DNA of 64,000 nucleotides from Desulfallas thermosapovorans DSM 6562 (lineage in GTDB: Bacteria; Bacillota; Desulfotomaculia; Desulfotomaculales; Desulfallaceae): NCBI RefSeq assembly GCF_008124625.1, contig NZ_VNHM01000002.1, forward strand, positions 124,001 to 188,000, given 5' to 3'. Below are positions 1 to 64,000 of this stretch, one piece after another. The translations under genes and the position numbers were made by a program. The first letter of the stretch is position 1; each line of letters starts with the position of its first letter. Under the pieces are notes generated by a model. That model saw only the letters and a list, made by a program, of their open reading frames with translations. It had not been told where the DNA came from and did not search any database.

Positions 1-1397
1 AATCCAAAGGAGGCGCCCAGAAACATCAGAGGAAACCTTAACAGCCTGAAAGTGATACTACTGCTGTAATATACTGTGAACGAGGCCATGGCCGTCAATG
101 CCACAACAATAATGGTGGCCCCGGCCACCAAACCCGCCTGTACCGCGGCTTGGCCGATAATCAGCGCGGCGACGAGACTTACTGCTTGTCCCACGTCCCG
201 GGGCAGGCGGATGCCGGCTTCCCGGATAATTTCAAAGGCTAATTCCATTATTAACGCCTCCGCGAATACCGGGAAGGGTACCGCTTCCCGCTGGGCTGCG
301 ATACTTAATAGCAGCGGCGTGGGCAGCATTTCATGGTGAAATGAAACAATGGCAATATAAAAGGAGGGCAGGGTCAAAGCGATCAGCAGGCAAAATATGC
401 GCAGCATCCGCACACCGGACATGAAAAATGAACGTTCATAATAGTCCTCCGGCGTTTGGATGGTTTCAATAAATAAGTAAGGTGCCACCAGCACCACCGG
501 CGTGCCGTCCACCATAATGGCCACCCGGCCCTCCAATAAATGGGCGGCAACCCGGTCAGGGCGGTCGGTGTGGGCCAGGGTGGGAAATACCGAGTAGGGG
601 TGATCCTGGATCAGTTCTTCTATATAACCTGATTCCAGTACCGCGTCGATTTTAATGCCCGCCAGTCGCTTTTTTACCTCCTGTACCAATTCTTGTTTTG
701 CGATTCCCTTGAGATATATAACGGCGATATCGGTTTTGGTTACTTCCCCCAACTGCAATGTTTCAATTTTTAAATTGGGGTTTTTAATTTTACGCCTCAG
801 CATAGACGTATTGGTGCGCAGTGTCTCCACAAATGACTCCCGGGGTCCCCGTATCACTGTTTCAGTTTTGGATTCCCCAATGGAACGGGCCGCCCATGCC
901 CTGCTGCCTATGATCAGTGCCCTGGCGTGGCCGTCCACCAGTAACACACAGTCTCCGGATAAAATCGCATTAATTAATTCTTCAGGCTGCTGTGTTTCCT
1001 GTATCTGGTGCGCGCAAAGGCCGCGCATTTTAATATAGTGCCAGGCATTTTCTTTGGTAATGGCCGTTTTATTGGTGGCCACAGGTACCTCCAGGGATAG
1101 CGCCCGCATAATTTGATCGCTGACCAGATTTTTATCGGTCAAGCCGTCAATATAAATTAATGCAAGCTTTATTTGCTCCCGCTGGGCAAATAAAAACTCA
1201 CGCATAACTATGTCGTCGCAGTTGCTGAAAATCTCTTTTAAATTGCGCAGATTATCTTCTATACCGGTACTTAAAGTCAGACCCGGGTAACCCTGGCCGG
1301 AATTGCCGGGCCGGCTATTCTGATGGCCTGGCTGGCCCGGTTTTTTGGCCGCGTTCAAACGGCGGGGTCGCCGGATTTTGCTAAAAAAAGCCGCCAT
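1..1397 (-). CDS. GerA family spore germination protein (partial, 3' end beyond window)
   Basis: Membrane protein of the GerAA/SpoVAF type, part of the nutrient germinant receptor in the spore inner membrane. The ATG at 1397-1395 follows an AAGGAG site. The first ~465 residues are present: a basic, Gly/Pro-rich tail, then a soluble domain with the family stretches EDNLRNLKEIF, LALIYIDGL, ILSGDCVLLVDG and VIRGPRESFVE, and the first hydrophobic helices near residues 390-430. The remaining membrane segments lie beyond base 1. It diverges from the hydrogenase operon. Family certain; which receptor subunit is not. Confidence 0.93.
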   Translation of the reverse strand, partial: MAAFFSKIRRPRRLNAAKKPGQPGHQNSRPGNSGQGYPGLTLSTGIEDNLRNLKEIFSNCDDIVMREFLFAQREQIKLALIYIDGLTDKNLVSDQIMRALSLEVPVATNKTAITKENAWHYIKMRGLCAHQIQETQQPEELINAILSGDCVLLVDGHARALIIGSRAWAARSIGESKTETVIRGPRESFVETLRTNTSMLRRKIKNPNLKIETLQLGEVTKTDIAVIYLKGIAKQELVQEVKKRLAGIKIDAVLESGYIEELIQDHPYSVFPTLAHTDRPDRVAAHLLEGRVAIMVDGTPVVLVAPYLFIETIQTPEDYYERSFFMSGVRMLRIFCLLIALTLPSFYIAIVSFHHEMLPTPLLLSIAAQREAVPFPVFAEALIMELAFEIIREAGIRLPRDVGQAVSLVAALIIGQAAVQAGLVAGATIIVVALTAMASFTVYYSSSITFRLLRFPLMFLGASFG

Positions 1398-1650
1398 AGT
1401 AAAACTCCTTGTATACATTGTTTAACCACTTCCCAGCGGGGATTTATGGTTTTAGCATGCCTATCTGCCGGTGGTTGTTGAATAGAACCGGTAACCTTAT
1501 TGTGTGCAGTTATTGGCTTAACTATGAATTTTTTTCAAAGATTGCCACCGTTATATCACAGCCGGCATATCATAGATGGATGGCTAACACAGCAAAATAA
1601 AACAGAACTTATATTTATGAATGTTTTGGGAAAGATTGTCTTAGGTGCTG

Positions 1651-2781
1651 ATGATGAAAATAAAAGACTTTATAAAAATTATCGGTAAAAGCGGCATGGA
1701 CGTAAAAAAAACCACTAACCAGCTGGTGGGTGGTTTACTGGCCGGGGATAAAAAAAAGCGTCCTCCGGTACTCTGGCTGGGCACAAATACCTGTGCCGGG
1801 GACAGTATATCCTTTTTAAACTCTTTGGATCCCGGTTACCGGGCTATGATCACGAATTTGATAGACTTCCGCTACAACCACTTTGTCATGACTGCCGAAG
1901 GGGATATGAGCACGGGCGTGCTGGAGGACACCCTGGCCAAACATGCCGGTGAGTATTTATTGATTGTGGAAGGCACGGTGCCGACCCGTTCCGGCGGCCT
2001 TTACTGTGTAGTGGGTCACCGTAACGGGAAGCCGTACACGGCTCTGGAGGCGGTGCGGGAACTGGGCGCGGCGGCAGGTCATGTGGTGGCGGTGGGTACC
2101 TGCGCCGCCTTTGGGGGGCCTTATGCCGCTCATCCCAATCCCTCCCGGGGTAAAAGTGTGCAGGGGATACTGGACCGGCGGGTGATCAATGTACCGGGCT
2201 GCCCGGTTAACCCGGGCTGGATTGTGGGCACCCTGGCCCACCTGGTATGGTATGGTGAACCCGAACTGGACGAATATAATCGCCCTACACTGTTTTACGG
2301 GGAAACAATTCATAATCTGTGCCAGCGCCGGCACTATTTCGACAGCGGTATATTTGCCGCTCAACTGGGGGAGCCCTGGTGCATGTACAAAGTCGGTTGT
2401 AAGGGTCCGGTCACCTTTGCGGATTGCCCGTACCGCCAGTGGAACGGGGAACACGTTAACTGGCCTGTTAAGGCCAACACTCCCTGTATAGGTTGTGTAA
2501 ACCCCGAGTTTCCGGAGCACACCATGCCCTTTTTCGAGCATCTACCGGATATCCACCTGCCCCAAATTACTGTCAACGCCGACCGCATCGGAGCAATAAC
2601 CGGTACTTTGGCAGCCCTGGGCATTGGTAGTCACCTGGCGGTCAGAATTAAAAAGGGCCGGCTGGCCAAAACCATCAAGAAAGGCCTGGCGCCCCCAAAA
2701 CTTGGCCTGCAGGTGTTGCAGACCACGCCGGCCCAAAAGCTGGTGGACGGCATTAAATTCAAGTTAAAGAAAAAGAATTGA
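1651..2781 (+). CDS. [NiFe] hydrogenase small (electron-transfer) subunit
   Basis: Carries electrons between the NiFe site of the large subunit and the membrane acceptor through three Fe-S clusters. Visible cluster motifs are VGTCAAFGG and NVPGCPVNPGW (proximal), HNLC and GEPWCMYKVGC (distal), and FADCP plus TPCIGC (medial). The usual CxxC near the N-terminus is C-A-G-D (Cys50 and Asp53 counted from a possible GTG at 1645), so one proximal ligand is probably Asp; the actinobacterial-type (group 1h/5) enzyme has the same feature. The N-terminus has DFIK where a Tat leader has RRxFLK, but no twin Arg and no hydrophobic core, so export is unlikely. ATG 1651 or 1654 follow AGGTG; GTG 1645 is also possible. 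First gene of the operon. Confidence 0.93.
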   Translation: MMKIKDFIKIIGKSGMDVKKTTNQLVGGLLAGDKKKRPPVLWLGTNTCAGDSISFLNSLDPGYRAMITNLIDFRYNHFVMTAEGDMSTGVLEDTLAKHAGEYLLIVEGTVPTRSGGLYCVVGHRNGKPYTALEAVRELGAAAGHVVAVGTCAAFGGPYAAHPNPSRGKSVQGILDRRVINVPGCPVNPGWIVGTLAHLVWYGEPELDEYNRPTLFYGETIHNLCQRRHYFDSGIFAAQLGEPWCMYKVGCKGPVTFADCPYRQWNGEHVNWPVKANTPCIGCVNPEFPEHTMPFFEHLPDIHLPQITVNADRIGAITGTLAALGIGSHLAVRIKKGRLAKTIKKGLAPPKLGLQVLQTTPAQKLVDGIKFKLKKKN

Positions 2782-2869
2782 TTTAACCGGAGAAGATTGA
2801 TTCTGCCGCTTTCCGTAAGATGTAAATTACAAGCTGTGTATTAAATAAAAAAGGGGGCAACAGTCATCT

Positions 2870-4318
2870 ATGAAAAAAATTACTATCAATCCAGTAACCA
2901 GAGCTAATAGCCCCTTTGTGGTTGAAGTTACGGTGGATGGTGGAAAAGTGGTGGAGGCTAAATGTAGCGTACAGTTTTTTCGGGGCTTTGAGTTAATCCT
3001 GCGGGGCAGGGATCCCCGGGATGCCAGTTATCTTACTGAACGGGTGTGCGGCATTTGCTCCTCCGCCCATGGCACGGCGGCGGCTTTTGCCCTTGAAGAT
3101 GCTGCCGGGGTGCGCCCGCCCCACAACGGCAATATATTACGCAATTTAATTCTGGGTGCCGATCTACTGCAAAACCATATCCGGCATTTTTATCTTTTGA
3201 GTTTGCCCGATTACGTGCGAGGCCCCAACCTGCCACCCTTTGTACCCGGTTACAAAAAGGACTTCAGGCTTCCCAGCCGGGTTAACGAAGCTATGTTAAA
3301 TAACTATTATGAAGCACTGGAAATCGCCCGGCTGGCCCATGAAATGGTTGCCCTGTTCGGTGCCAAAGCACCTTTCCCGCACAGCATTTTGGCCGGGGGC
3401 AGTACTGTGGCACCTGCGGCTGACGTGGTTATGAATTTTCGTTCCAAGTTGCAAAAAATAAATGATTTTATTGCCAACCGCATGATACCCGATGCCCATA
3501 CCCTGGCCGGGGTTTATGACGATTACTATTCCATCGGCGGGCGAAATGCCGATATGCTTGTATTTGGTATATTTCCCCGGGACCAATATGACCGGGAAAG
3601 ATATTTCCCCTTCGGGGCTGTGCTGGACGGGCAGTTGTACCAGGTGGACTTGCAGGCGATCAGGGAAGATGTAAGCCATGCCTGGTACATTGGTGGGGTG
3701 GGACAGCCCGGCGGGGATTACGGTGTCGCCGGGAACCTGTATGGTAAAGGTATGCAAAATAAGCAGGCATTGCCCGACCGGGAAAAACAAGGGGCCTATA
3801 CTTGGGTGAAAGCACCCCGGTATAAGGGCAGAGCAGTGGAGGGGGGTTCCCTGGCCCGGCTCTGGGTGAGGGGTGATTACCGCCACGGCGTTTCCACAAT
3901 GGACCGGATCATGGCCCGGGTGCTGGAAACCCAAAAGGTGGGTCAATTAATGGAGGGTTGGCTGGAGGAATTACGTCCCGGAGAACCGGTGTATAAACCG
4001 TTTAAAATCCCCCAAAAAGCAACCGGGGTGGGTTTGACCGGTGCTATGCGCGGTCCCCTGGGGCACTGGCTGCGTATTGAAAAGGGGCGCATTGCCGGTT
4101 ATCAAATTATTACTCCCACAGCGTGGAACATGTCCCCCCGGGATGCCGGGGGGCAGCCCGGGCCGATGGAACAGGCCCTTTTAAACACCCCGGTGGCGGA
4201 TGAAAACGAACCCATCGAAATAAGCCGGGTGGTGCGCGCTTTTGACCCCTGCTCAGCCTGTGCCACCCATGTGATCGCGCCGGGTAAATCATTGCGGGAG
4301 TTTATTATTCCTGTATAA
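2870..4318 (+). CDS. [NiFe] hydrogenase large (catalytic) subunit
   Basis: Holds the NiFe(CN)2CO site that splits or forms H2. 482 residues. The N-terminal L1 motif is RVCGIC (C60, C63) and the C-terminal L2 motif is DPCSACATH (C461, C464, H467). All four metal ligands are Cys, so this is not a selenoenzyme. Fifteen residues follow the terminal His and should be removed by a maturation endopeptidase, which is encoded at 5785-6267. Lies 88 bp after the small subunit in the same direction. Physiological direction (uptake or evolution) cannot be read from the sequence; the cytochrome b downstream favours uptake into the quinone pool. Confidence 0.96.
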   Translation: MKKITINPVTRANSPFVVEVTVDGGKVVEAKCSVQFFRGFELILRGRDPRDASYLTERVCGICSSAHGTAAAFALEDAAGVRPPHNGNILRNLILGADLLQNHIRHFYLLSLPDYVRGPNLPPFVPGYKKDFRLPSRVNEAMLNNYYEALEIARLAHEMVALFGAKAPFPHSILAGGSTVAPAADVVMNFRSKLQKINDFIANRMIPDAHTLAGVYDDYYSIGGRNADMLVFGIFPRDQYDRERYFPFGAVLDGQLYQVDLQAIREDVSHAWYIGGVGQPGGDYGVAGNLYGKGMQNKQALPDREKQGAYTWVKAPRYKGRAVEGGSLARLWVRGDYRHGVSTMDRIMARVLETQKVGQLMEGWLEELRPGEPVYKPFKIPQKATGVGLTGAMRGPLGHWLRIEKGRIAGYQIITPTAWNMSPRDAGGQPGPMEQALLNTPVADENEPIEISRVVRAFDPCSACATHVIAPGKSLREFIIPV

Positions 4319-4379
4319 GCCTTCGCCAAAACATTACCCGTAATAGCCGGTTGAGATAAATACTACGGTGTAAATCAGG

Positions 4380-4541
4380 TAATTATATATGGTAAGCCAG
4401 GTATGTTAACAGCATGACCGGTATATAAGCGTAAACCGAAAGGAGTGCAAGCCCGGTCAATGGGAACCGGCGGGTGAGCAAGAGCAACAAACTTCATGTT
4501 TGGAACAAAAAGGACTCACCGGGTTTTATGGCCGGGGGCAA
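4380..4541 (+). promoter_or_regulatory. structured leader before the ferritin-like gene
   Basis: This gap inside the hydrogenase operon holds two potential stems. CCGGT (from 4453) can pair with ACCGG (to 4470) around an 8-nt loop, and GGTGAG near 4473-4478 can pair with CTCACC near 4514-4519. AAACCGAAAGG with a GAAA tetraloop precedes them at 4432-4442. I recognise no riboswitch class. It may be a processing or stability element that sets stoichiometry between hydrogenase subunits and the downstream genes. If the ferritin-like protein starts at TTG 4500, the second stem would be partly coding. Confidence 0.25.
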
Positions 4542-4985
4542 ATGGACGAGGAGACAATTATTTCTAAATTAAACTGGTTTTACAGCCTGGAACTGAACCA
4601 GGTGGATTTATACACAGCCCAGGCCCATGCGGTGAAAGATATTTACCTGGCTAAATCCTTTGCCAGGATAGCCATGATCGAACAACAACACGTGGATAAC
4701 TTGGCCGAGGAGATTAAAAGGCGGGGGGGGAAGCCTACCAGTTTGGGTGACGTTGTTTCGCCTCTCCTGGGGAAAGCCGCCGGTACATTTAGTGGTCTGT
4801 TGGGACCGCGCATGATGCTTAAAATGGATATCACCCTGGAAGAAAAAGCCATGCAGGATTATAAAAATATGATCATGCAGGTGGGAAACGATAAGCGGCT
4901 GTTTGATGTTTTATGGGACAATCTGATAGACGAGGACCTTCATGCCGCCTGGTTTGCGAATAAGTTAAAAGAACTTGAACGCTAA
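4542..4985 (+). CDS. ferritin-like diiron protein (COQ7/rubrerythrin-type fold)
   Basis: About 147 residues forming a predicted four-helix bundle. Two ExxH motifs (EQQH and EDLH) plus Glu in SLELNQ and in LEEKA match the E/ExxH/E/ExxH ligand set of ferritin-like diiron proteins. Family members include rubrerythrin (peroxide reduction) and demethoxyubiquinone hydroxylase; the substrate here is unknown. It sits between the hydrogenase subunits and the cytochrome b, an unusual partner, and might remove oxygen or peroxide or act on quinone (inference). ATG 4542 begins at MDEET; TTG 4500 would add 14 residues (LEQKGLTGFYGRGQ). Neither start has an ideal ribosome site. Confidence 0.8.
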   Translation: MDEETIISKLNWFYSLELNQVDLYTAQAHAVKDIYLAKSFARIAMIEQQHVDNLAEEIKRRGGKPTSLGDVVSPLLGKAAGTFSGLLGPRMMLKMDITLEEKAMQDYKNMIMQVGNDKRLFDVLWDNLIDEDLHAAWFANKLKELER

Positions 4986-5041
4986 AGTTTTAATTTTGCC
5001 GGAGAACCTGGTTCACATAATTCACTACTGGAGCGGTAAGT

Positions 5042-5662
5042 ATGAAATTTACTAATAATTTACTGGGTTTGCGATTGAAGGGCATTAAAACCCCCCGGCA
5101 TAACCGAACCGCTAGGCTATTGCACTGGGTCCTGGCGCCGTCTTTCTTTTTACTGGCGGCCAGCGGTTTTTATATCCATAAACCTGCCGGTGCATATGGC
5201 TTTCGCAGTATGGATAAAGCAAGGAAAGTGCATTTTACGGCTCAGTACTTTTTCGGTTTTTATTTTTTATCCCGGCTGTATTACGCTGTGGCCAATCGGG
5301 ATTATCGCAAACTGTTTCCCGGCACCCGGGATATAGCTGCCAGTCCGGGGTTCTTTGCTTATGAGATGTTTTTAAAAAAGAAGAAGCCCTACTTTCCCAA
5401 GTATAACCCGGGGCAAAAATTGTTGTTTTCCCAGATGGCCATATTATTTGCAACACAGTTGTTAACCGGAGCGGCCCTTTATTCCACAGGCAAGCTTCAG
5501 GCCTTGAGTCGCTTGTTCGGTGGGCTGCAAAATACCCGCCTGGTGCATTATTTGGCTGCAATAGCCTTATCGGGCATAGTGGTGGGACATTTATATTTTG
5601 CCTTTACCGATAGCCTGGAAAAACTGAAATCAATTGTCACCGGTTATTTTAGACCCAAGTAG
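5042..5662 (+). CDS. b-type cytochrome subunit of the hydrogenase
   Basis: Integral membrane dihaem cytochrome of the cytochrome b561/HupC/PhsC type, expected to connect the hydrogenase to menaquinone. 206 residues with four to five hydrophobic helices. Candidate haem ligands are H28 (LLHW), H64 (KVHF), H169 (LVHY) and H183 (VGHLYF), located in helices as in the family. It begins 56 bp after the ferritin-like gene. Because the small subunit lacks an export signal, the hydrogenase may dock on the cytoplasmic side of this protein. Confidence 0.87.
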   Translation: MKFTNNLLGLRLKGIKTPRHNRTARLLHWVLAPSFFLLAASGFYIHKPAGAYGFRSMDKARKVHFTAQYFFGFYFLSRLYYAVANRDYRKLFPGTRDIAASPGFFAYEMFLKKKKPYFPKYNPGQKLLFSQMAILFATQLLTGAALYSTGKLQALSRLFGGLQNTRLVHYLAAIALSGIVVGHLYFAFTDSLEKLKSIVTGYFRPK

Positions 5663-5672
5663 GGGGCAGGTG

Positions 5673-5816
5673 ATGGTTAGGTTTGCCACCGGTATTACTG
5701 CACGGGATTTGATGGCGGTAGCCAACATGCTTGATCAAGCAAAACTATATTTGTGGATGTTTGTTGCGGTGGTGAAAAATGTAAGTGAAGCATATTGCCG
5801 TGATAGGGCTGGGTAA
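5673..5816 (+). CDS. possible small ORF, 47 residues
   Basis: ATG at 5673 just after GGGGGCAGG, reading 47 residues with one hydrophobic stretch (LYLWMFVAVV) and overlapping the first 32 bases of the maturation protease gene. It fills the gap between the cytochrome b and protease genes, so it could serve translational coupling. The ribosome site is too close to the ATG and I recognise no family, so it may be chance. Confidence 0.2.
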   Translation: MVRFATGITARDLMAVANMLDQAKLYLWMFVAVVKNVSEAYCRDRAG

Positions 5817-6267
5817 TGTCTTATTAAAGGATGACGGTATCGGACCCAGGGTGGTACAGGAGTTAAGTAAAAAAGGTTTGCCACCGGGAGTACAGGCCGT
5901 TGATGCGGGGGGCGGGTTATGGAATTACTGGTATTTGTTAAAGGAATGCCGGCATGTGATTGCCGTGGACAGCATGCAAGGGGGCGGGCCGCCGGGGGCT
6001 GTTTATATGGTGGTCCCGGACCAACTAAGCACAGGGACAAATGAAGTCGAAGCTAAACCCGGTATTCAAATAGACCACGAGTTACACTTTCTGGATGCGC
6101 TGAAGCTGGCCGCCCACTATGGAATTAAACCGGAAGTTACCATTATTGGCGTGGAACCCAAAGAGATCTCCTTTGCCCTTGAATTATCTCCTGAGATAGA
6201 GGCCAGGGTACCTTTGGTGTTAAAAATTATAAAGGAACTGTGCATGCGGTATTCGTGCTCAAGCTGA
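5785..6267 (+). CDS. hydrogenase maturation endopeptidase (HyaD/HybD/HycI family)
   Basis: Cleaves the C-terminal peptide of the large subunit after nickel insertion. 160 residues. The N-terminal GLGNVLLKDDGIGPRV corresponds to the family GxGNxLxxDEGxG, with D in place of the usual E. VDAGGG supplies the second metal ligand (Asp), and the DHELHFLDAL region offers the expected His. The GTG start follows a weak site. Last gene of the operon, followed by a terminator. The large subunit's 15-residue tail fits its role. Confidence 0.92.
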   Translation: MKHIAVIGLGNVLLKDDGIGPRVVQELSKKGLPPGVQAVDAGGGLWNYWYLLKECRHVIAVDSMQGGGPPGAVYMVVPDQLSTGTNEVEAKPGIQIDHELHFLDALKLAAHYGIKPEVTIIGVEPKEISFALELSPEIEARVPLVLKIIKELCMRYSCSS

Positions 6268-6282
6268 ACCCCTATTGGAATG

Positions 6283-6315
6283 ATAACCCCCTTCCTTATG
6301 ATAGAAGGGGGTTAT
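6283..6315. terminator. bidirectional terminator between hydrogenase operon and usp
   Basis: Twelve-base arms ATAACCCCCTTC and GAAGGGGGTTAT around a 9-nt loop, ending at the stop codon of the convergent stress-protein gene. Positioned to stop transcripts from both sides. Confidence 0.8.
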
Positions 6316-6755
6316 TAAATTAAGCAGACGGTTCCGGAGGGGATTTCCTGCAGCTTGTTTTTAAACCACAGCCATCCCTGGCCTTGCTTGCGGCAATACT
6401 TTGACGGGCTGGCAATGAATATTTTATCGTACTGGTGTTCAGTGCTCATTTCTTTAATCTTTTCATCCTGGTCCCGGCTGGAAACAATAATCTTGGGTTC
6501 AAGACCCGCTTCCCTGAAGAGGGGGATGATATCATTGTCAAGAACTTTGTTCCTCAATCTTTCGGCAACCATTTTGTACTCGTAATCCGGCATCCAGAAA
6601 CAAAGCCCGGGGACATCGGGGTACATTTGATTGCACGTAGGATTTACATAAAGAACATCCAGCTGTGCACCTTCCATTTTTGATAACCATATCGCTTTAT
6701 TTACCGCCTGGGTCGAGTATTGAGCACCGTTAATAGCCAGCAACATACGGGTCAT
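6315..6755 (-). CDS. universal stress protein (UspA family)
   Basis: 146 residues with the Usp start MLLAINGAQYSTQAVNKAIWLS, an internal LDVLYVNP strand and a C-terminal strand GTVCLI, typical of the alpha/beta Usp fold. The ATP-binding G-x2-G-x9-G(S/T) motif is not clear, so ATP binding is doubtful. The ATG at 6755 follows AAGGAGG. Monocistronic between a terminator and a non-coding gap. Role: probably stress or energy-state response; ligand unknown. Confidence 0.85.
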   Translation of the reverse strand: MTRMLLAINGAQYSTQAVNKAIWLSKMEGAQLDVLYVNPTCNQMYPDVPGLCFWMPDYEYKMVAERLRNKVLDNDIIPLFREAGLEPKIIVSSRDQDEKIKEMSTEHQYDKIFIASPSKYCRKQGQGWLWFKNKLQEIPSGTVCLI

Positions 6756-7161
6756 ATTTATAACCTCCTTATAATTTATTATTTAATGGGGTCTTTCTTA
6801 TAGTCACATGATACGCTCTCAGACGCCGTTGTTCAACGAATTGCGGCTGTTTTGACTTTTTTGCAGTTTATCCGGCATATGGAGTATGTCGAAAGTTTCA
6901 CTTGGTCATTTATCGCCGGGGTAGCGGGTAAAACTTGATAATGACCGTTTAATTGCTTTGTTACGGTTATTACATGGATTTTCTTCAATTTAGGGCTTGT
7001 GAAATAGTAATCATTCATTAGTGCACTGTTAAAACCAAAATAAGTACCGGCCGGCGGGTAAACAAGTTGAATGGTGGGTGAAACTAATTTGGGCTCACTT
7101 TCCTCGTGGGCATAATGGGCTATAATAATAATACAGGCAAGTTACGGAAGGAGTTAGCGCA
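6756..7161. other. intergenic region, 406 bp
   Basis: Divergent gap between usp and trmK. A TATAAT box at 7121-7126, about 35 bp before the trmK start, could be its -10 element, but no good -35 hexamer stands at 17 bp. A 61-codon reading frame on the minus strand (6833-7018) has no ribosome site and no recognisable family. No RNA gene or repeat seen. Confidence 0.5.
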
Positions 7162-7851
7162 ATGGAATTATCAAAACGGCTGGCCGCAGTGGCCCGGCAT
7201 GTGCCGGTGGGCGCGGCGGTGGCGGATATTGGCACTGACCATGCTTATTTACCCGTTTATTTGGTCCGGCAGGGTATATCAGCCCGGGTAGTGGCCGGTG
7301 ACATTAATTATGGGCCATTTGAAGGGGCCTTGCTAACCGTTCGGGACAGTGGTTTGGAAAAGTATATTGACCTGCGCATGGGGGACGGCCTTCAAATATT
7401 AAAACCCGGTGAAGTTAATGTGCTGGTGGTGGCGGGTATGGGTGGCAAAACAGTTTGTGACATTTTTGAGCAAGGCCGATCAGTTTTACAGCAGGTGCGG
7501 CGCTTGATTATTCAACCCATGCGGGATATACCTGAGGTGCGCCGGTGGTTGACGGGCAATGGCTGGCGGTTGGTGGACGAGGATATGGTTACCGAGGACG
7601 GGCATTACTATGTGATCATTGTTGCTGAGCCGGGCATGGAAAGGCCTGCGGACAGCTTTGTGCTGGAAGTGGGGCCGCGTTTGTTGGAGAAAAAGGATCC
7701 AGTGCTAAAGGAATTTTTAAAAAGAAGGATAATAGAAATCAATACGATTCTGCAAGAAATAAAACGGGCCCGAAGCGTGGGGGCAAATAACCGTGCTAAA
7801 GTGTTAAGACAAGAGGCCCGTAAAATCAGGGAGGTGCTGGAAAGTTGGTAG
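7162..7851 (+). CDS. trmK: tRNA (adenine(22)-N1)-methyltransferase
   Basis: SAM-dependent enzyme that makes m1A22 in bacterial tRNAs. 229 residues. The SAM-binding motif is AVADIGTDHAYLPVYL near residues 18-33, followed by AGDINYGPFEGA and LVVAGMGGKT, and a C-terminal helical domain. The ATG follows AAGGAG. It overlaps the nif3-like gene by 7 bp, the usual pairing in Firmicutes. Confidence 0.93.
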   Translation: MELSKRLAAVARHVPVGAAVADIGTDHAYLPVYLVRQGISARVVAGDINYGPFEGALLTVRDSGLEKYIDLRMGDGLQILKPGEVNVLVVAGMGGKTVCDIFEQGRSVLQQVRRLIIQPMRDIPEVRRWLTGNGWRLVDEDMVTEDGHYYVIIVAEPGMERPADSFVLEVGPRLLEKKDPVLKEFLKRRIIEINTILQEIKRARSVGANNRAKVLRQEARKIREVLESW

Positions 7852-8996
7852 ACCGGGCTAAAGTGGTAACGGCCGGGGATCTGGTGCGGGTGATGGAACG
7901 ACTGGCCCCGCCGCAGTTGGCGGAGGAATGGGATAACAGTGGCTGGCAGGTGGGTGACCCTGATGCAGTGGTACAAAGGGTGCTGCTGGCGTTGGATGTG
8001 ACCCCGGAGGTGGTGGAGGAGGCCGAACGGCAGGGGGTCCAATTAATCATCAGCCACCATCCCATGTTTCTCAAGGGTATTAAGAACGTACGCCGGGACA
8101 GCCCGGCGGGTGACCTGGTATTCCGGCTTATCCGGGCCGGTATCGGGGTTTATGCTGCTCACACCAACCTGGACAGCGCCCGCGGCGGGGTTAACGATGT
8201 GCTGGCCCGGGCATTGGAACTGAAGCAAACCGAAGTGTTGCACCCGGTACAATACCAGCGACTAACCAAGCTGGTGGTGTTTGTGCCCGTTACCCATGCC
8301 GGTGTGGTGCGGGAGGCATTGGGCCAGGCAGGGGCGGGGTATATCGGCAATTATAGCCACTGCACTTTTAATATTGCGGGCACCGGTACATTTTGCCCCG
8401 GCGAAGGGACCAACCCGTTTATCGGCACCACCGGTAGACTGGAGCAAGTGGAAGAAGTGCGAATAGAAACTATTGTTAAACAGGAGGATATCAGTGGGGT
8501 GGTTCAGGCCATGCTTAAGGCGCATCCTTATGAAGAGGTGGCCTATGATTTGTACCCCCTGGAAAACAAGGGTGCGGCCCGGGGTTTGGGCCGGATAGGG
8601 CGCCTGGCCGAACCGGTTGCGCTGGCGGATTTTGCCGCTAAAGTGCAGAAGGTGCTGCAGGCGGGCTGTTTGCGTTACGGTGGGGCTTCAAACAGAGCTG
8701 TACAATATGTGGCCGTGTGCGGGGGATCCGGTGGCGATTTTTGGCCCCTGGCCCGGCAAAAGGGGGCCGATGTGCTGGTCACCGGCGACGTGCGTTACCA
8801 CGCCGCCCGGGATATGCTGGCGGCTGGTATGTGTTTTATCGATGCTGGCCACTTTGCCACCGAACGGGTAATATTACCTGTGCTGCACAATCACTTGACC
8901 ACGGGCCTGGCCGGTGCCGGCCTGGCGGTGGATATAAGTATAGCCGCTTGTGAAGCTGAACCCTGGTGCCAATTGGGCTCTGGTGCCGGTTGTTGA
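7845..8996 (+). CDS. Nif3-like dinuclear metal centre protein (YqfO/DUF34)
   Basis: 383 residues. The N-terminal and C-terminal halves form the Nif3/DUF34 metal-binding core, with LAEEWDNSGWQVGD, ISHHPMFLKG, AHTNLD and the closing GHFATER motif. A PII/CutA-like insert lies in the middle (about residues 130-235), as in Gram-positive YqfO. Biochemical function is unsettled; GTP cyclohydrolase I type 2 labels are unproven. The TTG start at 7845 lies inside the trmK 3' end, so translation is probably coupled. Confidence 0.92.
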   Translation: MVDRAKVVTAGDLVRVMERLAPPQLAEEWDNSGWQVGDPDAVVQRVLLALDVTPEVVEEAERQGVQLIISHHPMFLKGIKNVRRDSPAGDLVFRLIRAGIGVYAAHTNLDSARGGVNDVLARALELKQTEVLHPVQYQRLTKLVVFVPVTHAGVVREALGQAGAGYIGNYSHCTFNIAGTGTFCPGEGTNPFIGTTGRLEQVEEVRIETIVKQEDISGVVQAMLKAHPYEEVAYDLYPLENKGAARGLGRIGRLAEPVALADFAAKVQKVLQAGCLRYGGASNRAVQYVAVCGGSGGDFWPLARQKGADVLVTGDVRYHAARDMLAAGMCFIDAGHFATERVILPVLHNHLTTGLAGAGLAVDISIAACEAEPWCQLGSGAGC

Positions 8997-9094
8997 GTTT
9001 TTATTAAAAGCTCAACGCCAATGCTTTAAAGTTAAAGGTTAAATTTCAAGGTATTTACCGGTACCGGTAAGTGAACTGGAAAGGTGGGGGCGGA

Positions 9095-9982
9095 GTGCGT
9101 CTAACAGAACAGGTAACCGTGCTGGGCAACCGGCACTTTCATATTTACGCTGTGGGTGCCGGCCCGGCGGTATGGCTGGAGGGCGCGGTCAGCGCCGTAG
9201 TGCCGACCGTGGCCGGCCAGGTGCAAAGCGGTGTTGCAAAAGGGACAGTCAGTCATCTGGTAATCATGCATGCCCATTTTGATCATGTGTGCGGTATCCC
9301 CGGATTGCGACGGTTGTTCCCCGGCGCGCGGGTGGCAGCATCGGCCACAGCCCGGGAGGTGCTGCAGCGCTCCAGAGTGGTGAACCACTTCTTTGCCGAG
9401 GACGCTGCCATGACCCGGGTGTTGCACAATGAGGGATTTTTAACGGGAGCACCTGCTACTGCCGCATCATCCATTGATGTGGACGAGGTTATCGAAGACG
9501 GGGCGTGCTGGGAAATTGCCCCCGTGGTGAACTTGCAATTTTACCACGCCCCGGGACACAGCCCTTGTAGTATAGTGGCCTATCAACCCGAAGGGGAAGT
9601 GCTGTTCAGCTCTGATTGCGCGGGTTTCCCCATTGATGATAAACACCTGTTTCCTATATTTTTTGAAAGTTACGAAAAATATATTAATACTATTAATCGC
9701 CTTGCTGATCTACCGGTACGGATACTGGCCGGTGCACATGAGCAAATTATCCAGGGACCGAAACAGGTGCGGGAATTCTGGGCTCTGGCCCGCACCGAGG
9801 CGGAAAGGGTGCGGGAAAAGATTATCGTTCTGCTGCAAAGGGGATTGGATGAGCAGGCGGTGGCTGGTCAATTGTTTAATCATTATTATACCGGTAACTT
9901 GCGCATATACTCGGTGCAAAATATTCGGCTTTGTTGCAACTTGCTGGTCCGGCGGGTGAAGGAAACCTTTGGTGTGGAATGA
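9095..9982 (+). CDS. MBL-fold metallohydrolase
   Basis: Metallo-beta-lactamase fold hydrolase of about 296 residues. The metal motif HAHFDHV near residue 60 matches HxHxDH, APGHSPCS supplies the next His, SSDCAGF the bridging Asp and GAHEQ the late His. A C-terminal helical extension follows (about residues 220-296). Substrate unknown; glyoxalase II and RNase Z-type enzymes share the fold. GTG 9095 is preferred because GGGGGCGGA precedes it; GTG 9071 would add eight residues. Confidence 0.85.
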   Translation: MRLTEQVTVLGNRHFHIYAVGAGPAVWLEGAVSAVVPTVAGQVQSGVAKGTVSHLVIMHAHFDHVCGIPGLRRLFPGARVAASATAREVLQRSRVVNHFFAEDAAMTRVLHNEGFLTGAPATAASSIDVDEVIEDGACWEIAPVVNLQFYHAPGHSPCSIVAYQPEGEVLFSSDCAGFPIDDKHLFPIFFESYEKYINTINRLADLPVRILAGAHEQIIQGPKQVREFWALARTEAERVREKIIVLLQRGLDEQAVAGQLFNHYYTGNLRIYSVQNIRLCCNLLVRRVKETFGVE

Positions 9983-9990
9983 ACAACCGC

Positions 9991-10006
9991 TGTGATCAAA
10001 ATCACG
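9991..10006 (+). promoter_or_regulatory. CRP-like operator TGTGATCAAAATCACG
   Basis: Nine of ten bases of the CRP consensus TGTGA-N6-TCACA are matched. It lies just past the MBL gene and about 65 bp upstream of the transcription start expected from the TATAAT at 10051-10056, near the class I activator position. That -10 box has no good -35 element, as expected of an activated promoter. A Crp-family regulator with the RETxxR recognition helix is encoded at 11885-12565. Confidence 0.5.
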
Positions 10007-10114
10007 GTTAAACAGTTAGCCAGGTTATGGTTCAGGGCATCTGAATTAAATATAATGTGGCAAAACAGTGGTTTCCTGTAAGGGGACTGGGAAAATCACA
10101 GGAGGTGGCATATT

Positions 10115-11146
10115 ATGATAAAACTGCCGGGTAATTGTATGACCACAGCCATGGGCATATTACCCCATAAAGAGATAACCGCTGCCATGCAAGTTGCCTT
10201 AACTGTAGATATCCCTTTCTGGCCGCAACTCCCCCGGTATAGTTTTTATGAAGATATGTATGTGCAGGTAAGCGAAAATTTTCCCGGGATCAGGCTGGAT
10301 GAACAAAAGAGAAAATTATGGCTGGATACAAACTCTTTTTATGAGGAATTAGGCATATATGCTGTAAATAGCGATGATGAGAGCACTTTTATGCTCTCCG
10401 ATGCCTATTCCGCCGCCTTTAGAGCGTTTTTAACACAGGATTTGAGCGGGTATGCGGTGGTGCGCGGGCAAAATATCGGCCCCATCAGTTTCGGGCTTAA
10501 AATCACCGATGAAAATATGAAACCCATTATTTATAATGACGAAATACGTTCATTTATGTTTGATTTTATCGCCCGGAAAATAAATGTTCAATACCGCCAG
10601 TTGCTTGATGTGCACCCGGTGCCCTTTGTGTGGGTGGATGAACCGGGACTGGAAATACTATTCGGGTCCTTCACCGGTTATGCCAGCGACCTGGCTAAAA
10701 GAGATTTTGCGGCCTTTCTGGATACCCTGGAGGGTCCCCGGGGTGTACACTTGTGCGGTAATCCCGACTGGTCGTTTTTACTGAGCGGACTTGATTTGGA
10801 TATATTATCCGTGGATATATACGGCAACGGGCACATCTTTACCCGTTATGTTGATGAAATAAAATCCTTTTTGGAGCGTGGGGCCATAATTTCCTGGGGC
10901 ATAGTGCCCACCCTCACCGAAGAGTTGGATGGCGAAAGTGTGGATATGCTGGCAGGCAGGTTGGAGGACTACTGGAAGTACCTGTCGAGCCGGGGCATAC
11001 CACTGGAGCTCATTTTGGACCGGGCCTGGCTGGCGCCGGCCCGCTGCTGCCTGGTTAATTCCGATGGTGCCGTCACAGTGGAAAGAGCTTTTCAATCCGT
11101 TAACCGGATATCCCGGCAGTTGAGGCAAAAATACGGTTTGACATAA
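10115..11146 (+). CDS. MetE C-terminal domain-like (core methionine synthase/UROD superfamily) protein
   Basis: 343 residues with the (beta/alpha)8 barrel expected of the catalytic half of cobalamin-independent methionine synthase. GVHLCGN gives the H-x-C zinc ligands, and a late Cys occurs in PARCCLVNSDG, parallel to the TTSCGL region of MetE. There is no N-terminal MetE half. Such short core-MetE proteins may use a methylated corrinoid protein rather than methyl-folate; the methyl donor cannot be told from sequence. ATG follows AGGAGG. A CRP-like site lies upstream. Confidence 0.75.
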   Translation: MIKLPGNCMTTAMGILPHKEITAAMQVALTVDIPFWPQLPRYSFYEDMYVQVSENFPGIRLDEQKRKLWLDTNSFYEELGIYAVNSDDESTFMLSDAYSAAFRAFLTQDLSGYAVVRGQNIGPISFGLKITDENMKPIIYNDEIRSFMFDFIARKINVQYRQLLDVHPVPFVWVDEPGLEILFGSFTGYASDLAKRDFAAFLDTLEGPRGVHLCGNPDWSFLLSGLDLDILSVDIYGNGHIFTRYVDEIKSFLERGAIISWGIVPTLTEELDGESVDMLAGRLEDYWKYLSSRGIPLELILDRAWLAPARCCLVNSDGAVTVERAFQSVNRISRQLRQKYGLT

Positions 11147-11261
11147 CAAAGGTAACTGTTAAACAGGCGATTTGACGACTGGCTGAGAAAATATTGACAA
11201 TGAAAAACACTATCTATACAGTTAAAATAAGGTTTTGATATAAAACACTTCGGAGATGCTT

Positions 11262-11888
11262 ATGAACCTGTATGATATCAGCCAAAAACTAAACCGGGGT
11301 AAACGGGATTTGATGGGTAAAACCAACTACCTGGTTTCGGAGGTACTGTTGCCGTTGGTGGAAGGCGCAGGCGGTCTGGAGATATTGTTTGAGGTGCGTT
11401 CGCAACATTTGAACAGGCAACCCGGGGAAATTTGTTTCCCCGGGGGGCGGGTGGAGGAAGACGAGTTCAGCCGGCCGGGCACCGCCGCACTGCGCGAGGC
11501 CACCGAGGAACTGGGGTTGTCCCCTGGCGACATTATGTCCATCGGTGCTTTGGATGTACTGGTCACCCCTATGGGGGCGCTGGTGTATCCATATGTAGGG
11601 CGGATATTGTCCCCGGCAAGTATAGTCCCCAACCGGGAGGAGGTGGATAGGGTCTTTACAGTGCCCCTATCCTACTTGCAAGCGGCTACCCCGCAGGTCA
11701 GTGACCTGGAGGTGGCTACCCGGTATAGTGATGATTTCCCCCTGCACCGGGTACCAAAAATATACCGGGGAGGCTGGACCAAGCGCTGGTCTTATCCAAC
11801 TTATATTTACGAGTATGAAAACTATTTTATTTGGGGTCTGACGGCCAGTATATTACATCATTTTTTAGACACCATTAAAGAACCTTAA
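11262..11888 (+). CDS. Nudix hydrolase, CoA pyrophosphatase type
   Basis: Hydrolyses nucleoside-diphosphate derivatives, probably CoA or its oxidised forms. The CoA-type signature QPGEICFPGGR is followed by the Nudix box GGRVEEDEFSRPGTAALREA and TEELGL (about residues 62-87). 209 residues. ATG 11262 is chosen over 11256 because CGGAG lies seven bases before it. It ends convergently, overlapping the Crp-family gene by 4 bp. Confidence 0.9.
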   Translation: MNLYDISQKLNRGKRDLMGKTNYLVSEVLLPLVEGAGGLEILFEVRSQHLNRQPGEICFPGGRVEEDEFSRPGTAALREATEELGLSPGDIMSIGALDVLVTPMGALVYPYVGRILSPASIVPNREEVDRVFTVPLSYLQAATPQVSDLEVATRYSDDFPLHRVPKIYRGGWTKRWSYPTYIYEYENYFIWGLTASILHHFLDTIKEP

Positions 11889-12565
11889 ATCCATGATCGT
11901 AACTTGTATTTATCCAATATGGTTAATTGGCCTTTCTTAACGTCAACAGCTTTTTGCCGTTTAAAGTCATTAAGTATGCGATTGGCAGTTTCCCGGGAGG
12001 TACCGATCAGGTTGGCCAGATCCTGGTTGGTTAGCGATATGTCAATGACTATGCCCCGGTCGGTTTTGATCCCCTGCTCACCGGCCAGGAAAAGCAGCAT
12101 GCTGGCGGCGCGGCGGGTGGTGTCCATTAAGGCCAGCTCAGTCAACTGGTTTTGGGATATGCGCAAGCGCCGGGCCATGATTCTTAGCAAGCCAAGGGCA
12201 ATATCGGGGTGACTGCCGATAATTTTCTCCATGTCCGCATTTCTGATGAGACCCACAGTGCAATCCTCGATAACCTCGGCAGTGGCCGGATAGGTGCCGT
12301 CGTCAAATAATACCACCTCCGCAAACACTTCACCGGGGTTGATAAAATGTAATATATGCTCCCGCCCGTCTTTGGTTTGTTTGGTTACCTTGACCCGGCC
12401 GGACTTGACAAAGAAAACCGCCTCGCCCGGTTCACCTTCCATGAAAATAATACGGCCCTTTTGATAATTTCGTTCCAGGACGAATTTTGCCAGCTCTTCC
12501 AACTGTTGCTGCCCCAGCAGTGAGAATAACGGAATTTTTTTTAGTATTTCTATATTACCTGCCAT
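11885..12565 (-). CDS. Crp/Fnr family transcriptional regulator
   Basis: 226 residues. An N-terminal cyclic-nucleotide-binding-like beta barrel (IIFMEGEPGEAVFFVKSGRV, GEVFAEVVLFDDGTYPATA), a long dimer helix (about 120-145) and a C-terminal winged helix with recognition helix GTSRETANRIL. RETxxR is identical in pattern to E. coli CRP, so TGTGA-type sites are expected. No N-terminal Cys cluster, so it is not an FNR-type Fe-S sensor. The pocket lacks the exact RS pair of cAMP-binding CRP; ligand unknown. It may act on the site at 9991. Confidence 0.92.
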   Translation of the reverse strand: MAGNIEILKKIPLFSLLGQQQLEELAKFVLERNYQKGRIIFMEGEPGEAVFFVKSGRVKVTKQTKDGREHILHFINPGEVFAEVVLFDDGTYPATAEVIEDCTVGLIRNADMEKIIGSHPDIALGLLRIMARRLRISQNQLTELALMDTTRRAASMLLFLAGEQGIKTDRGIVIDISLTNQDLANLIGTSRETANRILNDFKRQKAVDVKKGQLTILDKYKLRSWI

Positions 12566-12645
12566 CGAAACATACTCCTTATTGGGAACTGAAAATGGTT
12601 AAGTAATAATATACCATATAAAGCAATGTGGCAAGTATAAAAAAT

Positions 12646-12669
12646 AAGGCCGGAAAATTATCCGGCCTT
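12646..12669 (-). terminator. Rho-independent terminator
   Basis: AAGGCCGGA and TCCGGCCTT around a 6-nt loop. Read on the minus strand it is followed by ATTTTTTATAC. It overlaps the stop codon of the 91-residue protein gene. Confidence 0.85.
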
Positions 12670-12933
12670 GACCAGGCTGAAAAATTCATCACCCAGCTTG
12701 GTGGCGCTGCAAATCTTGCTTTTGCCCTCGGTGGATATCTCCACCAGGCCGAGGGCGTATAACTGCATAATGATATGATCCAGCACTGCCCTTTTAACCC
12801 GGGCCGTAAGTGAAAGATCCTCTTTATTCATGTTGCCCTGCTCCAGCAGTGCCTGCAGCACCCTTTCCGCTTCCTCGGGCAGTCTCTCGTTGGCTTTACG
12901 CAGAAAATCGGCAAGGCTTGTCGTAGCTAGCAT
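12658..12933 (-). CDS. small winged-helix-like protein, function unknown
   Basis: 91 residues, mostly helical, with a pattern that fits a small winged helix: helices near 5-30 and 35-60, then LYALGLVEISTEG and a wing-like KSKICSATKLG. Such proteins often act as DNA-binding regulators, but no family is recognised. The ATG follows GGAGG. A terminator lies on each side, so it is monocistronic. Confidence 0.7.
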   Translation of the reverse strand: MLATTSLADFLRKANERLPEEAERVLQALLEQGNMNKEDLSLTARVKRAVLDHIIMQLYALGLVEISTEGKSKICSATKLGDEFFSLVKAG

Positions 12934-13007
12934 TTTATACCTAACCTCCTGTTTAACTAGTTTTATTTAGATATAGTATGTGCACTTTTTGCTTGATTAA
13001 TAAGTCA

Positions 13008-13045
13008 AAAAAGCCCAGTCGAAAAATTTTTCGACCGGGCTTTTT
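13008..13045. terminator. bidirectional terminator
   Basis: AAAAAGCCC...GGGCTTTTT outer arms with inner TCGAAAAA/TTTTTCGA pairing. Terminates the Hdr-like gene on the minus strand and insulates the 91-residue protein gene. Confidence 0.85.
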
Positions 13046-13060
13046 AATAACCCAAACAGC

Positions 13061-14221
13061 CTATTCTATACTGTCTGCGATTAATTCGCTGATATCCTTG
13101 ACCGCCATTTTTTCATCTTTGTCAATATTTTTCAGGCTGTCTTCCAGCATGACAACACAATAGGGGCAGGCAGTGACCAGGTAATCAGCTTCCTTGTCCA
13201 TGGCTTCTTTGGCCTTGACATCCGAAAAGCGCATACCGGCTTCGGTTTCCATCCAGATACGGGCCCCGCCGCCGCTGCAGCACATGCTGTCGTCTTTGGT
13301 CTTGTCAAACTCTATGAATTCCAGATCGGGAATGGAAGTTATTAAATTGCGCGGTGCATCAAATACTTTACTGTGCCTGCCCAGGTAGCAGGGTTCGTGG
13401 TAAATGACCTTTTTGTCCAGTCCCTTGGCGGGTTTGATTTTACCTTCTTTAAGCAGGCTGTCATATAATTCGGTGTAGTGAATCACTTCAAAATCACCGC
13501 CAAATTCGGGGTATTCATTTTTAAATGTCCAGTAGCAGTGAGGTGAAGTGGTGATGATTTTCTTGACTCCCTTGTCTTTAAACAGCTCAATATTGGCTTC
13601 GGCCAGGTTGGTAAATTCCTCTTCGGCACCAATTTTACGTACAGCTTCACCGCAGCATTTTTCTTCATTACCGATAATGCCGAAACTGATACCTGCTTTT
13701 TGCAGGGTGGTGGCAATGGCGCGGGCTATTTTTTGGCTGCGGCCGTCAAAGGCGGAAGTGCAGCAAACAAACAGCAAATATTCCTGTTCACCGTTAAAGG
13801 TGGGAATATCCAGTCCCTGGGTCCAGGATGTGCGCTTTTCACTGTCCTGGGACCAGGGGTTGCTGTTGCTGTTAATACTGCCCAGTACAGCTTTCAGGTT
13901 CTTAGGAATGCCGCCTGTTTCACAAAGTACGGCGCGCATAGCCCGTACTACATTAATAATGTTAACGCCGCGGGGGCAGCGTACTACGCACTGACCGCAG
14001 GTAGTGCAGGCAAAAAGAATGTCGTCGCTTTCATAGCCGTCCAGGCCCAGTCTGCCCATGTAAATCATCTGGCGTATGCTGAACGGGCTTTCCTTTTCCA
14101 TCCTGCCCCAGGGGCAGGAGCCGCTGCATAAACCACATTGTTTACAAAGGGTAATATCTTCGCCGCCCATTTCCACGACAACTTCTCTGACCTCATCAAA
14201 ATAGTTAACTGGTTCTGACAT
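13061..14221 (-). CDS. HdrD/HmcF-like iron-sulfur protein (two [4Fe-4S], two CCG domains)
   Basis: 386 residues. The N-terminus carries CKQCGLCSGSCP and CTTCGQCVVRCP, binding two [4Fe-4S] clusters (the first motif deviates slightly from the classical spacing). Two CCG domains follow, with NEEKCCGEAVRK and later HEPCYLGRHSK, SMCCSGGGARIW and TACPYCVVM, as in heterodisulfide reductase subunit D and HmcF/TmcB of sulfate reducers. It probably carries electrons in the cytoplasm to a thiol/disulfide or membrane complex. No haem or membrane partner is adjacent. Single gene with its own terminator. Confidence 0.9.
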   Translation of the reverse strand: MSEPVNYFDEVREVVVEMGGEDITLCKQCGLCSGSCPWGRMEKESPFSIRQMIYMGRLGLDGYESDDILFACTTCGQCVVRCPRGVNIINVVRAMRAVLCETGGIPKNLKAVLGSINSNSNPWSQDSEKRTSWTQGLDIPTFNGEQEYLLFVCCTSAFDGRSQKIARAIATTLQKAGISFGIIGNEEKCCGEAVRKIGAEEEFTNLAEANIELFKDKGVKKIITTSPHCYWTFKNEYPEFGGDFEVIHYTELYDSLLKEGKIKPAKGLDKKVIYHEPCYLGRHSKVFDAPRNLITSIPDLEFIEFDKTKDDSMCCSGGGARIWMETEAGMRFSDVKAKEAMDKEADYLVTACPYCVVMLEDSLKNIDKDEKMAVKDISELIADSIE

Positions 14222-14493
14222 GATTCTCCCCCTCTTCCCTTGCCAGCTTTTAAATTAGGACACGAGTGTGGCCATTTATATTTATTCTAAAGCTTCGTCA
14301 GTTCTGATATAAAATCCTGCTTCAAAATTAAAAAGTTACATATATTTCTGTCTTAAAGGCAAGGGGGAAGCGGTTCACCGTTTTAGGACAGCAGGTGTCC
14401 GTTGACCAAAATATTATTGCTTGCTAATTATTTGCTTGAATAAAGGAAAAAGTGCACAAGCGCCGAAATATATTAGTCAGGGGGTGTTAAATC

Positions 14494-15117
14494 ATGCGGC
14501 ACAAGAGAGAAAAAACCAAAAAAATTGCCATCCTGGGAGGCCCCGGCACAGGTAAAACCACGCTGTGCAAGCAGCTTGACGTGGAATACAGTCTAGCCGG
14601 TTATATCAGCGACGTATGCCTGGAATATGCCCGTACCTACATTGCCCGTTACGGTGTGCCTGTGTCTATCTTTGAACAGTTTTTGTTATATGAAGGCCAA
14701 AAGCGCAGGGAAAATGAATTAAAACATTGTGATATTATTTTTTGCGATAATGCCACCATCCTTAACTATGTTTATGGTTTAATGAGCTGTGATTTTAAAA
14801 GCGACAAGGAAATGTATGCCTTAATGAAACTCTATGAATGGGCTATGAAGGATTTACCCGGTTATGAAGTATTTTATATCCCCAGAGAGTTTGCCTGTGA
14901 AAAAGACGGTATACGCTACCAGGATGACGATTATGCAGTGGTGGTGGATCAGAAAATTAAAAACTTCCTGGATATTATGAATGTGCCCTATATGGAAATA
15001 ACCGGTGATTTGCCTACCAGGGTGGATAAAATGAAGCAGTTGATAGGCTTTGAGCAAAAAAGAAAACCGGTATCATTCTGTGACATTGATGCCCAAAAGG
15101 TACTGGAACAAGATTAA
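14494..15117 (+). CDS. P-loop ATPase/kinase, NadR-like
   Basis: 207 residues with a Walker A motif IAILGGPGTGKTTLCKQL near residue 12. IIFCDNATILNYVYG is a probable Walker B region and YIPREF resembles the nucleoside-kinase domain of NadR. Fits the AAA_28/NadR-type family that phosphorylates small substrates; the actual substrate is unknown. ATG follows GGGGGTG. The oxidoreductase gene follows after 147 bp. Confidence 0.75.
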   Translation: MRHKREKTKKIAILGGPGTGKTTLCKQLDVEYSLAGYISDVCLEYARTYIARYGVPVSIFEQFLLYEGQKRRENELKHCDIIFCDNATILNYVYGLMSCDFKSDKEMYALMKLYEWAMKDLPGYEVFYIPREFACEKDGIRYQDDDYAVVVDQKIKNFLDIMNVPYMEITGDLPTRVDKMKQLIGFEQKRKPVSFCDIDAQKVLEQD

Positions 15118-15264
15118 ATCACTAATTTATAATCAATCAACCGGAATAAATCCGGTTATTTTTTTAGGAGCAGGAAATGGGAGCTCAAGGGAGAAATTTC
15201 TGTTAACTGCAAATGAATTTGGTTCTACTAACTTTATGTTTGTAACAAAGGGGGAAAACGCATA

Positions 15265-17253
15265 GTGATATTATTATCGCCAATTAAAATAGGCCGGGTA
15301 GAATTAAAAAACCGGGTGGTTATGCCGGCCATGCACCTGGGTTATTGCCGGGACGGATTTGTCAGTGAACAATTGGTTGAGTTTTACCGCGTGCGCGCCC
15401 GGGGCGGGGTGGGTCTCATTATGGTAGGTGGCTGTGCTATTGATAAGTACGGGCATGGTAATATGATCAGAATAGATGATGACAGGTATATACCCGGGCT
15501 TACGGAACTGGTCAAAGGTGTCCACAGTGAGGGTGGGAAAATAGCAGCCCAGCTATTTCAGCCGGGCCGTTATTCTTATTCATTCCTTTCTGGGACCCAG
15601 CCCGTGGCTCCATCACCGGTTCCCTCCAAACTGACCGGGCAGATGCCCAGAGCCCTTACAGTGGATGAAATACAGGAGATTGTAGAAGCCTTTGCCCAGG
15701 GGGCTGCCCGGGCCAAAGCTGCGGGATTTGATGCTGTGGAAGCTATCGGCAGCGCCGGTTACCTGATTTCCCAGTTTCTATCTCCGGTAACCAACCAGCG
15801 GGATGATGAATACGGCGGTGATTTTGAGCGGCGCATGCGGTTCGGCTTGGAGGTGGCCCGCAGCATCAGGGCGGCGGTGGGACCGGATTACCCGGTATTG
15901 TTCCGGGTGGGCGGCAATGATTTTATGCCCGGCGGTAATACCAACCGGGAGATGGCTATGTTCTGCAAGCGCCTGGAAGAAGCAGGTGTGGATGCATTTA
16001 ATGTCACCGGCGGCTGGCACGAGACCAGGGTGCCGCAAATTACCATGGCCGCTCCCCGGGGAGCATTTGTCTACCTGGCCAGGGGTATCCGGGAAGCGGT
16101 TAATGTACCCGTCATTGCCTGTAACCGGATCAATGACCCCGAGCTTGCCGAAGAAATTTTGGCCAGTGGTTTGGCTGATTTGGTGGGCATGGCCCGGGCC
16201 ATGATCGCCGACCCCGATCTGGTAACCAAGACGGCGACCGGCCAAAGCGGTGCCATAAGAAAATGCATTGGCTGCAACCAGGGCTGCCTGGATGCAGTGT
16301 TTACCATGAAACCTGTAAGTTGTTTGGTAAATGCCCGGGCCGGGCGGGAGTTGGAGAAGGAGCCACAGCCGGCGCAGCCGGTTAAGCAGGTGCTGGTGGT
16401 GGGCGGCGGCCCCGGCGGCATGGAAGCGGCCCGGGTGGCTGCCCGGCGTGGCCACCGGGTTACCCTGTGGGAAAAAGGACCGCGGTTGGGCGGCCAGTTG
16501 AACCTGGCGGCGGTCCCTCCGGGCCGGGAGGAGTTTGGTACTGTCGTTGAATATTATAACCATGAACTGGCCAGGCTGGGCGTACAGATAGAATTGGGGA
16601 AAGAAGCCGATGAGGATAATATCAAATCCTTTGGTGCTGATGCAGTGGTCATGGCCACCGGGGCCGCCCCCATAGAACCCCCCATAGCTGGTGTGGGGCA
16701 AGACCATGTAGTGCAGGCCTGGGATGTACTGGCGGGTAAGGCCAGTACCGGCAAGAAAGTGGTTATTATCGGCGGTGGCGCCGTGGGTTGTGAAACCGCG
16801 CTGTATTTGGCCCGTAAAGGTACCCTTAATGCTGAAGCTCTGCATTTTTTAGCCCTTAACAATGCTGAGAATTGGGATACATTGAAGGAATTGGCCACCC
16901 GGGGAGTTAAAGATGTTACCGTGGTGGAAATGCAAAGGGCGGCGGGTGCTGATATCGGTGTATCCTCCCGTTGGGTAATCTTGCAAGAAATGCGGCGCTT
17001 TGGTGTAAAGACTATCACCGGGGCCACCGCCAGGGAGATTAATGAAGGCGGCGTGGTGCTGGATGTGCAGGGGCAAGAAAAGGTACTGGAGGCTGATACG
17101 GTGGTGTTGGCGGTGGGCTCACGCTCGCTGAGTGATTTATGCGAAAAGATCAAGGAACAACTGCCCGAAGTGTATATGGTTGGTGATGCCGTTGCTCCCC
17201 GTAAGGCACTGGACGCTATTTACCAGGGTTATTTGGCCGGATCGGTGTTGTGA
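15265..17253 (+). CDS. enoate reductase/2,4-dienoyl-CoA reductase-like flavoprotein
   Basis: 662 residues with the FadH/old yellow enzyme architecture. An FMN-binding TIM barrel occupies about 1-330 (LKNRVVMPAMHLGY, GGVGLIMVGG, DAVEAIGSAGYLISQFLSP). A [4Fe-4S] motif KCIGCNQGCLDAVF follows near 335. The C-terminal half binds FAD and NAD(P)H (VVGGGPGGMEAA, VVIIGGGAVGCETALYLA). It reduces activated C=C bonds; NADH oxidase and Stickland-type enoate reductase share the fold. The catalytic Tyr/His set of true dienoyl-CoA reductase is not confirmed, so the substrate is open. GTG start after AAGGGGGAAAA. Confidence 0.88.
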   Translation: MILLSPIKIGRVELKNRVVMPAMHLGYCRDGFVSEQLVEFYRVRARGGVGLIMVGGCAIDKYGHGNMIRIDDDRYIPGLTELVKGVHSEGGKIAAQLFQPGRYSYSFLSGTQPVAPSPVPSKLTGQMPRALTVDEIQEIVEAFAQGAARAKAAGFDAVEAIGSAGYLISQFLSPVTNQRDDEYGGDFERRMRFGLEVARSIRAAVGPDYPVLFRVGGNDFMPGGNTNREMAMFCKRLEEAGVDAFNVTGGWHETRVPQITMAAPRGAFVYLARGIREAVNVPVIACNRINDPELAEEILASGLADLVGMARAMIADPDLVTKTATGQSGAIRKCIGCNQGCLDAVFTMKPVSCLVNARAGRELEKEPQPAQPVKQVLVVGGGPGGMEAARVAARRGHRVTLWEKGPRLGGQLNLAAVPPGREEFGTVVEYYNHELARLGVQIELGKEADEDNIKSFGADAVVMATGAAPIEPPIAGVGQDHVVQAWDVLAGKASTGKKVVIIGGGAVGCETALYLARKGTLNAEALHFLALNNAENWDTLKELATRGVKDVTVVEMQRAAGADIGVSSRWVILQEMRRFGVKTITGATAREINEGGVVLDVQGQEKVLEADTVVLAVGSRSLSDLCEKIKEQLPEVYMVGDAVAPRKALDAIYQGYLAGSVL

Positions 17254-17272
17254 TAAGTAAAACTGAAAAATC

Positions 17273-17301
17273 GAGTCCCCGGGGTAAGCCACCGGGGACT
17301 C
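17273..17301. terminator. bidirectional terminator hairpin
   Basis: Ten-base arms GAGTCCCCGG and CCGGGGACTC between the flavoprotein gene and the convergent acuA. No long U run on either side, but its place supports termination. Confidence 0.65.
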
Positions 17302-17304
17302 AAT

Positions 17305-17910
17305 CTACATAATAATGGAATTTTGGTATGTAAGGTCATCAAACATTTCTATATGGCTCCTGCTGACATTTTTACCAATGCGCACCATTAGCATGTTGGC
17401 GGAATGTTCCAGTATCTCAGGGTCGTCAGTGTGCCGCCGTTTGAAATTTACCGAGCCAAAGACGCGTTTTAGCATGTTCTGGTATTCCCATACTCCCAGG
17501 CCGGTGTTCTTTAAATCCCAGTGCCAGCAGAATTCTGTGGTAATCAACACATACTCTTCCATGACGGGGTTTTTGAAGGCCTCTTTTAAAATTGCCTTGG
17601 CCAATCCCATTTTCTGCCACTCCCGGCTTACCTCAATGGCACCCAATTCCAGAATGCGTGGATGTCTTGCCCAACGGCTGTACTGGTTGGGGTAATGAAA
17701 AAGTACATAGCCGATTATTTCCTGCCCAAAACGGGCTATATAGACCATTCCTTCAGGAAGATTAGCTATTAGACCCATGGCCTCTTTTTGTCTCTTGGGG
17801 TTTCTGAAGTTGTTCATTGCCTGGTTGATTTCCAGTGATTCCAGGTATTCTTTTGAAACCGGTCCCTCAATCACCACCGGTCCTCTATCGGTCATTATTT
17901 CCTTAGCCAT
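17305..17910 (-). CDS. acuA: GNAT acetyltransferase, AcuA-like
   Basis: Close to B. subtilis AcuA, which acetylates and inactivates acetyl-CoA synthetase. Family stretches are IEGPVS, LELGAIEVS, TTEFCWHWDLKN, VWEY, DDPEI and MLMVRIGKNVS, in the expected order over ~200 residues. No acuB/acuC or acsA is adjacent in this window. ATG 17910 is chosen over GTG 17916 because GGTGGTGG lies seven bases before it. A single gene, likely tuning acetate activation. Confidence 0.88.
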   Translation of the reverse strand: MAKEIMTDRGPVVIEGPVSKEYLESLEINQAMNNFRNPKRQKEAMGLIANLPEGMVYIARFGQEIIGYVLFHYPNQYSRWARHPRILELGAIEVSREWQKMGLAKAILKEAFKNPVMEEYVLITTEFCWHWDLKNTGLGVWEYQNMLKRVFGSVNFKRRHTDDPEILEHSANMLMVRIGKNVSRSHIEMFDDLTYQNSIIM

Positions 17911-18108
17911 AGCCACGCCACCACCATTTTTTCTCTTTATTTATGAAACATGCCCTGACCGACGGGTCATGGCCTCTTGCTGTAAATGATAACTAATGTA
18001 TATTATTTAATTATAACGTTTGTTGTCAAGTAACTGTGTAAAATATTCTGAATAAATTCGGAAACTCCTGCTATTTTTATAATTTTTTTATTTAAGGGGC
18101 TCGGGATA

Positions 18109-19455
18109 CTAAGTAATTTCGTATTTTTGTATACGGTATAGCAATGCCGAGCGGGTTATGCCCAGCAATTGGGCCGCTTTGGTTTGGTTGCCGCCGCTTT
18201 TTTCCAGTGCTTTGATAATCAATTCCTTTTCCACTTCTTCCAGGGATATGCCCTGTTCCGGGAGTTCCAACACCAATCCTGAACTGGGTTTGGTGGAAGC
18301 GTAAAGCTCCCGGGGTAGATGTTCCGGGTTGATAATTGAACCCTGACAGATGATGGCCGCCCTCTCGATTACATTTTGCAGTTCCCGGATGTTGCCGGGC
18401 CAGTGATAGTTGCATAAAAGCTCCATAGCCCTGGGAGAAATACTTTCCACCTGGTAGGTGGTGCCGAATTTTTTTAAAAAGTGTTTGGCCAGTAAGGGTA
18501 TATCTTCTTTGCGTTCTCTCAGAGGCGGCATGTGAATGTGAATGACATTTAGCCGGTAAAATAAATCTTCTCTGAAGTCCCCTTTGGTAATTGCATCGTT
18601 TAGCTGGCGGTTGGTGGCGGCGATAATCCGTACATCAACCGATAGTGTTTCGGTGCCGCCTACCCGCTCAAATGTTTTTTCCTGCAGCACCCTGAGCAGT
18701 TTGGCCTGCATATTCAATGACATTTCAGCGATTTCATCTAAAAATATAGTCCCCTTGTCCGCCAATTCAAAACGACCTAATTTGCGTGCCATTGCACCGG
18801 TAAAAGCACCCCGCTCGTGGCCGAACAGCTCGCTTTCCAGTAATTGCTCCGGCAGTGCCGCACAGTTTACCGCGATAAAGGGTGCGTTATGACGCTGGCT
18901 GTTGTTGTGAATGGTTACGGCGGCCACTTCCTTGCCGGTGCCGCTTTCACCCGTGATCAGTACGCTGGCATTGCTGTTGGCCACTTTTTCAATAAGGGCA
19001 ATGATTTCCTGCATTATTTTGCTCTGGCCTACCATGTTGTCATATTTACTGGTTAATTCGGAACGCAAAAAGGTTACCTCTGTTTCCAGCTGGCTTAATA
19101 ACAGGTTTTGCTTAATAACCAGTTTTAACTCATCCAAATCAAAAGGCTTGGTGATATAATCGGCGGCCCCCATTTTCATGGCTTCGATGGCTGTTTCAAT
19201 GGTGCCGTGGGCCGTGAGCATAATAACAGGCAGCTTGGGGTTAATGGCTTTGGCTTCCTTGAGCACTTCCATGCCATCCATGTCCGGCATGCGCAGGTCC
19301 AAAATCACCAGCGAGGGGGATTCCTCCCGGATCAGTTGAAGGCCTTGCTGACCCCGGTAAGCCACTGCGGTCTGATATCCCTCCTGGCGCATAGCCCTGT
19401 CCAATGCCCAGCACATATGCTCCTCGTCATCAATAATTAATATTTTGTGGGCCAT
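18109..19455 (-). CDS. sigma-54-dependent response regulator (NtrC/AtoC type)
   Basis: 448 residues. Receiver domain (1-120) with phospho-acceptor Asp in LVILDLRMPDMDG, Thr in MLTAHG and Lys in ITKPFD. AAA+ domain (140-370) with GESGTGKE, the sigma-54 loop GAFTGA, and FLDEIAEM. A Fis-type HTH closes it (GGNQTKAAQLLGITRSALLYRIQ). It ends the two-gene operon with the kinase, 25 bp apart. The probable target is the sigma-54 promoter at 21332 via the three dyads at 21156-21282, and possibly its own operon. Confidence 0.95.
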   Translation of the reverse strand: MAHKILIIDDEEHMCWALDRAMRQEGYQTAVAYRGQQGLQLIREESPSLVILDLRMPDMDGMEVLKEAKAINPKLPVIMLTAHGTIETAIEAMKMGAADYITKPFDLDELKLVIKQNLLLSQLETEVTFLRSELTSKYDNMVGQSKIMQEIIALIEKVANSNASVLITGESGTGKEVAAVTIHNNSQRHNAPFIAVNCAALPEQLLESELFGHERGAFTGAMARKLGRFELADKGTIFLDEIAEMSLNMQAKLLRVLQEKTFERVGGTETLSVDVRIIAATNRQLNDAITKGDFREDLFYRLNVIHIHMPPLRERKEDIPLLAKHFLKKFGTTYQVESISPRAMELLCNYHWPGNIRELQNVIERAAIICQGSIINPEHLPRELYASTKPSSGLVLELPEQGISLEEVEKELIIKALEKSGGNQTKAAQLLGITRSALLYRIQKYEIT

Positions 19456-19480
19456 CTTAATCCCCCCAATTCAACTGCGT

Positions 19481-21037
19481 TTATTTATAAAGATCGCATA
19501 TTTCCGGCAGGGGTAGCTGTACTGTGAAAGTAGTCCCTTCCTTAATATGACTGTCAACAGTGATATGACCGCCGTGCATGCGCACTATCTGGTGACTGAT
19601 GGACAATCCCAGGCCGGCGCCACTTTCCTTGGTGGTATAAAACGGGTCAAAAATCCTTCCCAAATCTGCTTGTTCAATGCCCGGACCGGTGTCGGTGAAT
19701 TCAGTATAGACCCATTTATCATCATGATATGTCTTGATGGTCAAAGTGCCGCCATCGGGCATGGCCTGAGTGGCATTTAATATTAAATTCACAAAAACCT
19801 GTTTTATTCTTTCCGCGTCCACCTCAGTGGCCGGGACGCTTTCATCCAGTTCCAGGTGGAGTTGGATGTTCTGCTGGCGTAGCATGGGGGAGGTAAAGGT
19901 GAGCACCCTTTCCAGCAGCGCGTTAATGTATGCATCCTGCAAAGTATTCTTGCCGGGTTTGCCGAAATCAAGCAGTTCCTGAATTACCCGGTTGGAGCGG
20001 GTTATTTGTTCGTTAATTATGGTTACATATTCTTTTGTTTCGTCGATGTGTGCGAAATCCTTCTCCATTAATTGAACGGTTGTCTTGATTACGCCAATGG
20101 GGTTGCGTAACTCGTGGGCTACACCGGTAACCAGCCTGCCCAGAGCCGCCAGTCGTTCCGAACGGCGCAGTTCCTCCTCCAACTTCTCCTTTTCAGCCAG
20201 GGACGCGGCCATCTTGTTCACTGCCCGGGCTATTTCTCCGGCTTCGCCGGGCAAATCAGGTATAAGATGACTGAGATCCCTTTCCATGATGCGCAGGCCG
20301 TTTTTAATTACAGTAACTCCACTGGATAAATTGTGTACGATAATCAGTGCCCCGATGGGGCTAAGCATCAGTGCCAGCAGCGTAAAAGAACGGGTCAAAG
20401 TACGAAAATTGCGGCTCTGGGCGAAGATGGGATGCACCCCCTGGTCTGCCCAGGCCACCGCAACCAGCTGGCTGTCAATGTATACCGGTGAAAGGTACTC
20501 GAAAGTTTGGTCGTTTAAGCTGCTGGCCAGCCTGGCCAGTGGTTGACCGCCGGCGGCCACGTTGATTAAGCCGCTGTTGGCTTCATCCAGAATCCTTCGC
20601 TCCCTCTGCCTTTGTTCTTCCGGGCTCAAGTCACGGTATTGATGTAAAAAACCATGAACAAATATCTGGCCGGTCTCGGGGATATACAAACCGAAACGAA
20701 CCCCGGGGTTACTGGGTACCAGCGGTTTGGCCGCCTGGTCAAAGGCTGCTCTCAGCTTTTCAACTCTTTGGGTGGTATCTAGGGTATTTATGTTTGTGTT
20801 GCCACTGGTAAGAGCAATATTTTTTTTGATATCCGGTATGATCACCGAGTCAATAATGGTGCCCAGTTTTTCCTTGCGTTCTATAAACATTGCTTCATCG
20901 CTGCGACTGGCAAAAAATAAGTCATACAAAATCACCAGCACGGGAATTATCAGCAGTATGGTGATGATTACCAGAAATTGTATGCGCAGACTGCCACCAA
21001 AGAAGCCGACAAAGATATTATTATCAGTACTTTTCAT
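19481..21037 (-). CDS. sensor histidine kinase
   Basis: About 518 residues. A transmembrane helix near 20-45, an extracellular sensing domain (about 50-215, Cache-like in size), a second helix near 220-245, HAMP, then HisKA with the phospho-His in GVAHELRNPIG. ATPase boxes are VNLILNATQAMPDGG (N), DTGPGIEQ (G1) and GAGLGLSIS (G2). Partner of the response regulator downstream. ATG 21037 has GAAAGG eight bases before it; GTG 21046 is less likely. Signal unknown; the divergent permease hints at a sulfonate, sulfite or organic acid. Confidence 0.93.
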   Translation of the reverse strand: MKSTDNNIFVGFFGGSLRIQFLVIITILLIIPVLVILYDLFFASRSDEAMFIERKEKLGTIIDSVIIPDIKKNIALTSGNTNINTLDTTQRVEKLRAAFDQAAKPLVPSNPGVRFGLYIPETGQIFVHGFLHQYRDLSPEEQRQRERRILDEANSGLINVAAGGQPLARLASSLNDQTFEYLSPVYIDSQLVAVAWADQGVHPIFAQSRNFRTLTRSFTLLALMLSPIGALIIVHNLSSGVTVIKNGLRIMERDLSHLIPDLPGEAGEIARAVNKMAASLAEKEKLEEELRRSERLAALGRLVTGVAHELRNPIGVIKTTVQLMEKDFAHIDETKEYVTIINEQITRSNRVIQELLDFGKPGKNTLQDAYINALLERVLTFTSPMLRQQNIQLHLELDESVPATEVDAERIKQVFVNLILNATQAMPDGGTLTIKTYHDDKWVYTEFTDTGPGIEQADLGRIFDPFYTTKESGAGLGLSISHQIVRMHGGHITVDSHIKEGTTFTVQLPLPEICDLYK

Positions 21038-21155
21038 AGGTTTCACCTTTCAAGATTAACGGGGTGAAGTAGCCGCCGAGCCTGTCTTTGTGCCTTTTTG
21101 AACAATTTTAATTAATTAAAAGATATATGCAAGATAGGATATGCGAGCAATCAAC

Positions 21156-21175
21156 ATTGTCTGATAACGCACAAT
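21156..21175. promoter_or_regulatory. activator-site dyad, copy 1
   Basis: ATTGTCTGATAACGCACAAT has perfect 5-base arms ATTGT/ACAAT. It shares ATTGTCTG-TA with copy 2, whose centre is 22 bp (two helical turns) away. About 190 bp upstream of the predicted start, a usual enhancer distance for NtrC-type activators. Confidence 0.6.
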
Positions 21176-21177
21176 CT

Positions 21178-21197
21178 ATTGTCTGTTATTATACACC
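21178..21197. promoter_or_regulatory. activator-site dyad, copy 2
   Basis: ATTGTCTGTTATTATACACC, the second copy of the motif. The left half matches copy 1; the right half is weaker. Two helical turns from copy 1, so two activator dimers would lie on the same face. Confidence 0.55.
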
Positions 21198-21262
21198 AAG
21201 ATAGGCCTTGAAGGGAATAATTTTTTGGTTTTAGCCTGCGCAAGCATAAAATAATCTAACTA

Positions 21263-21282
21263 ACTGTCTGTTATCAAACAAT
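21263..21282. promoter_or_regulatory. activator-site dyad, copy 3
   Basis: ACTGTCTGTTATCAAACAAT, third copy, with TGTCTGTTAT exactly as in copy 2 and the ACAAT right arm of copy 1. About 85 bp upstream of the predicted transcription start. Confidence 0.55.
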
Positions 21283-21331
21283 TTATTATTAATGGGTGTG
21301 TAAAAACCCGCAATAAAAGCGATTCGAGTTC

Positions 21332-21347
21332 TGGCACGGTCTGTGCA
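21332..21347 (+). promoter_or_regulatory. sigma-54 promoter for the TauE/SafE gene
   Basis: TGGCACGGTCTGTGCA: the -24 element TGGCAC is perfect and the -12 element GTGCA keeps the essential GC at correct spacing. Expected start near 21358. Fits the upstream dyads and the NtrC-type gene nearby. Confidence 0.8.
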
Positions 21348-21548
21348 ACAGGGTTTAAGTAATTATAATATTTTTCACATGCTTTGGTGCAAGTTAAAAC
21401 ACACAAATTCATTATATCACATTCTTGAACTACAAAAAAGAATAGAAGGAAGGGGGGAAACATAAGAGGTTTTCGGGTTTGGTTATCATTATTTATAAGT
21501 ATTATTACGAATTAAAAAAAACAAGACTATAGTATCGGGGGAAAAGAT

Positions 21549-22487
21549 ATGTTGGATGGAATTTTAGCCAAGGCCGGTTTGCTTATGGAACTGGCAAACA
21601 ACTCCCAGGTTGCCCAGGCTGTGACCCAGGCTTCAGGAACGCCGGGGATGCCCTGGTGGGCGTGGCCCCTTATATTACTGGTTACATGCTTTATCATGGG
21701 TATAGTTGCTGTAATGGCGGGTGTGGGCGGCGGTGTGCTCTTTGTACCCATCGTGGGTAGTTTCTTTCCGTTCCACCTGGATTTTGTACGGGGTGCAGGA
21801 CTGATTGTGGCCCTGGCCGGGGCTCTGGCAGCCGGCCCGGGTTTGCTGAAAGCCAACCTGGCTAATTTGCGCCTTGCTTTGCCGGTGGCGCTAATTGCCT
21901 CTACCTTTAGTATTGTGGGAGCGTTTATCGGCCTGGCGTTACCGGCGGATATATTGCAAATTTGCTTGGGTATAACCATTAGTTTGATTGCCATACTATT
22001 CATTTTTTCCAAGAACAGCGAATTCCCCAATGTGGGTCAACCGGATACCCTGTCCCGTTCTCTAAATATAACCGGTACTTATTACGAGCCTTCGGCCGGT
22101 AGACCGGTTAAGTGGACGGTTTGGCGTACACCCCAGGGGTTTTTGCTCTTCGTAGCCATCGGTATGGTGGCCGGTATGTTCGGCCTGGGTGCCGGTTGGG
22201 CCAATGTACCGGTGTTGAACCTGCTCATGGGCGCACCGCTGAAAATCGCTGTGGGATCAAGTAAATTTCTGTTATCCATTACTGACACGTCGGCAGCCTG
22301 GGTGTATTTAAACCAGGGGGCGGTGCTGCCCATCATTGCGGTGCCGTCGGTGTTGGGTATTATGCTGGGTTCACTGGTGGGTGTCAAACTGCTGGCCGGA
22401 GCAAAGCCCAAAATAGTGCGCAATATGGTTATTGTCATGCTGCTGTTTGCCGGCATCAGGTCATTGCTTAAAGGATTAGGATACTAG
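21549..22487 (+). CDS. TauE/SafE family permease
   Basis: 312 residues with eight or so hydrophobic helices in two repeated halves. The glycine-rich MAGVGGGVLFVPIVG in the first half and MFGLGAGWANVPVLN in the second are the family signature. Members export or import sulfite, sulfoacetate and other organic anions. Controlled by a sigma-54 promoter, so inducible through the adjacent two-component system. Substrate not predictable. ATG after GGGGGAAAAGAT. Confidence 0.9.
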   Translation: MLDGILAKAGLLMELANNSQVAQAVTQASGTPGMPWWAWPLILLVTCFIMGIVAVMAGVGGGVLFVPIVGSFFPFHLDFVRGAGLIVALAGALAAGPGLLKANLANLRLALPVALIASTFSIVGAFIGLALPADILQICLGITISLIAILFIFSKNSEFPNVGQPDTLSRSLNITGTYYEPSAGRPVKWTVWRTPQGFLLFVAIGMVAGMFGLGAGWANVPVLNLLMGAPLKIAVGSSKFLLSITDTSAAWVYLNQGAVLPIIAVPSVLGIMLGSLVGVKLLAGAKPKIVRNMVIVMLLFAGIRSLLKGLGY

Positions 22488-22503
22488 ATGGGGGTAGAAG
22501 TAA

Positions 22504-22986
22504 ATGAGTAGTCAAGTGAGAGCTGAGAATGTGCGGCAGCAAACTGCGCCGGAAAGGCAAAAAGCAGTGGCAGCCCAAATAGAAGTGCCTCCCGAGCAGA
22601 TTAAGTACGCTAATTTGTTGCTGTACTGCTCCTGGGCCGGAATTGGCATTTTGATGGTAACATTTCTGCTTTACATGAGTGGTATAATGGGTTCGTACAT
22701 TCCTCCGGCTGAAATATCACAATACTGGGGTATGAGTGTGCATGATTACCTGGTGGCCACGGGAGCCCCGCATGGTTGGGGTTGGCTGGGCATGCTGGGC
22801 AACAGCGACTACCTGAATTTAATTGGCATTGCCCTGCTGGCCACCCTTACCGTGGTGGGTTATGTAGCCCTTTTATTACCGGCCTACCTGCGCAAAAAGG
22901 ATATTCCGTATGCAACCATTGTTATGCTTGAGATTACTGTATTAACTCTGGCTGCCTCCGGGATTCTTAAAGTTGGTGCGCATTAA
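22504..22986 (+). CDS. small membrane protein, DUF1634-like partner of TauE/SafE
   Basis: 160 residues: a polar N-terminus of ~38 residues, then three hydrophobic helices (about 40-62, 98-122, 135-157). Size, topology and placement directly after a TauE/SafE gene match DUF1634 proteins, which commonly pair with such permeases. It starts 16 bp after the permease stop, behind GGGGGTAGAAGTAA. Function unknown; likely a permease accessory subunit. Confidence 0.75.
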   Translation: MSSQVRAENVRQQTAPERQKAVAAQIEVPPEQIKYANLLLYCSWAGIGILMVTFLLYMSGIMGSYIPPAEISQYWGMSVHDYLVATGAPHGWGWLGMLGNSDYLNLIGIALLATLTVVGYVALLLPAYLRKKDIPYATIVMLEITVLTLAASGILKVGAH

Positions 22987-23030
22987 AATCAAATTCTTGT
23001 ATCAGGTTGTTGATTAATTAAATAAAACTT

Positions 23031-23075
23031 GCGGGTACGGGTCGGGTGATTAAAATGCGCCCGGTCCGTACCCGC
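23031..23075 (+). terminator. hairpin after the permease operon
   Basis: Ten-base arms GCGGGTACGG and CCGTACCCGC with a second CGGG/CCCG pairing inside the loop. No U run follows, so it may protect the 3' end rather than terminate. Confidence 0.5.
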
Positions 23076-23160
23076 CAGGTTCTATATTACAGTTGACCGT
23101 TATGTCTGAAAGGTTGCTAAACCCGGGGCCTGATAAAGTTATTTTTTGGAGGGTCATCTT

Positions 23161-23835
23161 ATGGATAGTAATTTTGTGGAACAGTTTACCAGGCACAAAA
23201 ATGAGTTTCTCAAAGAAATGACCAGGGGCAATGTGGAGATCAATTTTAAAAGCGATAGCCCTGCGGACAGTAAAAAGATGATACTGGAATTGTTTGAACA
23301 GTGGCTGTTGAGAAAGAATGAGCAGGAGCAATTACAACTGTCTCAAACTACCCGGGATGATACCCAGTCCTTTGATGTATTTCTGGATGATGTTTTATCC
23401 CGGGCTAAAAAAATATTGAGTGAGCGGGGCATTAAAATTGCCTATACCTCGCTGAGCAATAAATTTGGCATTACTGAATCCTGGAAATGTATCAGGGTAT
23501 TTGGCAGTAGTAACATATATTACAGGATAGGAAAAACCCGTCCCCGCAAAGGCCCCAATAAAGGCCGGGAGTACCTGGTGATAGACCTGGTTATGGACGG
23601 CAATAAGAAACAAGTATTTGTACCGCTGCTGCAAAAAAAGGATGTTATAGAGCACCGGCTGGGGACTTCTCTGGAGAGGGAACTGCCCAAGGTTGAGGCT
23701 ACCGGTAAATACCGGTTGAAACTGTTGTTGCCCTATGAGGTGGTAAGGGAAAGAAATAAACGCCTGGCGGCCAAAAAACTTGCGGATTTTGTCGAGGCAA
23801 CCAAGCCATATCTCAATGAGCTGGGTGTGGTGTGA
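23161..23835 (+). CDS. conserved-looking protein of unknown function
   Basis: About 224 residues, charged and mixed alpha/beta, with a basic centre (GKTRPRKGPNKGREYLVIDL). No signal peptide or membrane segment. ATG 23161 is chosen because TGGAGG lies eight bases before it; TTG 23146 overlaps that site. The order basic beta core then helical C-terminus (RERNKRLAAKKLADFVE) suggests nucleic acid or nucleotide contact, but this is a guess. Precedes the CBS gene by 135 bp. Confidence 0.7.
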   Translation: MDSNFVEQFTRHKNEFLKEMTRGNVEINFKSDSPADSKKMILELFEQWLLRKNEQEQLQLSQTTRDDTQSFDVFLDDVLSRAKKILSERGIKIAYTSLSNKFGITESWKCIRVFGSSNIYYRIGKTRPRKGPNKGREYLVIDLVMDGNKKQVFVPLLQKKDVIEHRLGTSLERELPKVEATGKYRLKLLLPYEVVRERNKRLAAKKLADFVEATKPYLNELGVV

Positions 23836-23970
23836 AAAGGGCGCGGGGATGTGCTGTTGCGATAGACAGGGTTATATCGTAGCAGCACATCGATGGTACT
23901 TTTCGAATACCGGGCGCTTTGTTGGCTGCCGGGATGAGAATCCCTTTGGGGCAGGCAGGAGGTAAATAAA

Positions 23971-24513
23971 GTGTCTGAACAGTCTGAAAAAAGAGTTATT
24001 GATATTATGATCCCGGTGCGTAATTATAAAGTAGTATCGCACAACTGCACCGTTGCAGATGCCATTAAAGTATTGCACAGGGGTTTTTACCAACGCAATG
24101 CAGGAGGGCAGGGACACAGGTCGGTAATTGTCAGCGATGATTACGGCAACCCGCAGGGTATGGTTACTTTCCGGTCTGTGCTGCAAGCCCTTGAGCCCTT
24201 TTTTGCCAGGGCCGATCGTCTTTCCGTGCCCACCTTTTGGGAGGGATTGTTTACGGAAAGGTGTAAACACGAGGCCCAAAAAAGCATAAAAGATATTATG
24301 CATCCCATTAATGTTATCGCCCTGGACGCCAACGATACCTTAATTAAGGCAGTGCACGCGATGATTAAACATAAATTGGGCACGCTGCCGGTAAAGAAAA
24401 ACAACCGCCTGGTTGGTATGGTCAGGGTGAACGAATTGTTTGCCGAAGTATATGATCTGGTGGCCGGTGCCCGGAGCATGGAAGTTAGTAATGGCTACAA
24501 AATAGATATTTAA
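23971..24513 (+). CDS. CBS-domain pair protein
   Basis: 180 residues with two CBS motifs: IMIPVRNYKVVSHNCTVADA ... GMVTFRSVLQAL (about 12-75), and DIMHPINVIALDANDTLIKA ... NRLVGMVRVNELF (about 108-165). CBS pairs bind adenosine nucleotides and regulate partners. The long loop between them is unusual. GTG start after AGGAGG. Target unknown; the gene is followed by its own terminator. Confidence 0.88.
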   Translation: MSEQSEKRVIDIMIPVRNYKVVSHNCTVADAIKVLHRGFYQRNAGGQGHRSVIVSDDYGNPQGMVTFRSVLQALEPFFARADRLSVPTFWEGLFTERCKHEAQKSIKDIMHPINVIALDANDTLIKAVHAMIKHKLGTLPVKKNNRLVGMVRVNELFAEVYDLVAGARSMEVSNGYKIDI

Positions 24514-24547
24514 ACACCTGTACCAATAGTTAAATAAACGATATGAC

Positions 24548-24568
24548 AAAGCCCGCAAGGGCTTTTTG
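24548..24568 (+). terminator. Rho-independent terminator
   Basis: AAAGCCC-GCAA-GGGCTTTTTGTC, a short GC stem followed by T-rich sequence, 35 bp after the CBS gene. Confidence 0.8.
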
Positions 24569-24685
24569 TCGTGTTAAAAAAAACGGCATAATTAATAAAA
24601 TATTTCACAAATGTAATTGATTTTTATCTAACTGCAAAATATAATAATATAAATATTACTTATGTACGAGGGGAGAGGGTGGGCA

Positions 24686-24931
24686 GTGGCTGTGGTTATT
24701 AATATGGGTGACTTGCGGGCCGGTGTGCCGGCTAATGAGGAGAATGAACGGAAAAATTTGGCCGAGCGCTGGCTGGAAGAACCTTTCCTGCGGGCGGAAC
24801 TTGCCAGGGTGGAAATGTGCCGTGCCGACCACCCGAGTCAGGTAAGTGAAGGAGTTATTAATTATTTATTTGCCGGCGCCATGTGCTTATTGGGATGTAG
24901 CGCGTTCTGGTTTGTGAAATATGTTATGTAA
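24686..24931 (+). CDS. small protein with C-terminal membrane anchor
   Basis: About 81 residues. A charged, helical N-terminal part (NEENERKNLAERWLEEPFLR) and one C-terminal transmembrane helix (YLFAGAMCLLGCSAFWFV). GTG 24686 sits after GAGGGTGGGCA; ATG 24662 would add eight residues containing that site. No family recognised. Terminated by the hairpin at 24959. Confidence 0.6.
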   Translation: MAVVINMGDLRAGVPANEENERKNLAERWLEEPFLRAELARVEMCRADHPSQVSEGVINYLFAGAMCLLGCSAFWFVKYVM

Positions 24932-24958
24932 TTAAGTGTGAACTATGGTGCAAGCATA

Positions 24959-24998
24959 AACGTTTAGCAGGCGATCCCCGGCTGAACGTTTTTGTTTT
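24959..24998 (+). terminator. Rho-independent terminator
   Basis: AACGTTTAGC pairs with GCTGAACGTT (one wobble), then TTTGTTTTTG. Confidence 0.8.
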
Positions 24999-25063
24999 TG
25001 GCTCCCCTGCCGGCATGTGGTATGATATAAAAAATGCCAATTGGCAGTGGGAGGCGTTATCAA

Positions 25064-25588
25064 TTGTCCGGTATCATGCATACGGTTGCCGAGCTTATGG
25101 CGGTGTCCGCCAGAACTGCACCCAAATGCTTGGGGCAGGATTATTTGGACATTCAAGTGTTGTCGGGTGACGACCTTCAAAGACTGGCCGATGAAATGGA
25201 TAAATTCGGCCGGGAAACCGGTAAAGTTAATTTTGACCGTGACGCGGAAAACATCCGGCATTCGGAAGCCGTATTATTCGTGTCGTTACGCGAAAATGTC
25301 CCCCTGGGTCTTGATTGTGGTGCCTGTGGACATGAGCAATGTGCTCAATTGGAGAGCCGCCAGGGGCCGGATTTTTTAGGACCGCTATGCGCCTGGCGGG
25401 TGATGGACTTGGGGATTGCCCTTGGTTCGGCGGCTAAAACTGCGGGTATCCTGAATGTCGATAACCGGGTTATGTACCGGCCGGCTGTGGTGGCTAAAAA
25501 AATGGGTTTGGTCAAGGGGGCCATTGTTTGTGCCATCCCCATCTCGGCCACCAGCAAAAATATATATTTTGACCGGCCGGTAAAATAG
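25064..25588 (+). CDS. DUF2148 ferredoxin-domain protein
   Basis: About 174 residues. The central DCGACGHEQC plus a following Cys (GPLCAWRV) suggest one Fe-S cluster, the DUF2148 signature. The end, VVAKKMGLVKGAIVCAIPIS, is also typical. Function unknown; such proteins are common in anaerobes. TTG 25064 lies nine bases after GGGAGG; ATG 25034 precedes that site and is unlikely. Its stop codon abuts the isopentenyl isomerase frame. Confidence 0.82.
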   Translation: MSGIMHTVAELMAVSARTAPKCLGQDYLDIQVLSGDDLQRLADEMDKFGRETGKVNFDRDAENIRHSEAVLFVSLRENVPLGLDCGACGHEQCAQLESRQGPDFLGPLCAWRVMDLGIALGSAAKTAGILNVDNRVMYRPAVVAKKMGLVKGAIVCAIPISATSKNIYFDRPVK

Positions 25589-25606
25589 CTGTGGGGGGCG
25601 CGGGCT

Positions 25607-26656
25607 ATAACCAGGAAAAAGAGAAAGCTTGAGCACATCCGATACGCCATGGAATTGCCCGAGGTGCTACATCATTCCGGTTTTGCCGATCTTCTACTGG
25701 TGCATAATGCGCTGCCTGAGCTGGATTGGGACAAGCTGGACACTTCATGCAGTTTCATGGGTAAAAAACTGAAGGCACCACTGATGATTAACGCCATTAC
25801 CGGGGGGCATTCCGGTGTACTGGGAATTAACCGGGAGTTAGCCAGGGCGGCTGCTTTTACGGGAATTGCCATGGCGGTGGGGTCCCAGCGGGCAGCGCTG
25901 GATGATCCGGCGGTGCGGGATACTTTTTCCGTGGCCAGGGAGTTTAATCCCGAAGGCCTGCTGCTGGCCAATCTGAGCGCCCTTTGCACCCTGGAACAGG
26001 CGCTGGAAGCCGTGGAAATGATTAATGCCGATGGTATCCAGCTTTATCTTAATGTGAACCAGGAGCTGGCTATGCCCGAGGGGGAAATGAATTTTAGCGG
26101 TGTTCTGGAAAATATCAGGAACCTGGCGGCGAATTTACCCGTACCGGTACTGGTTAAAGAAGTCGGTTGCGGCATGGCCCGGGAGACGGTAGCTGCTTTG
26201 GCTGATGCCGGAGTGCGCTACATAGATGTCAGCGGTTGGGGCGGTACCAATTTTGCAGCCATTGAGGGAAGGCGTGGCGGCAAGGGGGGTATTGCCCTGG
26301 AGCGTTGGGGTATACCCACGGCCATTAGTTTACTAGAGGCCCTTAATGCCGGTAAAACAATATCCGTGGTGGCCTCGGGGGGAGTGCGCACAGCGGAGGA
26401 CGCTGCCAAGGCTCTGACCGCCGGGGCTTCCCTGGTGGCGCTGGCCGGGCCTTTTTTACGGGTCTTAAAGAAAAGGGGACCCGAGGGGCTGGTTCATTAT
26501 ATCGGTGAATTAATCTCCGGCCTCAAGCGGGTGATGATGCTTACCGGGGCTTCGCACATGGCGGCTCTGGCCAGACGCCCTCTGGTGATTACCGGGTTAA
26601 CCGCAGCATGGCTTAAGCGGCGTGGTATTGATATTGATTGTTATGCCAGGCGTTGA
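25607..26656 (+). CDS. fni: isopentenyl-diphosphate delta-isomerase, type 2 (FMN)
   Basis: Interconverts IPP and DMAPP for isoprenoid synthesis using FMN and NADPH. About 349 residues. Motifs: an N-terminal TRKKRKLEHIRYA equal to the conserved RKxxHI segment, INAITGGHSG, VGSQRAAL, LYLNVNQELAMPEG, VKEVGCGM, DVSGWGGTNF and ASGGVRTAEDAAKAL. No ATG, GTG or TTG lies before the conserved segment. The codon at the position of Met1 in B. subtilis Fni is ATA (25607), eight bases after GGGGGG. ATG 25649 would delete substrate-binding residues. CTG 25589 is a less likely alternative. Confidence 0.9.
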   Translation: MTRKKRKLEHIRYAMELPEVLHHSGFADLLLVHNALPELDWDKLDTSCSFMGKKLKAPLMINAITGGHSGVLGINRELARAAAFTGIAMAVGSQRAALDDPAVRDTFSVAREFNPEGLLLANLSALCTLEQALEAVEMINADGIQLYLNVNQELAMPEGEMNFSGVLENIRNLAANLPVPVLVKEVGCGMARETVAALADAGVRYIDVSGWGGTNFAAIEGRRGGKGGIALERWGIPTAISLLEALNAGKTISVVASGGVRTAEDAAKALTAGASLVALAGPFLRVLKKRGPEGLVHYIGELISGLKRVMMLTGASHMAALARRPLVITGLTAAWLKRRGIDIDCYARR

Positions 26657-26773
26657 TTTTTTTTGCGGGCAAGCAGGAATTGCCAAGGTGGTGTGGAATA
26701 ACTATATGGGTTATGATTGACCCTATAATAGGGCCCAGGTGAATTAGGATATATTTCATACAATTGAATACCA

Positions 26774-26940
26774 CAGCAGGTGCCCTTTGGGAAAAGGGAG
26801 AATAGGGAACCGGGTGCAATTCCCGGGCGGTCCCGCCACTGTAACCGGGTAGCCCGCGCCATTTATAGCCACTGGTGATGTATCGCCGGGAAGGCGGCGC
26901 TTTAGGTGTCGATCCGGAAGCCAGGAGACCTGCCTGCTGT
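26774..26940 (+). ncRNA. cobalamin (AdoCbl) riboswitch
   Basis: P1 arms CAGCAGG (26774) and CCTGCTG (26933). The B12-box core appears as GGGTGCAATTCCCGGGCGG, TCCCGCCACTGTAACCGGG, and the 3' GATCCGGAAGCCAGGAGACC. All consensus blocks are in order. It precedes cobT and ends before a strong terminator, so high cobalamin should switch cobT off. Confidence 0.96.
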
Positions 26941-26987
26941 GCGGTAGACTCTTATTAATGAAAGGGTATATCGGTGGATGATGGTAA

Positions 26988-27021
26988 AGTTCACGGCCTT
27001 GTATGGCTGTGAACTTTTTTA
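26988..27021 (+). terminator. riboswitch expression-platform terminator
   Basis: GTTCACGGCC pairs with GGCTGTGAAC over ten bases around a 6-nt loop, followed by a T tract. It stands 47 bp after the aptamer and 45 bp before the cobT start, and should form when the aptamer is occupied. Confidence 0.9.
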
Positions 27022-27065
27022 TCTCTACCGGGCATAGTAAAAATTTATTTACAGGAGGTTTTTTT

Positions 27066-28142
27066 ATGCTGCTGACTGAAACCGTCAACAAGATTGGGAT
27101 GCTGGATGATGTGGCCATGGCCCAAGCAAAGGAGCGGATGGATAGCTTAATCAAGCCCCCGGGCAGCCTGGGTCAATTGGAGCAGATAGCCCTGAAACTG
27201 GCCGGTATATTGGGCCAGCCGCGCCCGCGTATTGGTAAACGGGCTGTTATAGTAATGGCCGGTGATCACGGTGTGACGGATGAAGGGGTAAGCGCAGCGC
27301 CCCGGGATGTGACCTGGCAAATGTTGCCCGCTTTTATCAATGGGGTGGCCGGTATCGGAGTGCTGGCCCGGCATGCCGGAGCTTCCATTACGGTGGTGGA
27401 CGTGGGTGTTGCGGCCGATGTAGATATACCCGGGGTATTAAAGCGCCGGGTCAAGGCGGGCACCGGTAACATTGCCGCCGGGCCGGCCATGACCCGGGAT
27501 GAGGCTGTGGCGGCGCTGGAAGTGGGTATTGAAGTGGCCCGGGCCGAAATAGAACGGGGTGCCACACTGCTGGCTCTGGGTGATATGGGTATAGGCAATA
27601 CTACACCCAGCAGTGCCATTTTAGCTGTGCTGGGTGGGTATTCCGTCAATGATGTAACCGGCCGGGGAACCATGATCAATGACGAGGTGCTGGATAAGAA
27701 GCGCCGGGCTATAACCCGGGCCTTGGAAATAAATCGTCCTGATCCGGCTGACGGCGTGGATGTTCTGGCCAAAGTGGGTGGCTTGGAAATAGCCGGCCTG
27801 GCCGGAGTAGTGCTGGGTTGTGCAGCTAATCGAGTGCCGGTAGTGGTTGACGGGTTTATTACCGGGGCGGCTGCTCTAATTGCCGCTGCCATAAAGCCCG
27901 AGTCCAAAAATTATATGCTGGCTTCTCACTTGTCCGGTGAGCCCGGTCACGGGTTAATGCTTGAACTCTTAGGGCTGACCCCCTTGCTACACATGGGGAT
28001 GCGTTTGGGAGAAGGAACCGGAGCAGCCCTGGCTATGCATATTATTGACGCTGCCTGCCGGGTATTGGATGAAATGGTTACTTTCCAGGAAGCCGGCGTT
28101 ATGGATATGGACGAAGAAAAGCTGCTCCAGGAGCATAGGTAG
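27066..28142 (+). CDS. cobT: nicotinate-nucleotide-dimethylbenzimidazole phosphoribosyltransferase
   Basis: Makes alpha-ribazole phosphate for the lower ligand of cobalamin. 358 residues, the usual size. Motifs: KPPGSLGQLE (substrate site), VMAGDHGVTDEGVSAAP, LGDMGIGNTTPSSA, and the C-terminal GMRLGEGTGAALAM with the catalytic Glu. ATG 27066 follows AGGAGG; an upstream in-frame ATG at 27003 lies in the terminator and is rejected. Controlled by the cobalamin riboswitch. Confidence 0.96.
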   Translation: MLLTETVNKIGMLDDVAMAQAKERMDSLIKPPGSLGQLEQIALKLAGILGQPRPRIGKRAVIVMAGDHGVTDEGVSAAPRDVTWQMLPAFINGVAGIGVLARHAGASITVVDVGVAADVDIPGVLKRRVKAGTGNIAAGPAMTRDEAVAALEVGIEVARAEIERGATLLALGDMGIGNTTPSSAILAVLGGYSVNDVTGRGTMINDEVLDKKRRAITRALEINRPDPADGVDVLAKVGGLEIAGLAGVVLGCAANRVPVVVDGFITGAAALIAAAIKPESKNYMLASHLSGEPGHGLMLELLGLTPLLHMGMRLGEGTGAALAMHIIDAACRVLDEMVTFQEAGVMDMDEEKLLQEHR

Positions 28143-28145
28143 TAT

Positions 28146-28691
28146 TTAGAACTCCCTGGGTTTGCAGATAATCTCCTTTACCTTGGTATCAAAGAAGTGG
28201 TTGGAATGGGCGGGCGCAATGACCGCAGCGGTATCGGCGCCTTTGCCCGTTCCGCCGATGGCAATGATTTCTTCCCCATATGGAATTAGCCCGGCATCCA
28301 GTGCCATGCCACTAATCTCCACACATACTTTAACCCCCTGGCCCAGCATGCGCAGGGTTTGGGCCATAATTTCGGAGGGGTAAACACCACCGAATTTATT
28401 GCGGATGGCCCGGTCCACTCCGGCCAACAGGTGGGTGGTAAATAATACCTGGATGCCCTTTTGATTGAGCTCGGCCAGAACTTCGTCACTCATGCGCCTG
28501 CTGCCCGGGTTGTCAAAGCCCACATGGTAGCTGACACATACCACCCGGCGGCCGCAATCAATTAATTTGCGGGCGGTATCCCCGCTGCTGGACGCTACGA
28601 CGAGGTAATTGATATTTCTTTGGTTAGCCCTTTCCAGTGCGGCCTTTATGGTCGCATCGGTATTTTCGGGGCCTTTTTTTTCCCAGTACAT
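28146..28691 (-). CDS. pyruvate-kinase C-terminal-domain-like protein
   Basis: 181 residues resembling the isolated alpha/beta C-terminal domain of pyruvate kinase: an NYLVVASSSGDTARKL strand-helix unit and a late GTGKGADTAAVIAPA. No catalytic barrel. Stand-alone copies occur in archaea and Firmicutes with unknown role. ATG after GGGAGG. Its leader contains the hairpins described at 28723-28790. Convergent with cobT, 3 bp apart. Confidence 0.75.
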   Translation of the reverse strand: MYWEKKGPENTDATIKAALERANQRNINYLVVASSSGDTARKLIDCGRRVVCVSYHVGFDNPGSRRMSDEVLAELNQKGIQVLFTTHLLAGVDRAIRNKFGGVYPSEIMAQTLRMLGQGVKVCVEISGMALDAGLIPYGEEIIAIGGTGKGADTAAVIAPAHSNHFFDTKVKEIICKPREF

Positions 28692-28722
28692 AAAAAACCT
28701 CCCGGTATGTTTTTAACCCCCA

Positions 28723-28764
28723 TTTTAGCCCAGTGCTTACAATTTGACAAGCACTGGGCTAAAA
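28723..28764. repeat. perfect 16-bp inverted repeat in leader
   Basis: TTTTAGCCCAGTGCTT and AAGCACTGGGCTAAAA around a 10-nt spacer, ~32 bp upstream of the PK-like gene start. No U run follows on either strand, so it is a leader hairpin or operator rather than a simple terminator. Confidence 0.7.
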
Positions 28765-28880
28765 AAATAACGCCCCCTAGAAGGAGCGTTGGAAGAGGAG
28801 TATCATTTAAAAACTTGGGAGTATCTTGTCACTGCTATTATATATGTAAAAACAGGGTTTTATCTGTCAAACAAGTGACA
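28765..28880 (-). ncRNA. candidate small RNA or leader RNA with terminator
   Basis: On the minus strand, a TTGACA near 28864 precedes ~100 nt that contain GATACTCC twice (as GATACTCCCAAG and GATACTCCTCTTCC) and end in a hairpin AACGCTCC/GGGGCGTT followed by ATTTTTTT. Either an attenuated leader of the PK-like gene or a free RNA with anti-Shine-Dalgarno-like CTCCT stretches. The -10 element is uncertain. The remaining part of this 350-bp gap, up to the tRNA terminator, shows nothing else. Confidence 0.3.
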
Positions 28881-29020
28881 AAGGCAGGTATTTTATCCGA
28901 CAGATGACCGGTATTTACATAGAAAACTATTTGATTATTATGTTGTTAGCCTGTGCAGTAACTGGCAGGACGGGGCTGGTGAACTAAATTAAAAAATGTG
29001 TTATGATGAATAAAAAATAA

Positions 29021-29036
29021 AAGGCCTGACGGCCTT
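29021..29036 (-). terminator. terminator of tRNA-Ala
   Basis: AAGGCC-GTCA-GGCCTT on the minus strand followed by TTATTTTTTA, three bases past the tRNA CCA end. Confidence 0.85.
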
Positions 29037-29038
29037 TT

Positions 29039-29113
29039 TGGTGGACGAGAGGGGATTCGAACCCCCGACCCCTGCGTTGCGAACGCAATGCTCTCCCGCT
29101 GAGCTACACGCCC
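29039..29113 (-). tRNA. tRNA-Ala (anticodon CGC)
   Basis: Cloverleaf of 75 nt with encoded CCA. Anticodon loop TTCGCAA gives CGC, reading GCG. The acceptor stem GGGCGTG/CTCGTCC contains the G3-U70 pair that defines alanine tRNAs, and one U6-U67 mismatch. T-loop TTCGAAT is intact. Confidence 0.95.
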
Positions 29114-29199
29114 CTGTACAATTTAATGAACAGAAACTATAATAGCATAAAATTCACTGATAATCAAGGGCTAAGTGTGGATTAAACAATATAAGCCAG

Positions 29200-30057
29200 T
29201 CAGATTGCTGCACTGGTTTGATACCGGTATACTAATTCAGAAAGATGACGGATGACCGCCACAGCTTCCCTATAACCGGGTGTTTCTTTGCTGGTAACCA
29301 CTAGTATATAGGGCTGTTTAGGATGGGCAACGTAGGCGACATCATTATACGTTTCAGATGGAGGCCAGGTACCTATTTTATTGGCCACCTTTATATCCGG
29401 AGGCAGAGGCGCGGGGATGCGGTCTTTGAGCTTATTGTCAAACAGGTTTTCCAACAGCTTTTCCCCTGCCGGTTGCCGGGCCAAGCGCAGTACCTCCTGC
29501 ATGTACAGCGCTAAATCACGGGGGCAGGTGATGTTTTGTTCATTGTCCACCACCTGTCCACCCAGGGAGCGCATAAATTCTTTTACATTTTCCTTGCCCA
29601 GGCGATCCAATAAAATATTAGTGGCCACGTTATCGCTGTAGAGTATGGAGTAATCGGCCAGTTGGGCTATGGTATAACTTTCTCCGGGCGGTTGGTTTTG
29701 CAGTATTCCGGTGCCACCTTCAAGGTGCTTGTCCCTGAAAAACAGCCGCTCGGACAAATTTAACTGCCCCTGGTCCGCCGCGCGGTAAAGGTATAGATTC
29801 ATAGGTACCTTAAAGGTGCTGGCGGCATGAAAGACTGTACGGGAGTTATACCCAAACCCCCGGCCCGAATTTATATCAATGAAGTAAAGCCCGTAAACAC
29901 CGGGTTGTTTATCCAGGTAACCGGCGATTTGTTCTTGCAGCGGTGAGTAATCAGGTACCGCGGAGGAGTTTTTTTTAAGCGGTTCACTGATACCTGCGGC
30001 GCCGGTTAGCAGCAACACCGTTAACAACGCATATAAAGCAGTTTTATTAAAGCGCAA
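29200..30057 (-). CDS. secreted serine hydrolase, class A beta-lactamase-like
   Basis: 285 residues. An N-terminal hydrophobic signal or anchor (ALYALLTVLLLTGAAG). Active-site elements: STFK (SxxK, near residue 80), YSDN (SDN) and KIGTW in the place of KTG. Thr to Ile in that box and the lack of a clear ExxLN omega loop argue against a true beta-lactamase; a peptidoglycan-acting or orphan hydrolase is equally possible. TTG start eight bases after GGGAGG. Confidence 0.82.
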   Translation of the reverse strand: MRFNKTALYALLTVLLLTGAAGISEPLKKNSSAVPDYSPLQEQIAGYLDKQPGVYGLYFIDINSGRGFGYNSRTVFHAASTFKVPMNLYLYRAADQGQLNLSERLFFRDKHLEGGTGILQNQPPGESYTIAQLADYSILYSDNVATNILLDRLGKENVKEFMRSLGGQVVDNEQNITCPRDLALYMQEVLRLARQPAGEKLLENLFDNKLKDRIPAPLPPDIKVANKIGTWPPSETYNDVAYVAHPKQPYILVVTSKETPGYREAVAVIRHLSELVYRYQTSAAI

Positions 30058-30196
30058 GGGTAAGCCTCCCGTATTTATTTTGTTTAATTATTACAATATT
30101 ACCATAATAAGTAAATATAGTCCAGTACACGGTTTTTTACTCAAGCGGAATCACAAATTGCGAAAAAAAATGTCAGTTTAAGTATGGAGCTAAAAT

Positions 30197-30823
30197 ATGC
30201 TATTTAATCCCTTTGCTATGATAAATAAAGAAGATGTACGTCGTAGTGTGGAAAAATTACGCAGGCAACACCCGGACCTGACCAACCGGGAGTTATGCGA
30301 ACTAATTATTGCCCGTAAGAGCAGGTTGTGTGCGGCCAGTGGTGCGATTACCGCTTTACCCGCCGCCGTGCCGGTTGTTGGCACGCTTGTAACCCTGGTG
30401 GGCGGCACGGCACTGGATATGGCGGCGGTGGGATACTTTACTGCAGAGATGATTTTGGAAATGTCCGCTGTATACGGGCGCGATTTAAACCTGTCCAGGG
30501 TGTCCAGGGAAGCGTTATGGGTAATGGCTTCAGCGGTTGGTGCGGATGCAGCCGGTAAAACCATCGGCAAATCAGCGGTGCAGCAAATGAATAATCAATT
30601 CTTTACACGATTGGTACGGGAGGTGCTTGTATCTCTGGGTATCAGGGCCTCCCAGCGATCGGTGCTGAAAGTGATTCCCTTTTTAGGGGCCATCATCTCG
30701 GGTTCAGTTAACTACTTTGTCTGTCGAAAGATCGGGGGTATTGCTGCAAACTATTATGAAAAGCATCACGATGAAACCTGGGTGGGAGAAACCATAGACA
30801 TTGAAGGGAAGGTTATCGAATAA
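30197..30823 (+). CDS. EcsC-like/DUF697-type protein
   Basis: 208 residues. Alanine- and glycine-rich amphipathic central part (ITALPAAVPVVGTLVTLVGGTALDMAAVGYFTAEMILEMSAVYG) split over two hydrophobic helices, and a second AIISGSVNYFVCRKIG segment, as in EcsC-family proteins. Role unknown, probably membrane-associated. ATG has GGAG seven bases upstream. Confidence 0.7.
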   Translation: MLFNPFAMINKEDVRRSVEKLRRQHPDLTNRELCELIIARKSRLCAASGAITALPAAVPVVGTLVTLVGGTALDMAAVGYFTAEMILEMSAVYGRDLNLSRVSREALWVMASAVGADAAGKTIGKSAVQQMNNQFFTRLVREVLVSLGIRASQRSVLKVIPFLGAIISGSVNYFVCRKIGGIAANYYEKHHDETWVGETIDIEGKVIE

Positions 30824-30828
30824 AAAAA

Positions 30829-30855
30829 TAAGCCCTGGTTATGACAAACCGGGCT
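30829..30855. terminator. bidirectional terminator hairpin
   Basis: AGCCC-T-GGTT and AACC-GGGCT with one bulged T, between two convergent genes; an A tract on the left serves as U tract for the minus strand. Confidence 0.7.
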
Positions 30856-30860
30856 CAGGT

Positions 30861-31658
30861 TTATATATCTATGTATTCCACTGTTATATCGGGTTGGTCC
30901 CATAAACGCCTGATTATCTGGCCAACCTCCTTCGGGTTGCCGCTGGTATAAAAGATACCCGTACCTATGGCGGCAGACTCTGCCAGCAAGTCTTCCGATT
31001 GTAAAACCTGGTGTACTCTTTTGGCCACAGCGCAGCCGGTATCGATTACCTTTACCTCGGGTCCCATTATGGACTCCACCAGGGGGCGCAAGAAGGGATA
31101 ATGGGTGCAGCCCAATACCACGGTATCCACGGCGCTTTTAATGAGCGGGTTAAGAAACTTGTGCAGTAATTCGGCTGTTTCCGGGGCGTTTAAGAGTCCC
31201 ATCTCCACCTGCTCCACCAGACCGGGGCAGGGTACATTAATGACCTCTATGTCGCCTGCAAAACGGGTTAAAAGGGAATTAAACCGTTCTCCGTTAATGG
31301 TGACACCTGTGGCCAGGACACCTACTTTGCCGTTGCGGGTTATCTCGGCGGCAGGTTTGATGGCGGGTTCCATGCCCACAATGGGTATTGAAAAATGCCG
31401 GCGTAAATAATCCAAACCTGCTATAGAGGCGGTATTGCACGCGGCGACTATAACTTTTGCTCCGGAGCCTATTAAGAATTCGGTGATTTTAGTTATTCGG
31501 CGACGTATGTTTTCCGGTGGTTTTACTCCATATGGACAATGGGCGGAATCGGCAAAATAAAGAAAGTCTTCACCGGGCAGCAGGCGGCGGATTTCCTTCA
31601 ATACCGATATACCTCCCACACCCGAATCAAAAATCCCTATGGGATTCGGGTTGGGCAA
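30861..31658 (-). CDS. murI: glutamate racemase
   Basis: Supplies D-glutamate for peptidoglycan. 265 residues. Motifs IGIFDSGVGGISVL at the N-terminus, the catalytic Cys in AACNTAS and the second catalytic Cys in LGCTHYPFL, with PYG between. TTG start after GAGGTGAGG. Terminated by the hairpin at 30829. Confidence 0.96.
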   Translation of the reverse strand: MPNPNPIGIFDSGVGGISVLKEIRRLLPGEDFLYFADSAHCPYGVKPPENIRRRITKITEFLIGSGAKVIVAACNTASIAGLDYLRRHFSIPIVGMEPAIKPAAEITRNGKVGVLATGVTINGERFNSLLTRFAGDIEVINVPCPGLVEQVEMGLLNAPETAELLHKFLNPLIKSAVDTVVLGCTHYPFLRPLVESIMGPEVKVIDTGCAVAKRVHQVLQSEDLLAESAAIGTGIFYTSGNPKEVGQIIRRLWDQPDITVEYIDI

Positions 31659-31739
31659 GGGCGCCTCACCTCAATTCCTGTAATATTCCATATTAGAATA
31701 TCATTTTAACCTGTAGCATGCAATATACAAGCGGTGCGG

Positions 31740-31928
31740 TTATCTCCCGCTTGTTCTGCCGTGATACAGCTGGTGCGCGGCGGCCAGTACCGTGGCCAGG
31801 GTTAAGAGGCCTGCTATTAAATGATATCTATCTGCACCCGCAATCCCCGCGTAAGCGGCCAACCCCAACACGGCGGTAATGATGGTGATTATAGCCGTAA
31901 GGGCGGCCAGTAGTTTTAACATGGGCAT
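31740..31928 (-). CDS. small two-helix membrane protein
   Basis: 62 residues: hydrophobic helices near 5-27 and 36-53, and a basic tail HGRTSGR. The ATG follows AGGGAGTGA. Unknown function; 81 bp upstream of murI and possibly in one transcript with it. Confidence 0.55.
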   Translation of the reverse strand: MPMLKLLAALTAIITIITAVLGLAAYAGIAGADRYHLIAGLLTLATVLAAAHQLYHGRTSGR

Positions 31929-32088
31929 TCACTCCCTTTCGCACACTTCCTTTATCGATATGTATATTTAACACGTGGCAAAGACTTTCCTTTTAATAAT
32001 TTTGCGAGTAAAATATATATTACGGTGTAATATTCCAATTGACATACGGCCGGATTTAAAATATAATTATACTTGTTTCACGAAAGTT

Positions 32089-32177
32089 GCCGGAGTGGCG
32101 GAACTGGCAGACGCAAGGGACTTAAAATCCCTCGATCAGCAATGATCGTACCGGTTCGATTCCGGTCTCCGGCACCA
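32089..32177 (+). tRNA. tRNA-Leu (anticodon TAA)
   Basis: Acceptor arms GCCGGAG/CTCCGGC, anticodon arm AGGGA-CTTAAAA-TCCCT giving TAA, long class II variable arm TCGATCAGCAATGATCGT, T-loop TTCGATT, encoded CCA. Confidence 0.97.
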
Positions 32178-32189
32178 CTTGATATGCCA

Positions 32190-32228
32190 GTTAATGCACC
32201 CCGTTTTCGGTGGGTGCGTTAACTTTTT
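32190..32228 (+). terminator. terminator of tRNA-Leu
   Basis: GTTAATGCACCC pairs with GGGTGCGTTAAC, followed by TTTTTTATTTTT. Confidence 0.9.
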
Positions 32229-32422
32229 TATTTTTATAGGCTGGCTGCCCCCACTTAGGTCTTGCAAGAAAGTTGATTGGTCAACATCCTTCTGGCTATA
32301 TCTTGAATTTCACCTTTATTAATAACCAGTTAAGTATAATAATAAATCTACAATATCTCATTAATCGAACATAATCATCGCATAACGATCGTCTCGTCAC
32401 GTCCCGGCAAGAACAGCGGCAA

Positions 32423-32522
32423 AAAAGCGCAGGTGAACCCTATCCCCTGCGCTTTTTTTGCGCCCCTATTCAGGTTTGAACAAGCTGTTACATCGCTGCT
32501 ACCCGTTTGAGCTACCAGGGGC
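32423..32522 (-). ncRNA. candidate structured RNA (tRNA-like) with terminator
   Basis: On the minus strand GCCCCT (32522-32517) can pair with AGGGGC (32467-32462), enclosing a D-arm-like GGTAGCTCAAACGGGTAGC and a T-loop-like TTCAAAC. D- and T-stems are imperfect, so it is not a working tRNA. It is directly followed by AGCGCAGG/CCTGCGCT and TTTTTTG, a good Rho-independent terminator. No matching promoter was identified. Either a small RNA or a tRNA relic. Confidence 0.35.
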
Positions 32523-32723
32523 ACCGTATGGATGAGGCTAAGGAAGGCACGAGTGCTTGAACATTCTCCATACAGGATATAGAAGCAACCTGTCCAAACG
32601 TAAGCCGGCCGGCCATGTATTACTGGCCGTGTAAAAAGTGAAGGTATGTTTGACTCTACGGTGCCTGGCCGACATGCCCGGTGGTTGAGGAAGTAGCTGC
32701 AAGAAGCAGTAAAACAAATAAGT

Positions 32724-32750
32724 GAACCAGGGGGACGGTTCCCCTGGTTC
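32724..32750. repeat. REP-like hairpin with GGGGACGGTTC core
   Basis: GAACCAGGGG and CCCCTGGTTC, perfect 10-base arms, loop containing GACGGTT. Lies 27 bp past the livF stop and may end the liv transcript. A related GGGGACGGCTC core occurs in the hairpin at 45690. Confidence 0.6.
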
Positions 32751-32776
32751 GTAAATCTTTATTATTGTAGAACAGA

Positions 32777-33481
32777 TTATTCACCCAAATAGGCCGAGCG
32801 AACCTTTTCATCCTTCTGTAGTTTCTTGGCGTCCCCGGACAGTACCACCCGGCCTGTTTCCAGTACATAGGCCCGGTGAGCCACCTGAAGGGCCATAAAT
32901 GCGTTTTGTTCCACCAGTAATATGGTGGTACCCTGGCTGTTGATGGTGGAAATGATGGAGAATATCTCTTCCACCAGCTTGGGGGAAAGGCCCATGGATG
33001 GTTCATCCAGCAGCAGCAGTTTGGGCTTGGACATAATGCCCCGGCCAATGGCCAGCATTTGCTGTTCACCGCCCGAGAGGGTGCCGGCAAGCTGGTTGGC
33101 ACGCTCCTTTAGACGGGGGAACCGGGCAAATACTTCATCCAGTGAGGCGGCAATTTCTCCCTTGTCCCCCCTTGTAAAGGCACCCATACGCAAATTCTCC
33201 AGCACCGTCATGTCGCCGATTACTTTGCGCCCTTCGGGTACGTGGGAAAGCCCCTGAGCTACTATTGTATGTGGAGCCTTGCCGGTAATATCCTGTCCCT
33301 GGAAGGTGATGGTGCCTGTTTTGGGTTTTATCAGCGACGAGATGGTACGCAATGTAGTGCTTTTGCCCGCTCCGTTGGCCCCAATCAGGGTCACAATTTC
33401 ACCTTGTTTTACTTCAAAAGATACCCCGTGCAGGGCTTTGATCAAACCGTAGTAAACTTCCAGATCTTTAACTTCCAGCAT
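32777..33481 (-). CDS. livF: branched-chain amino acid ABC transporter ATP-binding protein LivF
   Basis: 234 residues. Walker A GANGAGKST, signature LSGGEQQ, Walker B LLLLDEPSMGLSP, typical LivF length. Starts on the last base of the livG stop codon (TGATG), so translation is coupled. Last gene of livJHMGF. Substrates are likely Leu/Ile/Val, though related systems carry amides or urea. Confidence 0.95.
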   Translation of the reverse strand: MLEVKDLEVYYGLIKALHGVSFEVKQGEIVTLIGANGAGKSTTLRTISSLIKPKTGTITFQGQDITGKAPHTIVAQGLSHVPEGRKVIGDMTVLENLRMGAFTRGDKGEIAASLDEVFARFPRLKERANQLAGTLSGGEQQMLAIGRGIMSKPKLLLLDEPSMGLSPKLVEEIFSIISTINSQGTTILLVEQNAFMALQVAHRAYVLETGRVVLSGDAKKLQKDEKVRSAYLGE

Positions 33482-34251
33482 CAGGCCGACGCCCCCTTGC
33501 CCAGGTATGCTTCCAATACCTTTGGATCTTTTCTTATATCTTCCGGTAGCCCGGCGGCAATCACCTGGCCGAAGTCCATGACCACCACCCGCTCACAGAG
33601 GTTCCTCACCAGTCCCATCTGGTGTTCGATGACCAGCACTGTAAGGTTGAATTGAGCTTTAACGTTTTTGATCAGCTGTACCAGGTTTACCACCTCGGAA
33701 GGGTTCATGCCGGCGGCGGGTTCATCCAGCAGCAAAAGCTTGGGGTTGCTGGCCAGAGCCCTGGCTATTTCCAGCCGACGCTGATCCCCGTAAGGCAGGC
33801 TGGCTGCAGTATCATTGGCCCGGTCGGCTAAATTTAAAATTTCCAGCAGGTTCATGGCCGCACCGGTAATTCTTTTCTCCTCGGACCGGAACCTGGGAGT
33901 ACGGAAAACTGCCCCCAGGAGTCCATAGTTCGTTGTGGAGTGAAAGGCGGCTCGCACATTATCCAGCACAGTATTATTCTTAAAAAGCCGGATATTCTGG
34001 AATGTCCTGGCAATGCCGGTGTTGCAAATATCGTAGGGGGCTTTGTTTACCAAACTGTGTCCTTCAAAGATTATCTCTCCTGAGGTGGGGGGAAAATGAC
34101 CGGTAATTAAATTAAATACCGTGGTTTTACCAGCCCCGTTGGGACCGATCAGGCCGACCACTTCACCCGGCTCAAGGGTCAGATCGAAATGGTTGACGGC
34201 TTGTAGCCCGCCGAAGGACTTGCACAGGTTACTAACTTTGAGAAGTGACAT
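33481..34251 (-). CDS. livG: branched-chain amino acid ABC transporter ATP-binding protein LivG
   Basis: 256 residues. Walker A GPNGAGKTT, Walker B LLLLDEPAAGMNP, the signature region reads LPYGDQRRLEIARAL as usual in LivG, and a C-terminal AYLGKG. Overlaps the 3' end of livM by 20 bp. Confidence 0.95.
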   Translation of the reverse strand: MSLLKVSNLCKSFGGLQAVNHFDLTLEPGEVVGLIGPNGAGKTTVFNLITGHFPPTSGEIIFEGHSLVNKAPYDICNTGIARTFQNIRLFKNNTVLDNVRAAFHSTTNYGLLGAVFRTPRFRSEEKRITGAAMNLLEILNLADRANDTAASLPYGDQRRLEIARALASNPKLLLLDEPAAGMNPSEVVNLVQLIKNVKAQFNLTVLVIEHQMGLVRNLCERVVVMDFGQVIAAGLPEDIRKDPKVLEAYLGKGASA

Positions 34252-35236
34252 TTTGCTTACCCCCCTTTGTCAGCACGGCCTGCGGTGTTAAAAAGCCAAT
34301 TTCCTTATTACCGAACAGCCCTTGCCGGCGCACCAGAACAAGAATAATCAGTAGCAACGCGTAAATAACTCCGCGCCAGTCCATGAACGCCTCGCCCAGC
34401 ATGAATCGCAACCCTTCCTGCAGGAACACCCAGCCAACGGCGGTGACCACTGTGCCCGTGAGGCTACCCATGCCCCCGGCCACTACAATAATTAGGAAGT
34501 TGAAGGATTGTAAAAAATCAAAGCTGCTGGGGTGTAAAAACGGGTACCGGTGGGCATAGATGGCACCGGCCAGCCCGGCCAGGGCACAACCGAATACAAA
34601 TACCAGCATTTTATATTTGGCCGGGTTGATGCCCACTGCCTTGGTGGCAATTTCGTCTTCCCTGATGGAAGTACAGACCCGTCCATAGGTGGAATGTAAA
34701 AAATTACGGGAAATAATAATCGCCAGCAGGGTAAACAATAACACCCATTCAAAGGTGGCCACCTGGGGCACGCCGGTCATACCGGTGGCACCGCCCAACT
34801 CCGGAATCAGGCGGTTGCCGTTATCCAGAGCAACCTTGACGATCACACCGAAGCCCAGGGTGGCGATACCCAGGTAGTCCGATTGCAGCCTTAGTACGGG
34901 TTTGCCGATTAAATATGCCACCAGGGCGGTAAACAGCGTACCCACCAGCAGCGCCAGCAAAAAGGAGGGGATGCCACCCGTGCCCAGCATCTTACCGGTT
35001 AAGCCGGCGCTGTATGCTCCCAAACCGTAAAATGCCGCGTGGCCGATGGAAAACTGTCCTGTAAAACCAAAAATCAGGCTCAAACCCAGGGCGCCGATGA
35101 CGTAAATCATACTCTGGTCTAAAACTCGTTGCCAGTAAGGGTTTAACAAACCCGTCACAATGGCGGCTTTAACTAAAACATAGAAAATTATTACACCGGC
35201 AATTGAACTAATTAAATGCTTATTTTTACTTCCCAT
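34232..35236 (-). CDS. livM: branched-chain amino acid ABC transporter permease LivM
   Basis: About 334 residues with eight or more hydrophobic helices and the family stretches GFTGQFSIGHAAFYGLGAY and VFGCALAGLAGAIYAHRY. ATG 35236 is preferred (AAGGCGG eight bases before); TTG 35242 is possible. Between livH and livG. Confidence 0.94.
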   Translation of the reverse strand: MGSKNKHLISSIAGVIIFYVLVKAAIVTGLLNPYWQRVLDQSMIYVIGALGLSLIFGFTGQFSIGHAAFYGLGAYSAGLTGKMLGTGGIPSFLLALLVGTLFTALVAYLIGKPVLRLQSDYLGIATLGFGVIVKVALDNGNRLIPELGGATGMTGVPQVATFEWVLLFTLLAIIISRNFLHSTYGRVCTSIREDEIATKAVGINPAKYKMLVFVFGCALAGLAGAIYAHRYPFLHPSSFDFLQSFNFLIIVVAGGMGSLTGTVVTAVGWVFLQEGLRFMLGEAFMDWRGVIYALLLIILVLVRRQGLFGNKEIGFLTPQAVLTKGGKQNVTSQS

Positions 35237-35251
35237 ATACAATACCGCCTT

Positions 35252-36136
35252 TTAAACCTTTTCTGTTTCAGTTCGTCCGAGGATGCCCGTCGGCTTAAAT
35301 AACAGCACAATAATAAGAATAGCGAAGGCAATGGCATCGCGCAACTGGGAGGAAATGAATGCAACCGTCATTGTTTCCACCTGGCCCATGATTAATGCTC
35401 CTAACACGGCACCGGGGATAAGGCCGATACCACCCAGCACCGCAGCGGTAAAAGCTTTTAAACCGGGCATAATACCCATAAATGGCTGGATCTGCGGGTA
35501 AGCTATAGCATACAACACGCCGCCCATTGCCGCCATAGCCGAGCCAAGGGCAAAGGTGAATGAAATGGTGCGGTCCACGTTGACGCCCATCAGTCGTGCG
35601 GCGTCGTGGTCAAAGGATACAGTACGCATGGCCGCGCCAATTTTAGTGCGGTGTACAATCCAGAGTAATAAGATTAGCATACATATTACGGTCACCAGGA
35701 TTAGTAATTGAATATTGGTAATGGTAACACCGCCAATTTGCCAGCTTATTTCGGGCAGCGGGCGTTGTACTACCCGGTAGTTGGGTCCGAACATAAATTT
35801 AAGGGAACAAAAGTACTCCAGGAAAAAGGATACGCCGATGGCGCTGATCAAGGCAATCATACGGGGTGCATAGCGCAGTGGACGGTAAGCGATACGTTCA
35901 ATCACCATTCCCAAAATTGCGCAGAACACCATGGCCACTATAATGGCCAAGGGCCATGGCAGTCCCCAGTAAGTGAATCCGAAATAGCCCACGAACGCGC
36001 CCACCATGAACACATCGCCGTGGGCGAAATTTATTAACTTTACAATACCGTACACCATGGTATAGCCAAGGGCGATTAGAGCATAAACCAAACCCAGCTG
36101 GATACCGTTGATCACCTGTTCTAGAAAAAACTCCAT
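35252..36136 (-). CDS. livH: branched-chain amino acid ABC transporter permease LivH
   Basis: 294 residues, eight hydrophobic helices, with the LivH markers GYTMVYGIVKLINFAHGD near the N-terminus and a late KAFTAAVLGGIGLIPGA. ATG 36136 lies nine bases after GGGAGG; the longer frame beginning at 36163 runs through that site. Confidence 0.95.
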   Translation of the reverse strand: MEFFLEQVINGIQLGLVYALIALGYTMVYGIVKLINFAHGDVFMVGAFVGYFGFTYWGLPWPLAIIVAMVFCAILGMVIERIAYRPLRYAPRMIALISAIGVSFFLEYFCSLKFMFGPNYRVVQRPLPEISWQIGGVTITNIQLLILVTVICMLILLLWIVHRTKIGAAMRTVSFDHDAARLMGVNVDRTISFTFALGSAMAAMGGVLYAIAYPQIQPFMGIMPGLKAFTAAVLGGIGLIPGAVLGALIMGQVETMTVAFISSQLRDAIAFAILIIVLLFKPTGILGRTETEKV

Positions 36137-36163
36137 ATCCTCTATCCTCCCAAAAAACGACAT

Positions 36164-36184
36164 ACCGGGGGAGTGACCCCCGGT
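36164..36184 (-). terminator. attenuator hairpin between livJ and livH
   Basis: ACCGGGGG and CCCCCGGT, then ATGTCGTTTTTTGG on the minus strand. Placed 12 bp past livJ and before livH, it should lower readthrough and keep the binding protein in excess over the membrane parts. Confidence 0.7.
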
Positions 36185-36195
36185 TTATGAATTAA

Positions 36196-37359
36196 TTAAG
36201 GTTGAACGTTGGTAACGAACTTATAGCTACCATCCTTTTGAACTTGGAGGATAGCGGCGGATTTTACAGGGTTGCCGTCAGCATCGAAGGTAATGTTGCC
36301 GGAGACCACCGGGAAATCTTTAATGGCCTGCATGGCATCTTTAATTTTGGCCGGGTCATTGGAATTTGCATCTTCAATGGCCTTTAACAACAACTTGGTG
36401 GCGTCATAAGCCAGAGTGGCGAAGGAATCCGGTTCGGTGTTGTATTTTTCTTTGTACTTGGTGACCCAGTTTGCTACTTCCGGGCGCGGGTCGTCAGAGG
36501 AATAATGGGCGGTGAAATAACCGCCATCCATGGTGGCAAAGTCCAGATCGCTGGAATCCCAGCCGTCACCGCCCAGGAAAACGGCGGTAATGCCTTTATC
36601 CCGAGCTTGCTTGCCGATCAAGCTGACTTTTTGGTAGTAGTCGGGAAGGTACAAAATGTCCGGCTTTTGTTTAGAAATATTTGTCAATACTGCGGAGAAG
36701 TCAACATCTTCTTTGGCATAAGCCTCTTCGGCAACAATTTGGCCGCCTGCTTTTTCAAACTCTTCCTTGAAAGCCTGGGACAGGCCTACAGTGTAATCAT
36801 TACCCTGGTCGAACATGATGGCGGCGGTTTTAGCTTGTAACTCATCCACTGCAAACTTGGCTGCCACGGTACCCTGGAATGGGTCGATGAAACAGGCCCG
36901 AAAAACGTAATCTTTACGTTCCGGATCCATGGTTACTTTGGCGGCTGTACCCGTGGGGGAAATCATCACTACCCCCTTGGCCTGGGCCATGGATGAGGCC
37001 GGAATGGTGCACTTGGAGGTGACTGACCCTACAATGGCATCCACCTGATCCTGGTCGATGAGCTTGGTGGCCACGTTGGTGGCTTCGGTGGCATCATTGC
37101 GGTCATCAGCCACTACTTTTTCAATGGTGTAATCTCCGGCTTTGTAGTTTGCTTCTTCCAGGGCCAGCTCAAAGCCCTTTTGTACTGATTCACCATAAGT
37201 TTTCACATCACCTTGCAGGGGTGTCATTAGACCGATTTTAACTACTTTATCGTCACCGGCACCTCCGGCCTGTTCGTTTGTGCCCCCACAACCGCTTACT
37301 AAAAGGGCCAAACCCATTACAGCCACTAATAAAAACAAAAACCATTTTGATTGACGCAA
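36196..37359 (-). CDS. livJ: branched-chain amino acid ABC transporter substrate-binding lipoprotein
   Basis: 387 residues. Signal peptide with lipobox LVSGC (Cys24) and a Gly/Asn linker, then a type I periplasmic-binding fold (VKIGLMTPLQGDVKTYGESVQ, VDAIVGSVTSKCTIPAS, LAYDATKLLLKAIED). Anchored to the outer face of the membrane. TTG start after AGGAGGGG. First gene of the liv operon. Confidence 0.94.
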   Translation of the reverse strand: MRQSKWFLFLLVAVMGLALLVSGCGGTNEQAGGAGDDKVVKIGLMTPLQGDVKTYGESVQKGFELALEEANYKAGDYTIEKVVADDRNDATEATNVATKLIDQDQVDAIVGSVTSKCTIPASSMAQAKGVVMISPTGTAAKVTMDPERKDYVFRACFIDPFQGTVAAKFAVDELQAKTAAIMFDQGNDYTVGLSQAFKEEFEKAGGQIVAEEAYAKEDVDFSAVLTNISKQKPDILYLPDYYQKVSLIGKQARDKGITAVFLGGDGWDSSDLDFATMDGGYFTAHYSSDDPRPEVANWVTKYKEKYNTEPDSFATLAYDATKLLLKAIEDANSNDPAKIKDAMQAIKDFPVVSGNITFDADGNPVKSAAILQVQKDGSYKFVTNVQP

Positions 37360-37850
37360 TATTCTTCCCCTCCTAAATTAATACATAAATACCTAATGGT
37401 TAGTCAATGTTTTGATATGTTATCTCATCACTCCTTTATAATTAATTATTCAAGGTTAATCAATTATAAAAAATATTCTGTTTACAAGGTTATTTTCCTT
37501 CCTGTAATAGGCCAACCTTCATAATTTTTTGTTATTTTTGTAGACTTATGTTGAGGCGAGTCTATGCCATATGTTGACCAAATATCGTTTAAGCAACCAG
37601 GAGAAATGCGAAATATCTGATAGGTTACCCAAGATGCTCTTGGAAAAGATTTAGAAAATTTATCGAAAAACAAGCTTTGATGCCAGGTATTAAAAAAGAT
37701 TTTAATAAAACCTTTTAATACCTGGCATCACCGGGGATGTTTATTATGCATGCTTTTTTTGAACAGACTGTAAAAATTCACCATGGTTCAAATTAAATAA
37801 TATGGGGTCACTGCTTATTTTGATCCGTTCGACAATTTTGGCTTTATACT
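37360..37850. other. intergenic region, 491 bp, with a perfect inverted repeat
   Basis: Upstream of livJ and downstream of the minus-strand gene at 37851. AT-rich. A 63-codon minus frame (37482-37673) has no ribosome site. The only structure is the inverted repeat at 37679-37729. Confidence 0.6.
37679..37729. repeat. perfect 17-bp inverted repeat
   Basis: GATGCCAGGTATTAAAA and TTTTAATACCTGGCATC around a 17-nt spacer. No U run after it; the gene at 37851 ends 122 bp away. Could be a late terminator, an operator or a mobile-element scar. Confidence 0.7.
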
Positions 37851-38549
37851 TTAATGACCTTCGCAATGACAATCCCCACTATACTCTTTTCCGCAAACAC
37901 CTAATAAGTTTACCGTACCGGCTTTAGTCATCATTAAAATGACTATCACTCTATCCAGTACAGAGGCCCCAATATATTTTAAATAGCCGTTTAACATCTT
38001 TCCGGCTTGAGCCCCACTGCCGATCCTGTCAGCATCAAGCATGGCAATTTCCCGCAGGGGAGAATAATCGGCGGTGACCTCTTCTACACCATAAAGAGAC
38101 AGTCCAACATCCAGCAGTTCAAGGGCAGTTATCTCGTTTTCCAGGCAGTATCGGGAAAAGGATTCCAGGCTTATCGAAGACGACACAGGCGTAAAGAAAT
38201 TGGTTTGCAACTCAGGTTCCATAAAACAGGGAGTGTTATATCCTACCTGAAACATGGTGCCGCACATCGACTTTAACAGGTATGCGATCCCCCGAAAACG
38301 AAGCCTGTCGTTTCCTATTTTATCGTTCAAATACTGTACAGCCTCATCAGCATAATTACGGCACTTGGAGTACCTGATGTGATCCTCCAAATCATTTTCA
38401 TCTAACAGGGACCTCAACAATTTAGAAGTGCCGATGTCCAGCAAATGACGCCAATCCATATTCTCTTCGTTGCATATTTGGGCAATTTTTTGAACCTTAT
38501 CCCCGCTTGTATAAGGGGAAAATACATTAATTTGAGGTTTATTGTACAT
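37851..38549 (-). CDS. protein of unknown function with Cys-rich C-terminus
   Basis: About 232 residues, soluble, no signal peptide. Helical N-terminal region, internal Cys at SKCRNY, SMCGTMF and RYCLEN, and a terminal LGVCGKEYSGDCHCEGH that could bind metal or an Fe-S cluster. ATG 38549 has AAAGGA upstream; GTG 38558 is possible. No family recognised and no operon partner. Confidence 0.7.
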   Translation of the reverse strand: MYNKPQINVFSPYTSGDKVQKIAQICNEENMDWRHLLDIGTSKLLRSLLDENDLEDHIRYSKCRNYADEAVQYLNDKIGNDRLRFRGIAYLLKSMCGTMFQVGYNTPCFMEPELQTNFFTPVSSSISLESFSRYCLENEITALELLDVGLSLYGVEEVTADYSPLREIAMLDADRIGSGAQAGKMLNGYLKYIGASVLDRVIVILMMTKAGTVNLLGVCGKEYSGDCHCEGH

Positions 38550-38700
38550 ATTTTGCACATCCTTTTAATTATTGTAAATTTTAATATGTGTATTCTTGGG
38601 ATAAAAATTCGCCACAAATCGCTCGTGAATGGTCAAAATTAAGCGGCAGTTTGAATTAATAGCCCGGTAACGCAAAAAAAGAGAATACATAACCAAAAAA

Positions 38701-38731
38701 ATGCCTCCAAGGTTTTAATTCCCGGAGGCAT
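38701..38731 (-). terminator. terminator of the pit operon
   Basis: ATGCCTCC and GGAGGCAT; on the minus strand followed by TTTTTTTGG. Confidence 0.85.
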
Positions 38732-38769
38732 TGCTTTTTATAAAAATAATATTTTTTGTGGTATAAAAG

Positions 38770-39774
38770 TCAAATGGTGCGAGTAATAAAAGAAACAATC
38801 AAGTATATTAGTCCCGCCAGTATAGCGGTAATAGGCAATGTGATAAGCCAGGCAGTGACCATTCTTTGTGCCGTCCCCCATTTAACTGAATGGACACTTT
38901 TTGCCGAACCAACGCCCATAATGGCAGAGGATATTACATGGGTGGTGCTTACTGGTTGACCCAAGGCGGTGGCGGTGATAATTACCGATGCTGATGTAAA
39001 ATCAGAGGCAAAACCACTGATTGGCTGCAATTTGATGATTTTGGTGCCTACGGTTTTGATGATTCTCCAACCGCCCACTGATGTTCCCAGCGCCATGGCC
39101 ACGGCGCATGACAGTTTGACCCAAAAGGGTATATCCAGTGTTTGGTGTAATCCACCGGCAATTAAAGCAAAGGTGATAATGCCCATGGATTTTTGGGCAT
39201 CATTGGTGCCGTGGCTAAATGCCTGAAATGCTGCGGTGATCACTTGCATTGTTCTAAAACCGCGATTGACAATGTGGGGGTTGGCATTTTTAAAAATAAA
39301 CCTGAGTACCGACATAATGACATAGCCAACGGCAAAGGCCAAAAAGGGAGATAATATAAGGGCTTGGATAATTGTTATAAAACCTTTTAAATTAACCCCG
39401 GCTAAACCTGCGGCAGCAAAGGCTGAACCCGCCAAAGAGCCGATCAGGGCATGGGAAGAACTGCTTGGTATACCGTAATACCATGTTATAAGGTTCCAAG
39501 CAATGGCTGCAATTAAAGCTGCTATAACAATGGCCAAACCGTTTTCCAGTTTAAAGGGATCGGCAATTTGACCGCCAATGGTTTTGGCCACGCCGGTAAA
39601 GGTAAGTGCACCAATTAAATTCATTATGGAAGCTAAAACTATAGCAGTCCTTGGAGTTAAGGCCTTTGTAGATACCGAAGTGGCAATAGCATTGGCGGTA
39701 TCATGAAAGCCGTTTATAAAGTCAAAGGAAAGGGCCATAACAACAACACAAACTAACAAAATGGTTAGATCCAT
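38770..39774 (-). CDS. pit: low-affinity inorganic phosphate transporter (Pit family)
   Basis: 334 residues, about ten hydrophobic helices, with the PiT signatures GFHDTANAIATSVSTKAL near the N-terminus and FSHGTNDAQKSMG and QPVSTTHVISSAIMG later. ATG 39774 follows AAGGAGAAAGG; the longer frame overlaps the upstream gene. Paired with the DUF47 gene, 11 bp upstream. Confidence 0.93.
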   Translation of the reverse strand: MDLTILLVCVVVMALSFDFINGFHDTANAIATSVSTKALTPRTAIVLASIMNLIGALTFTGVAKTIGGQIADPFKLENGLAIVIAALIAAIAWNLITWYYGIPSSSSHALIGSLAGSAFAAAGLAGVNLKGFITIIQALILSPFLAFAVGYVIMSVLRFIFKNANPHIVNRGFRTMQVITAAFQAFSHGTNDAQKSMGIITFALIAGGLHQTLDIPFWVKLSCAVAMALGTSVGGWRIIKTVGTKIIKLQPISGFASDFTSASVIITATALGQPVSTTHVISSAIMGVGSAKSVHSVKWGTAQRMVTAWLITLPITAILAGLIYLIVSFITRTI

Positions 39775-39785
39775 AACCTTTCTCC

Positions 39786-40400
39786 TTATGAATTGCGCAT
39801 TAGCAGTGCTTCCAGTATATCGGCTACATCTTCGCAAGCGTCGGTTATACCCTCGAGCATTTCATATATATCTTTTTTCTTGATAATTATAATGGGATCG
39901 TTATATTCGATAAATAAATCCTGAATAGATTCCCTCAAAAGTTGATCGGCCTCATTTTCCAGTTCATTAATTCTGTATATGTGCCGTAACATTTGCTTTA
40001 CTTTTTTTTGTTCCAGCAGTCTAAGGGCAATCTCAATTTCTTCCGCGCAATTTACAATCATTTGAACAAACAATTTTATATAATCGTCAGCCTCGGTTAC
40101 TTTGTACAGTTCCATCCGGTCTGCGCATGCCTCAATACCATCTACAACGTCATCCAGTTTTAAGGCAAGGCCAAGGATATCTTCTCTTTCAAGGGGTGTA
40201 ATAAAAGTTTTATTTAAGGCGTGGATAATCTTATGGGTTAGCTCGTCCCCTTTATCCTCGAGAACTTTTATTCTTTCCGCATACGATTCAACATCTTGTA
40301 AATCATTAATCTCCTCCCGAAATAAACTGCTTGCTGCTTTTAAATTGTTGGCGCTTAAAATCAGAGTTTCCAAAAAAATATCCCTTTTTTTAAAAAACAT
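39786..40400 (-). CDS. DUF47/PhoU-like Pit accessory protein
   Basis: 204 residues, all helical, with the family stretches LEDKGDELTHKIIHALNKTFITPLERED (in two pieces) and a metal-binding-like acidic LKLDDVVDGIEACADRM and EGITDACEDVADILE. Such proteins bind and regulate Pit transporters. ATG after AGGAGGTAAAAT. First gene of the pit pair. Confidence 0.92.
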   Translation of the reverse strand: MFFKKRDIFLETLILSANNLKAASSLFREEINDLQDVESYAERIKVLEDKGDELTHKIIHALNKTFITPLEREDILGLALKLDDVVDGIEACADRMELYKVTEADDYIKLFVQMIVNCAEEIEIALRLLEQKKVKQMLRHIYRINELENEADQLLRESIQDLFIEYNDPIIIIKKKDIYEMLEGITDACEDVADILEALLMRNS

Positions 40401-40651
40401 TTAATTTTACCTCCTGCAGGATGGCCTGCGGTCTAACGATGTCAGGCTTTTAATTATATACTTGCTTTCATAACAATGATATATCAACTGATATAACAAG
40501 TAAATAGTATCCCGGTTGTTAACATTCCTTTTATAAACGAATTTTCATAAAATAATAAATAATCTTATATTGCACTTGAAAGATCTGATTAGTTCTCAAG
40601 GGCATAAATATAGGAAAAAGGTCACCAGAGATGGAAGGTTTTTAGTAATAC

Positions 40652-42412
40652 ATGTGGAATTACAAAACAGCTAATCAGCTAAGAAATTGCCGGGGAATAA
40701 GAGGTTTATTTGTTTGGGTTGTTTTTTGGGGGCGAGACAGACCATTGGTTAATATGAAAGGTTTGGGTTACGCGGGAGTAACCATTGCCGTATTTAGCTG
40801 TTTAGTATTAGCTAAACATGATATTGCTCTGGTTAACAATATTTATCACTGGTTGCAAAATAATTGGTGGGTAACTGTCTTACTGATAATGTCGTGTTTG
40901 TCCGGATTATTTTTGGGTTATCAATGGGGAAATGCTGCGAACCGGCGTCAGAAATTAAAACCAGTGCAAGGGGAGTTACAGGGAGAACAGTTATTATTGA
41001 ACACGTTATTCAACAATGCTTTAAGTCCTGTATTCGTGTTTGAACATGATGGCCGCTGTGTTGATGCCAACCGGGCGGCCTTGGAGTTTTTGGGGTGTGA
41101 AAAACAAGAACTGCTGGCCGGTAGTTATAATGATCTTTTATTACCAGCCGGTTTTAAACTGTACATGCTGCAACAAGAAAACCTTGCCGATTTAGAACCA
41201 GTGGAGATCGATTATCCGGCGGGTGGTAAAGTTAAAACAATGCTGCTGAATATTATACCGGTCAAGTTAACCGAAAAGAATGTTTATTATGTTTTCGGAC
41301 AAGAAATCACCCACTACAAAAATCAGTTGGAGCAATTGCGTTCTCTAAGCCTGCATGACCCGGTTACCGGCTTATACAACCGTACCTATTTCGAGCAGGA
41401 AATGCGCCGTATGGAGGCCGGGCGTAATGTATCGGCCGGTATCATACTGTGTGATTTGGATGGTTTAAAACTAATTAATGACACTTTAGGACACGATCAA
41501 GGGGATACATTAATAATAGTTGCCGCTGATATACTAAAAAATTGTTTCAGGGGGGACGATATGGTGGCTAGAATCGGGGGTGATGAATTCGCCATATTGC
41601 TTCCGAATGGTGACATTGAAGTGGTGGAAAGGGCCAGTCGTAGAATTAAAGCGGCTGTCGCCAAACATAACACAGCCAACCCTGACCTCCCTTTGAGCAT
41701 ATCCATTGGTTTTGCCGCACGGCGCGGGGCCTCTAAAAAAATGATCGACTTGTATAAAGAGGCCGATAATAATATGTACCGGGAGAAATTACATCATAGC
41801 CAGCACGCCCGTGGTACCATTGTTCAAACACTGCTGGCAACAATGAAAGCAAAGGATTTTGCCACCACGGAACAGATGACTCGGTTTAAAGAATTGGTAA
41901 GCTTATTTGCTGTCAGTGTCGGTTTACCTGAATCCAGTGTGGCCGGGCTAAAAATGCTGGCTCAGTTTTGTGACATCGGCAAGGTGGGTTTACCGGAAGA
42001 TATAATCTTTAAGCCGGGCCCGCTAAATCCAGATGAGATGGCTCAAATGCGGCGGCACTGTGAAATCGGTCACCGCCTGGCACTGTCCACACCCGACCTT
42101 ATGCCCATAGCCGACTGGATATTAAAGCATCATGAATGGTGGGACGGCACAGGTTATCCCCTTGGTTTGAAGGGGAAAGAAATACCTGTGGAGTGTCGCA
42201 TTCTATCAATTGCCTGCGCATATAACGCCATGGTAAGTTACCGCCCTTACCGAAAAACATTGTCCCATGAGCAGGCTTGCGCGGAGCTTGAAAAATATGC
42301 CGGGATCCAGTTTGACCCCCAACTGGTGACCTGTTTTATCGAATTCTTGGAAGCTGGAGCAAAAAAGAACCTGCAAATCAAAAAGAATACACAACCACTG
42401 CCCCAACTGTGA
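40652..42412 (+). CDS. PAS-GGDEF-HD-GYP protein (c-di-GMP related)
   Basis: 586 residues. Two hydrophobic helices near 35-90, a PAS domain (about 110-220), a GGDEF domain with intact GGDEF and LHDPVTGLYNR, then an HD-GYP-type domain (about 390-570). In that domain HHEWWDGTGYP is intact, but the usual LHDIGK is FCDIGK, so the HD dyad has lost its His. Thus probably an active diguanylate cyclase with a weak or inactive phosphodiesterase. Single gene; ligand of PAS unknown. ATG start is moderately supported. Confidence 0.9.
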   Translation: MWNYKTANQLRNCRGIRGLFVWVVFWGRDRPLVNMKGLGYAGVTIAVFSCLVLAKHDIALVNNIYHWLQNNWWVTVLLIMSCLSGLFLGYQWGNAANRRQKLKPVQGELQGEQLLLNTLFNNALSPVFVFEHDGRCVDANRAALEFLGCEKQELLAGSYNDLLLPAGFKLYMLQQENLADLEPVEIDYPAGGKVKTMLLNIIPVKLTEKNVYYVFGQEITHYKNQLEQLRSLSLHDPVTGLYNRTYFEQEMRRMEAGRNVSAGIILCDLDGLKLINDTLGHDQGDTLIIVAADILKNCFRGDDMVARIGGDEFAILLPNGDIEVVERASRRIKAAVAKHNTANPDLPLSISIGFAARRGASKKMIDLYKEADNNMYREKLHHSQHARGTIVQTLLATMKAKDFATTEQMTRFKELVSLFAVSVGLPESSVAGLKMLAQFCDIGKVGLPEDIIFKPGPLNPDEMAQMRRHCEIGHRLALSTPDLMPIADWILKHHEWWDGTGYPLGLKGKEIPVECRILSIACAYNAMVSYRPYRKTLSHEQACAELEKYAGIQFDPQLVTCFIEFLEAGAKKNLQIKKNTQPLPQL

Positions 42413-42557
42413 ACGGGGCGTTGTTGTCTGGAATTTTAAGGAATGGATTCTTTTTACTCACATACTTTCATATTTTTCTACTAATGATAAGTTTAATCGG
42501 GAAAAAACTAAACTACTAATATGCGAAATATAATATTCCATTCAAGAGGGGGATCAT

Positions 42558-43091
42558 ATGAAAGCTACGGGTATTGTCAGAAGAATAGATGATTTGGGCC
42601 GGGTGGTAATTCCCAAAGAAATCAGGCGCACAATGAGGATACGGGACGGTGAACCGCTGGAGATATATGTGGATAGGGAGGGGGAAGTAATATTAAAGAA
42701 ATACTCCCCTATTACGGACTTGGGACAATACGCCAAGGAATATGCAGATTCACTTCATGAGGCTATAGGCTATATCGTCTGTATAGCCGACCGTGATGAA
42801 ATCATTGCTGTCTCGGGAGGGTTCAAAAAGGACCTGTTAAAGAAATCGATAGGTACCTTGCTGGAGGATGTTATAGGCAGCGGCCAAACTAAAATTCTGG
42901 ATGAAGAACATAGTTTAACTGAAGATGAAAGGGTAACATTTAAGAACAGTGTTGTCGCCCCCATTGTAACCAATGGAAATCCCATTGGAGCCGTGATTAT
43001 TACTTCCAGTGAAGAAGCCCCAATGGGCAATCTGGAAAATAAACTGGCCGAAACCGCGGCAGCTTTTCTGGCCAAGCAAATGAAGGATTAG
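42558..43091 (+). CDS. spoVT: stage V sporulation protein T (AbrB family)
   Basis: 177 residues. N-terminal AbrB/SpoVT swapped-hairpin DNA-binding domain (MKATGIVRRIDDLGRVVIPK), C-terminal GAF-like domain (GYIVCIADRDEIIAVSGG). Length equals B. subtilis SpoVT, a regulator of forespore genes. ATG after GAGGGGG. Sporulation capacity is implied. Confidence 0.96.
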   Translation: MKATGIVRRIDDLGRVVIPKEIRRTMRIRDGEPLEIYVDREGEVILKKYSPITDLGQYAKEYADSLHEAIGYIVCIADRDEIIAVSGGFKKDLLKKSIGTLLEDVIGSGQTKILDEEHSLTEDERVTFKNSVVAPIVTNGNPIGAVIITSSEEAPMGNLENKLAETAAAFLAKQMKD

Positions 43092-43103
43092 GGAAAACTG
43101 TTG

Positions 43104-43129
43104 AGCCGGGTTGTGCCCGGTTTTTTTTT
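43104..43129 (+). terminator. terminator of spoVT
   Basis: AGCCGGG-TTGT-GCCCGGT stem then nine Ts. Confidence 0.92.
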
Positions 43130-43531
43130 GTGGGGTCAGGCACCAGCGGAAGATGAAAATTATCTAATGCTATTTCGGATGAAAAGGCTTGGAAAGGAAT
43201 TCAGAAACGCCGGAGCATTGTGTTGTCCTCGAAGTTTTTCGGATGAGCCGGGGCGGGGGTATGCTTTATTTCGACAAGTAAGTGGTGCCTGCGAAAGGAT
43301 TTTAATGACCCGTGTGGAACACTAAAATGGGTGATTTGCACACCAACCAGTATAATTATATCATTGCACATAAATACATAATTAATTTAATTTTACAGGT
43401 CCGGTATATAATCGTTTTTGTGCAGTGACTGGGTTGAGGTGATATAATAATGGCCAACGTGATTGGCACGCCGTGCGATATTGCGTGCTGTGTAGAAAAA
43501 ACCGGGCGATATTAGAAAGGGAGTGGGCAAA

Positions 43532-45454
43532 ATGGGCCAGAATTTGACTAGAAAAATTATTGCAGCTCACCTGGTGGAAGGTGAAATGACACCGGGCGAA
43601 GAAATTGCGTTGAGGATAGATCAGACCCTCACCCAGGATGCCACGGGGACAATGGCTTACCTGGAGTTTGAAGCTATCGGTATTCCTTCCGTGCGGACGG
43701 AACTTTCTGTGAGCTATGTAGACCATAATACCCTGCAGGTGGGTTTTGAAAACGCTGATGACCATAAATTTTTGCAAAGTGCCGCCGCCAAATTCGGTGT
43801 AAAGTTTTCCCGTATGGGTAACGGCATATGCCATCAAGTACACCTGGAGCGCTTTGGCGTGCCGGGTAAGACACTGCTGGGGTCGGACAGTCATACCCCT
43901 ACCGGTGGCGGCCTGGGCATGCTGGCCATCGGGGCCGGCGGTTTGGATGTGGCTACTGCAATGGCGGGCTATCCCTTTTACGTAAAGATGCCCCGGGTGG
44001 TTAATATTCGCTTGCACGGTAAGCCAGCACCCTGGGTGGCGGCCAAGGACATTATATTGGAAGTATTGCGGCGGCTCACTGTTAAAGGCGGGGTTGGTAA
44101 GGTAATGGAATACACCGGTCCGGGAGTAGCCTATTTGAGTGTTCCCGAAAGGGCCACCATCACCAACATGGGGGCGGAACTGGGGGCCACATCGTCTATT
44201 TTCCCCAGCGATGCAGTTACCGCCAGGTTCCTGGCCGCCCAGGATAGAGCCGCTGATTTTGTTGAGCTGCTACCTGATCCGGACGCCGAATACGATGAGG
44301 TTATCGACATCAGGCTGGACGAGCTGGAGCCGCTCATTGCCCTGCCGCATATGCCAGATAATGTGGTTAAAATAGCGGATGTGGCCGGTCAAAAGGTGGA
44401 CCAGGTGTTTATTGGGAGCTGTACCAACTCTTCCTACACAGACTTGATGCGGGTGGCTGCTATTTTAAAAGGGAAAATCGTTCATCCCCAGGTAAGCCTG
44501 GTTATAGCGCCCGGATCACGCCAGGTGCTGAGCAGCCTGGCGGCAAACGGTGCGCTAACCGATCTGGTGACTGCCGGGGCCAGAATATTGGAATGTGCCT
44601 GTGGCCCGTGCGTGGGGGTAGGGCAGTCCCCTTGTTCTGCAGGGCTTTCATTACGTACATCCAACCGCAACTTTGAAGGACGCAGCGGTACCGTGGACGC
44701 CAAAATATGCTTGGTGAGCTGCGAGGCGGCCGCGGCGGCGGCGCTGACCGGTAAGATCACCGACCCCCGCGATCTGGGCGAACCCATTGATATACCCATG
44801 CCAGAAAAATTTCCGGTGGATGACCGGATGATTATCGACCCGCCTAATAACCGGGAGGGGTTGGAGTTGGCGATGGGACCCAACATCAAACCGCTGCCCG
44901 TGGCCAGTCCTTTGCCTGGGGAAATAAAAGGTGAGGTGTTGCTAAAGGTAGAGGATAATATCACCACAGATCATATAATGCCGGCGGGCGCTAAAATCCT
45001 GGCCCTCAGGTCCAACATTCCAGCCATATCCATGCACGCCTTTGAACGGGTGGACCCCACCTTTGCCCGGCGGGCGCTGGATGCCGGGGGCGGTATTATC
45101 GTGGGCGGCTTGAATTACGGGCAGGGCTCCAGCCGGGAGCATGCCGCGCTAGCACCGCTGTATTTGGGCATCAAGGCAGTAATTGCCAAATCATTTGCCC
45201 GGATTCATATGCAAAACCTGGTAAACTTCGGGTTGCTGCCCCTTACATTTGCCAATGAGGAAGATTATGATGATATAAAGCCCGGTGATGTGCTGCTGAT
45301 TGAAGATGCCCGGGAAAGAATGGCCGCTAACAACATGGAAGTGCGCAATGTCACCCGGGGCAAGGTTTATCCCGTCAAACACAGCCTTTCAGGCAGGCAG
45401 ATAGAAATATTGCTGGCCGGGGGACTGCTTAAATACGTTAAAGATAAAGTTTGA
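43532..45454 (+). CDS. aconitate hydratase
   Basis: Citrate/isocitrate isomerisation via a [4Fe-4S] cluster. 640 residues, the short clostridial type. Cluster Cys in IGSCTNSS and CACGPC; the swivel domain ends with NYGQGSSREHAALAP and KSFARIH. ATG 43532 is used (AAAGGGAGTGGGC before it). Single gene with its own strong terminator. Homoaconitase/isopropylmalate isomerase share the fold, but one-chain architecture and motifs favour aconitase. Confidence 0.94.
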   Translation: MGQNLTRKIIAAHLVEGEMTPGEEIALRIDQTLTQDATGTMAYLEFEAIGIPSVRTELSVSYVDHNTLQVGFENADDHKFLQSAAAKFGVKFSRMGNGICHQVHLERFGVPGKTLLGSDSHTPTGGGLGMLAIGAGGLDVATAMAGYPFYVKMPRVVNIRLHGKPAPWVAAKDIILEVLRRLTVKGGVGKVMEYTGPGVAYLSVPERATITNMGAELGATSSIFPSDAVTARFLAAQDRAADFVELLPDPDAEYDEVIDIRLDELEPLIALPHMPDNVVKIADVAGQKVDQVFIGSCTNSSYTDLMRVAAILKGKIVHPQVSLVIAPGSRQVLSSLAANGALTDLVTAGARILECACGPCVGVGQSPCSAGLSLRTSNRNFEGRSGTVDAKICLVSCEAAAAAALTGKITDPRDLGEPIDIPMPEKFPVDDRMIIDPPNNREGLELAMGPNIKPLPVASPLPGEIKGEVLLKVEDNITTDHIMPAGAKILALRSNIPAISMHAFERVDPTFARRALDAGGGIIVGGLNYGQGSSREHAALAPLYLGIKAVIAKSFARIHMQNLVNFGLLPLTFANEEDYDDIKPGDVLLIEDARERMAANNMEVRNVTRGKVYPVKHSLSGRQIEILLAGGLLKYVKDKV

Positions 45455-45495
45455 GTTAAAAAATATACCAATTGTATCAACTAACTGGTTGACTG

Positions 45496-45535
45496 AAAAG
45501 GCCCCTGTTAGCCTTTTGGCTAACAGGGGCCTTTT
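45496..45535. terminator. strong terminator after aconitase
   Basis: Eighteen-base arms AAAAGGCCCCTGTTAGCC and GGCTAACAGGGGCCTTTT with a 4-nt loop, perfect. Works in both directions. A second small hairpin AACGCCC/GGGCGTT follows at ~45557-45575. Confidence 0.92.
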
Positions 45536-45689
45536 AAACATAATTCAAAAAAATAAACGCCCTAACTGGGCGTTGCCAGGAATTAATTTGTGACGCCTGT
45601 CTTGATATATAAATAATAAGCCGTTTATGAAACAATGTCAATAACCATTTTTCTCTGCAGGCAATTTTTTTACAAATGTCGAAAACCGA

Positions 45690-45738
45690 GTAGCGCGGAC
45701 AGCGAAAGCAGGAGAGCCGTCCCCGTGCTTTACGCTAC
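45690..45738. repeat. REP-like hairpin with GGGGACGGCTC core (minus strand)
   Basis: Outer arms GTAGCG/CGCTAC and inner AAAGCA/TGCTTT; the minus strand reads GGGGACGGCTCTCC in the loop. Overlaps the stop codon of the symporter gene. Shares its core with the hairpin at 32724. Confidence 0.5.
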
Positions 45739-47213
45739 AGGGCGTTCTTCTCTTTCAATGCTCCGTTGACAAAGCTGATAAACTCATCGGCTTTGGCTGT
45801 AGGAGGTGTGGTTAGCAAGCTTACTGTAACAAATAACACCGTTGCAACGATGCCGCTCCAGATACCCGGCCACCAGCCCAGGGGCATGATATTGCCGAAC
45901 TGGAACCAAAAGGCGACAACGCCGCCCGCCAGTATACTGGTCACCGCAGCCTGTGCCGTACCTCTCCGCCAGAAAAAGGCACCCACTATTGCCGGTACGG
46001 TAACCAGCAACCCGGCCGAAGAGGCCACCGAAAGAACGGCAATCAATCCCAGGCGCAGGGTGGCGAAAAGGAAGACTGCCGTGGAAAACAGCAGTATGAA
46101 AAATTTACCCGCCGCCAGCAACTTGCTTTCCTCGATGTCCGGCCTGAGACGCCCGATAATATCCCGGGAGACCATTGATGATAGGGTTAATATAATGGAG
46201 TTTACGGTTGATATGGCGGCGGCCGTAATTCCCAGCATTACCAGCAGGGCAATGCCGTTGGGAACTATGTGCAAGGCCAGTAACCCGGGCGTGGCCATAT
46301 CGCCCCGGGGCAGGTCGGGTATTAATATACGGGCGGAAAAGCCCCATAAAATAGATATTAATGTATAAATAAAACCGAACACCATAAAGCCCGTCACCAT
46401 TGTACGCATATGGGTCAGGGAGCGGGGAACAAACAGTCGCTGGCTGACCTGCGGGTTGGAAAGGGAGAAGAAAAACCAGGGCAGGCTGAGCCCGATAAAG
46501 GTTTGGAAATTAAAATATCCCGGTCCGGGTACAGTCAGCCACTGGGGATAGTCGGTCTCCAGAGTGCTGATCATGCCGCTAAAACCGTCAAAGGCACGGT
46601 ATACCACGAACAGCACCGAAAGGGTGGCCACGGTAATCATAAGTAATGCCTGTACCGAATCCGTCCACGCCACTGCCCTGAACCCGCCCGTGTAGGCCCA
46701 GGTGGTGGCAATAACGGTGGCAATTAGTAGTCCCGTTATAAAGGGAATTGTTCCTCCGGACATGCCTTCAAGCAAAGTGCCTATGCCAATTAATTGTACC
46801 GCGCTATAGGGGATTAAAAAAACTATTGAAGCCAGTGCTGCCACAATTTGTAATATTTTGCTTTGATAGCGGTCCCCCAGCAGTTCGGCGGGGGTGATAT
46901 AGTTATACCGTTTACCCGCCAGCCAGAACCGGGGTCCGAAGAAAGCCACCAGCACCAGGCCGGACAGGTATATCAACTCAAAACCCCATGCCCCAACACC
47001 CCCGACATAGGCAAGCCCGGCCAGGCCCACCATCATAAAAGCGCTGTAGGTGGTTGCGCTGTAGGTAAGGGCGGCAACTATACCGCCTATGGAACGGTTG
47101 GCCAGGAAGAAATCCGCGATACCTTGTCCCATTCCTTTGCGGGCATAAAGGGCCACTGCAGTGCCCAGGGCAAAATATATAGCTATGGACCAGTATATAT
47201 GTACAGAATTCAA
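45735..47213 (-). CDS. sodium:solute symporter (SSS family)
   Basis: About 492 residues, 12-13 hydrophobic helices, family stretches GGIVAALTYSATTYSAFMMVG, LGITAAAISTVNSIIL and SVASSAGLLVTVPAIVG. Sodium-driven uptake of an organic solute such as pantothenate, proline or a carboxylate; substrate not predictable. TTG 47213 lies six bases after GGAGGG. Follows the 60-residue partner by one base. Confidence 0.9.
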   Translation of the reverse strand: MNSVHIYWSIAIYFALGTAVALYARKGMGQGIADFFLANRSIGGIVAALTYSATTYSAFMMVGLAGLAYVGGVGAWGFELIYLSGLVLVAFFGPRFWLAGKRYNYITPAELLGDRYQSKILQIVAALASIVFLIPYSAVQLIGIGTLLEGMSGGTIPFITGLLIATVIATTWAYTGGFRAVAWTDSVQALLMITVATLSVLFVVYRAFDGFSGMISTLETDYPQWLTVPGPGYFNFQTFIGLSLPWFFFSLSNPQVSQRLFVPRSLTHMRTMVTGFMVFGFIYTLISILWGFSARILIPDLPRGDMATPGLLALHIVPNGIALLVMLGITAAAISTVNSIILTLSSMVSRDIIGRLRPDIEESKLLAAGKFFILLFSTAVFLFATLRLGLIAVLSVASSAGLLVTVPAIVGAFFWRRGTAQAAVTSILAGGVVAFWFQFGNIMPLGWWPGIWSGIVATVLFVTVSLLTTPPTAKADEFISFVNGALKEKNAL

Positions 47214-47214
47214 A

Positions 47215-47397
47215 CTAATCCCTCCACTTGCCGGCAATTATACTTACGCTGACAATGGCTGTAATGGCAAAAACGCCCCAAAATAAAAAGGCACCGGTTA
47301 CTCTGGGGACATGAGACAGCAAATTAAAGGGCACCCAAAAAGCTGAAAGGACCAGGAAAACAAACCAGAGCACCCACCACTTCAGTGCTTTTTGCAT
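47215..47397 (-). CDS. small membrane subunit of the symporter (DUF3311-like)
   Basis: 60 residues with two hydrophobic helices (about 7-22 and 33-52) and a central PFNLLSHVPRVTG loop. Size and placement match DUF3311-type small proteins that go with SSS transporters. ATG 47397 follows GGGAGATGG. First gene of the pair. Confidence 0.75.
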   Translation of the reverse strand: MQKALKWWVLWFVFLVLSAFWVPFNLLSHVPRVTGAFLFWGVFAITAIVSVSIIAGKWRD

Positions 47398-47576
47398 CAA
47401 ACCATCTCCCGTAACATTATATTTTACCGGGCTTGGCCAACCCGGCATTCCCAATAATTTTTTGGACGTTACTGTTTTCAGGTAAATAAAGTTCTATTGA
47501 CCGGGGTAAACGGTTAATATATTATTTATATATATCAATTTAGTTTAGTTAAATAAATGATAGGAGTTTTGTTTGC

Positions 47577-47744
47577 ATGTATAAAATTACAGAGGATTGC
47601 CGGTTTTGCAATACCTGTATAACAGTATGCCCGGTAGAGGCCATAGAAAAAACCTACCCCATATATCGCATTAACAAGAGCCTTTGTATTGAATGTGGTA
47701 CATGCCAGGAGTATTGCAGTTTCGGGGCTGTGATTCATATTTAA
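47577..47744 (+). CDS. 2[4Fe-4S] ferredoxin, 55 residues
   Basis: Short clostridial-type ferredoxin. Cys positions 8, 11, 14, 18 (CRFCNTCITVCP) and 37, 40, 43, 47 (CIECGTCQEYC) give two CxxCxxCxxxC motifs. The second lacks the Pro after the fourth Cys. AGGAG lies ~11 bases before the ATG. Probably a low-potential electron carrier in the cytoplasm; no adjacent partner. Confidence 0.9.
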   Translation: MYKITEDCRFCNTCITVCPVEAIEKTYPIYRINKSLCIECGTCQEYCSFGAVIHI

Positions 47745-48041
47745 GGCCCGTCATATCTAATCATGTTCATACCCATTTGGTGCTATTGCTTATCTGCTTT
47801 GCCAAAGTATGACACTTTCAAGTCAATATTTGATATTATAAGCACTTTTCCCTTAAAAATAAAGGGTTAAGTTAGTTGAATGTGATAAATGTCAAGCGTT
47901 TTATACAAAAAAAGAACCCAGCAGCATGTCTTTATTGTTTTTTAATAATTCTTATACTATACCGAGAAACAAAAAATCCGCGGTGCACTTATCGCGGATT
48001 TTTAAGCATTTAATTGTAATATCTAATCTACTGACTACACA
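47745..48041. other. intergenic, 297 bp
   Basis: AT-rich stretch with no coding frame; only the terminator at 47973-48003 is recognisable. Confidence 0.5.
47973..48003 (-). terminator. terminator hairpin
   Basis: AAAATCCGCG and CGCGGATTTT around a 10-nt loop; on the minus strand it ends in TTTTTTG, after the zinc-ribbon gene. Confidence 0.85.
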
Positions 48042-48410
48042 TTAATTCATGGTTGTGATATAAATGGTGTTGTCCACTTTGGTACCTTTTAATAGTTCAC
48101 AATGCCGCAGTACGGTAAAATTCCTTTCCAGCTCCCAATCTTTTAAATCAAAATGCCTGGCGATTTCCGGCCGGGTAACCTTGCCCTTTTCTTTTACGAA
48201 TTCATATATTTTTTTCTGCAGCTCCGTTAACCCTTCAGTTCCGGTTTGGCCGAGTTGTTTGCGGTGGGTGACTGCGCTGTGTACTGCAGCCACGTCGCAG
48301 GTTTTGGGCGGCTGGACAGCAATAATAAAACAGTCTTCACACAGGGTTTGCCCGTGCAATTGCATTTCTTCGCCGGCCGGTATTTCTTCCTGGCATTTCG
48401 CACATATCAT
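48042..48410 (-). CDS. zinc-ribbon plus winged-helix protein
   Basis: 122 residues. N-terminal zinc ribbon (CAKCQEEIP ... LCEDCF) and C-terminal winged helix (LTELQKKIYEFVKEKGKVTRPEIARHF). Probably a small DNA-binding regulator. ATG 48410 follows GGAGG by nine bases; longer frames overlap the upstream gene. Lies 17 bp after the AhpD-like gene. Confidence 0.8.
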   Translation of the reverse strand: MICAKCQEEIPAGEEMQLHGQTLCEDCFIIAVQPPKTCDVAAVHSAVTHRKQLGQTGTEGLTELQKKIYEFVKEKGKVTRPEIARHFDLKDWELERNFTVLRHCELLKGTKVDNTIYITTMN

Positions 48411-48427
48411 TTTAAATACCTCCAAAT

Positions 48428-48742
48428 TTAAATTTCGTTCCAAAGCTTTATAATCAGGGTGCTGTAAGCCATGCCCGGCCCCCCGTGCATAAGCATGCCT
48501 ACACTGCACACTTCCAGTATTTCCTCAAGGCTTGCATTCAGTCCCTTTAAAGCTTTCAGGTGCATCCCAATACAGAAATCGCATTTTAAAGCCAGAGCCA
48601 TGCCCAAGCCGATGAGCCTTTTCTCTTTGGTGGAAAGAATTCCGTCTTGAAAAACCGTGTCATGGAAAGCATTGAATTTTTCAATTAATTCGGGTCTGGT
48701 TTCCTGGAGAAAACTTTTACCTTGCTCAATTTGTAATAACAT
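48428..48742 (-). CDS. AhpD/carboxymuconolactone decarboxylase-like protein
   Basis: 104 residues, helical, with the redox motif CDFCIGMHLKALK (CxxC followed by His), as in AhpD-type alkylhydroperoxidases. Suggests thiol-based peroxide defence. ATG 48742 lies after AAAAGGTAAC; TTG 48760 is possible. Probably in one operon with the zinc-ribbon gene. Confidence 0.85.
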   Translation of the reverse strand: MLLQIEQGKSFLQETRPELIEKFNAFHDTVFQDGILSTKEKRLIGLGMALALKCDFCIGMHLKALKGLNASLEEILEVCSVGMLMHGGPGMAYSTLIIKLWNEI

Positions 48743-48876
48743 GCTGTTACCTTTTTCCAAATGCCCCGCCCCCCGGCGTTGTTAATTTGTGATTATTATA
48801 ATTGCTTTACAACTATATTGTCAACATATTAACTAATATGTTTAAATATTTTCGCCATTCGCATGTTATATTGGAT

Positions 48877-48906
48877 TTGGCCTTCGGTAGGTGAACCAAA
48901 GGCCAA
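48877..48906. repeat. hairpin downstream of the DUF2520 gene
   Basis: TTGGCCTT-C-GGT and ACC-A-AAGGCCAA with one mismatch. No U run; possible 3' hairpin of the gene at 48958. Confidence 0.4.
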
Positions 48907-48957
48907 TAATACGTACGTTAATCAGGTTATGGAATTTATTTTGCAAACCGGCATTAT

Positions 48958-49830
48958 TTATTCGGGCGCGAATATTTCCATCAGCTCACGACCTTGTTCC
49001 GGGTTTATACTGCCTTTTTCAAGAGCCACCTGAACCGTGTATTGACCCAGCAGGCTATATAAATTACGCAACCGGGGATCCAGTTCCTCAAAAGCTTTCA
49101 TGTGGCCGGCAATGGTGGTGGCATCTCCCCGGGCTACCGGTCCTGTGAGCGCCCCGGCAGGGCCGACTTTGGTTATATTGGCCACTGTACCCTTCACCAG
49201 GGGATACAAGGCTTCAAAGGCCTCTTGAGGACCCAATCCGAATTTGGCGTATAAACCGGTGGCAAAGTGCATCAGTGATACTAGATAATTGGAAGCGATA
49301 CAGGCTGCTGCATGGTAAACCGGTTTATCAGCAGCGGAAATAGTGAACCACTTGCCATTCAAATCTTCCACTACTTGCCGGGCCAGGGGCAGGGCAGCTT
49401 CGTCACCTTCCAGCGCAAAATATGACCCAGGCAGGTTGGTCATGGCGGCCTGTACCTCGGCAAAGGACTGCAGCGGGTGAATACTAACCGCCAGGGCACC
49501 TGTCTCCCGGACACCCTGCAGTTCGCTGGCGGCGTGAGCGCCACTGGTGTGTGCCACTACCTGCCCCGGGCGAAAACCGCCCGTTTGGGCTATTTCGGCA
49601 GCTACCGGTGCGATACTGCGGTCGGGGGTGGTGATAAATACCAGCTCCGCTCCAACGGCGGCTTCCCTGTTGGTGAGTACAGGACAGTTCAACCGGTGAG
49701 CCAGTTGTTCCGCTGACTGCCTGGTTCGGCTGGCCACCGCGGCCACAGCGTATCCTTTTTGTTGTAACAAAATGCCCAGGGCCGAACCCACTTTACCGGC
49801 CCCGATAATGGCAATGGATGGTTTATGCAT
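48958..49830 (-). CDS. Rossmann-fold DUF2520 protein (NADP-dependent reductase-like)
   Basis: 290 residues. An N-terminal Rossmann domain with IAIIGAGKVGSALG and ASRTRQSAEQLA, then the DUF2520 C-terminal helical domain (KPVYHAAACIASNYLVSL). Often found next to panBCD in Firmicutes and proposed to act as a ketopantoate reductase-like enzyme; no pan gene lies beside it here. Single gene. Confidence 0.85.
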   Translation of the reverse strand: MHKPSIAIIGAGKVGSALGILLQQKGYAVAAVASRTRQSAEQLAHRLNCPVLTNREAAVGAELVFITTPDRSIAPVAAEIAQTGGFRPGQVVAHTSGAHAASELQGVRETGALAVSIHPLQSFAEVQAAMTNLPGSYFALEGDEAALPLARQVVEDLNGKWFTISAADKPVYHAAACIASNYLVSLMHFATGLYAKFGLGPQEAFEALYPLVKGTVANITKVGPAGALTGPVARGDATTIAGHMKAFEELDPRLRNLYSLLGQYTVQVALEKGSINPEQGRELMEIFAPE

Positions 49831-49974
49831 TTAAGGCTGCTCCTTTATCGTGATAATGGGGAAATTTTAACACATAACCAACCCCGGGGCAATATTTGCC
49901 TGCTTTAGCCGGGCTGGGGCGTTGTTGAATAATTCCGTTTATTGCTCAAAAATAAAGTATACTTTGTTGTCGAT

Positions 49975-49989
49975 GTCAACTTGGTAGAC
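49975..49989. promoter_or_regulatory. candidate activator site A
   Basis: GTCAACTTGGTAGAC, 15 bp, right arm identical to site B; ~180 bp upstream of the predicted start. Confidence 0.4.
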
Positions 49990-50042
49990 GATTTTGTCGG
50001 GTAGGCGTCAAATGCAGTCTTGCAGAACTATTGGGCTTTCCC

Positions 50043-50057
50043 GTCTATAAAGTAGAC
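50043..50057. promoter_or_regulatory. candidate activator site B
   Basis: GTCTATAAAGTAGAC, perfect arms GTCTA/TAGAC, ~112 bp upstream of the predicted start, a usual distance for sigma-54 activators. Confidence 0.45.
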
Positions 50058-50135
50058 CATAAGTAGTCTTTATTGGTCCTGTCGGCTGCCTGCTTGTGCA
50101 GGGTTTGAAGTGGATTTTACAGCTGCGGGCTAAAA

Positions 50136-50151
50136 TGGTATGGTAATTGCT
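50136..50151 (+). promoter_or_regulatory. sigma-54 promoter of the CoA-transferase gene
   Basis: TGGTATGGTAATTGCT fits TGGYAY-N5-TTGCW exactly. Expected start near 50162, giving a ~55-nt leader. The PAS-type sigma-54 activator lies just downstream of the target gene. Confidence 0.8.
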
Positions 50152-50217
50152 TTAATAATGTCTCAACCAAATGAATAATTCTAAAATTTAGATTTTTGTA
50201 ACAAAGGGGGAGAGGAA

Positions 50218-51588
50218 ATGTCTATAGATCTATCCCGGGATATTGCTTTTGCATATCCGGAGAACAAAAAATTGATTTTTTATCCCAAGGTGCGAAAAAA
50301 TCTTTGGGATCTTTATAAGCGCAAGTTGGTTGCCGTGGAGGAAGCAGTGCAAGTGATAAAATCCGGGGATAACGTTGTGCTGCCCCTGGGGTGCGGGGAA
50401 CCGCCGGCTTTGCTGGAGGCCATGGCCAGGCGGCATCATGAGCTGGAAGATGTAAAGGTGCACCAGATGTTGCCCATCAGGGAAGCGAGTTACTTAAAAC
50501 CGGAAATGAACAGGAGTTTCCGCCACGTGTCCTGGTTTACCAGCGGTTCCAACCGGCAGGCCGTTAATGAAGGACGGGCTGACTTTATGCCGGGGCACTT
50601 TCATGAGTACCCGTATTTCTTTCAGAAATATATCGATGTCGATGTTTTTATGGGTACGGTTTCGCCAATGGATGAAAGGGGTTATTTCAGTTTTGGAGTT
50701 TCAGTGGATTATACCACCACTGCGGCATCGCAGGCCAGGGTAATCATACTGGAGGTTAACCCCAATATGCCCAGGACCCGGGGTGAAAGCCTTATCCACA
50801 TCTCCGAAGTGGATTATATAGTTGAAAATAATAATCCCATACCCGAGTTACCCATACCTGCATTAACGGAAAATGACCGGATTATCGGGGGCTTCATAGC
50901 GGAACTGGTTGAAGACGGCTCCACCATCCAGCTTGGTATAGGCGCTATGCCCAATGCAGTGGCCGAGGCTTTACAAAGTAAAAAGAACCTGGGCATACAC
51001 ACCGAAATGGTAACAGACGGCATGGTGGATTTGGTTGAAAGTGGAGCGGTAACAGGAAGCAAAAAGACGTTACACCCGGGGAAAATCATAGGCAGTTTTG
51101 CCGCCGGGACCAAAAGACTGTACGACTTTATGAACGATAACCCCCTGGTGGAGATGTACCCGGTATCTTATGTGAACGACCCCTATATTATCGGGCAAAA
51201 CTATAAAATGGTTTCAATAAACGCCACCCTGCAAGTAGACCTGCTGGGCCAGTGCGCTTCGGAGACCATTGGCCCCAGGCAGTATAGTGCCACCGGTGGC
51301 CAGACTGATTTTGCCCGGGGTTGCCTGCGTTCTCCCGGTGGTAAGGGATTTATAGCACTGCATAGTACTGCTAAAAAAGGTCAAATCTCCAAAATAGTGC
51401 CCATGTTGCATCACGGAGCTGTGGTCAGCTGTTCCAAAAATGATGTGGATCATGTGGTCACCGAATACGGGGTGGCTAAACTGCGCGGTAAAACAGCCAG
51501 GGAAAGGGCACTGGCGCTGATATCGATAGCACATCCCGATTTTCGCTCTGAATTGCGGGCGGCGGCGCGAAAAATGGATCTTATTTAG
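50218..51588 (+). CDS. acetyl-CoA hydrolase/4-hydroxybutyrate CoA-transferase family protein
   Basis: 456 residues. Family I-type CoA transferase with IQLGIGAMPNAVAEAL and the catalytic Glu in HTEMVTDGMVDL, and the C-terminal HVVTEYGVAKLRGKTARERALALISIAHP typical of AbfT/Cat1 proteins (given here in parts of one segment). Moves CoA between acetyl-CoA and an organic acid, e.g. 4-hydroxybutyrate, butyrate or succinate. Preceded by a sigma-54 promoter, so probably induced by its substrate through the regulator at 51732. ATG after GGGGGAGAGG. Confidence 0.9.
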   Translation: MSIDLSRDIAFAYPENKKLIFYPKVRKNLWDLYKRKLVAVEEAVQVIKSGDNVVLPLGCGEPPALLEAMARRHHELEDVKVHQMLPIREASYLKPEMNRSFRHVSWFTSGSNRQAVNEGRADFMPGHFHEYPYFFQKYIDVDVFMGTVSPMDERGYFSFGVSVDYTTTAASQARVIILEVNPNMPRTRGESLIHISEVDYIVENNNPIPELPIPALTENDRIIGGFIAELVEDGSTIQLGIGAMPNAVAEALQSKKNLGIHTEMVTDGMVDLVESGAVTGSKKTLHPGKIIGSFAAGTKRLYDFMNDNPLVEMYPVSYVNDPYIIGQNYKMVSINATLQVDLLGQCASETIGPRQYSATGGQTDFARGCLRSPGGKGFIALHSTAKKGQISKIVPMLHHGAVVSCSKNDVDHVVTEYGVAKLRGKTARERALALISIAHPDFRSELRAAARKMDLI

Positions 51589-51600
51589 CCCCATCAATGG

Positions 51601-51622
51601 TTGCCTGGTTTATACCAGGCAA
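51601..51622 (+). terminator. hairpin after the CoA-transferase gene
   Basis: TTGCCTGG and CCAGGCAA around TTTATA, 13 bp after the stop; no strong U run. Confidence 0.5.
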
Positions 51623-51731
51623 TTGGTATTGGGAGAGTTACCGGTGATTAATTCAGTTCAGGGCGGCAGGTTTTTGGACTTGAGATATTGAAAGTATAAA
51701 ATAACTTGACACTAGAAGGTCTGGTGCAAAT

Positions 51732-53483
51732 ATGGCGATATTAAAACTTAAAAAATTAAAAATGGAGAATGTTGTTGTCAGCCTGGAAGACATCGTTGAT
51801 TCCTCCAGTAATGCTGTGGTGGCCGTTAACTGTGCTGGAATAATTGTTTATTGCAACAGTCAGGTGGAAAAAACCCTTGGTTTACCGACCCGGTTAATCA
51901 TAGGGCGGCATGTGGAAAAGTTTTTCCCCGGTACCGGGCTGTTGGAAGTGATGTCCGAGGGAAAACCGCAGTTGGGTTGCAAGTTTGTGCTTAATGGCGA
52001 CACTTACCTTTCCAATCGTAACCCCATCATCATTGATGGTAAAATCGTAGGTGCGGTGGCTGTTTTTCAGGATGTTACGGAAATTCAAAATATTATTGAT
52101 ACGCTGACTACCAAAAATGAAATTGTTTGCGAACTGCAGGAAACCCTTGCCAATGTGTTGGAACTATCCAATGATGGTATTATTGCCATTGACCGGGACT
52201 ACAAAATTACCATGGTCAACCAGCCCTATGCATCTTTTTTTAATAAAAAGCCCCAGGATTTAATTGGCATGGATGTTAGAGAACTTTACCACTGTAAACC
52301 TGTTTTCGCTCGCTCGATGGAGACCGGTGAAACCGAGTATGGATATGTCACAACTTTGAATGGCAAAGAGATCATAGCCAACAGAAAGCCCATAAAAAAG
52401 GATGGCCAAATTGTTGGTGCGCTGGGTACGGTGGCTTTTAAAACCATATCGGATTTATATGACCTGTCTCAAAAGATACAAAAATTACGCACCCAGCGTG
52501 ACTATTACAGGAATGAACTGGACCGCGCCCAGCGGACTCGTTTCACCTGCGAGCAAATTATCGGGCAGAGCCCTGCTTTCAGCGCCCTGAAAGAGACTGT
52601 CAAGAAAGTAGCCAAAAGCCATTCCACAGTGCTTATCAGAGGGGAAAGCGGTACGGGCAAAGAACTGTTTGCCCGGGCTATCCATGCTGAGAGTAGTCGC
52701 CACCGCGGACCTTTTGTGCGGGTAAACTGTGCCGCTATTCCCGAAAATCTCCTTGAATCGGAGTTGTTTGGATACAAGGAAGGGGCATTCACCGGAGCCA
52801 AACGAGGCGGTCATGTGGGGAAATTTGAGCTGGCGGACAAGGGGGTAATATTCCTGGATGAAATCGGGGATATGCCCCTGATGATGCAGGCCAAACTGCT
52901 GCGGGTGTTGCAGGAAAAAGAAATTGAACGTCTCGGAGATACCAAACCGCGCAAGGTTGATGTGCGCGTAATTGCCGCCACCAATCGTGATCTTGAAGAG
53001 ATGATTATTAACGGGGAGTTTCGCGAAGATCTTTATTACAGGGTTAATGTCGTCACCCTGAATATTCCGCCCCTGCGCAGGCGGGGTGAAGATATCGATT
53101 TGCTGATGCATTATTTTATTAAACGGTTTAATGAAATCTTTGGCCTTGAGGTGGCGGGGGCCGATAACGAGGTCATTCAGATTTTCAAGAACCACCGCTG
53201 GCCGGGTAATGTGCGGGAATTGGAAAATGTTATAGAGAGGGCCTTTAATGTTATAGACGGGAATATGATTCGCAAGGAACATCTGCCCATGTACCTGCAT
53301 AACAGTCAAAAGTACAAGGTCATCAGCCGCGAAGGCGGGCTGGCCAAACTGGTGGAAGATATTGAGCGGGAAGCTATCGTGGATGCGCTGGAAGCCTGTG
53401 GTGGTAATAAAAACCGGGCAGCTGCCATGCTGGGGATCTCCCGGGCAGGACTTTATAAAAAGTTAAGCCGGTATAAAATATAG
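51732..53483 (+). CDS. sigma-54-dependent PAS activator
   Basis: 583 residues. Two PAS domains (about 15-120 and 135-245), a short coiled linker, AAA+ with GESGTGKE, GAFTGA and FLDEIGDMP, and a C-terminal Fis-type HTH (GGNKNRAAAMLGISRAGLYKKLS). Resembles RocR/PrdR-type activators that sense small metabolites. The likely target is the promoter at 50136. No receiver domain, so not a two-component partner. Confidence 0.94.
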   Translation: MAILKLKKLKMENVVVSLEDIVDSSSNAVVAVNCAGIIVYCNSQVEKTLGLPTRLIIGRHVEKFFPGTGLLEVMSEGKPQLGCKFVLNGDTYLSNRNPIIIDGKIVGAVAVFQDVTEIQNIIDTLTTKNEIVCELQETLANVLELSNDGIIAIDRDYKITMVNQPYASFFNKKPQDLIGMDVRELYHCKPVFARSMETGETEYGYVTTLNGKEIIANRKPIKKDGQIVGALGTVAFKTISDLYDLSQKIQKLRTQRDYYRNELDRAQRTRFTCEQIIGQSPAFSALKETVKKVAKSHSTVLIRGESGTGKELFARAIHAESSRHRGPFVRVNCAAIPENLLESELFGYKEGAFTGAKRGGHVGKFELADKGVIFLDEIGDMPLMMQAKLLRVLQEKEIERLGDTKPRKVDVRVIAATNRDLEEMIINGEFREDLYYRVNVVTLNIPPLRRRGEDIDLLMHYFIKRFNEIFGLEVAGADNEVIQIFKNHRWPGNVRELENVIERAFNVIDGNMIRKEHLPMYLHNSQKYKVISREGGLAKLVEDIEREAIVDALEACGGNKNRAAAMLGISRAGLYKKLSRYKI

Positions 53484-53583
53484 ATCATCATGCTTTAACC
53501 AGTTTAATTTCCCGGCTATCAGTATAGATAATTTGTTTTTCGAAAAGATATAATTAACAACCATAGCTAAAAGGAACCAGGAT

Positions 53584-54996
53584 ATGTACAGAGGTAACCC
53601 TTTGCACAAAAATATGTTATTTACGGCCGCTTTAGGGTTTGCAGGCTATAAAGGTGCTGTTTGGCTAGGCAGAAAAATGATTGATAAGGCAGCCGATGGC
53701 CTGCTGCGTAGATTAATGGTGGATCCCTACGGGGAAAATTTATGGGAATTTGTTTCAGCTTCCCGCAAAACCGGACTGCAGAAAATAGTGGAGACCAACC
53801 TGAGGGCCCAGGAAGGGAAGGTAATTAAGCGGCCTTTAGGCAGCCCGAAGAAAATACCCGACTTCGATGGTATTATGTTTAACTTTGCCCAACTGCACAG
53901 GCTACCAACAGGCGAAGGGGCTTCCGTAAATACCAGGGTTACCATAGGGCCTTGCGCCCAAAAACCTCTACAAATAGAAATGCCTATCATGATTGCCGGG
54001 ATGGCCTATGCTCTGGCATTGTCCGCCAAAGCTAAAATAGCACTGGCCAAAGGCAGTGCAATGGCCGGGACAGCAACTAATACCGGCGATGGACCCTTCC
54101 TTGCGGAGGAAAGAAAGGCGGCCGAAAAGCTAATTATTCAATATAACAGGGGCAGGTGGAACAAGTCCGAAAGGTTTTTAAAACAGGCGGATATGATTGA
54201 AATCCACATTGGCCAGGGCGCATCCGGCGGAGTTGGATATTACATTGAAAATAAAGAAATTGACCGGAAGATTAGAAATATGCTGGACCCTGGTTGGGGG
54301 GAAAAGGGAGTAGTGCATGCCAGTATCCCCGGTATAAGGGAGCGAAATGGATTAAAGCATCTGGTGGCGCACCTGAGGGAAGTTACCCGGGGTGTACCCA
54401 TTGGGGTAAAACTGGCAGCGGGTAAATACCTGGAAGAAGATATGCTGATAGCGTGTTCAGCCGGTGTTGATTTTATCACCCTTGACGGTTGCAATGGTGG
54501 TACAAAGGGTTCAACACCTATTCTGCAGGATGATTTTGGTTTACCAACTTTGTTTGCTGTGGTCAGGGGAGCAAATTTCATTAAAGAGCATCAATTAAAA
54601 AATAAAGTAAGCCTGATCGTATCAGGCGGCCTGGTAACTCCGGGAGATTATTTAAAGGCCATAGCCCTGGGGGCGGATGCCATATATATTGGCAGTATTG
54701 CTTTGTTTGCCATGAGCCATACCCAGGTGTTGAAGCCCTTTCCCTGGGAACCTCCCCCGGAGCTGGTTTGGTACAAGGGCAAATACCGGCGGAGCTTTGA
54801 TGTGGATAAAGGGGCCGAGGCACTGGCCAAATATCTTTTATCTTGCAATGAAGAAATAAAAGAAGCTGTAAGGGCTCTGGGTAAAAAAGATATTCGTGAA
54901 ATAGATAAAAGTGATTTGTTTGCCCTGGATCACTTTACAGCAGAGGTTGCCGGTATACCGCTGGGATTCAATAAAACAGGCCTTGATGATTATTGA
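53584..54996 (+). CDS. glutamate synthase-like FMN-binding protein
   Basis: 470 residues. After a short hydrophobic N-terminal segment comes the GltB central/FMN domain (EIHIGQGASGGVGYYI, KLAAGKYLEEDMLIACSAGVDF in two parts, DGCNGGTKGSTP, SLIVSGGLVTPGDYLKAIALGADAIYIG). It lacks the class II amidotransferase domain, so it cannot take the amide of Gln itself. Substrate unknown. Starts 100 bp after the activator gene. Followed by a terminator. Confidence 0.85.
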   Translation: MYRGNPLHKNMLFTAALGFAGYKGAVWLGRKMIDKAADGLLRRLMVDPYGENLWEFVSASRKTGLQKIVETNLRAQEGKVIKRPLGSPKKIPDFDGIMFNFAQLHRLPTGEGASVNTRVTIGPCAQKPLQIEMPIMIAGMAYALALSAKAKIALAKGSAMAGTATNTGDGPFLAEERKAAEKLIIQYNRGRWNKSERFLKQADMIEIHIGQGASGGVGYYIENKEIDRKIRNMLDPGWGEKGVVHASIPGIRERNGLKHLVAHLREVTRGVPIGVKLAAGKYLEEDMLIACSAGVDFITLDGCNGGTKGSTPILQDDFGLPTLFAVVRGANFIKEHQLKNKVSLIVSGGLVTPGDYLKAIALGADAIYIGSIALFAMSHTQVLKPFPWEPPPELVWYKGKYRRSFDVDKGAEALAKYLLSCNEEIKEAVRALGKKDIREIDKSDLFALDHFTAEVAGIPLGFNKTGLDDY

Positions 54997-54998
54997 AA

Positions 54999-55031
54999 AA
55001 GCCGAATGTGATTAATTTACACATTCGGCTT
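54999..55031. terminator. terminator hairpin
   Basis: AAGCCGAATGTG and CACATTCGGCTT, perfect 12-base arms around a 9-nt loop, between convergent genes. Confidence 0.85.
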
Positions 55032-55077
55032 AAATAGTTGCTACCATTTTGAATTCCATTGCCGTTGCATTTTCCAG

Positions 55078-56925
55078 TTATACTTTAAACCTGTCCACTG
55101 TTTGCTTTAATACGCCGGCGATATTGGCCAGTTCCTGGGTGGCACTGGACACTTGTTGTATAGAAGAAGCAATTTGCTCGTTGGCCGCAGAAAGCTGCTG
55201 TGTGTCGTTATTGGCTTGTTTTGCAGCCTCCGCCACCTCGTTAATGACCCGGGTATTTTTTTCTACGGCTTTTATGATCTGCTCCAATGAAGCTCCCGCG
55301 GTTTGGGATAATGCAACCCCTTCGTCAACCTCGTGCACCCCTTGTTCCATAGCAGCCACAGCATTGTTCACGCCACTTTGGATATCTTTTATTAAACCGG
55401 TTATTTTACGCGCGGCACCGGCGGACTGTTCGGCAAGTTTGCGTACTTCTTCCGCCACAACTGCAAAACCGCGCCCGTGTTCACCGGCCCGGGCTGCCTC
55501 TATGGCAGCATTTAAGGCTAATAGATTGGTCTGCTCGGCTATGCCGGTAATGGTGTTAATAATCTCTCCTATTTGGCTTGATTGCTGCCCCAGTCTTTGA
55601 ACCGCCTCGGAGGCATCACTGGTTTTGGAGGCAATGGCACCTATTTTGACTACTATTTCCTCAACTGCCTGGTTACCTTGTCCGGCGACAAGCTGCACCG
55701 CCTCGGATTCCCTGATTGCATACTCGGCATTTTCGGCACCCTGGGCGGAGGTTGCCGCCACCTCGTTGGTTGTACTGGCCACTTCTTCAACTGTGGCACT
55801 TATTTCCTCGCTGGTAGCGGCTAACTCTTCACTGTGGGATGCCAATTGGTCGGAACTGTTTTGGATGTTGTATATCATCTCTTTTAAATTATCCACCATT
55901 TTGTTAAAGGCTTTGATTAAAACACCGATTTCATCCTGACTGCGGGATTGTTCGATTTTTTGGGTCAGGTCTCCCGTGGCAATGGATTCCGCCGCCCGGC
56001 TTAAACTGACAATTGGTTTTGATATTATACTGGCAATGGCAGTGGCAATAAGCACCATGATGATAACGGCAATTGCTGTCACGGCAATGCTCATGTTTCT
56101 AATGCCGTCCAAAGGAGCCATTATATCATCAACGTTGGCTGTTTGGGCCACTGACCAACTGGTTAATTCAACCGGGGCATAGGCAAGTATTTTATCTGTG
56201 CCCTGGTATATGTAATAGCCAAACCCTTTTTCGCCGTTATTCATGTTTTCAAGCAACTGTTTTAGTTTACCATCGGCCAACTCCAGTATATTTTTATTGC
56301 CTACAAGTTGGGAGTCGGGGTGGGCAATGGTTGTATTATCCGCTGCTTGTATTAAACCATAACCTGTACCACTCAGGCGCATATCTTGAATAATCTTTTG
56401 CAAATAATCCAGTTCCACAGTTACGCCCACCAAACCGACCAGTAAACCGTCCTCATCATTATAGACGGGCGCAACCACTGCAATCACCTGGTTTCCGGTG
56501 GCTTTGCTGATTATGGGATCTGTAATCACTGTCTCGCCGCTCATTACCCGGGGGAAATAATCTCTATCAGAGACGTCAACGGGCACATCGTTGGTACCGA
56601 TACCTTTACCGGTTGCGTCAGCAATATATAAATATTCATATTCTTCGTTGGCTTCCTGAACTCGCTTCAATACCGGCAGGCATATACCGGGATCTAATGT
56701 CTGAATAGCCGCATCCTTAGCCCGGTTGTTTATATCCTTAACGATACCATCCAGCCATTGATTGACAATTTTGGCGTTAAAATCCGCGCTCTCTGCGGCG
56801 GCGTTGGTAATTTGCTCCGTTAATATAATAGAAACCCTATTATAATTGATAACAGATACTACGGACAATATCATCATAGTAGTCAGGCTAATTATTAGAA
56901 TTATCTTTAATTTGAGACTTCTCAA
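55078..56925 (-). CDS. methyl-accepting chemotaxis protein
   Basis: 615 residues. N-terminal helix (7-30), extracellular dCache-like domain (about 35-275, with [20 protein letters not shown] in two pieces), second helix (280-302), HAMP, then the signalling domain with the hairpin tip [21 protein letters not shown] and [14 protein letters not shown]. Senses small molecules, possibly amino or organic acids. TTG start after AAAGGAGG. No C-terminal CheR pentapeptide. No other che gene nearby. Confidence 0.94.
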
Positions 56926-57433
56926 AAAGGTTACCCTCCTTTAATGTGTAATGATTAATAAAATAATCTTTTGCTTTTGGGTTCTGAGGTTATCCACATA
57001 CAATATTCATTGTTATTCAAACCGCTTTAAAAAACGGCACCAACATATTGGTTAATTCTTCTAATGTAATGAAACCCGCAAATATGAGTTCCCAAAGGAA
57101 TGTCTGCAAAAAATGGATTTGTACCTTGGTTGCTATTTTCTAAGAAATGATCATGATTTCGCGCAAATTCCATGTAGTTACACCCTCGCTTATAAAAAGT
57201 GATTTTTAGATAAAGTTTTCAATCAAAACAGAAAAATTCCTGCAAATAAATTCTGATAATATTCGATAAGGGAGCTGTGTATAAAATTCTACGCATATCT
57301 GAGCACATATCGATACATCGATGGCTAAGCAATGACTTGGGCGTTTTTTAGTAAAAAAGAACTTCTAAAATAACCAAGGTTTTTGCATAAAAGGGGGTAA
57401 AAATTAAAAGTATAATATCGGGAGGTGTTGAAT
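56926..57433. other. intergenic region, ~508 bp
   Basis: AT-rich gap between the chemoreceptor and the YkuS-like gene. No credible coding frame or RNA gene. TATAAT just before the YkuS ribosome site (~57412) is too close for a normal leader unless the mRNA is very short. Confidence 0.5.
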
Positions 57434-57664
57434 TTGATAACTATAGCTTTGGATGATGATTTGAGCAGATTACGTGACGACCTGGTAAAGGAAGGATTCA
57501 AAGTGGTGGATAAAACAATGGTTGATCACGCGGATGCACTTATTGTTTCCGGCATGGAAAATAATTTTATGAATATGCAGGATATCAGAACGGAAAAAAA
57601 GGTTATCGATGCTCGTGGAAAAAGTGTCCGGGAAATTGCCGACGAACTTCGTGGATTTATGTAA
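57434..57664 (+). CDS. UPF0180/YkuS-like small protein
   Basis: 76 residues, alpha/beta, with ALDDDLSRLRDDLVKEGFKVVD, a DALIVSGMENNFMNMQD segment and a KVIDARGKSVREIADELR end, typical of the YkuS/UPF0180 family. Function unknown. TTG 57434 lies eight bases after GGGAGG; GTG 57425 overlaps that site. Confidence 0.75.
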   Translation: MITIALDDDLSRLRDDLVKEGFKVVDKTMVDHADALIVSGMENNFMNMQDIRTEKKVIDARGKSVREIADELRGFM

Positions 57665-57728
57665 GTCCACACGTAGCTTTGACTGGGAGCATAAATTATT
57701 TGCACTTCATGGGATCGCCCGAAGCCAA

Positions 57729-57762
57729 GGAGTTAAACTTGCCTAATGGCAAGTTTGACTCC
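57729..57762. repeat. hairpin after the YkuS-like gene
   Basis: GGAGTTAAACTTGCC-TAAT-GGCAAGTTTGACTCC, 15-base arms with one mismatch, ~65 bp after the stop; likely a 3'-end hairpin. Confidence 0.55.
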
Positions 57763-57945
57763 CGTTGACGATTTCTTTGTAGTGTCGTTGTGATTAGAAA
57801 CTCGCGGGATTGTTCCAGTGTCTTGCCAGTTTAAAACCATAGCTAGTATACCTGGAGCATTACGTTTGGGCTCGAACCAGCGGGAAAGAATGCGAAGACT
57901 GTAGTTGAATGGTTTTGTAACCAATTAATTGGTTTGCTGTTTGGT

Positions 57946-57974
57946 GCCCTGGGAGTTTTGATAAACTTCAGGGC
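57946..57974 (+). terminator. hairpin upstream of dapF
   Basis: GCCCTG/CAGGGC outer and AGTTT/AAACT inner pairing; only a weak T-rich tail. Possible attenuator. Confidence 0.4.
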
Positions 57975-58142
57975 GTTATCTTAGTTTCCTCGGTATTCAG
58001 CTGTGCCATTGACATACCGGTGTGCCGGTGGCTTTGGTAGATATCCTGTATACATGAAAAGGAACTGGCAGGAAAGATTAGACTGGTAGGGAAGTATAGT
58101 ATAGAATATACGGGAGAAAAATGTCGGGGAGGAAAAATAGCT

Positions 58143-58982
58143 TTGCTTTTTGCTAAAGTACATGGATTGGGCAATGATTTCGTTCTGGTTAACTTAAACG
58201 AGGAAAAAAGTTTGTCCGTTGACCTGGCCGGGTTGGCCGAAAAAGTGTGCCACCGTAATTTCGGGGTGGGCGCGGACGGATTGGTGCTGATTGGACCGGG
58301 CAAAGAGGCGGATCTGGCGATGCAAATAATTAATTCCGACGGCAGTGTGGCAGAAATGTGCGGCAATGCCATCCGCTGTGTGGCAAAATATGCCTACGAG
58401 CATAAACTGGTGGATAAAACTAAGATGACGGTAGAAACGGGAGCGGGCATTATGGTGCCCGAGTTGATTATAGAGAACGGTAAAGTTATTGCCGTACGGG
58501 TGGATATGGGTATGCCCGGCCTGGAGAGGGAGCAGATTCCCATGACCGGGCCGGCGGGCAGGGTGATAAATGAACCCCTTGCGGCAGGGGATCATGTTTT
58601 TCACATTACCACGGTCTCCATGGGCAATCCCCACTGTGTAATTTTTGTGCCCGATGTGGCGGCGGTACCCCTTGAGAATTGGGGCAGGCTCGTGGAAACG
58701 CATCCCGTCTTTCCCCGTAAAACCAATGTGGAGTTTGTCCAGGTACTGAATGACAAAGAGGTGCGTATGCGAGTTTGGGAAAGGGGGGCTGGGCCTACCA
58801 TGGCCTGCGGCACAGGTGCCTGTGCCACGGCGGTGGCTTCGGTGCTAAACGGGCATACCGGTAAAAACGTCAAGGTACACTTGTATGCCGGAGCACTTGA
58901 TATAGAGTGGGCAGAGGATAATCACTTGTATATGACCGGTCCCGCCGAAGAGGTTTTTACCGGCGATTACCTGATCAAGTAA
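58143..58982 (+). CDS. dapF: diaminopimelate epimerase
   Basis: LL- to meso-diaminopimelate, for lysine and peptidoglycan. 279 residues. The two catalytic Cys lie in [10 protein letters not shown] and [11 protein letters not shown]-terminal [10 protein letters not shown] is conserved. TTG start after GGGGAGG. Leads directly into dapL, so the aminotransferase route is used. Confidence 0.97.
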
Positions 58983-59044
58983 GCCATGGGCAAAGGCGAT
59001 AGTAAGATTTATTAAACGTTATAATGAAATGGGAGGGTTTAGTT

Positions 59045-60229
59045 TTGAGCTTGCAATTTGAACAGGCACAAAGGATCAAAAATTTGCCACCTTATTTGTT
59101 TGCCCGGATCGAAAAATTAATTGATGAAAAGCGGGCAGCCGGAGTGGATGTAATCAGCCTTGGTATAGGTGATCCGGACATGCCCACGCCGGGTTATATA
59201 ATCGAGGAATTGAAAAAACAGGCGGAAAACCCGGCTAATCACCAGTATCCATCGTCTGCGGGCATGCTCTCATACAGGCAAGCCGTGGCCCGGTGGTATA
59301 AAGACCGGTTTGATGTGGAACTGGACGCCGCCAGTGAAGTGGTTTCCCTGATCGGTTCCAAAGAAGGCATTGCCCATATATCCTTTTGTTATCTGAACCC
59401 CGGCGATATTGTATTAGTACCTGATCCAGGGTACCCGGTATATGCCGGCGGAGCTATTTTAGCCGGTGCCGAGCCCTACTATATGCCACTGACGGCGCAA
59501 AACCGCTTTTTGCCTGATTTAAACGCAATTCCCGCTGATGTGGCCCGCCGGGCTAAAATGATGTTTATCAATTATCCCAATAATCCCACCGGTGCTGTGG
59601 CCGGCGAAGATTTTTACCGGGATGTTATATCCTTTGCCCGGGAGTATAATATTTTAATTTGCCATGATGCTGCTTATTCCGAAATGGCCTATGACGGCTA
59701 TAAGCCGCCCAGTTTTCTACAGTTCCCCGGCGCCAAGGAAGTCGGCATTGAGTTTCACTCGGTATCTAAAACTTATAACATGACCGGCTGGCGTATCGGT
59801 TGGGCTGCCGGGCATCCCCAGGTAGTGGAAGCGCTGGGCAGGCTTAAGTCCAATATTGATTCGGGCCAGTTCCAGGCGGTTCAATATGCAGCTATTAAAG
59901 GTCTCACCGGATCTCAGGAAGCCGTGCTGCAAATGCAAAAGGTTTACCAGCAGCGGCGGGATATACTGGTGGATGCCCTGAACAGCATGGGCTGGCAACT
60001 CGAAAAGCCCAAGGCAACCTTTTACGTGTGGGCGCCGGTGCCTGCTGGGCACACATCGGATTCCTTTGCCGAGCTGGTTCTGGATAAGGCCGGTGTAGTG
60101 ATTACCCCCGGGAACGGATATGGCAGCAACGGCGAAGGCTTCTTCCGCATTGCACTGACAGTGGAAAAAGAGCGGATGCTCGAAGCACTGGACCGGATGA
60201 AGAAAAATATCGGTACGGTGAAATTCTAA
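59045..60229 (+). CDS. dapL: LL-diaminopimelate aminotransferase
   Basis: Converts tetrahydrodipicolinate to LL-diaminopimelate in one step with Glu as amino donor. 394 residues. [13 protein letters not shown] at the N-terminus, NYPNNPTGA, and the PLP Lys in [14 protein letters not shown]. Placement after dapF supports the assignment over other class I aminotransferases. TTG 59045 follows GGGAGGG; ATG 59024 lies before that site. Confidence 0.93.
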
Positions 60230-60309
60230 CCGTTGCAATACAATTTTTTAGTTTGCACAATGCTAAAGTTAATTAAGAGCTGCGGGCACAATCTAACTAT
60301 ATCTATTAG

Positions 60310-60349
60310 CGAGAGGAGTGAACACCCGGTTTAAAACCGGGGTAAAAGT
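60310..60349 (+). promoter_or_regulatory. leader hairpin that covers the ribosome site of the aminotransferase gene
   Basis: CACCCGGTTT pairs with AAACCGGGGT; the 3' arm carries the GGGGT that serves as ribosome site for the ATG at 60350. A second AGGAG stands ~36 bases upstream. Folding would hide the site. Confidence 0.4.
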
Positions 60350-61543
60350 ATGAAATTAGCTGAACGGGCTCAAAATATCAGTCCTTCCCCCACCCTGTCC
60401 ATTGATGCCCAGGCCAAAAAAATGATAGCCGGGGGGATTAAAGTAATCAACTTTGGTGTTGGTGAGCCTGACTTCGATACGCCTGAGCATATCAAACAGG
60501 CCGCGGTAAAGGCCATTGCCGACGGCATGACCAAATATACCCCGGTGGCGGGCACCGATTCGTTACGCCGGGCCATTGTCAAAAAACTGGCTGAAGACAA
60601 CAACCTGCAGTATGAACCCGGACAGATAGTGGTTTCCGCCGGGGCCAAACATTCGCTTTATAATGCTTTTCAAGTGCTGTGCCAGGCAGGGGACGAAGTA
60701 ATTTTGCCCGCCCCGTATTGGGTAAGCTATCTGGAACAAATAAAACTGGCGGGAGCAAAACCTGTAATTGTTCCCACTACTGTGGAAAATGATTTCAAGC
60801 TGACGCCCGCCCAATTGCAAAATGCCATTACACCCAATAGCCGGGTGATTATCTTAAACAGTCCCAGTAACCCTACGGGTTCGGTGTATACCAGAGAAGA
60901 ACTGGCAGCTCTGGGCGAGATTTTGGTGAAAAATAACATTATCATAATCTCCGATGAAATATATGAGAAATTGATTTACGACGAGAGAGAACATGTCAGT
61001 ATTGCTGCTTTGAACCCTGCTTTGAAGGATTTGACCGTGGTTATCAACGGGGTTTCCAAATCCTATGCCATGACCGGGTGGCGTATTGGTTATGCCGCTG
61101 CACCTCAACCGGTGGCTAAGGCTATGGCTGACTTGCAAAGCCACTCCACCTCCAATCCCACATCCATTGCCCAGGCGGCCAGTTTGGAAGCGCTTACAGG
61201 CACCCAGGAACCTGTACGGCATATGGTGGTAGAGTTTGCCAAACGGCGGGATTATATTATGGAAAGATTGCTGGCCATACCCGGCGTCAAATGTAACCGC
61301 CCGGGCGGTGCATTTTATGTATTTCCTGAAATAAAGCCGCTTCTGGGTAAAAGTTATGCCGGTACGGTCATAAACTGCGCCACCGATCTGGCCAGGGTGC
61401 TTTTGGAAAAGGAGCACGTAGCCATTGTACCCGGGATAGCCTTTGGTGATGACACTTGTTTCCGCCTTTCCTATGCCACCTCGATGGATAATATTCGTGA
61501 GGGGTTGGATCTCATAGAAAAGGTGTTAACGGGATTACACTAA
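60350..61543 (+). CDS. aspartate aminotransferase (class I)
   Basis: 397 residues. GVGEPDFDTP, NSPSNPTGSVY, ISDEIYEKL, PLP Lys in NGVSKSYAMTGWRIGY, and the C-terminal FRLSYATS (substrate carboxylate Arg). AspB/AspC type, which makes Asp for the lysine pathway here. 120 bp after dapL. Confidence 0.93.
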   Translation: MKLAERAQNISPSPTLSIDAQAKKMIAGGIKVINFGVGEPDFDTPEHIKQAAVKAIADGMTKYTPVAGTDSLRRAIVKKLAEDNNLQYEPGQIVVSAGAKHSLYNAFQVLCQAGDEVILPAPYWVSYLEQIKLAGAKPVIVPTTVENDFKLTPAQLQNAITPNSRVIILNSPSNPTGSVYTREELAALGEILVKNNIIIISDEIYEKLIYDEREHVSIAALNPALKDLTVVINGVSKSYAMTGWRIGYAAAPQPVAKAMADLQSHSTSNPTSIAQAASLEALTGTQEPVRHMVVEFAKRRDYIMERLLAIPGVKCNRPGGAFYVFPEIKPLLGKSYAGTVINCATDLARVLLEKEHVAIVPGIAFGDDTCFRLSYATSMDNIREGLDLIEKVLTGLH

Positions 61544-61600
61544 AAAATAAACCTGTGTTCAGGTACATAGTTTTGGTGGACGCCAAGCTCAAGACAGAAA

Positions 61601-61647
61601 TTTAAAAAACGCGTTGCAATTACATTTAATGCGGCGCGTTTTTTAAA
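61601..61647. terminator. terminator after the aminotransferase gene
   Basis: TTTAAAAAACGCG and CGCGTTTTTTAAA, perfect 13-base arms around a 21-nt loop; usable in both directions. Confidence 0.8.
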
Positions 61648-61832
61648 TGGTGGATTTGCGGTGCGAGTGATCCAACAAATATAAGTAGATAGTTGAGTTA
61701 TTCCACCCCGGGCAAAGATTATCACTGGTTTTCTTTTTATTTAAAGGAATTTCTTTTTTTAGGTAGAAAATTTATTTTTAGTGTTCAACAGTCAATACTA
61801 TATACAACTAAACAAAGCTGGGTGGTGAAATA

Positions 61833-62711
61833 TTGATAAAAAGCATGACCGGGTTCGGGCGTGGAGAAACGATTTCAGAAACATTAAAAATTAATATTGA
61901 AATGAAATCAGTAAATCATCGCTATTGTGAAATTGTTCCGCACATGCCCCGGTCCATGAATGTATTTGAAGACCGTATCAAGCGGGTGATACAGAAAAAA
62001 ATTGCCCGCGGCAGGGTGGATTTATATATAAATGTGGCCAAATACGGTGCAGACAGGGTAACGGTAACGGTCGATGAGCATCTGGCCGCATCTTACCTCC
62101 TGGCGGTAAAGGAACTTAAAGACAAAATGACGTTGGCCGGGGAAGTGACTGTTAAAGAATTGCTGCAGTTGCCCGGTGTCTTTTTATTGGAAGAGTCCGA
62201 AGAAGATACCGAGCAGTGGTGGCCTGAGCTTGAAGCAACCCTTCAGCAGGCGCTGGCGGGTTTGATGGATATGCGTGTTAAAGAGGGACAGTTACTGGCT
62301 TCTGATATCAAAGAAAGGATCGGGCGCATAGCCGGGTTGGTCAATGAAATTGAGCAGCGTTCTCCGGTGGTTGTAGATGAATATCGCGCGCGGCTTAGCC
62401 AGCGACTGCATGATTTACTGGAGCCGGGGACAATGGATCCATCCCGGCTTGATGCCGAGGTTGTGCTGCTTGCCGAGCGATCCAGTATCACTGAAGAAAT
62501 CGTGCGTTTGAAAAGTCATCTGAAGCAGTTGAGGGATTGTCTTGAACTTGCTACACCGGTGGGCAGGAAATTAGATTTTATATTGCAGGAGCTAAACCGG
62601 GAAATTAATACCATCGCCTCTAAATCATCTGACCTGGCTATCAACAGTATTGCTGTGGAAGTTAAAAGTGAACTGGAAAAAATAAGGGAGCAAGTACAGA
62701 ATATCGAATGA
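61833..62711 (+). CDS. yicC: YicC family endoribonuclease
   Basis: 292 residues with IKSMTGFGRGE at the N-terminus, EMKSVNHRY and the C-terminal GRKLDFILQELNREINTIASK, the conserved YicC/YloC blocks. YicC-type proteins have been reported as endoribonucleases. TTG start after GGGTGGTG. Head of the yicC-remA-gmk-rpoZ-coaBC cluster usual in Firmicutes. Confidence 0.95.
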   Translation: MIKSMTGFGRGETISETLKINIEMKSVNHRYCEIVPHMPRSMNVFEDRIKRVIQKKIARGRVDLYINVAKYGADRVTVTVDEHLAASYLLAVKELKDKMTLAGEVTVKELLQLPGVFLLEESEEDTEQWWPELEATLQQALAGLMDMRVKEGQLLASDIKERIGRIAGLVNEIEQRSPVVVDEYRARLSQRLHDLLEPGTMDPSRLDAEVVLLAERSSITEEIVRLKSHLKQLRDCLELATPVGRKLDFILQELNREINTIASKSSDLAINSIAVEVKSELEKIREQVQNIE

Positions 62712-62725
62712 CAGGGGGATCATAA

Positions 62726-62995
62726 ATGGAAATAAAACTAATTAATATTGGATTTGGCAATATTGTTTCGGCGAACCGGATTATTGCTATCGTCAGCCCC
62801 GAATCGGCACCGATAAAAAGAATTATTACCGAGGCCAGGGACAGGGGTATGCTGGTGGATGCCACTTACGGTCGCCGTACCAGGGCGGTTATCATCACAG
62901 ATAGCGATCACATTATTCTCTCAGCGGTGCAGCCTGAAACGGTAGCTCACCGCCTGGTCAATAAGGACAGTACCGCGGGTAATGATGAGGATTGA
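62726..62995 (+). CDS. remA: extracellular matrix regulator RemA (DUF370)
   Basis: 89 residues. [21 protein letters not shown] and [19 protein letters not shown] match RemA, a DNA-binding activator of matrix and osmoprotection genes in B. subtilis. ATG after CAGGGGGATC. 15 bp before gmk. Confidence 0.96.
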
Positions 62996-63010
62996 CGGGG
63001 AACAAGATGC

Positions 63011-63616
63011 ATGAAAAGCAAAGGTAATTTAATAGTGATATCCGGCCCTTCCGGTTCCGGCAAGGGAACAGTATGCCAGGGTCTATTTAAAGAACTGGAT
63101 AATTTACATCTCTCCATTTCGGCAACGACCAGAAAGCCTCGCGGCAACGAACAGCACGGCAAAGACTATTATTTTTTAAACCGGGAGCAATTTGAGTCGC
63201 TCATTGCCGGGGATCAACTACTGGAGTGGGCCAATGTATACGGGAATTATTACGGGACACCCAGGCAACCTGTGCTGGAGGCCATTGATGGTGGTTTGGA
63301 TGTTATTTTGGAAATTGACGTCCAGGGCGCACTGCACGTTAAAAGTAAGTACCCCAATTGCGTACTTATCTTTTTAATCCCTCCGTCCCGGGCTGAACTG
63401 GCCAATCGTTTAAAAAACAGGGGTACGGACAGCAATGATGCCATTGAGCACCGGTTGCAGTGGGCGGAAAGTGAAATAAAAAAAGTGCGTGAGTATGACT
63501 ATCTGGTGATCAATGATGATCTGGCCGCCGCTACCCGCAAGGTGTCGGCTATCATAATTGCGGAAAGGTGCCGTCCCGGGCTCTTTGATATTGACTTGCT
63601 TCTGCAAAAATACTAA
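63011..63616 (+). CDS. gmk: guanylate kinase
   Basis: GMP + ATP to GDP + ADP. 201 residues. P-loop ISGPSGSGKGT, GMP site SATTRKPRGNE and EIDVQGAL, lid region near NRLKNRGTD. ATG at 63011. Confidence 0.97.
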   Translation: MKSKGNLIVISGPSGSGKGTVCQGLFKELDNLHLSISATTRKPRGNEQHGKDYYFLNREQFESLIAGDQLLEWANVYGNYYGTPRQPVLEAIDGGLDVILEIDVQGALHVKSKYPNCVLIFLIPPSRAELANRLKNRGTDSNDAIEHRLQWAESEIKKVREYDYLVINDDLAAATRKVSAIIIAERCRPGLFDIDLLLQKY

Positions 63617-63691
63617 AATGCCTGATAAACGGTTTATAAAAGAGACAGCATAGTATTAAATAAATAATATATTTCGGAGGTTTACACGCCT

Positions 63692-63916
63692 ATGGCCATG
63701 AATAAACCTTCTCTGGATGATTTGATGGAAAAGGTGGACAGCCGGTACACTCTGGTGGTGATATCGGCTAAACGGGCTCGTCAAATAATGGAAATGGCTT
63801 TGCAACAAGAACAAAATGAGGAACCTGATGTGTTCGCTAAGCCTGTGTCGGCGGCACTGCATGAAGTTGTCCAGGGTAATATAACTTACCGGAGAACCAA
63901 GCAAGGTATTAAATAG
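63692..63916 (+). CDS. rpoZ: RNA polymerase omega subunit
   Basis: 74 residues. KPSLDDLMEKVDSRYTLVVISAKRAR holds the omega motif (cut to 20 here: PSLDDLMEKVDSRYTLVVIS). ATG after CGGAGG. Between gmk and coaBC as usual. Confidence 0.95.
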   Translation: MAMNKPSLDDLMEKVDSRYTLVVISAKRARQIMEMALQQEQNEEPDVFAKPVSAALHEVVQGNITYRRTKQGIK

Positions 63917-63928
63917 CGGGGGTGCCCC

Positions 63929-64000
63929 ATGCTTGCAGGAAAGTTTATTGTTATCGGAGTTACCGGTGGTATTGCCGCTTATCGTGCTCTGGACCTGGTG
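63929..64000 (+). CDS. coaBC: CoaBC phosphopantothenoylcysteine synthase/decarboxylase (partial)
   Basis: First 24 residues before the window ends; KFIVIGVTGGIAAYRALDL is the CoaC flavin-binding start. ATG 63929 follows GGGGGTG. Position after rpoZ supports the call. Confidence 0.93.
   Translation, partial: MLAGKFIVIGVTGGIAAYRALDLV

Follow-up and report, generated by a model that had tools for sequence, protein, structure and literature searches.

The locus and its control region

We analysed a window of 64 kb (G000:C2:124001-188000; genome size 2.96 Mb) in which a two-component system and a transporter gene pair are divergently arranged around a common intergenic region. The relevant features are as follows:

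18109-19455, minus strand: NtrC-type response regulator with a receiver, a sigma-54 AAA+ domain with GAFTGA and a Fis-type HTH (LLGITRSALLYR)
19481-21046, minus strand: sensor histidine kinase with two predicted membrane helices, HisKA and HATPase_c
21158-21173, plus strand: predicted upstream activator dyad 1 (distal), TGTCTGATAACGCACA, centre 21165.5
21180-21195, plus strand: predicted upstream activator dyad 2, TGTCTGTTATTATACA, centre 21187.5
21265-21280, plus strand: predicted upstream activator dyad 3 (proximal), TGTCTGTTATCAAACA, centre 21272.5, a full match to TGTYTGWTAWCARACA
21332-21347, plus strand: predicted sigma-54 (-24/-12) promoter, TGGCACGGTCTGTGCA, recognised by sequence, position relative to the dyads and conservation
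21371-21379, plus strand: conserved TTTTTCACA element, lying at roughly +14 to +22 relative to the predicted sigma-54 start
21411-21421, minus strand: putative extended -10 promoter, TGTGATATAAT, directed towards the kinase-regulator operon, with a predicted start near 21404
21549-22487, plus strand: TauE/SafE (TSUP) permease, the presumed target gene (PF01925 match of 125 bits, cut-off 32.6)
22504-22986, plus strand: SMP, the partner of TauE, probably a membrane protein (160 aa), of no Pfam family
23146-23835, plus strand: ORF229, a possible further operon member, which comes first behind the control region in Desulfofundulus and Desulfovirgula loci
23971-24513, plus strand: CBS-domain protein, preceded in some relatives by dyads and a sigma-54 site of its own, none of these being seen in the window

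Elsewhere in the window, a cobalamin riboswitch (26761-26951; 135.6 bits) precedes an ORF at 27003 which, by eye, encodes a CobT-like enzyme, and another NtrC-type activator gene (52548-53480, within a 592-aa open frame) has -24/-12-like sites nearby, at 48930 and 50136. This riboswitch and two tRNAs are the only Rfam content of the window; no Rfam match was obtained at gathering thresholds for the tauE leader.

The dyads and the sigma-54 promoter

The three dyads are spaced by 22 and 85 bp and share the pattern TGTCTG[A/T]TA-N4-ACA. The sequence-only reading had described them as three 20-bp copies of one motif; their number, positions and spacing stand, while the conserved core is a 16-bp dyad with the consensus TGTYTGWTAWCARACA. 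TGTCTGWTANNNNACA occurs three times in the 64-kb window, each time within the control region, and in 100 dinucleotide-preserving shuffles of the window it had a mean of 0.01 and never reached three, the search pattern having been composed after the sites were already known. Chance repeats were therefore ruled out as an explanation of the dyads.

The -24/-12 site TGGCACGGTCTGTGCA differs at one position from TGGCAC-N5-TTGC[A/T], with its GG and GC 10 bp apart. The hexamers alone are not significant (one found, 0.20 expected in shuffles), so the case for this promoter rests on its position and conservation. Both bear out the earlier assignment of a promoter at 21332, as its place relative to the dyads is kept in relatives. 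The transcription start is predicted at 21358, from the usual -24/-12 numbering, and the dyads then lie at about -200 to -78, within the range of upstream activator sites (~80-200 bp before the start), which makes them candidate sites of this kind.

The TTTTTCACA element downstream of the promoter recurs in 14 of the 22 distinct regions (shuffle mean 0.09), 32-42 bp past the promoter TGG. Helical phasing of two TCACA elements was considered and rejected: they are 41-44 or 20 apart in ten loci and, by eye, ~24 apart in Desulfofundulus-type loci.

Conservation of the control region

The closest named relatives of the window TauE belong to Desulfotruncus, Desulfoscipio and uncultured Peptococcaceae, a list that may lack the records of the window itself and any very close to it. 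The divergent gene order, with regulator and kinase on one side and TauE, SMP, ORF229 and the CBS gene on the other, is kept in close relatives. Our sample for the control region comprised 22 distinct intergenic regions beside the same regulator, the window included. It was obtained from 23 by removal of L101 (same genome as L041), and records L050, L052-L056, L060 and L062, which duplicate L037, L034-L036, L038, L042, L044 and L049, were counted once. Since no kinase was found in L042 or L049, their regions start from the regulator.

Dyads together with the promoter recur in 20 of the 22 regions, and a looser dyad pattern is likewise present in 20 (0.09 in shuffles). Loss of the dyads in relatives had been named beforehand as the result that would refute the motif, and the comparison did not refute it. 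The two other regions, both from Desulfosporosinus (L067, L068), have another dyad type before the promoter. The two distal dyads are spaced by 22 bp in 12/22 regions (including L036 and L038, where the first distal site is weak) and by 21 bp in 3/22; in 5/22, two single dyads separated by 63-77 bp stand in place of the pair. The proximal dyad starts 66-79 bp ahead of the promoter TGG in 18 of the 20 dyad-bearing regions, the outliers being L043 (88 bp) and L049 (195 bp).

Five further loci (L040, L045-L048) were handled apart from the 22, with the short contig L021 omitted there. In three of them (L040, L045, L046) the extended -10 element, a dyad and the promoter are all present, the single dyad of L046 being located downstream of the promoter. 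Neither dyad nor promoter was seen upstream of the kinase in L047.

The regulator and its probable binding sites

The regulator matches PF00072, PF00158 and PF02954 and contains both GAFTGA and D53, which identifies it as an NtrC-type protein. GAFTGA is found in 27 of 29 regulator rows and GSFTGA in the other two.

The association between regulator and dyads was analysed in 80 TauE homologues from named genomes (the duplicate records do count within this tally), the regulator being scored where a protein more than 60% identical was encoded on the fetched DNA. This was the case in 16 of the 80 loci. Eleven of these have two or more dyads in the 700 bp ahead of TauE; three others (L085, L091, L101) have their dyads before ORF229, there the first gene, and the remaining two are L067 and L068, with the other dyad type. 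The regulator-less loci number 64, or 62 after exclusion of L072 and L110, which have no DNA upstream of TauE (L126 has 216 bp); some contigs are short, such that failure to find the regulator does not always prove that it is missing. Only one of these 62, L051, has at least two dyads before TauE, and three have a single match. L051 represents the second of two TauE copies in Desulfotruncus alcoholivorax, and the genome of this organism does contain the regulator. The two TauE-SMP copies of this species (L050, L051) are equally similar to those of the window and each is accompanied by dyads and a sigma-54 promoter, with the regulator adjoining only one of them on the fetched DNA. At the level of whole genomes, 14 of 31 were found to have the window TauE, and all 14 encode the regulator at a minimum of 65% identity.

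The dyad type also changes with the recognition helix of the regulator. The helix TRSALLYR, present in 22/29 rows, goes with TGTYTGWTAWCARACA dyads, and the variants TRSAFLYR (L042) and TRSALIYR (L049) are also accompanied by the dyad type of the window. By contrast, SRPTLLYR (L067, L068) and TRATLIYR (L048) go with TGTAGCA-TGCTACA-type dyads beside a -24/-12 site, which in L048 lies 2.7 kb beyond the regulator gene and not at the kinase. No dyad of the latter type was found on the locus of L047 (helix TRATLLYR). This paired difference, which comes from few independent cases, is the best evidence, a footprint aside, that the regulator reads the dyads.

Another NtrC-type protein, or a repressor, might bind the dyads instead, leaving the divergent pair a mere neighbour. 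In favour of this, the regulator has 31 matches in the genome at E<=0.001, and sites of the form TGT-N10-12-ACA are described as being used by many activators (PMC6615313). Nevertheless, the dyads go with the orthologous regulator from locus to locus, their type changes with its recognition helix, and no TauE genome among the 31 lacks it, all of which makes binding by another protein highly improbable. The proposal that the divergent kinase/NtrC-type pair is the controller thus gains support from position, conservation, co-occurrence and the pairing of helix and dyad, and on these grounds the regulator very probably activates TauE-SMP through sigma-54.

A paralogous regulator (L033:5504-6835; 70% identical; helix SRSAFLYR) adjoins a CBS gene with its own dyads and sigma-54 site.

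Extent of the regulon

The genome was searched with the dyad pattern at up to two mismatches, and the relatives with one mismatch only; weaker sites would escape. In this genome 16 palindromic places were found, against 10 for a reversed control pattern; three are the window dyads and 13 lie elsewhere. Twelve of the latter were scanned, and none combines a second dyad with a -24/-12 site inside 300 bp; the remaining one (C24:7359) was viewed for dyads and reading frames only. The sole dyad cluster with a -24/-12 site, at up to two mismatches, is that of the window, and a wide regulon in this genome was accordingly rejected. The suggestion that the motif would define a regulon holds only in a reduced form: at the threshold used it marks one promoter in this genome, and there are one to three in the loci of relatives that were examined.

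In relatives, dyads and a sigma-54 site precede TauE-SMP, ORF229 or CBS-domain genes. The last arrangement was found in L033, L036, L038 and L045; the CBS-gene dyad lies 444 bp ahead of the promoter in L043 and downstream of it in L046. In L045 the first substantial gene after one such promoter, about 1 kb on, is Na_sulph_symp (sodium:sulfate-symporter family). In L040 the gene behind the dyads and sigma-54 site is another member of the TauE family, with an Alph_Pro_TM gene next in line, and L048 has the same target (by reading frame) with the other dyad. A fragment of a second TauE gene in the relative G007 (L033:3811-4077) is still preceded by a dyad and a -24/-12 site.

A probable facing promoter for the kinase-regulator genes

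The control region had been called complete, and in this respect the earlier description fell short, as it had missed the extended -10 element at 21411-21421 (minus strand). TRTGN is the -16 region of Gram-positive promoters, and the extended -10 pattern TGNTATAAT is present at 21421-21411 as TGTGATATAAT. The element is located between the sigma-54 promoter and its target gene, on the strand from which the kinase is read, and hence the two promoters would face each other. TGTGATATAAT occurs once in the window with 0.46 expected, so this assignment, too, rests on conservation. TGNTATAAT is present in 21 of the 22 distinct regions (0.60 in shuffles), the exception being L068, which reads TGATACAAT, and the stricter TRTGNTATAAT in 19 (0.08 in shuffles); in the opposite orientation TGNTATAAT was found in 0/22 regions (shuffles 0.77). 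All four bases occur at the free position among loci. Outside the 22 regions the element is also present in L040 (C), L046 (G) and L045 (two copies, T and C). Its distance to the sigma-54 TGG ranges from about 24 to 163 bp and is ~143 bp in L059.

Three loci, L042, L045 and L049, have the extended -10 element pointing at the regulator alone. The fetched DNA of L042 and L049 (records L056, L062) yielded no kinase homologue, and none with 45% identity or more was recorded at the L045 locus. In 8 of the 22 regions only 23-55 bp separate the kinase or regulator start from the distal dyad, lengths that are approximate, the gene starts of relatives being alignment starts; L042, whose 23-bp zone rests on a weak site, is not among the eight. 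A sigma-A promoter close to the kinase was considered as well and rejected, since the mean hexamer-pair score over the 22 regions (5.11) shows no excess over shuffles (5.22). A second TGNTATAAT is nevertheless present on the kinase side in L037 and L039, both of them Desulfotruncus-type loci.

The minus-strand TGNTATAAT might also be an operator or an element of the tauE leader that merely resembles an extended -10. It has no recognisable TTGACA -35 (by eye), the second conserved element TTTTTCACA lies alongside, and in the window's own family the conservation exceeds the hexamer (GAATGTGATATAATGAATTTG), all of which would fit such a role. In distant loci, however, only TGNTATAAT persists, mostly as TRTGNTATAAT and with all four bases at N; moreover, the element is always directed at the kinase or regulator, and the eight short regions leave little room elsewhere for their promoter. 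We therefore regard an operator or leader element as unlikely, and it seems quite probable that TGTGATATAAT is the kinase-regulator promoter, facing the sigma-54 promoter.

The sensor kinase

The extracytoplasmic part of the kinase (about residues 45-207) is predicted, with good confidence (pLDDT 85, pTM 0.81), to adopt a Cache/PAS-like fold. Searched alone, the sensor had WalK/YycG as its first fold match (Z 12.9, rmsd 3.2, 133 aligned), followed by chemoreceptor Cache, KinD and CitA domains (Foldseek best E 2.1e-4); the search with the full-length kinase tested mainly the catalytic part. These matches assign a fold class and no ligand, and the predicted Cache/PAS-like fold suggests that the signal may be a small external ligand. 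The listed GTG start of the kinase overlaps a probable ribosome-binding site (21037-21046), and by eye the ATG at 21037 is the more likely start.

The transporter pair and its candidate substrate

With tblastn, an SMP relative was detected at every one of the 80 named TauE loci, and in 79 of them it lies no more than 400 bp behind TauE. We take most of these loci to come from sulfate-reducing lineages, with some from MAGs of other phyla. No solved structure was found for TauE by sequence at E<=1, and PHROGs yielded nothing for ORF229 or SMP.

The genome of the window, which is that of a member of the Desulfotomaculales, holds 10 TauE-family genes; dsrA is present and SulP was not found. Presence of dsrA was rejected as a link between the module and sulfate reduction, as it is not discriminating: 29 of the 31 genomes have it, including all 14 with TauE. 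At the cut-off used, 15 of the 29 dsrA-bearing genomes are without a window-type TauE, and the same-genus genomes G001-G004 have dsrA and lack both TauE and the regulator. Since so many dsrA-bearing genomes do without TauE, sulfate reduction does not require the module.

The basis for naming a substrate is circumstantial. It consists of the families of the target transporters, an ATP sulfurylase near TauE in one cluster of three loci (one member checked) and the lack of SulP, while the dsrA-bearing genomes without TauE count against it. On balance, the cargo is probably sulfate or a related sulfur oxyanion, and we put the chances that the transporter imports sulfate as even.

TauE/SafE proteins are usually named sulfite exporters. 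TauE-SMP might accordingly export sulfite, or a sulfonate-derived anion, for detoxification, with the kinase sensing that stress; besides the Pfam name TauE/SafE itself, the TauE of C. necator is a proposed sulfite exporter, cited as such in PMC3949148 and PMC5840216. On the other hand, a related regulator precedes a gene of the sodium:sulfate-symporter family, PMC5840216 weighs whether TSUP proteins could be the primary sulfate transporters when no others are present, and sulfite import is suggested in PMC3949148 for the TauE homologue AF1562. Export for detoxification consequently appears a rather doubtful reading.

Comparison with known systems

One close parallel is DVU2956 of Desulfovibrio vulgaris, described as binding, by EMSA, an upstream site and as controlling the sigma-54 operon DVU2957-DVU2964 (PMC4641369), which is classed as transmembrane transport (Kazakov 2015, PMC4641369) and whose DVU2958 is placed in a conserved TSUP clade (PMC5840216). 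As in the window, a divergent sigma-54 activator stands beside a transport operon; however, DVU2956 is described as being without an N-terminal domain (PMC4641369), whereas the regulator of the window belongs to a two-component system with its own kinase. The Desulfovibrionaceae loci L107 and L084 match the DVU2956 layout, with TauE-SMP beside a divergent receiverless activator; these activators are GAFTGA proteins of 345 and 360 aa in which, by eye, the AAA+ domain begins near the N-terminus. In the set L070-L129, four of 57 loci (L077, L084, L088 and L123) have a site scoring 15 or more on the -24/-12 scale ahead of TauE, all four without a window-type regulator; L107 has no such site. The TauE permease thus appears to be under sigma-54 control in distant sulfate reducers through different activators, and DVU2958 would be an orthologue of the window TauE.

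DVU0110 and DVUA0057 resemble the window system as two-component sigma-54 regulators acting on a TSUP operon, DVU0132-DVU0133, but they are other regulators with further targets in exopolysaccharide and biofilm formation, as described in PMC4641369 and PMC3333781. Two Clostridiales sigma-54 groups, XhpR (hyp-memP) and XptB (sulT, hyp), follow the same general sigma-54 logic, as far as their main-text description goes (Nie 2019, PMC6615313). XhpR is assigned TGT/ACA sites with a 10-12-bp spacer and includes Desulfosporosinus and Desulfotomaculum (PMC6615313); TauE is not named in the main text of that paper. A limited literature search returned no paper on a sulfite exporter TauE under two-component sigma54 control in Desulfovibrio.

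Proposed mechanism and its implications

The dyads, the promoter, their conservation, the association of regulator and dyads and the facing extended -10 element are shown by the sequence. From knowledge of these protein families, the membrane kinase, with its extracytoplasmic Cache/PAS-like sensor, would phosphorylate the adjacent NtrC-type regulator, which would bind the three 16-bp dyads, assemble an AAA+ ring, loop to sigma-54 polymerase at 21332-21347 and open the complex at about 21358. The kinase-regulator operon would be transcribed in the opposite direction from the extended -10 sigma-A promoter at 21411-21421, and its transcript, starting near 21404 with a leader of about 360 nt, would cross the sigma-54 promoter and the dyads. 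Because that transcript crosses the enhancer and promoter, active complexes there would tend to block synthesis of the kinase and regulator, and we infer from this a built-in feedback between the two promoters.

The control region follows a well-known design; what a specialist would gain from it is the facing promoter and the pairing of helix and dyad. A limited literature search found no paper on sigma54 with convergent promoters and a histidine kinase, which does not prove novelty. We tentatively propose that the facing promoters are interlocked, the kinase-regulator start lying inside the transporter leader, such that enhancer occupancy and the two polymerases might regulate each other. This layout, kept despite changes in activator specificity and transporter gene, could then form a self-limiting sulfur-oxyanion switch in spore-forming sulfate reducers.

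If the facing promoters work in this way, the locus would be a compact two-component system that limits its own synthesis via the promoter which it activates. The proteins of sulfate uptake in dissimilatory sulfate reducers are described as largely unsettled (PMC5840216), and the conserved transporter pair, its likely activator, the candidate sites and the two natural specificity classes offer a concrete entry to this question.
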